The notes under the pieces were generated by a model. It was not told where the DNA came from. It saw nothing but the letters and a program-made list of their open reading frames with translations, and did no database searches. Source: Gammaproteobacteria bacterium (GTDB taxonomy: Bacteria; Pseudomonadota; Gammaproteobacteria; CAMYNG01). Taken from it: a stretch of DNA of 36,927 nucleotides. This document shows, one piece after another, positions 1-36,927 of the stretch (its first letter is position 1; every line of letters starts with the position of its first letter). The position numbers and the translations under genes were made by a program. Location: the NCBI GenBank assembly GCA_011051615.1, contig DRKU01000123.1, positions 1-36,927 of the forward strand. Direction: 5' to 3'.

Positions 1-1056
1 GACAAGCGCGGGCTGCTGAAATCACCTCATATGAAAGTCGACCTCCCTGGCACGCATGGTGAGGCACCATCCTCGGCGTGCGGCTACTGTCACCAGCCAC
101 ACAACGCGGCGCGGCCTGTTTTGTGGCGTGATACGCCTGAAGAACAGGGCGGGCCCATTGAGACCCTGTGTCGTCAATGCCACCGCGAGGGTGGTGAGGC
201 CGCAGAACATGCCGTCGCGGGTCATGGGCATCCCCTTGGCAGGATGCTGGATGGCAGGGTCAACGGCCCCCTGCCACTCTATAACACCGGTGGCGAGCGA
301 CTGACACATGGGAAACGTGGCCTGCTCGATTGTGGAACCTGCCATGATCCCCATCGTTGGTCACCCGACTCCACGGATGCGGCATACCAGATGCAGGATG
401 AGGGTGGGGCCAGTAACAGTTTTTTGCGTATTAGCGCCGCGCCAGGATCGGATCTGTGCCGTACCTGTCATCGCCAACAGGCGACGGTGCTACGGACCGG
501 GCACGATATGCGTATTACGGCACCCGAGGCGAGGAATCATTCGGGCGGCACCGTTATGGAGAGTGGTGTCTGTGGGCAGTGTCACCTGCCGCACAATGCC
601 GTCAGTGAAGAATTCTTGTGGGCGCGGTCCCTGGAGCCACGTAGCGTGCCGGGTGAGAATCGCTGTACGGGCTGTCACAGCCGGGAAGGTGTAGCCCGAA
701 ATCACGTGCCGCTGAAACTTTCGCATCCAGATGAGGTTCTCGTCTGGGGCAGGGATATACAGCTTGGCAGCCGTAATCACCACCTCCCGGTGATACCCGT
801 GTACGGCGAAGATGGACGTGAAGACCTCGTCGGGCGTATCTCGTGTGCAAGTTGTCATGATCCGCATCGCTGGGACCCCCGCCGCAAGGCACCGGGACCC
901 GGGAAACCGGTGGAAGGCAATGCCCTGAACAGTTTCCTGCGCCATGCTCTCAGTGCTGGTATTGTCTGTGCAGACTGTCATGGTGAAGATGCGCTTTTTC
1001 GGTACAAGTATTTTCACGGCCTTACCTCCCGCCGTGACTATCCCCTGTACCGCTAG
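1..1056 (+). CDS. Octaheme c-type cytochrome (doubled CXXCH family), 5'-truncated
   Basis: The frame is open from the first base of the window, so the true start and signal peptide probably lie upstream; an ATG at 31 is internal or a weak alternative. The visible 351 residues contain eight CXXCH haem-binding motifs: CGYCH, CRQCH, CGTCH, CRTCH, CGQCH, CTGCH, CASCH and CADCH. Several continue as CHDPH or CHQPH, typical of the doubled-CXXCH multihaem family. Motifs 1-4 and 5-8 look like two copies of one tetrahaem module: each has CxxCHxPHNA, then a second haem, then CHDPHRW, then NSFLR, then a fourth haem. Such proteins act in the periplasm or at the outer face of the cell as electron carriers or as subunits of respiratory or outer-membrane conduits. 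The electron donor and acceptor cannot be read from this fragment. Confidence 0.85.
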   Translation, partial: DKRGLLKSPHMKVDLPGTHGEAPSSACGYCHQPHNAARPVLWRDTPEEQGGPIETLCRQCHREGGEAAEHAVAGHGHPLGRMLDGRVNGPLPLYNTGGERLTHGKRGLLDCGTCHDPHRWSPDSTDAAYQMQDEGGASNSFLRISAAPGSDLCRTCHRQQATVLRTGHDMRITAPEARNHSGGTVMESGVCGQCHLPHNAVSEEFLWARSLEPRSVPGENRCTGCHSREGVARNHVPLKLSHPDEVLVWGRDIQLGSRNHHLPVIPVYGEDGREDLVGRISCASCHDPHRWDPRRKAPGPGKPVEGNALNSFLRHALSAGIVCADCHGEDALFRYKYFHGLTSRRDYPLYR

Positions 1057-1117
1057 ATTTCGCTGCCGGGAAAATTCCTGTTGAAAAACTACTGGTTTAG
1101 CTCAGGTCGTAATCTGG

Positions 1118-1561
1118 ATGGCACTTAGATTTCATGTTGATATTGTTTCCGCCGAGGCCCGTCTTTTCGATGGCCAGGCGGACCAGTTATTCGTGCCTAC
1201 GCAGCTGGGCGAACTGGGCATCCTCGCACGCCATGCCCCGTTGATCGGGTTCCTCAAGCCCGGCCTGGTTCGTGTCATGCTGGAAGATCAACAGCTTGAG
1301 GCCGTTTTCGTCAATTCGGGTTTTGTCGAGGTACAGGCCAGCGCAGTGACGATACTGGCCGATACTGCACTGCGCAGTGAAGACCTCGACAAGGCCGCTG
1401 CCGAAGCGGCACGCCGCATCGATAGCCAGGGGGGATTTCAGGCTGGGCGTCTGGACAGCGAAATGGCGCTGAATATTGCGCTGGTACGGGCACTGGAGGA
1501 AGTCAGGCGAGCGGGCAGAAAGGAGCGTAGCTGGCCCACAGAACCACCTGACAAGGAATGA
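1118..1561 (+). CDS. atpC: F1 ATP synthase epsilon subunit-like protein, isolated from an atp operon
   Basis: The 147-residue product matches the epsilon subunit along its N-terminal beta-sandwich: an HVDIVSAEARLFDG start, then a GELGILARHAPL block (bacterial consensus close to GELGIxPGHAPL), then a SGFVEVQ..VTILADTA block. A helical C-terminal part follows, longer and more charged than usual and ending EPPDKE. Epsilon normally forms the central stalk with gamma and restrains ATP hydrolysis. Here no atpD precedes it; a cytochrome gene lies 61 bases upstream and an unrelated gene converges from the other side. It may be a divergent paralogue or a detached copy of the true gene. The ATG at 1118 begins in register with the family; the ribosome-binding site is weak. 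Confidence 0.8.
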   Translation: MALRFHVDIVSAEARLFDGQADQLFVPTQLGELGILARHAPLIGFLKPGLVRVMLEDQQLEAVFVNSGFVEVQASAVTILADTALRSEDLDKAAAEAARRIDSQGGFQAGRLDSEMALNIALVRALEEVRRAGRKERSWPTEPPDKE

Positions 1562-1567
1562 GGAAAG

Positions 1568-3058
1568 CTACATATCCTGCCGGTGAAAATGCGCGGCGGG
1601 TACACCCATATCCAACAGGGCATATTCGATAGTCAGGTTCACATCTTCCGGTCCGGCGAGGAAGATATCGCGTTTTGTCAGCCCCGGGTTTTCATCGGCA
1701 AGCCGTGTCACCAGTTCATCGGCATCGAAACTCTCGTCCAGATCCAGCGCGGTATAGTGAAATGCCTCAAAGGCGTCATCCCAGGCGCGGAAGGTATTCC
1801 CGGTATAGTGACCATGGGAAGACCGGGCCAGCCAGTAGAGGCGTACTTCTTCGCAGGCGTCAAGTGTCAGGGCATGCTCGATCAGGCTCCTGACCGGAGC
1901 AATACCGTGATCGACGGCGATGAAAATCAGCGGCCGCTGAATCTCCCCTTCATGCAGGACGAAATGGCCAACCGGTCCCTCCAGACCTATCGAATCGTTG
2001 GTAGACAGTTGCGAAAATATCCTGCAGGCAAACTCGTCACCATCATCACGATGGATATGAAACTGGATGTTCATGTCGTCACAGGGGCAACTGGCAATGG
2101 GGAAGTTTTGTGGTTCAAGGCCCTCCAGCTGCAGGGCTACCGACTGGCCAGCTAGAAACCGCAGGCGCTGGGTGCGTGGCGTGCGCAAATGCAGGATGGT
2201 GATATCAGGATGTGACTTCTCAATCTTGCGCACCCGGGCGGTGATGGTCTGGCGTGGGATGTCATTTTCACTGTGTGCCTCTGCTGCCTCGATGACCAGA
2301 TCGGTGACGGCCGTGCAGGCACAGGTAAGAATGTAACCCTGTTCTTTTTCAGCGGCATTGAAGACATAGTCGGTATACTTGACCTGACGCGCTTCACCCT
2401 GAAGTATGCGTGCCTTACACTTGCCACAGTTACCGTTGCTGCAACCATAGTCCAGTGCCAGCCCGGCACTGAGACCGGCTTCGAGAATGGTATCGGAGCC
2501 TGGAACGAAGAATTCGTGTCCGCTTGGAAGCAGGCGTACCTGGGCTGCAATCACGCGTAGTACCGAGTCTCGTGCGGTAAGTTCCGCATGAGTCCTGTTC
2601 TGTCGGTCCAGTTGGCCAATCTCCCCGTTGAGCCACGCCAGGGTGTCGGAGAACTGTTGTACAACATCGGGGTTGGTGCTGTGTTTCCCCTCGGCAAGGC
2701 GAGATTTGATTTTTTCCAGCAATATGACATGGTTCGATACCTGTAGCTTGGCTTCGGCCAGCTCGTAGGCCAGTTCGGAGACCCGTCGAGAGAGGGTTTC
2801 AAGATCCGGGGTATAGGTCTGGTCGCGGCGACCTCGGCCTTTGTGCGCACTCACCAATGCCTGTTCGATGATGCCCTCGATATGTTCCAGCATGCTTGTG
2901 TCTTCCAGCTGGATGTTGGGATACTGCTCATGGAGGTCCTCGAGGCGAATCATGCCCTCGAAACTTTGCAGGCGTCCGTCCTGAACGCGCTGTTGCAGTT
3001 CGCGGCGCGAGGTGCCCACCAGGCGGGCGGCGCGTGATATACTTAGCAGTCTTGGCAC
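1568..3058 (-). CDS. HTH-coiled coil-[2Fe-2S] ferredoxin-flavin/NAD(P) reductase fusion
   Basis: Taken from a GTG at 3058 this is 496 residues; the frame continues to a TTG at 3136, but that extra sequence looks non-coding. The N-terminus (about 1-45) resembles a MerR/excisionase-type winged helix (LLSISRAARLVGTSRREL). A helical, coiled-coil-like stretch runs from about 75 to 170. Next is a plant-type ferredoxin domain with cysteines near 206, 211, 214 and 246 (C-x4-C-x2-C-x31-C). The C-terminal half has a ferredoxin-NADP reductase layout. The usual RxYS FAD motif is replaced by NFPIAS and the usual GGTGIAP by VDHGIAP, so flavin or nucleotide binding may be altered. The family resembles CDP-6-deoxyglucoseen reductase or phenol hydroxylase reductases. 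The substrate is unknown. Its 3' end faces the epsilon-like gene with a 6-base gap. Confidence 0.7.
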   Translation of the reverse strand: MPRLLSISRAARLVGTSRRELQQRVQDGRLQSFEGMIRLEDLHEQYPNIQLEDTSMLEHIEGIIEQALVSAHKGRGRRDQTYTPDLETLSRRVSELAYELAEAKLQVSNHVILLEKIKSRLAEGKHSTNPDVVQQFSDTLAWLNGEIGQLDRQNRTHAELTARDSVLRVIAAQVRLLPSGHEFFVPGSDTILEAGLSAGLALDYGCSNGNCGKCKARILQGEARQVKYTDYVFNAAEKEQGYILTCACTAVTDLVIEAAEAHSENDIPRQTITARVRKIEKSHPDITILHLRTPRTQRLRFLAGQSVALQLEGLEPQNFPIASCPCDDMNIQFHIHRDDGDEFACRIFSQLSTNDSIGLEGPVGHFVLHEGEIQRPLIFIAVDHGIAPVRSLIEHALTLDACEEVRLYWLARSSHGHYTGNTFRAWDDAFEAFHYTALDLDESFDADELVTRLADENPGLTKRDIFLAGPEDVNLTIEYALLDMGVPAAHFHRQDM

Positions 3059-3237
3059 AATCTGGCTACGGAATAATGAATTGCCGGTATCAACCGGGCT
3101 AAAATGAAGCCTAGAACAAAATGGCCTGCAGAGCAAAAGCCAGGTATCTGGCAGGTCACCGGTATTGTACGGCGCCTTCGCTGCTACACGGCGTGACAGG
3201 CATGGGATAGTTCGAATATAGATATGAGGGAATATTG

Positions 3238-3825
3238 ATGAATTTATTACGCAACATTTTTGCAGTTTTTGGCCTGCTGTTCATGGTCACGATTCTGGTC
3301 ATTGTGTTGTGGGCTGAGCCCGGGCTGCTACGGATCGGCGAACTTGACGAAGGCGCGTTGCGTACTTATTCACGCATGGCGCATACGTTGCTGGAGACAG
3401 GCAGTGCGGCCGAGGCCACGGTAGTCAAGGTCAAGGTCAAGGAGGGACTGACGGCGGAAGAGGTCGAGGATGCCATGTTGTCAGTGGCCACCGAGCACAA
3501 TATTCGTGATGTCGGAAAACTGCCGCTATACAAGCAGGTGGCAGCCATGACCGGTAAACCCTACCGCTTCATGAAGATCTACATGTTCTGCAATCCGCTG
3601 ACAGCGGCACGCATGCTGGACTACAACGACGCCTTTTCCGCTTACCTGCCATGCCGCGTAGCACTGGTGGAGAGCAAAACAGGTGAGCTGTGGCTCTATA
3701 CCCTGGACATGGACCTGATGATCCATGGTGGTCACCCCTTACCGGAAGACCTCAAGACCGAGGCCTTGCGCGTGCAGACTGTCATCAATGACATCATGCA
3801 GCGCGGTGCCGCAGGTGAATTCTAA
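3238..3825 (+). CDS. Membrane-anchored DUF302 protein
   Basis: The product is 195 residues, starting at ATG 3238 behind a GAGGG ribosome-binding site; a TTG just before it is less likely. One hydrophobic helix (about residues 6-26) anchors the protein, leaving a soluble domain outside the cytoplasm. The C-terminal part fits DUF302: MFCNPLTAARML, then YNDAFSAYLPCRVALVE, then GELWLYTLDMD. The two cysteines, in FCN and about 23 residues later in LPCR, are also present in the second DUF302 protein at 20433. DUF302 has no firmly assigned biochemical activity. The stop codon overlaps the stop of the converging FHA gene. Confidence 0.75.
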   Translation: MNLLRNIFAVFGLLFMVTILVIVLWAEPGLLRIGELDEGALRTYSRMAHTLLETGSAAEATVVKVKVKEGLTAEEVEDAMLSVATEHNIRDVGKLPLYKQVAAMTGKPYRFMKIYMFCNPLTAARMLDYNDAFSAYLPCRVALVESKTGELWLYTLDMDLMIHGGHPLPEDLKTEALRVQTVINDIMQRGAAGEF

Positions 3826-4490
3826 CTGAGGAAGAAGAACTCCATCTGGGTACCGGCCAGCTCGATGAGATCGTGGTCGGAGAGGGCGGTGCGACCAGCA
3901 CCGAGTACCGTTCCGTTGACCATGGGCGCATCACTGGCCCGGCGCAGCTTGTTGCTTTGCAGGCCGGAGATGGAATAGCCGTCATTTTCGCGTGCGATCA
4001 CAGCCATTTTGACGCCATTGAAGCCGAGGGTGTTGAAGGGCTTACGCAGTTCCAGCACCTTTTTCGCCAGTGGCCCATTGAGTACGCGTACCGCCGCCAG
4101 TCGACTGCCCTTGGGTAGTTTTTCATCACCGCCTCTGGTGTCAATCATCTGGGTATCTTCGATCTCGGCCTTGATGAACATGGTGGGTTCATATTCTTCC
4201 ACATCATCGGCGTAGTAAGAAAACTGGAAGTTTCCTACCTGGATGATGTCGCCGTGCTTGATCATGGACTTGGTGACACGCGAGCCATTGAGCAGGGTGC
4301 CATTGGTGCTGCCCAGGTCGTCGACGAAGACATTTTCACCAAGTTGTGTAACCAGTGCATGGCGCCCGCTTACCGTCAGATCATTGAGCTGGATGTCGTT
4401 GGTATGGCGGCGACCAATACTGATGCTTTCCTTGTCGAGTGGATATTCCCGTTCAATGACGCCATCTTTCGTCAATATCAACTTGGCCAT
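3822..4490 (-). CDS. FHA-domain phosphothreonine-binding protein
   Basis: This 222-residue cytoplasmic protein has a canonical N-terminal FHA domain (about residues 24-93). The phosphopeptide-binding residues are visible as SIGRR, VSGRHA and LGSTNGT. The C-terminal half (about 130-222) has a similar length and beta pattern (LNGPLAKKVLELRK, then NGTVLGAGRTAL, then IELAGTQMEFF) and may be a second, degenerate FHA fold. FHA domains recognise phosphothreonine, so the HEAT-repeat Ser/Thr kinase in the same operon is the obvious partner. It is the last gene of the minus-strand cluster, 34 bases downstream of a PilT-type ATPase gene. The ATG start is supported by alignment to FHA proteins beginning MAKL. 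Confidence 0.88.
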   Translation of the reverse strand: MAKLILTKDGVIEREYPLDKESISIGRRHTNDIQLNDLTVSGRHALVTQLGENVFVDDLGSTNGTLLNGSRVTKSMIKHGDIIQVGNFQFSYYADDVEEYEPTMFIKAEIEDTQMIDTRGGDEKLPKGSRLAAVRVLNGPLAKKVLELRKPFNTLGFNGVKMAVIARENDGYSISGLQSNKLRRASDAPMVNGTVLGAGRTALSDHDLIELAGTQMEFFFLS

Positions 4491-4524
4491 GATAGGTACC
4501 TGTCTACTACCGGGTTAGGTTTGT

Positions 4525-5655
4525 TTAGTTGTTAGTCCAGCCGGGCTGCTGAGGTGTAGAGTCGACGATGATCTCCTCAATATCTTCGGTTTCGGGCATA
4601 TCGACAAATTTTTCAAAGTCACGCTTGTGACGTGCCTTGAGGAAGGCATCCTCGCCCTCGATAAGTCCCGCATCGAGAAGGCGACGCAAGGCGGTGTCCA
4701 TACTCTGCATGCCCTGCATACCACCACTCTGAATAACATTGTCCAGCTGGTCGGTCTTGCCTTCGCGGATGATGTTGGAGGTGGCGGCGTTATTGATGAG
4801 GATCTCGATAGCAGCTACGCGTCCCTGATTGTCAGCACGCCTGACCAGTTCCTGCGAAATTACACCGCACAGCGAGGTTGAGAGCATGGTGCGAATATAG
4901 GGTTCTTCACCCGAGGGGAAGACATTAATGATACGATCGATGGTGGCCGCTGCACCGCTGGTATGCAGGGTCGCCATGACAAGAATGCCCATTTCCGCAG
5001 CAGTGACCGCCAGGCTGATGGTTTCCAGGTCACGCATTTCACCCACCAGTATAACATCCGGGTCTTCACGCAGTGCCGAGTGCAGGGCATCGGCAAAGCT
5101 CTTGGTGTGGTTTCCAACTTCACGCTGGCTTATCAGGCAGTTCTTGTTTTCATGAACGAATTCCACTGGGTCCTCGATGGTGAGAATATGCCCCTTGCGC
5201 TCACTGTTGATGAAATCGATCATTGCCGCCAGCGTGGTTGTCTTACCGGAACCGGTTGGACCAGTTACCAGTATCAGGCCCTTGCGCTGGCGTGCCAGGT
5301 TCTTGAGTACCGGTGGTAGCCCCAGGCTGTCCATGTCCTGTACCACGCTGGGGATAGAGCGGAAGACAGCGCCGATACCATCGAGGTGGTTGAAGACGTT
5401 GACGCGGAAACGCGACAGACCGGGAACCTCGTAGGCAAAGTCCAGGTCACCCATTTCCTCGAAATCCGCACGTTGGCGCGGGTTCATGATCTCATAGAGC
5501 AGGTCACGGTTTTCTTCCGCGGTCAGCTCGCGGTATTTGATTGGAAACATTTCGCCAAACAGGCGAATGCGCGGCGGGTTTCCCGAGACCAGGTGCAGGT
5601 CAGAACCGTCCTGTTTGACGACCAGTTCCAGAAATGAGTCGATGCGATTGGCCAC
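4525..5655 (-). CDS. PilT/PilU-family type IV pilus retraction ATPase (copy 2)
   Basis: This 376-residue hexameric ATPase of the PilT family would sit at the cytoplasmic base of the type IV pilus and drive depolymerisation of the pilin fibre. Visible are an N-terminal PAS-like region (GSDLHLVSGNPP, RFRVNVF), Walker A GPTGSGKTTT (K138), the ILTIEDPVEFVH Asp box, Walker B EDPDVILVGEMRD (catalytic E206) and the His box ATLHTSGA. After the common core comes an acidic C-terminal tail of about 40 residues rich in Glu and Asp. In sequence it is closer to PilT than to PilU. It lies 10 bases downstream of a second PilT-like gene and upstream of an FHA gene. No pilin or assembly gene is in the window. 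Confidence 0.9.
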   Translation of the reverse strand: MANRIDSFLELVVKQDGSDLHLVSGNPPRIRLFGEMFPIKYRELTAEENRDLLYEIMNPRQRADFEEMGDLDFAYEVPGLSRFRVNVFNHLDGIGAVFRSIPSVVQDMDSLGLPPVLKNLARQRKGLILVTGPTGSGKTTTLAAMIDFINSERKGHILTIEDPVEFVHENKNCLISQREVGNHTKSFADALHSALREDPDVILVGEMRDLETISLAVTAAEMGILVMATLHTSGAAATIDRIINVFPSGEEPYIRTMLSTSLCGVISQELVRRADNQGRVAAIEILINNAATSNIIREGKTDQLDNVIQSGGMQGMQSMDTALRRLLDAGLIEGEDAFLKARHKRDFEKFVDMPETEDIEEIIVDSTPQQPGWTNN

Positions 5656-5665
5656 GGTATCTGTC

Positions 5666-6760
5666 CTAGCTTACTGCCAGATTGACCTGCGGCAGCAGGT
5701 CGGGGTCGGTAACAAAGCGCTGGAAGAGTTTCTTGTCGGTGGCATGCACGTAAGCATCGTCGGGATCGACTTCCTTGGCCTTGACCGCCTCCATGAGGGC
5801 CTGGTCCATGAGCTGCATGCCCTGTTCGCGCCCGGTCTGCAGGATGGACGGGATCTGGAAGATCTTGCGCCCGAGGATAAGGTGAGCGATGGCCGGGGTA
5901 TTGACCATGATCTCGACGATGGCACGGCGGCCACGACCGTCCGCGGTACGCAACAGCTTCTGGCTGATCACGCCGCGCAGATGCTGGGCGAGGAAGGTGG
6001 CAGCTTGGGCTTTCTGCTCCGAGGGCATGGCATCGATGATGCGATCCAGGGTCTTGACCGCAGACGTGGTATGCAGGGTACCAAGTACCAGGTGACCGGT
6101 TTCCGCAGCCGTCATGGCCATGGAAATGGTGTCCGGGTCGCGTAGCTCACCGACGAGGATGACATCCGGATCCTCGCGCAACGCGGCGCGCAGGCCGTTG
6201 GCAAAACCCGAGACATGGATGCCCACTTCGCGCTGAATGACCAGTGACTCCGCGCTCTTGTGCACATACTCGATGGGGTCCTCCAGCGTGATGATATTCA
6301 TCTTGCGGTTGTGATTCAGCCAGTTGATCATCGATGCAAGGGTGGTGGTCTTGCCGGTGCCGGTAGCGCCGGTGACGAGGATGATGCCCTGGTTCTCCTG
6401 CAGGAAATCATTGATAACGCTGGGCAGGTTGAGGTCACTGAGCGTGGGGATCTCCGGTGCGATGACACGCAACGTGACGCCGATGCCGGTGATCTTGTGG
6501 AACAGGTTGGCGCGGAAGCGGCCGACTTCCGGGTCCTCATAGGAGAAGTCGAGATCGTCGCCATCGGCAAAAATGGCGCGTTGCTCATCGGTGAGGATCT
6601 CATCCACCAGATCGTTGAGTTCCTCGCTGGTCAGGTCGCGGTACTTGATCGGTGTCAGCTCACCGTGCAGGCGCAACATGGGTGGCGATCCGACCGCCAG
6701 ATGGATATCGGAGCAACCCTGTTCTCGTCCCAGTTTCAGAAAAGCGTTGATTCTTGGCAT
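5666..6760 (-). CDS. PilT/PilU-family type IV pilus ATPase (copy 1)
   Basis: The product is 364 residues. It has the full PilT-family core: GCSDIHLAVGSPP near the N-terminus, Walker A GATGTGKTTT (K137), IITLEDPIEYVH, Walker B EDPDVILVGELRD and the His box GTLHTTSA. GATGTGK in place of GPTGSGK recalls PilU, but the other motifs, including an intact EDPDVILVGE, are PilT-like, so neither name is assigned. The C-terminus (LFQRFVTDPDLL) resembles the longer PilU-type tail. Its ATG overlaps the stop of the upstream HEAT-kinase gene by one base (TAATG), so the two are translationally coupled and kinase and ATPase should be made together. Confidence 0.9.
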   Translation of the reverse strand: MPRINAFLKLGREQGCSDIHLAVGSPPMLRLHGELTPIKYRDLTSEELNDLVDEILTDEQRAIFADGDDLDFSYEDPEVGRFRANLFHKITGIGVTLRVIAPEIPTLSDLNLPSVINDFLQENQGIILVTGATGTGKTTTLASMINWLNHNRKMNIITLEDPIEYVHKSAESLVIQREVGIHVSGFANGLRAALREDPDVILVGELRDPDTISMAMTAAETGHLVLGTLHTTSAVKTLDRIIDAMPSEQKAQAATFLAQHLRGVISQKLLRTADGRGRRAIVEIMVNTPAIAHLILGRKIFQIPSILQTGREQGMQLMDQALMEAVKAKEVDPDDAYVHATDKKLFQRFVTDPDLLPQVNLAVS

Positions 6761-9138
6761 TATCCACCCACCTTGATCAGGGCCTTGGCCAGGTCATTAC
6801 GCAGCTCATCCACGGTCTGGTAGCGCTTGTCCGGATTCACCACCATCGCTTTGAGGATAATAGCATTTAAATCATCGGATATTTTCGGATTGATGGTTTT
6901 TGGCGGTTTGGCCTTGCCTTCCACATGCTGGAAGAGGATGGCCATGGAGTCCTTGCCACGGTAGGGCGGTTTGCCGGTAAAGATTTCGTACATCAGGATG
7001 CCGAGGCTGTAAATATCTGTACGCGCGTCGATTTTCTTGTCACGTACCTGCTCGGGTGCCATGTAGGTGGGGGTACCCACCAGCACACCGCTGCGTGTGA
7101 GGCGCGCATCCGTGTGGCTGGCGGCTGCGGCGAGACCGAAATCCACCAGTTTGACCACGTCATTTTCATCGATGAGGATATTGGCCGGCTTGATGTCGCG
7201 ATGCACCACGCCTGCACGGTGTGCATAGCTCAGCCCGTTGCAGACCTCGATGAGGATCTTGATCATGCGTGCGTGGTCGTCGGTCTTTTTGGCCTTGATT
7301 TCGTAGCCCAGCGAATGGCTGTCGAAATACTCCATGGAAATGGCGCAGGACTTGCCGATATTGATGAAGTCAAAGATGCGAATGACGTTCTCATGCGTGA
7401 TCTTGCGCGCGTAGCGTAGCTCCTGCACGAAGCGCTGGATAATGTGTTTGTCCGAGGCTACCTGTGCGTTGAGGAACTTGAGAATGATCTCCTCGTCCAC
7501 CATGGAGTCATGCACCAGCATGACCACACCGAAAGCGCCTTCACCCACCTTGCGGATGACCTTGTAGCGATTATCGATCATGGAGCCTGGTTTCAACTCG
7601 GAGGGATCGATGTAGCCACCACCGTGGGCCGCCTCGGGCTGGACCGGCTGGGGCACGGGAGACGCGCCACTTTGCACTAGCGTGGGATCTGCCGCGCCCT
7701 GGTTGAGTTTGGCGTTCTGCGCGGAACGGGCGGGATTGGAACCCGATTCGACAAACTGCGTAGGTGCGTTCTCCAGATCGTCGAGCATGGAAGGGGCTGC
7801 TGTGTCCGGCGCGGACGATGGCGGCGCCACATCGTATCCCGCGATCTTCGACATCAACGCACTGCGCGAATTCTCATCGAGGAAGTCGGCCTGCTGTATG
7901 GCGGCATTGAGGGTCTCTGGTTCACCGAGCGTCTTCAGGCAGGCGATGCCGACCTTTTCCGACTCCGGATGCGTGGCGACCATCTTCAACACAGCCGGTA
8001 CGGCGCGCGCGTCACCGAGGCCGGCGAGGGCATCGGCGGCACGCTCTCGCACCCACCAGTCGCTGTCGTCCAGTGCGGCCACCAGGTGGTCGAAGGCGCG
8101 TTCATCCTTGATGTTGTTGAGGATCTCCACCGCTGTGCGGCGCAGGAACTCGTCCTTTTCCTTGATCAGTTCGAGGACTGCGGCTATTACCTTGGGTCCA
8201 CCGATGGAACCCAGGGCGTCCGCGGCACGCGCGCGGATCCACCAGTCGGCGTCACGCAGGGCATTGAGCAGATCCTTGACGGCGCGTTGGTCGCCGATCT
8301 CATTCAGTACTTCCACTGCGGCACGGCGTACATACTCCGAATCGTCCTGCAGGATATCGATCAGGTAACCGATGGTGTCGGGGTCACGGATACGGCTCAG
8401 TGCCTCGATGGCCTTGTTCTGTGTCGTGATGTCAGGATCCCGGAGCAGGCGCACCAGCGGCTGGGCCGGAACCTTCGCGGTCATGCTGCCAAGCGCATCC
8501 ACCGCCGTCTGGCGTACGTGTTTTTGCTTGTCTTCGAGCATCTTGAGCAGGGCATCACGTACCGCCATGCTGTCCTTGAACTGGGACAGCACCTTGATGA
8601 GCTGGATGCGGACATTGGGGTCCGGATGGTCGATGAAACGCAGCAGGTCAGGAATGGAGCGTTCGTCGGCAACGTACTCAAGGACGCGGAAGGCCATCTG
8701 TTGCGCTGCCTTGCTGCCATCGGCAAGCTGCTCGAAAAGTTTCGATGGCTGTACGCGTTCCTTGTGGGCGACGATGATCTGCAGCAGGGCATTCTTGGGG
8801 ATCTCCGGATCATCGAGCAATTCGAACAGGCGATTGATATCATACTTGTTCGACTGCGCCATGATTTGCGTAATGTGTGTCATGACGCGGTTGTTGGGAT
8901 GTGCCAGGCCGTCGGTGTAATGATGCAGGCTGGCATTGTCCAGGCCCGTGTTGAGCAGGTTGAGGATATGCGGGTTCTTGCTGTCTTCTTCGAGGGCGTC
9001 GATGAGTTTCGGAACCGCACTGGCACCGATCTGCTTGAGACTGGTGACCGCCTCCTTGACTTCGGCAGGCGAGGCACCGTCCTCATCCAGCAGGATGTTG
9101 ATTGCCTTATTGGCCTTGAGGCCCTTCAGTAACGCCAT
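6760..9138 (-). CDS. HEAT-repeat protein fused to a Ser/Thr protein kinase
   Basis: The product is 792 residues. About residues 1-435 form a HEAT/PBS-lyase-type alpha-solenoid with repeats such as VRQTAVDALGSM, VRRAAVEVLNEIGD, IRARAADALGSIGG and VRERAADALAGLGD. A Pro/Ala/Ser-rich linker follows (about 436-520). Residues 524-792 are a complete Hanks-type kinase: glycine loop GEGAFGVV, catalytic Lys in ILKF (K554), HRDIKPANIL (D648), DFG (D666), activation loop with GTPTYMAPE, then a full C-lobe. No membrane segment or PASTA domain is seen, so the kinase should be cytoplasmic, with the HEAT part as a protein-binding scaffold. It lies between a small unknown gene and two PilT-type genes. Two nearby FHA proteins could read its phosphothreonines. 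Confidence 0.92.
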   Translation of the reverse strand: MALLKGLKANKAINILLDEDGASPAEVKEAVTSLKQIGASAVPKLIDALEEDSKNPHILNLLNTGLDNASLHHYTDGLAHPNNRVMTHITQIMAQSNKYDINRLFELLDDPEIPKNALLQIIVAHKERVQPSKLFEQLADGSKAAQQMAFRVLEYVADERSIPDLLRFIDHPDPNVRIQLIKVLSQFKDSMAVRDALLKMLEDKQKHVRQTAVDALGSMTAKVPAQPLVRLLRDPDITTQNKAIEALSRIRDPDTIGYLIDILQDDSEYVRRAAVEVLNEIGDQRAVKDLLNALRDADWWIRARAADALGSIGGPKVIAAVLELIKEKDEFLRRTAVEILNNIKDERAFDHLVAALDDSDWWVRERAADALAGLGDARAVPAVLKMVATHPESEKVGIACLKTLGEPETLNAAIQQADFLDENSRSALMSKIAGYDVAPPSSAPDTAAPSMLDDLENAPTQFVESGSNPARSAQNAKLNQGAADPTLVQSGASPVPQPVQPEAAHGGGYIDPSELKPGSMIDNRYKVIRKVGEGAFGVVMLVHDSMVDEEIILKFLNAQVASDKHIIQRFVQELRYARKITHENVIRIFDFINIGKSCAISMEYFDSHSLGYEIKAKKTDDHARMIKILIEVCNGLSYAHRAGVVHRDIKPANILIDENDVVKLVDFGLAAAASHTDARLTRSGVLVGTPTYMAPEQVRDKKIDARTDIYSLGILMYEIFTGKPPYRGKDSMAILFQHVEGKAKPPKTINPKISDDLNAIILKAMVVNPDKRYQTVDELRNDLAKALIKVGG

Positions 9139-9181
9139 CTACAACTGTTCCCGAATATTCTCTGTGCGCAAGTGCCGGCGC

Positions 9182-9649
9182 TCAATCGGTTTGCCGGACA
9201 TGATTAATATAAGACTTGTTGACCAGCAGGGTTTCTTCTACCGTTACCAGCCGCAGAAAGGGGTTACCATCAGCATTGAGATAGTCGAACAGGCGGGAAT
9301 AGTCCGCCGGCAGGGTCTCGCGGATCTGGCCGCTGAGAACCGAACCATCCATCATGTGCAACTCACAGGAAATCACCGTCGTGTCCTTGTGGGTGTGGAC
9401 CGGTTCGTTTTCCTCGTAGCTGACGCGAATGATGGAAGCGCGATTGTAGAAGCGCAGTTCATCCGGTTTCCGCCGTTTGACCACCACGAAGGGATTGGCG
9501 CGATTGAGCACTTCCAGGGGTTGCTCCTGTCCCTGATGTGCCTCGCTCTGTTCGCTGACGAACAGTGCGCCGATGACCTGTCCTTCGGGGTGTACCCAGA
9601 GTCGTACCTCTTTCTGGGCCTTCCTGATTTTCAATGATTCCAGCTGCAC
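9182..9649 (-). CDS. Small conserved-looking protein of unknown function, first gene of the kinase-PilT operon
   Basis: This 155-residue soluble protein starts at GTG 9649, preceded by a clear AGGAAGAG ribosome-binding site. There is no signal peptide or membrane helix. The N-terminal half is a basic beta-rich segment (VRLWVHPEGQVIGALFVSE, then VVVKRRKPDELRFYN). The C-terminal half contains ISCELHMMDGSVLSGQI and FLRLVTVEETLLVNKSYI, a pattern reminiscent of small beta-barrel domains such as the DUF6812 type. That resemblance is from memory and weak. As the promoter-proximal gene ahead of the HEAT-kinase it may be an adaptor or sensor for it. No catalytic motif is visible. Confidence 0.7.
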   Translation of the reverse strand: MQLESLKIRKAQKEVRLWVHPEGQVIGALFVSEQSEAHQGQEQPLEVLNRANPFVVVKRRKPDELRFYNRASIIRVSYEENEPVHTHKDTTVISCELHMMDGSVLSGQIRETLPADYSRLFDYLNADGNPFLRLVTVEETLLVNKSYINHVRQTD

Positions 9650-9687
9650 GCGCTCTTCCTGATAGCCTCAAGTGGAATTACTTCCTT

Positions 9688-9703
9688 ATTATATCGGTAT
9701 AAT
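9688..9703. promoter_or_regulatory. Back-to-back -10 boxes in a perfect dyad
   Basis: The bases read ATTATA-TCGG-TATAAT. The left arm is a perfect TATAAT on the minus strand (towards the gene at 9649) and the right arm a perfect TATAAT on the plus strand (towards 9952). No good -35 box is found at 16-18 bases for either, so an activator or weak sigma-70 promoters are possible. The minus-strand box would give a leader of about 30 bases; the plus-strand one about 240. Confidence 0.4.
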
Positions 9704-9784
9704 CTGATTCTAACGACCCCTCTGTCGTCCAACTACCTGAAAAGCAAACTTTTTTAGTCTAAAGGTACTAGTGCCAGCGCAGTA

Positions 9785-9802
9785 GGTGGCGGGCGGGCCA
9801 CC
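9785..9802. repeat. GC-rich inverted repeat in the HD-GYP leader
   Basis: GGTGGC and GCCACC form a perfect 6-base-pair stem around a GGGCGG loop. It lies in the untranslated region upstream of the FHA-GAF-HD-GYP gene. There is no T-run after it, so it does not look like a terminator. Confidence 0.35.
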
Positions 9803-9865
9803 GCCGCCAGTGCGCGTGCGTGACCTGTGGCACTCAAGCCAGCGCCATTTCGCCCGAAACAATAT

Positions 9866-9887
9866 GGACAGATCGGACGATCTGTCC
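9866..9887. repeat. 9-bp perfect inverted repeat upstream of the HD-GYP gene
   Basis: GGACAGATC and GATCTGTCC are exact complements separated by GGAC. The dyad lies about 65 bases before the ATG at 9952. It could be a DNA operator for a dimeric regulator or an RNA hairpin in the leader. No poly-T follows. Confidence 0.5.
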
Positions 9888-9951
9888 CACAGTGTTGGGT
9901 ATACCGGCCCCCGAAGGCGTGCGTGGCAGCCCGTGAGACTTCTTGCCAGAT

Positions 9952-12015
9952 ATGGCTAATATACTGATTTACAAGGATAATAAGGAGTTTCCGGTCCGTG
10001 TGCCGGACAACGACCTGTACCTGGGGCGGGGCAGCTACGGATTCGAAATCGTCGGCAATTTCGTCGGCTTCGACGATCCCCAGATAAGCCGCCGTCATGC
10101 GCGCATCTTGCGCCAGAATGACAGGTACCTGCTGCAGGACCTCAATTCCACCAACGGCACGGTGGTGGGTGATCAGCATATTCACCCCGGCAGCTTCCAC
10201 CCCCTCAAGGACGGTGACCAGATCCGCCTGGGCAGGACCGAAATTCGTTTCTCCGAGGCCGCAGAAGAGGCCCACTCGGTGGCCCTGCGCCATCATTCAC
10301 GCCCCGCAGCCGGTGCAGATACGGCTGCGCGGGAGGAAACATCCCACAACAGCGATTTCGAACTGGTCGAGGGCGAGGTGCCGGGACTGGAGATCCAGGT
10401 GGTCGACTCCGGCGACAATGCCCCCAACGTGAGCATGATGATCGACGCCTCGCGCCTGTTGCACCACCCGCCCACGGCGCGCACGGCAGTGACCAGTGGT
10501 GGCGAGGGCGAGGGCGAGGAGGTCAGCGAGTCGGCCCAGCGCGAACTCATTCGCCGCCTCAATGCCATGACACGGGTCAGCATCTCACTGGGCGCCATCA
10601 AGGATGCCAATGTTCTGTGGGCGCGTATTGCCGAGTGTATCTTCGATATCTTCGAGCAGGCCGATTACCTCAACGTGTTGCTCTACACGGCGGCCGATCA
10701 CCGGCTGAAACCGGTCATCTCGCGTCCGCGCAAGCTCAGTGGCAAGAAGCAAGGTCGTAACACGCTGTCCATTTCCTATTCCATCGTCAATGATGTCATT
10801 CGCAACAAGCACTCCCTGCTGCTCATGGATGCCGGTGGCGATACCCGTTTCAAGGCGCAGGAATCGGTGCTGGCACTGGAGCTGCGCAGCGTCATGTGCG
10901 CCCCCCTGTTGCACGACGATCAGGTGCTGGGCCTCATCCAGGTGGATACACGCAAGGCGCGCAACAGTTTCAACCGCGAGGACCTGCATATCCTCACCGC
11001 CATTGCCACCCAGATCGCCATTTCCGTGAAGAACAACCAGCTCTTCGAGGACATCGAGAAACTCTTCGAGGGCTTCGTTACCGCCTCGGTGCAGGTCATT
11101 GAATCGCGCGACCCGGTCACTGCCGGTCATTCCTTCCGCGTCGCCGAGTTTACCCAGAACCTGGTCTGTGCGGTGGATCGCTGCGACAGCGGCGAGCACA
11201 GCAAGACGCGCTTCGATTCCCGGCAATTGCGCGAAATCCGCTATGCGGCCCTGTTGCACGACTTTGGCAAGATCGGTGTGCGCGAAAACGTGCTCACCAA
11301 GGGCGACAAACTCTATCCCCACGAGGTGGAACTCATCAAGCAACGGTTTCGCTTTGCCGAGGCCTGCCTGGAACGCGACAATTACCGCAAGCTGATCACC
11401 CTGTGGGAGGACGCCACGCGCAGCACCGACATGGAGGAAGTCAGGGCCCGCCTGGCACGCGAGCTTGCCAATGAAAAACAGCGCCTGCGGCGTTTTTTCG
11501 AGCAGGTACTGGAGGCCAACAAGCCCACCATCATGCCGGATCAGATCAGCGGCCTCGACGAGATCGCCCAGTACGTCTTCCGGGACGGTGAGAACGCGGT
11601 CTCCCTGATCACACCGTTCGAGTTTTCCACCCTGAGCCTGGCCAAGGGCAGTCTCAACCCGGAAGAGCGTCTCGAGATCGAATCCCATGTCTCGCACACC
11701 TACGCCTTCCTGAAGCTCATCCCGTGGACCGACGATCTCGGCATGGTGCCGGACATCGCCTATGCCCACCACGAGAAGCTGGATGGCTCAGGTTACCCGC
11801 GCAAGCTGAGTGGCCAGGATATCCCGCTGCCCTCGCGCATCATGACCATTGCCGATATCTACGATGCCCTGACCTCGGCGGATCGTCCTTACAAGAAAAG
11901 CCTGCCGGCGGACAAGGCGCTGGATATCCTCGACCTGGAGGCCCGTGCCGGCAAGATCGATGTGGCCCTGTTCGAGATCTTCCGCGAGGCGCGCGCTTTC
12001 GAACTGAGCGCCTGA
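9952..12015 (+). CDS. FHA-GAF-HD-GYP protein, probable c-di-GMP phosphodiesterase
   Basis: The product is 687 residues from ATG 9952; a TTG at 9943 is an alternative. The N-terminal FHA domain (about 1-95) keeps YLGRG, QISRRHARI and LNSTNGT. An acidic linker (about 105-190, with a GEGEGEE run) leads to a GAF domain (about 195-355; CAPLLHDDQVLGLIQVD). The rest is HD-GYP: AGHSFRVAEF (H393), LLHDFGKIG (H436, D437), ESHVSH (H579), AHHEKLDGSGYP (H606-H607 and GYP 614-616) and IADIYDALTS. Metal ligands and the GYP motif look intact, so hydrolysis of c-di-GMP to pGpG/GMP is plausible. About 115 extra residues lie between the HD and HHE motifs. The FHA domain suggests control by the kinase encoded divergently. 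Confidence 0.88.
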   Translation: MANILIYKDNKEFPVRVPDNDLYLGRGSYGFEIVGNFVGFDDPQISRRHARILRQNDRYLLQDLNSTNGTVVGDQHIHPGSFHPLKDGDQIRLGRTEIRFSEAAEEAHSVALRHHSRPAAGADTAAREETSHNSDFELVEGEVPGLEIQVVDSGDNAPNVSMMIDASRLLHHPPTARTAVTSGGEGEGEEVSESAQRELIRRLNAMTRVSISLGAIKDANVLWARIAECIFDIFEQADYLNVLLYTAADHRLKPVISRPRKLSGKKQGRNTLSISYSIVNDVIRNKHSLLLMDAGGDTRFKAQESVLALELRSVMCAPLLHDDQVLGLIQVDTRKARNSFNREDLHILTAIATQIAISVKNNQLFEDIEKLFEGFVTASVQVIESRDPVTAGHSFRVAEFTQNLVCAVDRCDSGEHSKTRFDSRQLREIRYAALLHDFGKIGVRENVLTKGDKLYPHEVELIKQRFRFAEACLERDNYRKLITLWEDATRSTDMEEVRARLARELANEKQRLRRFFEQVLEANKPTIMPDQISGLDEIAQYVFRDGENAVSLITPFEFSTLSLAKGSLNPEERLEIESHVSHTYAFLKLIPWTDDLGMVPDIAYAHHEKLDGSGYPRKLSGQDIPLPSRIMTIADIYDALTSADRPYKKSLPADKALDILDLEARAGKIDVALFEIFREARAFELSA

Positions 12016-12047
12016 GCGGCGGGGCAGGGCGCATCGTGGCCCGGCCT

Positions 12048-12560
12048 TCAGATCCGTCCTCCACGCAGAAAGCGTGACTTCCAGTACGGGTTGCTCATGC
12101 TCTCGATGGCCACGCGCTTGCCCGCCGAGGGCGCATGCACGAAGCGGCCATCCCCCAGGTAGATCCCCACATGTCCCACGCGTGGCGTATTGACGCGAAA
12201 GAACACCAGGTCCCCCGGACGCAATCGGGTCCGCGACACCGGTGTCGCCCGGCGGTAGAGATCCCGCGTGGTGCGTGGCACGCTGATGCCGGCCTGGGCG
12301 TGGCTGTAGTAGACCAGCCCGCTGCAGTCGAAGCCGGTGCGCGGCGAACGCCCACCGTAGCGGTAGGGCACGCCCACCTGGCGGCGGGCGATGCGCAGGA
12401 CCTGGGACACGTCGCCGCCCGCCCGAGAGGCGACCGGGGGCGCGGAACGCGGGGCAGGGCTGGAGCAGGCGGCCAGCGTGGACGCTAATAAGGCTGGCAG
12501 GAGGCAGGCCAGAAGGCGACGATGTTGCCCTGGATGGAGGCGTGATCCTATCAATAACAT
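12048..12560 (-). CDS. NlpC/P60-family lipoprotein, cell-wall peptidase
   Basis: Read from ATG 12560 the product is 170 residues; an upstream GTG/ATG extension to 12620 would spoil the signal peptide. The N-terminus is a lipoprotein signal (LLACLLPALLASTLAAC, lipid-attached C32), followed by a Ser/Pro/Ala spacer. The NlpC/P60 domain has its catalytic Cys in FDCSGLV (C79), His in GHVGIYLG (H130) and a third polar residue in FVHAP (H142). Enzymes such as Spr/MepS cleave peptidoglycan cross-links or stem peptides at the outer membrane's inner face. It is convergent with the HD-GYP gene and divergent from the SprA-related gene. The exact bond cleaved is not predictable from sequence alone. Confidence 0.85.
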   Translation of the reverse strand: MLLIGSRLHPGQHRRLLACLLPALLASTLAACSSPAPRSAPPVASRAGGDVSQVLRIARRQVGVPYRYGGRSPRTGFDCSGLVYYSHAQAGISVPRTTRDLYRRATPVSRTRLRPGDLVFFRVNTPRVGHVGIYLGDGRFVHAPSAGKRVAIESMSNPYWKSRFLRGGRI

Positions 12561-12672
12561 ATAGTTACCGTAATATGTTAATGCTGTTATTGAAGTATAG
12601 AACAATTCGGCCACCCACACGGCGACCGTTGTATCAGTCCGGCTTATCGGCCGCGGAACTCAGGTCCTGAGC

Positions 12673-13245
12673 ATGGACCCCATCGCCCTGCACCATGCCG
12701 ATCCCCGTACGGTGGTGGCCAGCCGGCCCACTGCCGAGGACCGCCATACCTCGGCGGAGCCGCGTGTGGCGCGCGCGGGCCGGGGAGAGCGCAGCGAGGA
12801 GACGGGTCGCGAGGACGAAACGAGCCTGCGACGCCTGCGTGCGCGAGATCGGGAGGTGCGCGCGCATGAAAATGCCCATCGGGCCGTGGGCGGGCGCTTC
12901 GTGCGCGGCGGCCACCTGGATACCCAACGGGGCCCCGATGGCCGTCTCTACGCCATCGGTGGCGACGTGCGTATCGACGTGGCGCCCATCCCCGGTGATG
13001 CCGCTGCCACGCTGGAGAAGGCCGTCATCGTGCAACGTGCCGCGCTCGCACCCGTCGATCCTTCTCCCCAGGACCGCAACGTGGCCTCGCGCGCCGCACG
13101 CATGGCAGCCAGTGCCCGCGCCGAACTGGCGCGCCAGCGCCACGAGGGGGAAGAGAACGCCCCTCCTGCGCGTGCCACTGGGGCGGGGCTCTACGCCAGC
13201 CTCGCCAGCGAACCGGAACCCCAGGCCATCGACCTGGTGGTGTGA
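12673..13245 (+). CDS. SprA-related family protein, putative metalloprotease
   Basis: This 190-residue protein starts at ATG 12673. It contains an HExxH-type zinc motif in VRAHENAHRAVGG (residues 63-73). This is followed by GPDGRLYAIGGDVRIDVAPI, PGDAAATLEKAVIVQRAALAP and PSPQDRNVASRAARMAASAR, the hallmark blocks of the SprA-related (putative metalloprotease catalytic) family. The N-terminus is charged, low in complexity and lacks an obvious signal peptide. Function is unestablished. The family tends to be small and soluble and no substrate is known here. It lies alone on the plus strand between an NlpC/P60 gene and lemA. Confidence 0.75.
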   Translation: MDPIALHHADPRTVVASRPTAEDRHTSAEPRVARAGRGERSEETGREDETSLRRLRARDREVRAHENAHRAVGGRFVRGGHLDTQRGPDGRLYAIGGDVRIDVAPIPGDAAATLEKAVIVQRAALAPVDPSPQDRNVASRAARMAASARAELARQRHEGEENAPPARATGAGLYASLASEPEPQAIDLVV

Positions 13246-13366
13246 CCCCACATCGTCCGCGTGGGCGTTTTCAGCTCCGGGCGCTGGTTCACGGCGTCAG
13301 AGTTTAGTATTGTGCCAGCAGGCCGGTGTGGGCTTCGAGCGGGATAACGACAACAGGAACAACAAC

Positions 13367-13942
13367 ATGGAACTGGGAACAATCATCTTTCTCGTCGTGG
13401 CGGTGATCGTCGTTGCCTACTTCATCTATATCTATAACGGGCTGGTCTCACTCAAGCACAATGTCTCCAAGGCCTGGTCCAACATCGAGGTCATTCTCAA
13501 GCAACGCCACGATGAACTGCCCAAGCTGGTGGAAGTCTGCAAGCGCTACATGAAGTACGAACAGGAGACCCTGGAGAAGGTCATCAATGCCCGTTCACAG
13601 GTGATGAAGGCGCGTGCCGCCTCGGACATGGGCGCACTGGGTCAGGCGGAGACGCAGTTGCGTGCCGGTCTCGGCAACCTGTTCGCGCTGGCGGAGAACT
13701 ATCCCGATCTCAAGGCCGACAAGAGTTACCAGCACCTTGAATCGCGCGTCTCGCAACTGGAAAATGCCATTGCCGATCGGCGCGAGGTCTACAACGAGTC
13801 GGTCAACCTGAACAATGTGCGTATCGAACAGTTCCCGGACGTACTGGTGGCGCGCATGTTCAACTTCCGGCCCTTCGAACTGCTCGAGTTCAGTGAAGAA
13901 GAGATCCGCGATGTGGATATGAAAAACCTGTTTGGTAACTAG
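13367..13942 (+). CDS. lemA: LemA family membrane protein
   Basis: The product is 191 residues. The start at ATG 13367 is chosen because AGGA lies 8 bases upstream and the N-terminal helix begins there. A single membrane helix (about 5-24, IIFLVVAVIVVAYFIYIY) is followed by the LemA helical-bundle domain: NGLVSLKHNVSKAWSNIEV, LKQRHDELPKLVEVCK, then the conserved ENYPDLKADKSYQHLESRVS and IADRREVYNESVNLNN blocks, ending FRPFELLEFSEEE. LemA proteins are found next to HtpX proteases or TPM-domain proteins; here neither is adjacent. Role unknown, possibly envelope-related. Confidence 0.92.
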   Translation: MELGTIIFLVVAVIVVAYFIYIYNGLVSLKHNVSKAWSNIEVILKQRHDELPKLVEVCKRYMKYEQETLEKVINARSQVMKARAASDMGALGQAETQLRAGLGNLFALAENYPDLKADKSYQHLESRVSQLENAIADRREVYNESVNLNNVRIEQFPDVLVARMFNFRPFELLEFSEEEIRDVDMKNLFGN

Positions 13943-14083
13943 TTGCTATCTTTCCGCTCCTGACGCCATTAGAATGACGCGCTTTGACGCAACTCCCGGC
14001 CATCGGCCCCATGTTTAGTCCCTGTATTCCGTATTTCTCTGCCATGCCCGTCGTGGCGTCCCACGTACCGTTGATCGGCTTCC

Positions 14084-16471
14084 ATGGCGCGTAAAGTTAC
14101 CCGCAAGACACGCCGCAAGGCACCTCGCCAGCAATCCACCCGTCGCCGCAAGTCCACGTCGCGCCGTCGCGCGCCACGGCGCAATGATGCCTGGTACCGG
14201 TGCGTGCCATGGAAGAAGGTCCTTGCCGGCCTGGCGGTGCTTGTCGTGCTCTATGTGGGTTACCTCGACTACCGCGTCCGCAGCCAGTTCGAGGGAAAGC
14301 GCTGGGCGCTGCCGGCCCATGTCTATGCGCGGCCACTGGAACTGCGCGAGGACCTGGCCCTGCCGGCCGATCGTTTCGAGCGTGAACTGGCGTTGCTGGG
14401 ATACCGGCTGGCCTATGACACCCGCGAGCCGGGTACCTACAATCGCCAGAACCGGCGCTTTCGTCTGCACACCCGTGGCTTCGAGTTCTGGGATGACACC
14501 GAGCCCGCGCGCCAGGTGGAGATCCGCTTCTACAATGGTCGCGTGGACGCGCTTACCGACGTGGACGCACAGCGTGCCCTGTCGCTGTTGCGCCTTGACC
14601 CCATGTTTATCGGCGGCATCTATCCCGATCAGCACGAGGACCGCCTTCTCATCCGCCTCGACGAGGCGCCGGCGGTACTGGTGCGGGGACTGGTGGCGGT
14701 GGAAGATCGGCGTTTCTACGAACACTGGGGCGTCAATCCGCGCGCCATTGCCCGCGCCCTGTGGGCCAACATCCGCGCCGGTGCCACCGTGCAGGGTGGC
14801 AGTACGCTGACCCAGCAACTGGCGAAGAACTTCTTTCTCAGCAATGCGCGCACCCTGTGGCGCAAGGGCAACGAGGCGATCATGGCCCTGTTGCTGGAGT
14901 TGCACTACAGCAAGGACGAGATCCTCGAGGCCTATCTCAACGAAGTCTCTCTCGGTCAGCAGGGCCAGCGCGCCATTCATGGTTTCGGGCTGGCGGCGCA
15001 TTTCTACTTCGATCGGCCGCTGGCACAACTGGACAATGCGGAACTGGCGACGCTCGTCGCGCTGGTGCAGGGACCGGGACTCTATGATCCGCGCCGTCAT
15101 CCGCAACGCCTGAAGAAGCGCCGCGACCTGGTGCTGGAGATCTTCGCCGCGCAAGGTGTGATCAGCCCTGCCGAGGCGCGCGAGGCCATGGCGCAGGATC
15201 TTACCGTGGTGAAGCGCCCGTCGCGCGGCATCACACCATACCCGGCCTTCATGGACATGGTGCGGCGCCAGTTGCGCGAGAGTTATCGCAAGAGCGATCT
15301 GACCAGCGAGGGCCTGCGTATCTTCACCACCCTCGATCCGCTGGTCCAGAGTGACGTGGAGGACGCCCTGCGCGCGCAGGTCAAGCGCCTCGACCGCGCA
15401 CGTGGACTGGGCGGCAAGCTGGAAGGTGCGGCACTGGTGACCAGCACCACCGGCGGTGAACTGCTGGCCATGGTGGGGGGCCGCCAGGTGCGCTTCGCCG
15501 GATTCAATCGCGCGCTGGACGCCCGTCGCCAGGTGGGTTCGCTGGTCAAGCCGGCGGTCTATCTCACCGCCCTCATGGAGCGTCCCGGCACCACCCTGGT
15601 CAGCCCGGTGAGCGATACGCCGATCCGTATTCAGGGTCCCAACGGCGATGTGTGGTCGCCGAAAAATTACAACGATGAATCCCACGGCGTGGTGCCGCTG
15701 TACGTGGCCCTGACCCGCTCCTACAATCAGGCCACGGTGCGCCTTGGCATGCAGGTGGGCGTGGATCGCGTGGTGGCCATGTTGCGGCGCCTCGGGCTGG
15801 AACGCGATGTGCCGGCCTATCCCGCGCTGCTGCTTGGCAGCCAGACCCTGACGCCGCTGGAAGTCACACGGATCTACCAGACCCTCGCCGCCGAGGGGTT
15901 TCGCAGCCCGCTGACGGCCATCCGCGAGGTGCTCACCGCCGACGGTGAACCCCTGCAACGCTACCCACTGGACGTGGAACCGGCGGTGGATCCCCTGCAT
16001 GTGCAGATCATCAACAGTGCACTGCGTGAGGTCATGCGCCACGGCACCGGCCGCAATGCGGTAAAATGGTTTCCCGCCGCGCCGGGCTTTGCCGGCAAGA
16101 CCGGGACCACCAACGACCTGCGTGACAGCTGGTTCGCCGGCTTCGGGCAGGAACACCTGATGGTGGTATGGCTCGGCAGTGACGACAACCGTTCCACCGG
16201 CCTCACCGGTGCCAGCGGTGCACTGGCGGTATGGAGTGATGCCATGGCACGTATGGCCAGCCGGCCGCTGGCGCCACTGGCCGATGACCAACTGGTGTTG
16301 CGCTGGGTGGAGCCGGTCAGCGGTCGGCGCGTCGGCGCCTCCTGTCCCGAGGCGGCGCAGCTGGCCTTTCTGCCCGGTACTGAGCCGCAGGAAGCGGGGC
16401 AATGCCCCTCGCAGGAAGACGCCGACTGGAGCGAACGCGCCATGGACTGGTTGCGCCGCTTGCTCGAATGA
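14084..16471 (+). CDS. mrcB: Bifunctional penicillin-binding protein 1B
   Basis: The 795-residue class A PBP polymerises lipid II and cross-links peptidoglycan at the inner membrane. A very basic cytoplasmic tail (about 1-36, Arg/Lys repeats) precedes one membrane helix (about 47-62). A UB2H domain follows (WALPAHVYARPLELREDL), which separates PBP1B from PBP1A. The GT51 glycosyltransferase has EDRRFYEHWG (E207), GGSTLTQQLAKN and the KGNEAIMALLLE block. The transpeptidase has SLVK (active-site S486), SYN and KTGTTN (K672). The length is near the E. coli enzyme. A TPR lipoprotein gene starts 28 bases downstream and probably encodes its activator. Confidence 0.95.
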   Translation: MARKVTRKTRRKAPRQQSTRRRKSTSRRRAPRRNDAWYRCVPWKKVLAGLAVLVVLYVGYLDYRVRSQFEGKRWALPAHVYARPLELREDLALPADRFERELALLGYRLAYDTREPGTYNRQNRRFRLHTRGFEFWDDTEPARQVEIRFYNGRVDALTDVDAQRALSLLRLDPMFIGGIYPDQHEDRLLIRLDEAPAVLVRGLVAVEDRRFYEHWGVNPRAIARALWANIRAGATVQGGSTLTQQLAKNFFLSNARTLWRKGNEAIMALLLELHYSKDEILEAYLNEVSLGQQGQRAIHGFGLAAHFYFDRPLAQLDNAELATLVALVQGPGLYDPRRHPQRLKKRRDLVLEIFAAQGVISPAEAREAMAQDLTVVKRPSRGITPYPAFMDMVRRQLRESYRKSDLTSEGLRIFTTLDPLVQSDVEDALRAQVKRLDRARGLGGKLEGAALVTSTTGGELLAMVGGRQVRFAGFNRALDARRQVGSLVKPAVYLTALMERPGTTLVSPVSDTPIRIQGPNGDVWSPKNYNDESHGVVPLYVALTRSYNQATVRLGMQVGVDRVVAMLRRLGLERDVPAYPALLLGSQTLTPLEVTRIYQTLAAEGFRSPLTAIREVLTADGEPLQRYPLDVEPAVDPLHVQIINSALREVMRHGTGRNAVKWFPAAPGFAGKTGTTNDLRDSWFAGFGQEHLMVVWLGSDDNRSTGLTGASGALAVWSDAMARMASRPLAPLADDQLVLRWVEPVSGRRVGASCPEAAQLAFLPGTEPQEAGQCPSQEDADWSERAMDWLRRLLE

Positions 16472-16499
16472 GGTGTGAATTCGCTTGATGAGGAACCCC

Positions 16500-16976
16500 A
16501 TGTTGTCACGCACTGTGTCCATTGCCCCGGTCCTGCTGGTGGTCCTGGCCCTGCTGTCGGGTTGCGTCACCAGTCCTTCCCGCGATGGTTTCGAGCCCGG
16601 TGGCGAGCCATCCGGTGGCGCGGTCATCGCACCGCGGCGCGGAACCAGCGCCGCGGTGCTGGACCTGCTCGAACGCGCCCGCGCCGCCTCCCGGCGAGGC
16701 GAGTTGCACAAGGCCGAGGCCCTGCTGGAGCGCGCCATTCGTATCGAACCCCGCAATCCCGTACTGTGGCATTACATGGCCAAGGTCCATCTGCACCGCG
16801 GCCGTGCTCAGCGCGCCGCCGGGCTTGCCGCGCGCTCCAACAGCCTCGCCGGTGCGGATCGCGCCCTGCGCGCCGACAACTGGCGCATCATCGCCCACGC
16901 CCGCCAGGCCATGGGTGACGCCGCGGGGGCCCGCGAGGCCCAGGCCCGCGCCAGCGCCCTGGGTGGCGAGCGCTGA
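16500..16976 (+). CDS. TPR lipoprotein, LpoP-like candidate activator of PBP1B
   Basis: The product is 158 residues. ATG 16500 is preferred over ATG 16488 because GAGGAA sits just before it. The signal peptide ends in LLSGC (C22), and the residue after the cysteine is not Asp, consistent with outer-membrane delivery. A short disordered spacer is followed by tetratricopeptide-like helices (VLDLLERARAASRRGELHKA, AIRIEPRNPVLWHYMAKVH, QAMGDAAGAREAQ). In Pseudomonas the activator of PBP1b, LpoP, is a TPR lipoprotein encoded beside ponB. The same position and architecture here, 28 bases after mrcB, make this a strong candidate. The assignment rests on context and domain type, not on a demonstrated match. 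Confidence 0.8.
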   Translation: MLSRTVSIAPVLLVVLALLSGCVTSPSRDGFEPGGEPSGGAVIAPRRGTSAAVLDLLERARAASRRGELHKAEALLERAIRIEPRNPVLWHYMAKVHLHRGRAQRAAGLAARSNSLAGADRALRADNWRIIAHARQAMGDAAGAREAQARASALGGER

Positions 16977-17093
16977 GCGACGTCCTGCCGCCGCTGTCCC
17001 CGTTTCGAGGCGGTGACAAATGGCGGCGAAAACATGCGAGAATAGTCCCATGTGGGTCAGTAACCTCAGATATTCCGCACCGGGAGCAGGGCG

Positions 17094-17603
17094 GTGAGCC
17101 TGCTCGATGTCGAGAAGCTCATGGCCGAGGCGCGCCGCCTGGCCGCCGAGTACCGGCGTACCACCGGGCAGTCGCTGGGCATTTCCGGCCAGATCGCCAA
17201 GCACGATGCCTGTCGCCTGCTGGACCTGGAAGCGCCGGAAAATCCCCCCGGTGGGTACGACGCGGTGGGGCGCCACGGTCATCGCGAGGGTCAGCGTTTC
17301 CAGATCAAGGGTCGCGTGATCTTCGACGACAGCAAGGGGGGCCAGCGACTCGGTCAGCTCAAGACCAACCAGGACTGGGACATGCTGGTGCTGGTGTTGA
17401 TGGATGAAAATTTTGAACCCTTCGAGATCTACGAGGCCAGCCGCGAAGAAGTGGAAGACGAACTGGACGCCGGTGCCAGCGTCGCGCGCAAGAAACGGGG
17501 CGCCATGTCGGTGGCGCGCTTTCGCAAGTTCGCCCGTCGCGTGTGGGATCGCGAAGCCGGTCTCCTCGACAGCGACCAGTGGGAAAACCGTGCGGGAGGC
17601 TGA
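17094..17603 (+). CDS. Unrecognised soluble protein, possible PD-(D/E)xK nuclease fold
   Basis: This 169-residue protein starts at GTG 17094 with GGGAG upstream. There is no signal peptide. The N-terminal helix (LLDVEKLMAEARRLAAEY) is followed by a core reading GYDAVG, then RFQIKGRVIF, then DWDMLVLVLMDENFEPFEIYE. The spacing of an acidic residue, a QxK pair and a hydrophobic strand resembles the restriction-endonuclease-like fold, and such proteins may bind or cleave DNA. The C-terminus is basic (ARKKRGAMSVARFRKFARR). The resemblance is pattern-based only. The gene precedes the yoaA helicase gene by 58 bases and may be co-transcribed with it. Confidence 0.7.
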   Translation: MSLLDVEKLMAEARRLAAEYRRTTGQSLGISGQIAKHDACRLLDLEAPENPPGGYDAVGRHGHREGQRFQIKGRVIFDDSKGGQRLGQLKTNQDWDMLVLVLMDENFEPFEIYEASREEVEDELDAGASVARKKRGAMSVARFRKFARRVWDREAGLLDSDQWENRAGG

Positions 17604-17661
17604 GCGGTGTCCTGGCTGCTTTCTCGCGCCGTTCCCATGCTTCCCTGATATAGCCGCATAG

Positions 17662-19623
17662 ATGCCTTCGCCTTCCCCTGCACCTTCCGCAGTACTCGGT
17701 CCCGACGGGCCGCTGGCCCGTGCCATCGATGGTTTCGCGCCACGGGCCCAGCAACAGGCCATGGCCGAGGAAGTGCTGGCCACCATCGAGCGTCGGGATG
17801 TACTGGTGGCCGAGGCCGGTACCGGCACGGGCAAGACCTTCGCCTACCTGGTGCCGGCGATCCTCTCCGGACGTAAGATCATCCTCTCCACCGGCACACG
17901 CAACCTGCAGGACCAGCTCTACCATCGCGACCTGCCGGCGGTGCGCAAGGCCCTGGGTCGGCCGGTGGAGATCGCTCTGCTCAAGGGTCGCGCCAACTAC
18001 CTGTGCCGACACCGCCTCGATCTGGCGGTCAGTGACGGCCGCTATCGCTCTCGCGGCGAGGCCGACAAGGTCATGCGTATCCGCGACTGGCAGGGTGTTA
18101 CCACCATGGGCGACATCGCCGAGTGCGTGGCGGTGCCGGAAAATGATCCGGTATGGCCGCTGGTGACCTCCACCGCGGACAACTGCGCCGGGCAGGAGTG
18201 CAGTTACTACGACAATTGCTACCTGACCCAGGCACGGCGTGCGGCGCAGGCGGCCGATATCGTGGTCATCAACCATTATCTGCTGTTTGCCGACATGGCC
18301 CTGCGTGACGAGGGCTTCGGTGAACTGCTGCCGGCGGCGGATGCCTTTGTCATCGACGAAGCGCATCAGATCCCCGAGGTGGCTTCGGCCTTCTTCGGTC
18401 TGGCGGTGAGCTCCAACCAGTTGCTGGAGCTGGCCGCGGATGCGCTGACTGAATATCTGCGTGATATCAACGAGGATGCCGCCTTCGCCGGTTATTGCGA
18501 ACGTCTGAAAAAGGCCGCACAGGATCTGCGCATGGTCTTCGGCAAGATGCAGCGTCGCGGCGCCTGGCAGGAGCTCGATGCCAACCGCAACTTCGCGCCC
18601 CTGAAAGAAAATCTGCTCGATGCCCTGCGCAAGCTGCATGCCGTACTTCGGCCACTGGCCGAGCGCAGCAAGGGACTGGCCCAGTGCGCCACGCGTGCCG
18701 CCGAGCTGGAGGCACGCTACATTCAGCTGTTCGATCCCGCGCCCGATGGTTTCATCCACTGGTTCGACGTCCACCGCCGCTCGGTGTCATTTCACCTCAC
18801 CCCCATGAATATCGCCGAGCCCTTCCGCGCGCAGATGGAGGAACTGGGCGGTGCCTGGATCTTCACCTCGGCAACCCTGACGGTGGATCACAGCTTCCGG
18901 CATTTCAACGATCGCCTGGGGCTGGATGATCCACGTTGCGAAAGCTGGGAGAGTCCGTTCGATTTTGCTCACCAGGCCCTGCTGTTTCTGCCGCGCATCG
19001 GGGTCGAACCCAATGCATCGAGTTACACCAGTGAAGTGATCCACGTCGCCCGTCAGCTCATCGAACTGGCACAGGGCAGCACCTTCCTGCTGTTTACCAG
19101 TCATCGCGCCCTCAAGGAGGCCGCCGCCGAACTGGTGGGCGGACCGTACCCCATACTGGTGCAGGGCGAGGCGCCGCGCGACGTACTGCTGGCTCGCTTC
19201 CGGGAACACGGTCATGCCGTTCTGCTCGGCACCAGCAGTTTCTGGGAAGGCGTCGACGTGCGAGGTGATGCGCTTACCTGCGTGCTCATCGATCGCCTGC
19301 CGTTCGCCTCCCCGGGTGACCCGGTGTTGCAGGCGCGTATCGAGGCCATGCGCCGCGCCGGGGGCAACCCGTTCATGGACTACCAGTTGCCCAGTGCCGT
19401 GATCACGCTCAAGCAGGGTACCGGCCGCCTGATCCGCGATGTCACCGACTATGGCGTGCTGGCCCTGTGCGACCCGCGCCTGCGCAGCAAGGCCTACGGG
19501 CGCATCTTTCTCGACAGCCTGCCCCCCATGCCACGCACCGACGATATCGCCAGGGTGGGCGAGTTCCTGCGCCTCAATCGCGCTCCCGAGCGTGACGACG
19601 ATGCGGCCTCGCTCAGTGCCTGA
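17662..19623 (+). CDS. yoaA: XPD/DinG-family DNA helicase YoaA
   Basis: The 653-residue superfamily 2 helicase unwinds DNA 5' to 3' and carries a [4Fe-4S] cluster. Walker A is AEAGTGTGKT (K58). The probable cluster cysteines are C115 (NYLCRHR), C175, C180 and C186 (NCAGQEC, YDNC). The DEAH box is VIDEAH (D232-H235). Helicase C motifs include LLFTSHRAL, GTSSFWEGVDV and QGTGRLIRD. The length and the adjacent tsaB match the E. coli yoaA-tsaB pair, which separates it from DinG. YoaA is linked to tolerance of replication-blocking damage, together with the Pol III chi subunit. ATG 17662 is the only good start near the family N-terminus. Confidence 0.9.
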   Translation: MPSPSPAPSAVLGPDGPLARAIDGFAPRAQQQAMAEEVLATIERRDVLVAEAGTGTGKTFAYLVPAILSGRKIILSTGTRNLQDQLYHRDLPAVRKALGRPVEIALLKGRANYLCRHRLDLAVSDGRYRSRGEADKVMRIRDWQGVTTMGDIAECVAVPENDPVWPLVTSTADNCAGQECSYYDNCYLTQARRAAQAADIVVINHYLLFADMALRDEGFGELLPAADAFVIDEAHQIPEVASAFFGLAVSSNQLLELAADALTEYLRDINEDAAFAGYCERLKKAAQDLRMVFGKMQRRGAWQELDANRNFAPLKENLLDALRKLHAVLRPLAERSKGLAQCATRAAELEARYIQLFDPAPDGFIHWFDVHRRSVSFHLTPMNIAEPFRAQMEELGGAWIFTSATLTVDHSFRHFNDRLGLDDPRCESWESPFDFAHQALLFLPRIGVEPNASSYTSEVIHVARQLIELAQGSTFLLFTSHRALKEAAAELVGGPYPILVQGEAPRDVLLARFREHGHAVLLGTSSFWEGVDVRGDALTCVLIDRLPFASPGDPVLQARIEAMRRAGGNPFMDYQLPSAVITLKQGTGRLIRDVTDYGVLALCDPRLRSKAYGRIFLDSLPPMPRTDDIARVGEFLRLNRAPERDDDAASLSA

Positions 19624-19633
19624 GGTAGTCGCG

Positions 19634-20323
19634 GTGAACCTGCTTGCCATCGATACTGCCACGGAGGCCTGCATGATCGGCCTGCAGGCCGGTGAGCGGC
19701 GCTTTGCTCACACCGAGCGCGCGGGGCGGGCGCAGACCGAACGCATCCTGCCCATGATCGATGCGCTGAGCGAGACCGCCGGTATTGCCCTGCGGGAACT
19801 GGATGCCATCGTCATGGGGCGTGGTCCCGGGGCCTTTACCGGCCTGCGCGTTACTGCCGGCGTGGTGCAGGGGCTGGCCTTCGCGCTCGACCTGCCGGTC
19901 GTGCCGCTCTCCAGCCTGCGCATCCTGGCGCAGACCGCCGCGCGTCGGCATGGTGCGGAGCGGGTGATCGCTGCCTTCGATGCACGCATGGACGAGGTCT
20001 ACTGGTGTGCCTGTGAGTACCGTGACGGCATCATGGTAACGGTGGGAGAAGAGCGCCTGACGCCACCGGAACAGGTGGGACAGGATCTCGACGGTGCATG
20101 GTTTGGTGTCGGTCCCGCGTGGGCGGCCTATGCGGGGCGCATGGGAGCACGATTGAGCATGGCTGACGAGGGGCTCATGCCACAGGGGGAGGATGCGCTG
20201 GAACTGGGCGCACGTGCCCTGGCGGCAGGCGAAGTGGTGCCCCCCGAGCGGGCCATACCGGTCTACCTGCGCAATCAGGTGGCGTGGAAGAAATCCCCAC
20301 CGCCGGCCTCATTCGGTCCGTGA
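19634..20323 (+). CDS. tsaB: tRNA t6A synthesis protein TsaB
   Basis: The product is 229 residues from GTG 19634, 10 bases after yoaA; TGAGGT of the yoaA stop region acts as its ribosome-binding site. The ASKHA fold is seen in LLAIDTATEA, then GRGPGAFTGLRVTAGVVQGL, then VPLSSLRILAQTA and AAFDARMDEVYW. TsaB is the non-catalytic partner of TsaD and binds TsaE in the complex that transfers threonylcarbamoyl to A37 of ANN-decoding tRNAs. The length is typical. The C-terminus (PVYLRNQVAWKK) matches the family's YLR-VAxKK ending. Confidence 0.93.
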   Translation: MNLLAIDTATEACMIGLQAGERRFAHTERAGRAQTERILPMIDALSETAGIALRELDAIVMGRGPGAFTGLRVTAGVVQGLAFALDLPVVPLSSLRILAQTAARRHGAERVIAAFDARMDEVYWCACEYRDGIMVTVGEERLTPPEQVGQDLDGAWFGVGPAWAAYAGRMGARLSMADEGLMPQGEDALELGARALAAGEVVPPERAIPVYLRNQVAWKKSPPPASFGP

Positions 20324-20432
20324 GGTACGGCCTGCCCCCAATCTGTGAAAACGACGTTAACATGGACAGCCTGTGGCGAGTACACTGCGCGGCAGGTACC
20401 GACTCAACTGAAATACTTTGGGATGATTTCGC

Positions 20433-20999
20433 ATGACAGCCAGATGGATATTGATACTGACAGCGGTTTTCACCACCTCCACGTTGACGATGGCCGCGCC
20501 GGGCGACGATCCGGCGGTGGCAGCAACAGCGGTACCGGCGCCCGCACCGGAGAGTGCACCGGAGAGTGCACCGGAAGCAGCCAGACCCCGACCGGCCAAT
20601 GTCTATGTACGTACGGTGAAGGCGCCGCTGGGCAGGATCTACAAACAGATTTTTACGTCACTGGAGAACAACGGCTATTTCGTCATTGTCGAACCCAACA
20701 TCGGTCGCAACCTGTCACATTTCGCCAAGCGCTGGGGCAAGGACTACAACCGCAACCGACTCGACGCCATTCGCAGTATGGTCTTCTGTAACGGCTGGTA
20801 TGCCAACCAGATCAGCAACGCCGATCCCAACATGCTGGCATTGTGCCCCCTGCACATCACCCTGATCCACAAGGAAGGCGAGACCCGCGTCCTGTTCGTG
20901 CGTCCCGGCCAGGTGGCCTACGACAGTCCCGCACACGCCGTGGCGCTGGAGCTTGAACAGGACGTGATCCGCAGTATCGAAGAAGGCCTGCCAAAATAG
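20433..20999 (+). CDS. Secreted DUF302 protein
   Basis: The product is 188 residues. A cleavable signal peptide (about 1-21, ILILTAVFTTSTLTMAAP) is followed by a Pro/Ala/Glu/Ser spacer made by a short tandem repeat, then a DUF302 domain. Key blocks are SLENNGYFVIVEPNIGRNL, MVFCNGWYANQISNADP, ALCPLHITLIHKEGETRV and VLFVRPG. The FCN cysteine and the ALCP cysteine match positions in the DUF302 protein at 3238, although this one is a free periplasmic protein rather than membrane-anchored. Function unknown. A GGGATGA sequence precedes the ATG. Confidence 0.75.
   Translation: MTARWILILTAVFTTSTLTMAAPGDDPAVAATAVPAPAPESAPESAPEAARPRPANVYVRTVKAPLGRIYKQIFTSLENNGYFVIVEPNIGRNLSHFAKRWGKDYNRNRLDAIRSMVFCNGWYANQISNADPNMLALCPLHITLIHKEGETRVLFVRPGQVAYDSPAHAVALELEQDVIRSIEEGLPK
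20544..20575 (+). repeat. 12-bp tandem repeat coding an Ala-Pro-Glu-Ser spacer
   Basis: The unit GCACCGGAGAGT occurs twice in full and a third time for eight bases. It encodes the APES-APES-APE linker of the secreted DUF302 protein. Length changes would keep the frame. Confidence 0.8.
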
Positions 21000-21054
21000 G
21001 CACCCCAGCCTGTGACAGAATCTCACGCGTAACACGATAGCGCCATTTGCCGCG

Positions 21055-22182
21055 ATGGGTTTCTTCGTCTTTGCCACGATCTTCCTGCTGGTCATGGCGC
21101 TGATGAATGTTTACCTGTGGCGGCGATTCCTGCGCAAGCTGGGACACTCACCGCGGCGCGCCCTCATCGTCGTGCCGGTGCTGTTGATGCTCGGCAATAT
21201 CTTTTTCATCATTGATGCTGCTACCGATATCGTGCCGGATTCGCCGCTGCTCTATATGATCAGCAGCGCCTTCATCGGCGTAACATTCATGTTGTTTGTC
21301 ATTGCGGTGGCCTACGACCTCACGCTCAGCGTGTCACGCCGGGTTCCCCTCGACCACTCGCGGCGTCGCTTCATCAAGCTGGTCTTCGATGTCACGGTAT
21401 TGATCATGGCCGTAGCATGGCTCCTGCGGGGCCTGGCGCAGGGGATCCGCAGGCCACCCGTGCAACGCGTTGCCGTGCGTGTCCGGGATTTTCCACATGA
21501 TGAGTTCTCCATCGTTCAGCTCAGCGACATTCATGTGGGGCGCACCATCAGGCGCGATTTCATCGAATACCTGGTGGTACAGACTAATGCGTTGAAGCCG
21601 GACCTGGTGGTGATCACCGGTGACCTGGTGGATCTGCCCGTTGCCCGGATCGAGTACGATCTCCATCCGCTGAAAGACCTTCAGGCGCCGAGCTTTTTCA
21701 TCCTCGGTAATCACGAGTATTTTCATGGTCCCGGTGAAGCACTGGCTTTCGTGCGTGAGCTGGGGATCACGCCGCTGCTGAATGAAAGCGTGATAATTGG
21801 TAAGGGCGGGTCACGTTTCAACCTGGTTGGGTTGAACGATCTTGCCGGCGCACGTAGCGGGCTTTTTCCACCCGATGTGGCGGCGGCGTGGGCGGAGGTG
21901 GATGAGACACTGCCCTGCATCGTGCTGGCGCATCAGCCACGCATGATCAACGAACTGGGTGACAGGCGCTGTGACCTCATGCTCAGCGGTCATACACATG
22001 GTGGACAGATCTTTCCCTTTGGCCTGATGGTGATGGCGGCACAACCCTATCTTGCTGGCCTGCATACCCATACGTCGGACCGTCAGATCTATGTCAGTCG
22101 CGGTGCGGGTTACTGGGGGCCGCCCCTGCGGGTACTGGCGCCGAATGAAATCTCGCACATCGTCATCAGCGGGATGGCATAG
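21055..22182 (+). CDS. Membrane metallophosphoesterase, YkuE-like
   Basis: The 375-residue protein has about four N-terminal membrane helices (about 2-25, 35-58, 65-87, 110-130). A calcineurin-like metallophosphoesterase domain follows, with its five metal-binding blocks: LSDIHVG, VITGDLVD, LGNHEYFHG, HQPRM and LSGHTHGGQ. Binuclear metal centres of this kind hydrolyse phosphomonoesters or diesters. YkuE-type relatives and some lipid-A or UDP-sugar enzymes share the fold, so the substrate is unknown. The domain orientation relative to the membrane is also uncertain. It is convergent with dapE across a 135-base gap in which no good terminator was seen. Confidence 0.88.
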   Translation: MGFFVFATIFLLVMALMNVYLWRRFLRKLGHSPRRALIVVPVLLMLGNIFFIIDAATDIVPDSPLLYMISSAFIGVTFMLFVIAVAYDLTLSVSRRVPLDHSRRRFIKLVFDVTVLIMAVAWLLRGLAQGIRRPPVQRVAVRVRDFPHDEFSIVQLSDIHVGRTIRRDFIEYLVVQTNALKPDLVVITGDLVDLPVARIEYDLHPLKDLQAPSFFILGNHEYFHGPGEALAFVRELGITPLLNESVIIGKGGSRFNLVGLNDLAGARSGLFPPDVAAAWAEVDETLPCIVLAHQPRMINELGDRRCDLMLSGHTHGGQIFPFGLMVMAAQPYLAGLHTHTSDRQIYVSRGAGYWGPPLRVLAPNEISHIVISGMA

Positions 22183-22317
22183 CAGAATTATACCCACGTG
22201 CCTGTGTCAATGGCCCGCCAGGTCTGGTCTTCATACCTTCTCTACTCGTGCCATGCCTGGCCAGCGAACTGGACTCCCTGGTGAGGCAGTTCAGGGCTTG
22301 ATGGATCTGTTCGTGCC

Positions 22318-23813
<1,496 letters not shown>

Positions 23814-23824
<11 letters not shown>

Positions 23825-24635
23825 GCAGCAGTTCGTTGATGCCCACCTTGCTGCGTGTCTTTTCGTCCACCTGTTTGACGATCACGGCGCAATAGAGGCT
23901 GTAGGTGCCGTCCTTCGAAGGCAGGTTGCCGGAGACCACCACCGAGCCCGCGGGGATGCGGCCATAGGTGATCTCGCCGGTCATACGATTGAAAATGCGC
24001 GTGCTCTGACCAATGTAGACACCCATGGAGATCACCGAACCTTCCTCGACGATGACGCCCTCGACGACTTCCGAGCGCGCACCGATGAAGCAGTTGTCTT
24101 CGATGATGGTGGGGGCGGCCTGCAGGGGCTCGAGTACGCCGCCGATGCCGACGCCGCCGGAAAGGTGCACGTTCTTGCCGATCTGCGCGCAGGAACCCAC
24201 CGTCGCCCAGGTATCCACCATGGTGCCGGAATCCACGTAGGCGCCGATGTTGACGTAGGAGGGCATCAGTACCGTCCCGGGTGCGATGTAGGCGCCACGG
24301 CGCACGGTGGCCGGCGGCACCACGCGCACGCCACTGGCGCGAAATTCCCGCGAGTTGATGTCGGCGTACTTGGGTGGCACCTTGTCGAAGTAGTTGGTGA
24401 AGCCCCCTTTCATGAACACGTTGTCCTCGATGCGGAAGGACAGCAGGACGGCTTTCTTGAGCCACTCGTTGACCTGCCAGCCGGTAGCGGTTTTTTCCGC
24501 CACGCGCAGTTCACCACTGTCGAGCTTGCTGATGCATTCCCCGACTGCCTCCTTGACGATGGTGTCCACGCTGAGCGGCGTGATGTCGGCGCGGTTTTCG
24601 AAAGCCTGCTCGATAATGTCTTTAATGTCGCTCAT
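23814..24635 (-). CDS. dapD: 2,3,4,5-Tetrahydropyridine-2,6-dicarboxylate N-succinyltransferase
   Basis: The 273-residue cytoplasmic trimer transfers succinyl from succinyl-CoA to tetrahydrodipicolinate, the committed step of the succinylase branch of mDAP synthesis. An N-terminal helical region ([10 protein letters not shown]) is followed by the left-handed beta-helix with hexapeptide repeats ([58 protein letters not shown]). The length is that of the family. A gap of 128 bases separates it from dapC upstream, and an AGGAGA ribosome-binding site stands before the ATG. Confidence 0.96.
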
Positions 24636-24764
24636 TTCAAAGGGTCTCCTGTCGCAGACCGCCGCGCGGCTGCGTCATATTTTCGGTTCAGGGAGGATAC
24701 CGGGTTTGAATGCCCGATACACGCAACCCACACTCTGCCGGAGAGTAACTGCCGGGACGTGCCG

Positions 24765-25958
24765 CTACAACGCGGTAACGAGGGATTTTATACGATTCGC
24801 CGCGGTGACGCATTCTTCCAGTGGCGCCACCAGCGCCATGCGCACATGGTTACGACCCGGGTTTCGACCGTGATTGTCACGCGAGAGGAACTGTCCCGGC
24901 AATACGGTAATGTGTTGCTCGGCGAACAGGCGCCGCGCAAAGTCACGGTCGTCCATGGGGGTGGGCGTCCACAGGTAGAAGCCTGCCTCGGGGCGCCGTA
25001 CTGGCAGCACGCCATCGAGGATCGCCAGTACGGCGGCAAACTTGTCCCGGTAGAGGTGGCGGTTCTCGCGCACGTGCTCCTCGTCCTGCCAGGCGGCTAT
25101 GCTTGCGCTCTGTAGTGGTGGTGGCATGGCGCAGCCCTGGTAGGTGCGGTAGGTGAGGAAACGCCTGAGGATGTCCGCATCGCCGGCGACGAAGCCCGAA
25201 CGCAGACCGGGCAGATTGGAACGCTTGGACAGGCTGTGGAACACCACGCAACGTCGAAAATCGGCGTGGCCCATGGCGGTGGCGGCCTGCAACAGGCCCG
25301 GCGGCGGCTGGTCTTCGTCGAAGTAGAGTTCGGAGTAACATTCATCCGCGGCGATGATGAAGTCGTGTTCCTCGGCCAGGCTGATGAGCTTCTGTAGCGC
25401 CGGCAGGTCGAGGACGGCCCCGGTGGGGTTGCCGGGACTACATATATAAAGGAGCTGGCAATCGCGCCAGGTGGCGGTATCCACCATGTCGAAGTCGGGC
25501 AGGTAACCGTTCTCGGCCGTGGTGTCGAGATAGACCGGGCGCGCGCCAGCGAGCAGCGCGGCGCCTTCATAGATCTGGTAGAAGGGGTTGGGCATCAGCA
25601 CCGCCGCATTGCGCGTGCGGTCCACCACGGCCTGGGCAAAGGCAAACAGGGCCTCGCGTGTACCGTTGACGGGAATGACATGCCGTTCGGGGTCGAGGCT
25701 GCCGGCAGGTAGCGTGAAGCGCCGGCTCAGCCAGTCGGCAATGGCCGTGCGCAGGTCCGCCTCACCACGGGTCAGGGGATACCGTGCCAGACGATGGAGA
25801 TCGCCACGCAGGGTATCGAGGACGAAGTCGGGCGCCGGATGCTGTGGTTCACCGATGGACAGGGCGATATGCGGCAGGTCCGGCGGCGTGATGCCCTGCT
25901 TGAGCGCCATGAGTTGCTCAAAGGGGTAGGGCTGCAGTCTGTCGAGATCCGGGTTCAT
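24765..25958 (-). CDS. dapC: Succinyldiaminopimelate transaminase
   Basis: The product is 397 residues. It is a class I/II PLP aminotransferase of the DapC type, which converts N-succinyl-2-amino-6-ketopimelate to succinyl-DAP with glutamate. Motifs seen: MNPDLDRLQPYPFEQL (the family's start), NPFYQIYEG, CSPGNPTGAV, AADECYSEL, and the PLP lysine in SLSKRSNLPGLRSG. The gene heads the dapC-dapD-arsC-dapE string, which together with dapA/B/F elsewhere completes mDAP synthesis. The ATG at 25958 is fixed by the family N-terminus. Confidence 0.93.
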   Translation of the reverse strand: MNPDLDRLQPYPFEQLMALKQGITPPDLPHIALSIGEPQHPAPDFVLDTLRGDLHRLARYPLTRGEADLRTAIADWLSRRFTLPAGSLDPERHVIPVNGTREALFAFAQAVVDRTRNAAVLMPNPFYQIYEGAALLAGARPVYLDTTAENGYLPDFDMVDTATWRDCQLLYICSPGNPTGAVLDLPALQKLISLAEEHDFIIAADECYSELYFDEDQPPPGLLQAATAMGHADFRRCVVFHSLSKRSNLPGLRSGFVAGDADILRRFLTYRTYQGCAMPPPLQSASIAAWQDEEHVRENRHLYRDKFAAVLAILDGVLPVRRPEAGFYLWTPTPMDDRDFARRLFAEQHITVLPGQFLSRDNHGRNPGRNHVRMALVAPLEECVTAANRIKSLVTAL

Positions 25959-26060
25959 GGTCGGGTGCTGGCCGCCTGCGCGTGACGAAGGCCGTGTAGT
26001 ATAGTGCAGGGCCTGCCGTGAACCAAACCTGCGGGCACAGAGAAACGGGAACGAAATATC

Positions 26061-26429
26061 ATGAAGATCGGAGCGGTGTTACACGTGAGTTATCTGGTGG
26101 CGGATCTGCCGCGCGCCTGTCATTTCTATGCCGATGTGCTTGGGCTGAGGCCCGATGACAGCCGTCCTGAACTGGGTTTTCCCGGTGCCTGGTTTCATCT
26201 TGGTGAACAGCAGTTGCACCTGCTGCGTCTGGACAACCCCGATCCCGTCACGGGCCGACCCACGCATGGCGGGTGGGATCGACACGTGGCCCTGGCGGTG
26301 GATTCGCTGGACGAACTGGTGGTGCGTCTCGACGCGGCGGGGATCGTTTACACCACCAGCCGCTCCGGCCGGCGCGCGCTCTTTTGCCGCGATCCGGACG
26401 GCAATACACTGGAGTTCATCGAGGAGTGA
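26061..26429 (+). CDS. VOC (glyoxalase/bleomycin resistance) superfamily protein
   Basis: The 122-residue single-domain protein has two beta-alpha-beta-beta-beta modules: VLHVSYLVADLPRACHFYAD with VLGLRPDD, then DRHVALAVDSLDELVVRLDA with FCRDPDGNTLEFIEE. Probable metal ligands are the His in VLHVS, the one in DRHVAL and the Glu of LEFIE. Such proteins include dioxygenases, glyoxalases and binders of antibiotics, and the substrate is unknown. The gene is on the plus strand while dapC and glnD on both sides are on the minus strand. It has its own start context (a TATAGT at 26000 and a purine-rich leader). Confidence 0.85.
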   Translation: MKIGAVLHVSYLVADLPRACHFYADVLGLRPDDSRPELGFPGAWFHLGEQQLHLLRLDNPDPVTGRPTHGGWDRHVALAVDSLDELVVRLDAAGIVYTTSRSGRRALFCRDPDGNTLEFIEE

Positions 26430-26488
26430 ACCCGCGCCCGGCTTCCGCCATCAGGGCGCTAACCGGAAGGGGCGGAGCCTCGCTGGTG

Positions 26489-29152
26489 TTATTCGCTGCT
26501 GTCCTTTTTATCCAGCATTGCCACGATACGCTCGCGTAGCTGTGCCTGCTGTTCCTCACCCAGTGGTTTGCCCTCCTGCGTGGTGAGGAAAAAGAAATCT
26601 CGTGCACGTTCTCCGTAGGTGGCGATCTTGGCGTTGACCACGCGTACCTTCGCCTGTGCCAGCGCGTAACCGATGCGTGACAACAGGCCGGGACGATCAT
26701 AAGTGTTGACTTCCATTACCGTGCGCGGCTGCGTGGTATCGGCGGTGAAGTGGACCTCGGTGGGAAAGCGGAAATGTTTGCTCTGGCGCGAGAGCGGGGC
26801 GGTTTCACGGGGTGGTGACAGCGTGGTTTGCGTACAGGCATGCTGAAGACGCTCGCGGATCTCCTGGGCGCGGCGTGGATCGCTTACGGTTTCCCCGTTG
26901 GCTTCCAGCACCAGGAAGGTATCCACCACGGCGCCGGCATCGGTATCGATGATACGTGCCTCGACGACATTGAGTCCCAGTTGATCGAGGGTCTGGGTCA
27001 GTGCGGCGAACAGATCGGGGCGGTCCCTGCAGATGATGGCAATATCGGTGGCGCCACGGCGGTTGTTGTCATCGAGCAGCACCAGCGCCTCGTCCAGAGA
27101 ACCATGGCGTAGCAGGGCACGCGTGTGCCAGGCGACCTCCGTCGGAGAACAGCGCTGGAAATACTGATCACCGAGCTTTTCCCACAACGCGTCGATGGCC
27201 GATGTGGGCGTGTCGTCATCGACCAGCTGTGCACGGGCCTCGCTGCGCGTGCGTGCGATGTAGTCGGCCAGTATCTCGGGGTTTTCCACGCCGCGGCGCA
27301 GGGCCTGGCGGGTCTCGAAATAGAGTTCGCGCAGCAGGCTGTCCTTCCAGTTGTTCCACAGGCTCGGGTTGGTACTGCGAATGTCGGCCACCGTCAGCAG
27401 GTAGAGATAGTCGAGGCGCGATTTTTCGCCGACCTTCTGTGCGAAGGCATTGACCACGGCAGGGTCGGTGATGTCCTGGCGCTGAGCAGTGTGTGACATG
27501 AGCAGGTGGTTACGCACCAGCCAGGCCACCATGCGGCTGTCGTATTCACTGAGCATATGGTGACGACAGAAGGCCAGTGCATCCTCGGCACCCAGTTCGG
27601 AGTGATCGCCGCCACGCCCCTTGGCGATATCATGGAACAGTCCCGCCAGCACCAGCAGTTCCTGCTTGGGAACCTGGGAGATGATCTCACTACACAGGGG
27701 AAACTCGTGGCTGAACTCGGGAACCGTGAAGCGTCGCAGGTTACGCACCACGAACATGGTATGTTCGTCCACGGTGTAGACATGAAACAGATCGTGCTGC
27801 ATCTGGCCGACGATATTGTCGAATACCGGCAGGTAGGCGGCGAGCACGCCGTAGCGGTTCATGCGCCGCAGCTCATGTGTGACGCCGTGAGTCTGGCGGA
27901 TCAGTTCCATGAACAGGCTGCGGCAGGCGAGGTCGTTGCGGAACTCGTCGTTGATCAGGTAGCGGTGCGCGCGAATGAGGCGGATGGTATTGGCGCGCAC
28001 ACCTTTGAGCTCCGGGTGCTGCGCCATGAGCAGGAACACTTCCAGCAGGGCGAAGGGGTGGTGGACGAATACCTTCGGGTAGCGCGCCTCGAGAAAGCCT
28101 TTGCGTGACTGGAAACGGGCATTGATGGCTACTGCCTCACCGGCTTCCTCTGCATACAGTAGCTCTTCCTGAAAAAGCTGTAGCAGCATTTCGGTGACGC
28201 GGCTCAGCTCCATCACCGTACGGTAGTACTGCTTCATGTACTGTTCCACTGCCAGGCGGCGTGGCGTGTCGCGGTAACCGAAGTGTTTTGCCAGGGCACG
28301 CTGGTAGTCGAACAGCAGGCGATCTTCACGGCGCCCGGCGAAGATATGCAGGCCGAAGCGTGCCTGCCACAACAGGGCCTGGCCTTCCACCAGGGTCTGG
28401 TATTCGTCTTCGTTCAGGAACCCACGCGTCACCAGTTCGGCAAGAGTGTCGACACCGTAGTGGCGTTTGAGTACCCAGGCGACGATGTGAATGTCACGCA
28501 GGCCACCGGGGCCTTCCTTGACATTGGGTTCGAGATTGTAGGCGGTGTCGTTATAGCGCTTGTAACGTTGTTGCTGTTCTTCGAACTTGGCGCGAAAGAA
28601 TTCGCGGCTTGGCCAGATGTAATCCGGTCCGCAGCGGCGTTGTTGTTCAGCGAACAGGTCTTCCGGTCCCGCCAGGTGACGTGCCTCCTGCAGGCTGGTG
28701 ACGACCGTAATGTCCTTTTCCGCCTCGCGCACGCACTCCTCGATGGTACGCACGCTGCTACCCGGTTCGAGCCCGATATCCCACAGGAAAGTCAGAAAGG
28801 CGCTGATGGTCTCGCCGTGGGGCTCCGGATTGTCGCGTGCCAGGATGAGGATGTCGATGTCCGAGGCCGGGTGGAGTTCGCCACGTCCGTAGCCGCCCAC
28901 CGCCACCAGTGTCAGGTCGCAGGTATCGTCGGAAAAGAACAGTCGCCAGGCGCGGCGCAGGAGTTCGTCGGTGAAGGCCGCCCGCAGGGGGACCAGCTCG
29001 GTGGCACTGCGGCCCTCCAGCCAGCGTTCCCTGATGAGTTCACGCGCGTGTTGCAGTGCCGTGCGGAAGACGCTGATGGGCTGATCGCTGGCTGCCAGTT
29101 GCGCGTCGAAGGCGTCGGCATCGAACAGCTGCTTGTCCGGCGTGGGCAGCAC
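26489..29152 (-). CDS. glnD: Bifunctional PII uridylyltransferase/uridylyl-removing enzyme
   Basis: The product is 887 residues. GlnD uridylylates PII (GlnB/GlnK) when nitrogen is scarce and removes UMP when glutamine is high. The nucleotidyltransferase domain has VGGYGRGELHPASDIDILIL (G86-G91, D98 and D100). A central helical region precedes the HD domain (LFHDIAKGRGGDHSELG). Two C-terminal ACT domains sense glutamine (IICRDRPDLFAALTQTLDQL and TYDRPGLLSRIGYALAQA). The start is GTG 29152, directly after the map stop (TGAGTG), so translation is coupled. The length is normal. Confidence 0.96.
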   Translation of the reverse strand: MLPTPDKQLFDADAFDAQLAASDQPISVFRTALQHARELIRERWLEGRSATELVPLRAAFTDELLRRAWRLFFSDDTCDLTLVAVGGYGRGELHPASDIDILILARDNPEPHGETISAFLTFLWDIGLEPGSSVRTIEECVREAEKDITVVTSLQEARHLAGPEDLFAEQQRRCGPDYIWPSREFFRAKFEEQQQRYKRYNDTAYNLEPNVKEGPGGLRDIHIVAWVLKRHYGVDTLAELVTRGFLNEDEYQTLVEGQALLWQARFGLHIFAGRREDRLLFDYQRALAKHFGYRDTPRRLAVEQYMKQYYRTVMELSRVTEMLLQLFQEELLYAEEAGEAVAINARFQSRKGFLEARYPKVFVHHPFALLEVFLLMAQHPELKGVRANTIRLIRAHRYLINDEFRNDLACRSLFMELIRQTHGVTHELRRMNRYGVLAAYLPVFDNIVGQMQHDLFHVYTVDEHTMFVVRNLRRFTVPEFSHEFPLCSEIISQVPKQELLVLAGLFHDIAKGRGGDHSELGAEDALAFCRHHMLSEYDSRMVAWLVRNHLLMSHTAQRQDITDPAVVNAFAQKVGEKSRLDYLYLLTVADIRSTNPSLWNNWKDSLLRELYFETRQALRRGVENPEILADYIARTRSEARAQLVDDDTPTSAIDALWEKLGDQYFQRCSPTEVAWHTRALLRHGSLDEALVLLDDNNRRGATDIAIICRDRPDLFAALTQTLDQLGLNVVEARIIDTDAGAVVDTFLVLEANGETVSDPRRAQEIRERLQHACTQTTLSPPRETAPLSRQSKHFRFPTEVHFTADTTQPRTVMEVNTYDRPGLLSRIGYALAQAKVRVVNAKIATYGERARDFFFLTTQEGKPLGEEQQAQLRERIVAMLDKKDSSE

Positions 29153-29920
29153 TCAGAAATCTTCTTCGCTGCGCCGGGTGAGCACCTCGTGGCCACTTTC
29201 GGTGACGAGAATGGTGTGCTCCCATTGCGCTGAGAGGGAACGGTCCTTCGTGATCACCGTCCACTCATCGTTGAGCAGCTTCACGTGGCGCTTACCGGCG
29301 TTGATCATGGGTTCGATGGTGAAGGTCATGCCCGGCTCCAGCACCATGCCGGTACCCGCCTGTCCGTAATGCAGTACCTGGGGTTCTTCGTGAAACTGTT
29401 TGCCGATGCCGTGGCCGCAGTATTCACGCACCACGCTGTAGTGGTGTTTTTCGGCGTGTTGCTGGATGGCGTGGCCAATATCGCCCAGCGTTGCACCAGG
29501 TTTCACCAGCTCGATGCCGATCTTGAGGCACTCGTAGCTGATGCGGCACAGACGCTCAGCCTTGATCGAGGTCTCGCCGATGCAGAACATCTTGCTGGTA
29601 TCGCCGTGATAGCCGTCCTTGATCACGGTAATGTCGATATTGAGAATGTCACCTTTCTTGAGCTTTTTTTCGCCCGGGATGCCGTGACATACCACCTGGT
29701 TGAGCGAGGTACAGATGGATTTGGGGAAACCGTGGTAGTTGAGCGGGGCGGGGATGGCCTGTTGCTCGTTGACGATGTAGTCGTGGCAGATGCGGTCCAG
29801 CTCGTCGGTGGTGATGCCGGCCTGTACATAGGGCTCGATCATCTCCAGCACCTCGGCGGCGAGGCGGCCGGCGACACGCATTTTCTCGATTTCGTCTGCT
29901 GTCTTGATGTGTATGCCCAT
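29153..29920 (-). CDS. map: Type I methionine aminopeptidase
   Basis: The 255-residue enzyme removes the initiator Met from nascent chains. The metal ligands of the pita-bread fold are visible: NIDITVIKDGYHGDTSKMF (two Asp), GHGIGKQFHEEP (His), MTFTIEPMI (Glu) and a final Glu in QWEHTILVT. The fold also carries an upstream His near YHGFPKSIC. The gene is the first of the map-glnD pair and diverges from rpsB, with a 252-base intergenic region containing a GC-rich hairpin in its own leader. A GGAAG sequence precedes the ATG. Confidence 0.97.
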   Translation of the reverse strand: MGIHIKTADEIEKMRVAGRLAAEVLEMIEPYVQAGITTDELDRICHDYIVNEQQAIPAPLNYHGFPKSICTSLNQVVCHGIPGEKKLKKGDILNIDITVIKDGYHGDTSKMFCIGETSIKAERLCRISYECLKIGIELVKPGATLGDIGHAIQQHAEKHHYSVVREYCGHGIGKQFHEEPQVLHYGQAGTGMVLEPGMTFTIEPMINAGKRHVKLLNDEWTVITKDRSLSAQWEHTILVTESGHEVLTRRSEEDF

Positions 29921-29950
29921 GCTGCTTCCGGTGGGTCCAGAAAATTGAAA

Positions 29951-29970
29951 CGGGGCCCAAAATGGCCCCG
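29951..29970 (-). terminator. GC-rich hairpin followed by T-rich bases in the map leader
   Basis: CGGGGCC and GGCCCCG pair perfectly over seven bases around a six-base loop. On the minus strand the hairpin is followed by TTTCAATTTT and lies 30 bases upstream of the map start. The shape fits a weak intrinsic terminator or attenuator for transcripts entering map. It could equally be a simple leader hairpin. Confidence 0.35.
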
Positions 29971-29994
29971 TCCCTCGAATTATGCGGCGGCGGA

Positions 29995-30023
29995 TTGTTG
30001 TCCGCAGGGCTTTATGGTATAAA
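29995..30023 (+). promoter_or_regulatory. rpsB promoter with GC-rich discriminator
   Basis: A -35-like TTGTTG (29995-30000) is separated by exactly 17 bases from a TATAAA -10 box (30018-30023). GCGCGCGCG follows at once. GC-rich discriminators between the -10 box and the start mark promoters repressed by ppGpp/DksA, as expected for a ribosomal protein operon. The transcript would have a leader of about 140 bases before rpsB. Confidence 0.6.
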
Positions 30024-30051
30024 GCGCGCGCGTATTTCGCAAATTTAACTG

Positions 30052-30143
30052 TCCGGAAACTTTACAGATTTTCCGGATTAATCCGCACACACGTCGACAC
30101 GTACGCCCGGGTGCCCCCTGTGGGTCGGTGTACGGGACGTGTG
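30052..30143 (+). promoter_or_regulatory. Structured rpsB leader, probable S2 autoregulatory region
   Basis: Two perfect hairpins are seen. TCCGGAAA (30052-30059) pairs with TTTCCGGA (30070-30077). CACACGTC (30088-30095) pairs with GACGTGTG (30136-30143); inside the latter, ACAC (30097-30100) can pair with GTGT (30128-30131). The second structure ends about 29 bases before the rpsB start. In E. coli, S2 represses rpsB-tsf through its 5' leader. The same role here is inferred from position and structure. Confidence 0.5.
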
Positions 30144-30172
30144 GAGGCCAAACCCGGATCAGGAGACTATCC

Positions 30173-31123
30173 ATGACTGACGTAAGCATGCGCCAGATGC
30201 TTGAGGCTGGCGTGCACTTTGGACACCAGACCCGCTTCTGGAACCCCAAAATGGCCCCGTTCATCTTCGGGGATCGCAATAAAATCCACATTATTAATCT
30301 GGAAAAGAGCCTGCCGCTGTACCGCGATGCGCTCAACTTCCTCAGCAGCCTGGCATCGAAGCGTGGCACCATCCTGTTCGTCGGCACCAAGCGTGCTGCC
30401 CAGGATGTGGTCGCCGAAGAGGCCCAGCGTTGCGAGATGCCCTTCGTCAACCATCGCTGGCTGGGGGGCATGCTGACCAACTTCAAGACCGTGCGTCAGT
30501 CCATCAAGCGCCTCAAGGAACTGGAGACCATGGCCGAGGACGGCACCTTCGAGCGTCTGAGCAAGAAGGAGGCCCTCAACCTGAGCCGCGAAATGGCCAA
30601 GCTGGAACGCAGCCTGGGTGGTATCAAGAACATGGACGGCCTGCCCGATGCCCTGTTCGTCATTGACGTCGGGCACGAGAAGATCGCCGTGGCCGAGGCC
30701 CGCAAGCTGGGGATCCCGGTGGTTGGCGTGGTAGACACCAATAACGACCCGGCCGGCGTAGACTACGTCATCCCGGGCAATGATGACGCCATTCGCGCCA
30801 TCAGCCTCTATGCCCGCGGTGTGGCGGATGCCATTCTCGAGGGCCGTGCCACGGTTGCCCACCTGCAGGGTTCGGGCGACGACTTCGTCGAAGTGGACGA
30901 GGGTGACGAGGCCGGTGCGAAGAAGACGGCGAAGAAGAAGACCACCCGCAAGAAGGTTGCCACCAAGAAGACGGCGACCAAAAAGACGGCGAGCAAGAAA
31001 AAGGCCGCCGGCTCTGAGACGGACAAGGTCGAGGCTGCCGCCGAGGAAACTTCCGCTGAAGCGCCCACCGAGGCCGCTGCCGGCGGTGATGAGGCCGCCA
31101 GCCCCGAAGCTGCCGCCGAGTAG
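30173..31123 (+). CDS. rpsB: Small ribosomal subunit protein uS2 with a Lys/Ala-rich C-terminal tail
   Basis: The product is 316 residues from ATG 30173, with a strong AGGAGA site. The first 241 residues are a normal S2: [40 protein letters not shown], then [20 protein letters not shown]. About 75 further residues (242-316) are not part of classical S2. They comprise a KKTA-type basic stretch resembling histone-H1-like proteins, then an acidic Glu/Ala tail. S2 binds late on the 30S subunit near S1. The tail might contact rRNA or S1, or be dispensable. The gene heads the rpsB-tsf-pyrH-frr operon. Confidence 0.97.
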
Positions 31124-31140
31124 GCGCCCCCGCTGGATGT

Positions 31141-31205
31141 CCCCTGTCGCTGGCAGGGGAGATCCGGGCTGACTGGATAAGGGGGCAGACCTCCCCCCCC
31201 TTTTT
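31141..31205 (+). terminator. Hairpins with poly-T between rpsB and tsf
   Basis: CCCCTG (31141-31146) pairs with CAGGGG (31154-31159). Further on, GGGGG (31181-31185) faces a run of eight C (31193-31200), followed by TTTTT (31201-31205). The second structure has the form of an intrinsic terminator. Since tsf follows in the same direction, it is probably a partial terminator that sets the S2 to EF-Ts ratio. Confidence 0.65.
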
Positions 31206-31277
31206 CTCACCTTGAACCCGCCCGGCGCGAGTCGGGTGAAGACGAGATCAAACCTTCACGATACAGAGGATACGACG

Positions 31278-32153
31278 ATGGCAATTACTGCCTCCATGGT
31301 GAAAGAATTACGCGAACGTACCGGTGCCGGCATGATGGAATGCAAGAAGGCGCTGGTCGAAACCGATGGCGACATGGAAGCCGCGGTCGAAGCCCTGCGC
31401 AAGTCGGGCCAGGCCAAGGCCGACAAGAAGTCGGGTCGTACCGCCGCCGAGGGTGTCATCATCCAGAAGACCTCGGAAGACGGTAATACCGCCGTGCTGG
31501 TGGAGATCAACTGTGAAACCGACTTCGTCGCCAAGGATGAAAACTTCCTCAAGTTCGCCAATGGCGTGGCCGAGCGTGTACTGAGCGATCGCCCCGCTTC
31601 CGTCGAGGCCTTGATGGAGATGCCCATCGAGGGTAACGGCAGCATCGAGGAAGCCCGCAAGGCGCTGATCGCCAAGATCGGCGAGAACATCGGCGTGCGT
31701 CGTTTCGAGATCGTCGATAACGCGGGCCCGATGGGTATCTACCTGCACGGCACCCGCATCGGCGTGGTCATCGCCCTTGAGGGTGGTGACGAGGCACTGG
31801 CGCGCGACATCGCCATGCACGTGGCGGCCAGTCGCCCGGTATGCGTTACTGCCGACGAAGTGCCGGCCGAGCTGCTGGAGAAGGAAAAGGCCATCTTTAC
31901 CGCCCAGGCACAGGAAAGCGGCAAGCCGCCCGAGATCATCGAGAAAATGATCGGTGGTCGCATCAACAAGTTCCTCAAGGAAATCACCCTGCTGGGCCAG
32001 CCCTTCGTCAAGGATCCCGACCAGACGGTGGAAAAGCTGCTCAAGGCTGCCGGTGCCAGCGTTACGAAGATGGTACGCCTCGAAGTGGGTGAAGGCATCG
32101 AGAAGAAGCAGGAAAACTTCGCCGACGAAGTCATGGCCCAGATGAAGGGATAA
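31278..32153 (+). CDS. tsf: Elongation factor Ts
   Basis: The product is 291 residues from ATG 31278 with AGAGGA upstream. EF-Ts exchanges GDP for GTP on EF-Tu. The N-terminal UBA-like domain ([20 protein letters not shown]) and the EF-Tu-contact TDF motif ([10 protein letters not shown]) are present, as are the coiled-coil subdomain and the conserved [19 protein letters not shown] and [20 protein letters not shown] blocks. It follows rpsB after a 154-base gap holding a partial terminator, the usual rpsB-tsf arrangement. Confidence 0.97.
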
Positions 32154-32200
32154 GGGTCGAGCCATAGCAGAAATATAAACGGGAATCCGGGGAGCAGTCG

Positions 32201-32914
32201 GTGCCAGGTCTCAAACGCATATTGCTGAAATTGAGTGGCGAAGCCCTCATGGGCACGCAGGACTTTGGCATCCATCCCGATATCCTGCAGCGCACGGCGG
32301 CGGAAGTGCGTGAAGTCGTTGCTGCCGGCGTGCAGGTCGGCCTGGTCATCGGCGGTGGCAATATCTTTCGTGGCGTGAGCCTGTCGGCGAAGGGCATGAA
32401 CCGCACCGGCGCCGACCACATGGGCATGCTGGCAACGGTGATCAACTCGCTGGCCATGCAGGATGCCCTTGAGGCGGTCGGTCAGCCGACGCGCGTGCTC
32501 TCGGCCCTGTCCATCGCCCAGGTCTGCGAAGACTATTCACGCCGCCGCGCCATCGAGCATCTCGAAGCGGGGCGCGTGGTGATCTTCGCTGCCGGCACCG
32601 GCAATCCCTATTTCACCACCGACTCGGCAGCGACGCTGCGCGGTATTGAGATCGACGCCGACGTGGTCATCAAGGGTACCAAGGTCGATGGTGTCTACAG
32701 CGCCGATCCAGTCAAGGATCCATCGGCGGTGAAATACGATCGCCTCAGCTACGATGAAGTGATCGAGCGCAAGCTCGGTGTCATGGATACCACCGCCATT
32801 GTCCTGTGTCGTGACAACCAGATGCCCATCCGCGTGTTCAACATGAACCGGGAAGGAGCCCTGCTCGATCTAGTACGCGGTGGTGACGAGGGAACTCTGG
32901 TTCAAGGGGAGTAA
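32201..32914 (+). CDS. pyrH: UMP kinase
   Basis: The product is 237 residues from GTG 32201, with GGGGAG seven bases before it. The hexameric amino-acid-kinase-fold enzyme phosphorylates UMP to UDP with ATP. Motifs are [63 protein letters not shown] and [13 protein letters not shown]. It lies between tsf and frr as in most proteobacteria. A TATAAA at about 32174 could be part of a secondary promoter, but there is no clear -35 box. Confidence 0.97.
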
Positions 32915-32919
32915 TTCGC

Positions 32920-33477
32920 ATGATAGAAGAACTGAAAAAAGATGCGGAGACCCGCATGGGCAAGAGCATCGAAAATCTGCGTACCGATCTCAGCAAGCTG
33001 CGTACCGGTCGCGCCCATACCAGTTTGCTGGATCACATTACGGTGGACTATTATGGTTCGACCGTGCCACTCAACCAGGTGGCCAACATCAATGTCTCCG
33101 ATCCGCGCACACTGACGGTCACGCCATGGGAAAAACCCATGGTGCAGGCGATCGAAAAAGCCATCATGAACTCCGATCTCGGTCTCAATCCTTCTACCGC
33201 CGGTGAGGTGATCCGCGTTCCACTGCCCATGCTCACCGAAGAGCGTCGCAAGGACATGATCCGTATCGTTCGCCAGGAGGGTGAGAACTGTCGCGTGGCG
33301 ATTCGCAATATCCGTCGTGACGTCAACAGCGATCTCAAGGCACTGCTCAAGGAAAAGGAGATCACCGAGGACGAGGAGCGCAAGGCCGAGGAGGCGGTAC
33401 AGAAAATTACCGACAAGTATATTGCCGAAGTGGACAAGCTGCTTGCCGAGAAAGAAAAGGACCTGATGGAAATCTGA
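32920..33477 (+). CDS. frr: Ribosome recycling factor
   Basis: The 185-residue, two-domain protein splits post-termination ribosomes together with EF-G. The conserved start [19 protein letters not shown] is seen, as are [20 protein letters not shown] and the N-terminal part of domain II. Further blocks include [38 protein letters not shown] and [15 protein letters not shown]. The gene begins 5 bases after pyrH, so the two are cotranscribed and perhaps coupled. Confidence 0.97.
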
Positions 33478-33577
33478 AACATTTTGCCGGGCTCCCTGTG
33501 GCTGTCGCCAATGGTCCCGGCTATCGCGCACCGCGCGGCAACTACTGAACGCTGACAGGTTCCGGAAGAAACTTACT

Positions 33578-34351
33578 ATGAACGTCGATGTGCCGGAAAA
33601 GATTGCCACACACAGGTCAGGGGACATCCCCTTGCGGCATATCGCCATTATCATGGACGGAAACGGGCGCTGGGCACAGAAGCGGCTCATGCCACGTACC
33701 GTTGGTCACCGTGCCGGTGTCAAGTCGGTGCGCCGCGTCATTGAGGCCTGTGGCCAGCGCGGTATCGAAGTACTCACCCTGTTTGCCTTCTCCAGCGAAA
33801 ACTGGCGTCGTCCACGCAAGGAAGTGGGCACCCTCATGGACCTGTTTTTTACCGCCCTTGAAGACGAAGCCCGTAACCTGCACGAGAGTAACGTCCAGTT
33901 ACGGGTCATCGGCGATCGCAATGCCTTCGGCGAGCGTCTGCGTAACAAGATCGCCGATGTCGAAGCGCTGACCGCCAACAACAGCGGACTCAAGCTGGTC
34001 ATTGCGGCCAACTACGGGGGACGCTGGGATATTGCCTGCGCGGCACGGCGCCTCGCCGAACGTGTTCGCGCCGGAGAACTGGACCCCGAACAGATCGGGG
34101 TGGCGGAAATGGGTGCCGAGATGTGCCTCGCCGATCTGCCCGAGCCCGATCTCTTCATCCGTACCGGTGGCGAGCAGCGCATCAGTAACTTCCTGCTCTG
34201 GCAACTGACCTATACCGAGTTGTATTTCACCCCGGTACTGTGGCCGGATTTCAATGAACAGCATCTCGACGAGGCCATTGGCGCCTTTACCCGGCGGCAG
34301 CGACGCTTTGGGCACACCGGCGAGCAGGTTGAAAAACTCAACAATGCTTAA
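33578..34351 (+). CDS. uppS: (2E,6E)-farnesyl-diphosphate-specific ditrans,polycis-undecaprenyl-diphosphate synthase
   Basis: This 257-residue cytosolic cis-prenyltransferase condenses eight IPP units with FPP to make the undecaprenyl carrier for cell-wall synthesis. The catalytic block HIAIIMDGNGRWAQKR is followed by HRAGVKSVRRVIEACGQRGI, LTLFAFSSENWRRP, VIAANYGGRWDI and LPEPDLFIRTGGEQRISNFL. A GGAAG sequence precedes ATG 33578. Its last eight bases overlap the start of cdsA, so the two are coupled. Confidence 0.97.
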   Translation: MNVDVPEKIATHRSGDIPLRHIAIIMDGNGRWAQKRLMPRTVGHRAGVKSVRRVIEACGQRGIEVLTLFAFSSENWRRPRKEVGTLMDLFFTALEDEARNLHESNVQLRVIGDRNAFGERLRNKIADVEALTANNSGLKLVIAANYGGRWDIACAARRLAERVRAGELDPEQIGVAEMGAEMCLADLPEPDLFIRTGGEQRISNFLLWQLTYTELYFTPVLWPDFNEQHLDEAIGAFTRRQRRFGHTGEQVEKLNNA

Positions 34352-35180
34352 GCAACGGGTCCTCACCGCGCTCCTGCTCATCCCGCTCGTCATCGGGCTT
34401 ATCTTCTACACCAGCGACCGCGCCTTTCTCATCACCCTGGCGGTGGTGTTTACCCTCGGTGGCTGGGAGTGGGCGGGGATCTCCGGTCTGGTCGCGCGTC
34501 CTGCCCGCCTGGTCTATTCCTTATTGATCCTCGCCGTACTGGCGGCACTTGCCTGGGCGCTGGTGCAGAATGCCTACCAGGTGATGCCGGGTTACCTGCT
34601 TGGCGTGCTGACCTTCTGGTTGCTGGCCACCCTGTGGATCCTCATGTTTCGTGGTGCGCAGGGTCCGATCACCCCTTGGCGACGCATTCGCTACCTGGTC
34701 AGCGGCCTGCTGGTGCTGTCCGGTCCTTTCCTGGCCCTGGCCGTGCTGCATGCACGCCCCGATGATGGCCCCTGGCATGTCCTGTTCGTCCTGATCCTCA
34801 TCTGGGTCGCGGACAGCGGTGCCTATTTCGCCGGGCGGGCGTGGGGGCGGCGCAAGCTTGCCCCGCAGGTCAGCCCCGGCAAGTCCTGGGAAGGTGTTCT
34901 GGGCGGGCTGGCGGGGGTCCTGGTCGCCGGTGTCATTGGCGGTTATCTGCTGGGTATCCAACCGGGAGCCCTGCCGTTGTTCGTAGGCATCAGCGTGGCG
35001 ACCGCCTGTTTCTCGATCCTTGGTGATCTGTTCGAGAGCCTGGTCAAGCGTGAGAGCGGCGTCAAGGACAGTGGCCATATCCTGCCTGGCCACGGTGGCA
35101 TCATGGATCGCATCGACAGCCTCACTTCCGCCGCGCCGGTCTACCTCTTCCTGCTGTGGATCACGGGGATCCCGCTGTGA
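34344..35180 (+). CDS. cdsA: Phosphatidate cytidylyltransferase
   Basis: The 278-residue integral membrane enzyme makes CDP-diacylglycerol from phosphatidate and CTP, the branch point of phospholipid synthesis. Several hydrophobic helices are followed by the family signature near the C-terminus ([12 protein letters not shown] and [14 protein letters not shown]). The ATG at 34344 ([15 protein letters not shown]) lies inside the end of uppS; a longer upstream start would run further into uppS and is not family-like. Confidence 0.95.
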
Positions 35181-36367
35181 AGGGGATCTGTATCCTCGGC
35201 GCGACGGGCTCCATCGGTGTCAGCACGCTGGACGTGGTGGCGCGCCATACCGATCGTTACCGCGTGGTGGCGCTGACCGCCAATCGGCAGGTGGAGCGCC
35301 TCGCTGCACAATGCCAGCAATATCGGCCCGACTATGCGGTCATGGCTGATGCCGATGCCGCCGAGCGACTCGCCACCATCTTGCACGACACGGCTCCCGA
35401 GACCCGCGTACTGAGCGGCGTCGCGGGACTTTGCGAAGTGGTGGCGCTGGAGAACGTGGATGCAGTCATGGCCGCCATCGTCGGTGCCGCCGGACTGGCG
35501 CCGACCATTGCCGCGGCACGCGCCGGCAAGCGCATCCTGCTGGCCAACAAGGAAGCGCTGGTCATGTCCGGCAACCTGTTCATGGCCGAGGTGCGTGCCA
35601 CTGGTGCGGAATTGTTGCCCATCGACAGTGAGCACAATGCCATCTTCCAGTGTATGCCCACCGACTTTGCTCGCGGGCTGGCGGCGGTGGGTGTGACCCG
35701 GATCCTGCTGACCGCCTCGGGGGGACCTTTCCGGGACATGTCGCTGGAACGCATGCAAGGCGTGACACCCGACGAGGCCTGTGCCCATCCCAACTGGTCC
35801 ATGGGTCGCAAGATCTCGGTGGATTCGGCCACCATGATGAACAAGGGCCTGGAGGTCATCGAGGCAGCGTGGCTGTTCAATACCGATCATGAGCACATCG
35901 AAGTGGTGCTGCATCCCCAGAGTATCATCCATTCCCTGGTGCGCTACGTGGACGGTTCGGTCCTGGCGCAGATGGGCAACCCGGACATGCGCACTCCCAT
36001 CGCCCATGCCCTGGCCTGGCCCGAGCGTATCGACGCCGGTGTGGCGCCGCTGGACCTGATCGCCGTGTCACGGCTGGATTTCCAGAAGCCCGATCTGGCG
36101 CGTTTTCCCTGTTTGCGACTGGCATTCGAGGCGGCTAAAGTAGGTGGCTCGGCCTCTACGGTCCTCAATGCAGCCAACGAAGTGGCGGTTGAGTACTTTT
36201 TGAGCGGAAAAATCGCATTTACCAGTATTGCGCCGGTCATCGAACAGGTTTTGAGCAACATTCCCGCCACCGAGCTGGTGACGCTGGAAAAGGTAATGGA
36301 AACGGACATGATCGCACGAGAAGAAGCAAGGCAGGTGATCGAAATGCACCATCGGAAGGTGGTGTAG
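35177..36367 (+). CDS. dxr: 1-Deoxy-D-xylulose 5-phosphate reductoisomerase
   Basis: The product is 396 residues from GTG 35177, which overlaps the cdsA stop (GTGA). The NADPH-dependent enzyme converts DXP to MEP, the first committed step of the methylerythritol phosphate route that feeds UppS and quinone synthesis. Motifs are [18 protein letters not shown] (nucleotide binding), [57 protein letters not shown] and [11 protein letters not shown]. The length is normal. The cdsA-dxr-rseP order is standard in gammaproteobacteria. Confidence 0.97.
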
Positions 36368-36927
36368 ATGATCTCCACGCCGGTCATGATCCTGTCGTTT
36401 CTGCTTGCCATCACCATCCTGGTGGCGGTGCATGAATTCGGGCATTTCTGGGTGGCACGCCGGGTCGGCGTGCGTGTACTGCGTTTTTCCATCGGCTTCG
36501 GTAAGCCTCTGTTGCGCTGGCGGCGCAAGGGTGACCCGACCGAGTACATCATTGCCGCCATTCCGCTCGGTGGCTACGTCAAGATGCTCGACGAGCGCGA
36601 AGGGGAGGTCAGCGAGGCGGATCTGCCCTTTGCCTTCAATCGTAAACCTCTGCTGGCGCGCGTTGCCGTCGTCTTTGCCGGGCCGCTGTTCAATTTTCTG
36701 TTTGCCATCTTCGCGTTCTGGCTGATGTTCATGGTTGGTGTCAGTGATGTGCGCCCGGTGATCGGCAAGATTTCGCCAGATTCCCCGGCCGCCGTCGCCG
36801 GTCTGCAGGAAGGCGAGGAGATCGTCGCCGTGAACGGCAAACCGACGCCCATCTGGCAGGTGGTCATGGACAGCCTTGCGCCGTCCTTGCTCGAACGCCA
36901 GATCACGGAGATCACGGTGCGGCGCGA
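36368..36927 (+). CDS. rseP: Site-2 protease RseP, N-terminal part (runs off the window)
   Basis: The frame is open from ATG 36368 (GGAAGG nine bases upstream) to the last base, giving 186 residues. The first membrane helix carries the zinc motif HEFGHFWVAR. The conserved GFGKPLLRW, YIIAAIPLGGYVKMLDERE and FAGPLFNFLFAIFAFWLMFM segments follow. A PDZ domain begins with IGKISPDSPAAVAGLQEGEE. RseP cleaves the anti-sigma factor RseA within the inner membrane, releasing sigma-E in envelope stress. The second catalytic Asp region and the C-terminus are outside the window. Confidence 0.95.
   Translation, partial: MISTPVMILSFLLAITILVAVHEFGHFWVARRVGVRVLRFSIGFGKPLLRWRRKGDPTEYIIAAIPLGGYVKMLDEREGEVSEADLPFAFNRKPLLARVAVVFAGPLFNFLFAIFAFWLMFMVGVSDVRPVIGKISPDSPAAVAGLQEGEEIVAVNGKPTPIWQVVMDSLAPSLLERQITEITVRR

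Follow-up and report, generated by a model that had tools for sequence, protein, structure and literature searches.

Does the short gene that directly follows mrcB in this gammaproteobacterial contig encode an activator of the neighbouring PBP1B, or a TPR lipoprotein of some other kind? Within the window, by which we mean the whole stretch of 36,927 nucleotides that was analysed, the gene at 16500-16976 is a real gene and an orthologue of Pseudomonas aeruginosa LpoP. Sequence, fold, reciprocal search and gene neighbourhood all give good support to its LpoP-type identity, from which we infer interaction with PBP1B and its activation. We assign a probability of about 0.9 to the reading that lpoP encodes an LpoP-type activator of the adjacent PBP1B. 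The features on which the argument draws are as follows.

14084..16471, + strand: mrcB, encoding PBP1B, 795 aa (NCBIfam TIGR02071, PBP_1b, 848.2 bits against a cut-off of 717.75)
14345..14596, + strand: UB2H domain of PBP1B, residues 88-171, the expected docking site of LpoP (PF14814, 81.7 bits)
16490..16494, + strand: GAGGA, probable ribosome-binding site of lpoP, read from the sequence
16500..16976, + strand: lpoP, encoding an LpoP-type lipoprotein, 158 aa (match to 6W5Q, fold comparison and reciprocal search)
16500..16565, + strand: signal peptide and lipobox LLSGC with Cys22 (sequence; Cys invariant in alignments)
16566..16652, + strand: tether, 29 residues (profile-based length; pLDDT about 60 for residues 21-40)
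16653..16955, + strand: TPR domain, residues 52-152 in the profile (Pfam, AlphaFold2 and fold comparison)

The mrcB product contains the Transgly, UB2H and Transpeptidase domains of Pfam, and its translation includes SLVK, SYN and KTGT, the usual active-site motifs. Directly downstream on the same strand and separated by 28 bases, lpoP begins with the ATG at 16500, five bases after GAGGA. The lipobox cysteine is invariant in alignments A1 (20 rows) and A3 (53 rows), lipidation being predicted, and the residues between the signal and the TPR region are of low complexity. TPR homology is detected by Pfam through TPR_14 (E 2.3e-6) and TPR_17 (E 3.6e-6). The first-pass annotation had described a lipoprotein reading frame with TPR homology beside mrcB, and this much of the description holds.

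Upstream of mrcB lie a gene for a SprA-related family protein (12673-13245, + strand; PF12118, E 2.2e-31) and, after it, a LemA-family gene (PF04011, E 7.3e-44). Downstream of lpoP, a 169-residue reading frame with no Pfam match at E <= 0.001 (17094-17603, + strand) precedes a helicase gene (17662-19623) with a Helicase_C_2 match, presumably DinG/YoaA-like.

The best natural PDB match of the lipoprotein is P. aeruginosa LpoP (6W5Q), with an E of 6.9e-14 over query residues 48-151; the top row of that search is 9qhb, an engineered repeat protein whose E of 3.4e-15 is the sum of many weak repeats, none passing alone. An AlphaFold2 model built from an alignment of 53 sequences predicts six helices, all within residues 51-155, with high confidence. 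When this predicted model was searched with Foldseek, chains of 6W5Q occupied the first seven rows, and VIA-align superimposed model residues 49-154 on 6W5Q residues 154-259 with Z 20.0, an rmsd of 0.9 and 40% identity over 106/106 residues, the next fold standing 2.3 lower at Z 17.7 and 18% identity. The TPR region, which had been called shorter than that of P. aeruginosa LpoP, is therefore full length, and what is shorter is the tether.

A profile comparison with LpoP had been suggested as a check; the reciprocal search made here gives the same answer. The pseudomonad-type LpoP L097, itself matching 6W5Q at E 2e-52 and also encoded directly after mrcB, was searched against the window's genome, and the single match at E <= 0.001 was lpoP (E 8.9e-17, 44%); conversely, the best match of the LpoP profile in the genome of L097 was L097. 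Together with the neighbourhood, these results bear out the proposed LpoP-type identification, activation being carried over from the orthologues, and provide a firm name for a gene that Pfam and NCBIfam see only as a TPR protein.

Greene et al. (PNAS, 2018) reportedly described an Acinetobacter baylyi pair and its conservation in many Gram-negative species. In A. baumannii, an LpoP homologue encoded beside mrcB, and given that name there, stimulates its PBP1B (PMC7943195), and a relative of lpoP in that species is mentioned in PMC8630537. The proposal that the present gene would extend the LpoP system beyond pseudomonads thus stands as to the presence of LpoP here and falls as to novelty, LpoP outside pseudomonads being already published. 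The two systems are alike in that a gene for a TPR lipoprotein adjoins mrcB, and in the reasoning by which the lipoprotein was recognised, and differ in that stimulation of PBP1B was measured in A. baumannii (PMC7943195), whereas here activity is predicted. The P. aeruginosa protein is alike in being a lipoprotein with a disordered tether, a six-helix TPR domain and a UB2H-containing PBP1B as partner (6W5Q, PMC7267771), to which the present gene product is orthologous with the domain identity of 40% given above.

How regularly the pair occurs was examined in a sample of 187 genomes of the class. UB2H matches at E <= 0.001 were present in 157/187 (128 above the family cut-off), and a UB2H PBP1B was counted at E <= 4.8e-15, which gave 112 genomes; the weaker matches left out, starting at 1.1e-7, were nearly all in frames of about 1150-1260 residues, which we take to be most likely Mfd-type proteins. 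A pair was defined as an LpoP match no more than 4 kb downstream of the UB2H PBP1B and on its strand. By this definition 96/112 genomes, the window's own included, have the pair, and adding G087, in which lpoP directly follows the C-terminus of PBP1B on a contig separate from that of the UB2H match, brings lpoP directly downstream of mrcB to 97/112 among the matches listed. The chance expectation for the pair is about 0.2, a rough figure from about 3 matches per 3 Mb genome, 4 kb and one strand.

Among the matches listed, 11/112 genomes have LpoP elsewhere: G087 is one of them, two (G065 and G153) have fewer than 300 bases of contig upstream of lpoP, and in eight lpoP is apart from mrcB as far as the sequence reaches. 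In five of the 112 (G031, G154, G064, G109 and G124) no LpoP is present among the matches listed, and a rough filter for a lipoprotein gene immediately after mrcB gave nothing convincing, the few lipobox-like matches there overlapping other frames. Six sampled genomes have an LpoP match, among the matches listed, and no UB2H PBP1B. Two or three LpoP-like matches occur in each of G075 (C116, C128), G179 (C37, C19), G055 (C31, C133, C39) and G167 (C4, C19), only one per genome adjoining mrcB; the extra copies are possibly paralogues with other partners.

A second set, the best 80 of 512 confirmed named loci, points the same way. PBP1B is directly upstream of lpoP in 73/80, and in 66 of these 73 its match extends into the UB2H region; of the others, four are too near a contig end, and L213, L255 and L259 have no upstream PBP1B. 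The nearest named relatives in these 80 are metagenome assemblies of Chromatiales and Ectothiorhodospiraceae, together with one titled only Pseudomonadota. In the named relative Thiohalophilus thiocyanatoxydans DSM 16326 (L193), a UB2H-containing PBP1B is encoded upstream and the tether has 31 residues. Gallionella and Nitrosomonadales appear among the record titles of the 73 paired loci, and nine of these loci carry the title Desulfuromonadales, Desulfuromonadaceae, Pelobacter, Deltaproteobacteria or Dethiosulfatarculus; the locus with the last title (L224) comes from a named strain rather than a metagenome assembly. Titles such as Halobacteria (L237) and Phycisphaerales (L239) probably reflect mis-binned contigs. 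At one locus, L159 (G046:C85:1366-3979; also L024), lpoP is intact and the upstream mrcB is broken, with PBP1B matches in three frames, the glycosyltransferase part missing and a UB2H frame of 125 residues, by decay or assembly error.

The lpoP gene would probably share a transcript with mrcB, and its product would be exported, acquire a lipid at Cys22 and be anchored by it in the outer membrane, where the flexible tether of 29 residues would carry the six-helix TPR domain. By analogy with the P. aeruginosa and A. baumannii proteins, this domain would use its conserved junction of helix 2 and helix 3 to dock on UB2H of PBP1B, and docked LpoP would raise glycan polymerisation and crosslinking. 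For the P. aeruginosa pair, NMR shifts on UB2H binding cluster at the meeting point of helix 2 and helix 3, the K_D for UB2H is 0.4 +/- 0.6 uM by BLI and that for whole PBP1B 4.2 uM by SPR, and LpoP makes glycosyl transfer 4.5-fold faster and increases the products of transpeptidation 2-fold, as described in PMC7267771.

In the 96 paired LpoPs of our sample, the corresponding residues 74-92 are conserved above the rest of the domain, with a mean share of the commonest residue of 0.64 against 0.45 elsewhere (p 0.003). Glu77 (0.94), Arg78 (0.95) and Pro84 (0.94) stand out, followed by Trp90 in 90% and Arg81 in 84%. Because P. aeruginosa LpoP shifts at this junction when UB2H binds, its conservation counts in favour of the activator reading, although part of it may reflect TPR packing. 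Among the observations that speak against the activator reading are the Leu that the pseudomonad-type L097 has in place of Trp90 and a tether far shorter than that of the P. aeruginosa protein.

The tether sets this LpoP apart from the P. aeruginosa protein, in which it spans residues 20-146, about 127 residues (PMC7267771), against 29 from Cys22 to the TPR domain here. Tethers were counted in 106 of the 109 proteins with a domain match, leaving out L163 and L166 (no lipobox) and L178 (contig end); ten lipoboxes missed by the pattern were assigned by eye, one of them, L096, having no start codon in the range examined. As lengths were measured to the first domain position of the profile, they hold to within a few residues. 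In these 106 LpoPs the tether ranges from 13 to 228 residues with a median of 44.5, being <= 20 in 8/106, <= 30 in 17/106 (the present protein included) and >= 100 in 9/106, and in the named loci (best 80 of 512) it ranges from 13 to 256. Its composition is dominated by Pro (20%), Ala (14%) and Ser (10%). Very long tethers, of 208-228 residues, occur in L207, L211, L213, L235 (Competibacteraceae), L161 and L172.

At least three homologues, each with a signal-like start, lack the lipid-anchor cysteine and are therefore possibly secreted without lipid. L163 (1872-2333, + strand, in G158) and L166 (1998-2504, - strand, in G037) belong to one family and lie apart from mrcB, and L029 (in G033) follows mrcB directly. 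A limited literature search found no discussion of tether variation in LpoP, which does not establish its absence from print.

Such tethers raise the alternative that this protein is an LpoP-type activator of short reach, acting only where the membranes are close, where the periplasm is narrow, or from the inner membrane, which we regard as unlikely. Besides the 29 residues found here and the still shorter tethers in eight homologues, it draws on the behaviour of PBP1B length, which shows no clear compensation for tether length (Spearman 0.19, p 0.08, n=86); the correlation with the PBP1B tail beyond the alignment is 0.25 (p 0.02, n=86), both values being uncorrected and without control for relatedness. 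It also draws on E. coli LpoB, which continues to activate PBP1B and to support growth when confined to the inner membrane, but fails at high osmolality (PMC9593243). Against it, the residue at +2 after the lipobox cysteine is Asp in 0/106. By the E. coli rule, Asp at +2 leads to inner-membrane retention, which is hence not expected for these LpoPs.

That the gene encodes another TPR lipoprotein, PilW-like or CpoB-like, standing beside mrcB by chance, is very improbable. TPR domains are alike, so that the PilW model of NCBIfam (TIGR02521) reaches E 5.1e-6 and designed TPR proteins match in the PDB search, but the PilW score of 26.2 bits falls far under its cut-off of 154, LpoP outscores the other TPR folds, and the pairing with mrcB recurs in 97/112 genomes among the matches listed. 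A better match to an unrelated TPR lipoprotein family, which had been named as one outcome that would count against LpoP, was not seen among the matches listed, P. aeruginosa LpoP being the top natural match. The CpoB structure 2XEV was not among the 50 matches listed in the Foldseek and VIA-align comparisons. Equally remote is a relic of LpoP, or a structural partner of PBP1B with no activating effect in this organism, for although mrcB is broken next to an intact lpoP in the genome with L159, in the present gene the reading frame is open, the lipobox and the conserved junction residues are retained together with all six helices, and close relatives have the gene too (5/5 further genomes of the same family).

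The preferred reading, an LpoP-type activator of the adjacent PBP1B, leaves room for other activators in the class. E. coli LpoB resembles LpoP in action, being a lipoprotein of the outer membrane and activating PBP1B by way of UB2H, and differs in having an unrelated fold (PF13036; PMC7267771). PF13036 is not among the Pfam families matched by the present LpoP up to E 1, and the LpoB family has 0 matches in the window's genome, an absence that is soft because this genome is only 87.5% complete (5.6% contaminated). The same genome contains an LpoA-family match and other class A PBP candidates.

With LpoB-family matches at E > 1e-10 left out, 46 of 67 genomes remain. A strong match (E < 1e-10) is found in 31 of the 96 genomes first counted with the mrcB-lpoP pair, so that LpoP need not be the sole activator everywhere, and LpoB is present in G124, which has no LpoP among the matches listed. 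In 11 sampled genomes a strong LpoB-family match occurs without a UB2H PBP1B. These 11, and the 31/96 genomes with both activators, contradict the view that LpoP and LpoB strictly exclude each other.

Taken alone, the gene is of modest interest; what is worth following is the variation of the tether and the few homologues that have lost their anchor. What is added here is the frequency of the pair in the class, the Gallionella, Nitrosomonadales and Desulfuromonadales records, and the range of the tether. LpoA and LpoB have been viewed as rulers reaching from the outer membrane, an idea stated in PMC8824477, and a natural series of tethers down to 13 residues, with a few forms lacking the lipid cysteine, bears on that proposal. 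We put forward, as a tentative and still doubtful generalisation, that LpoP is the usual partner of UB2H PBP1B in the class, and also in the Desulfuromonadales-type records, and that a long outer-membrane ruler is not generally needed. If this were true, the ruler or pore-sensing mode proposed for LpoA and LpoB would be the exception, and the length of the tether could be tuned to set the place and time of wall synthesis.
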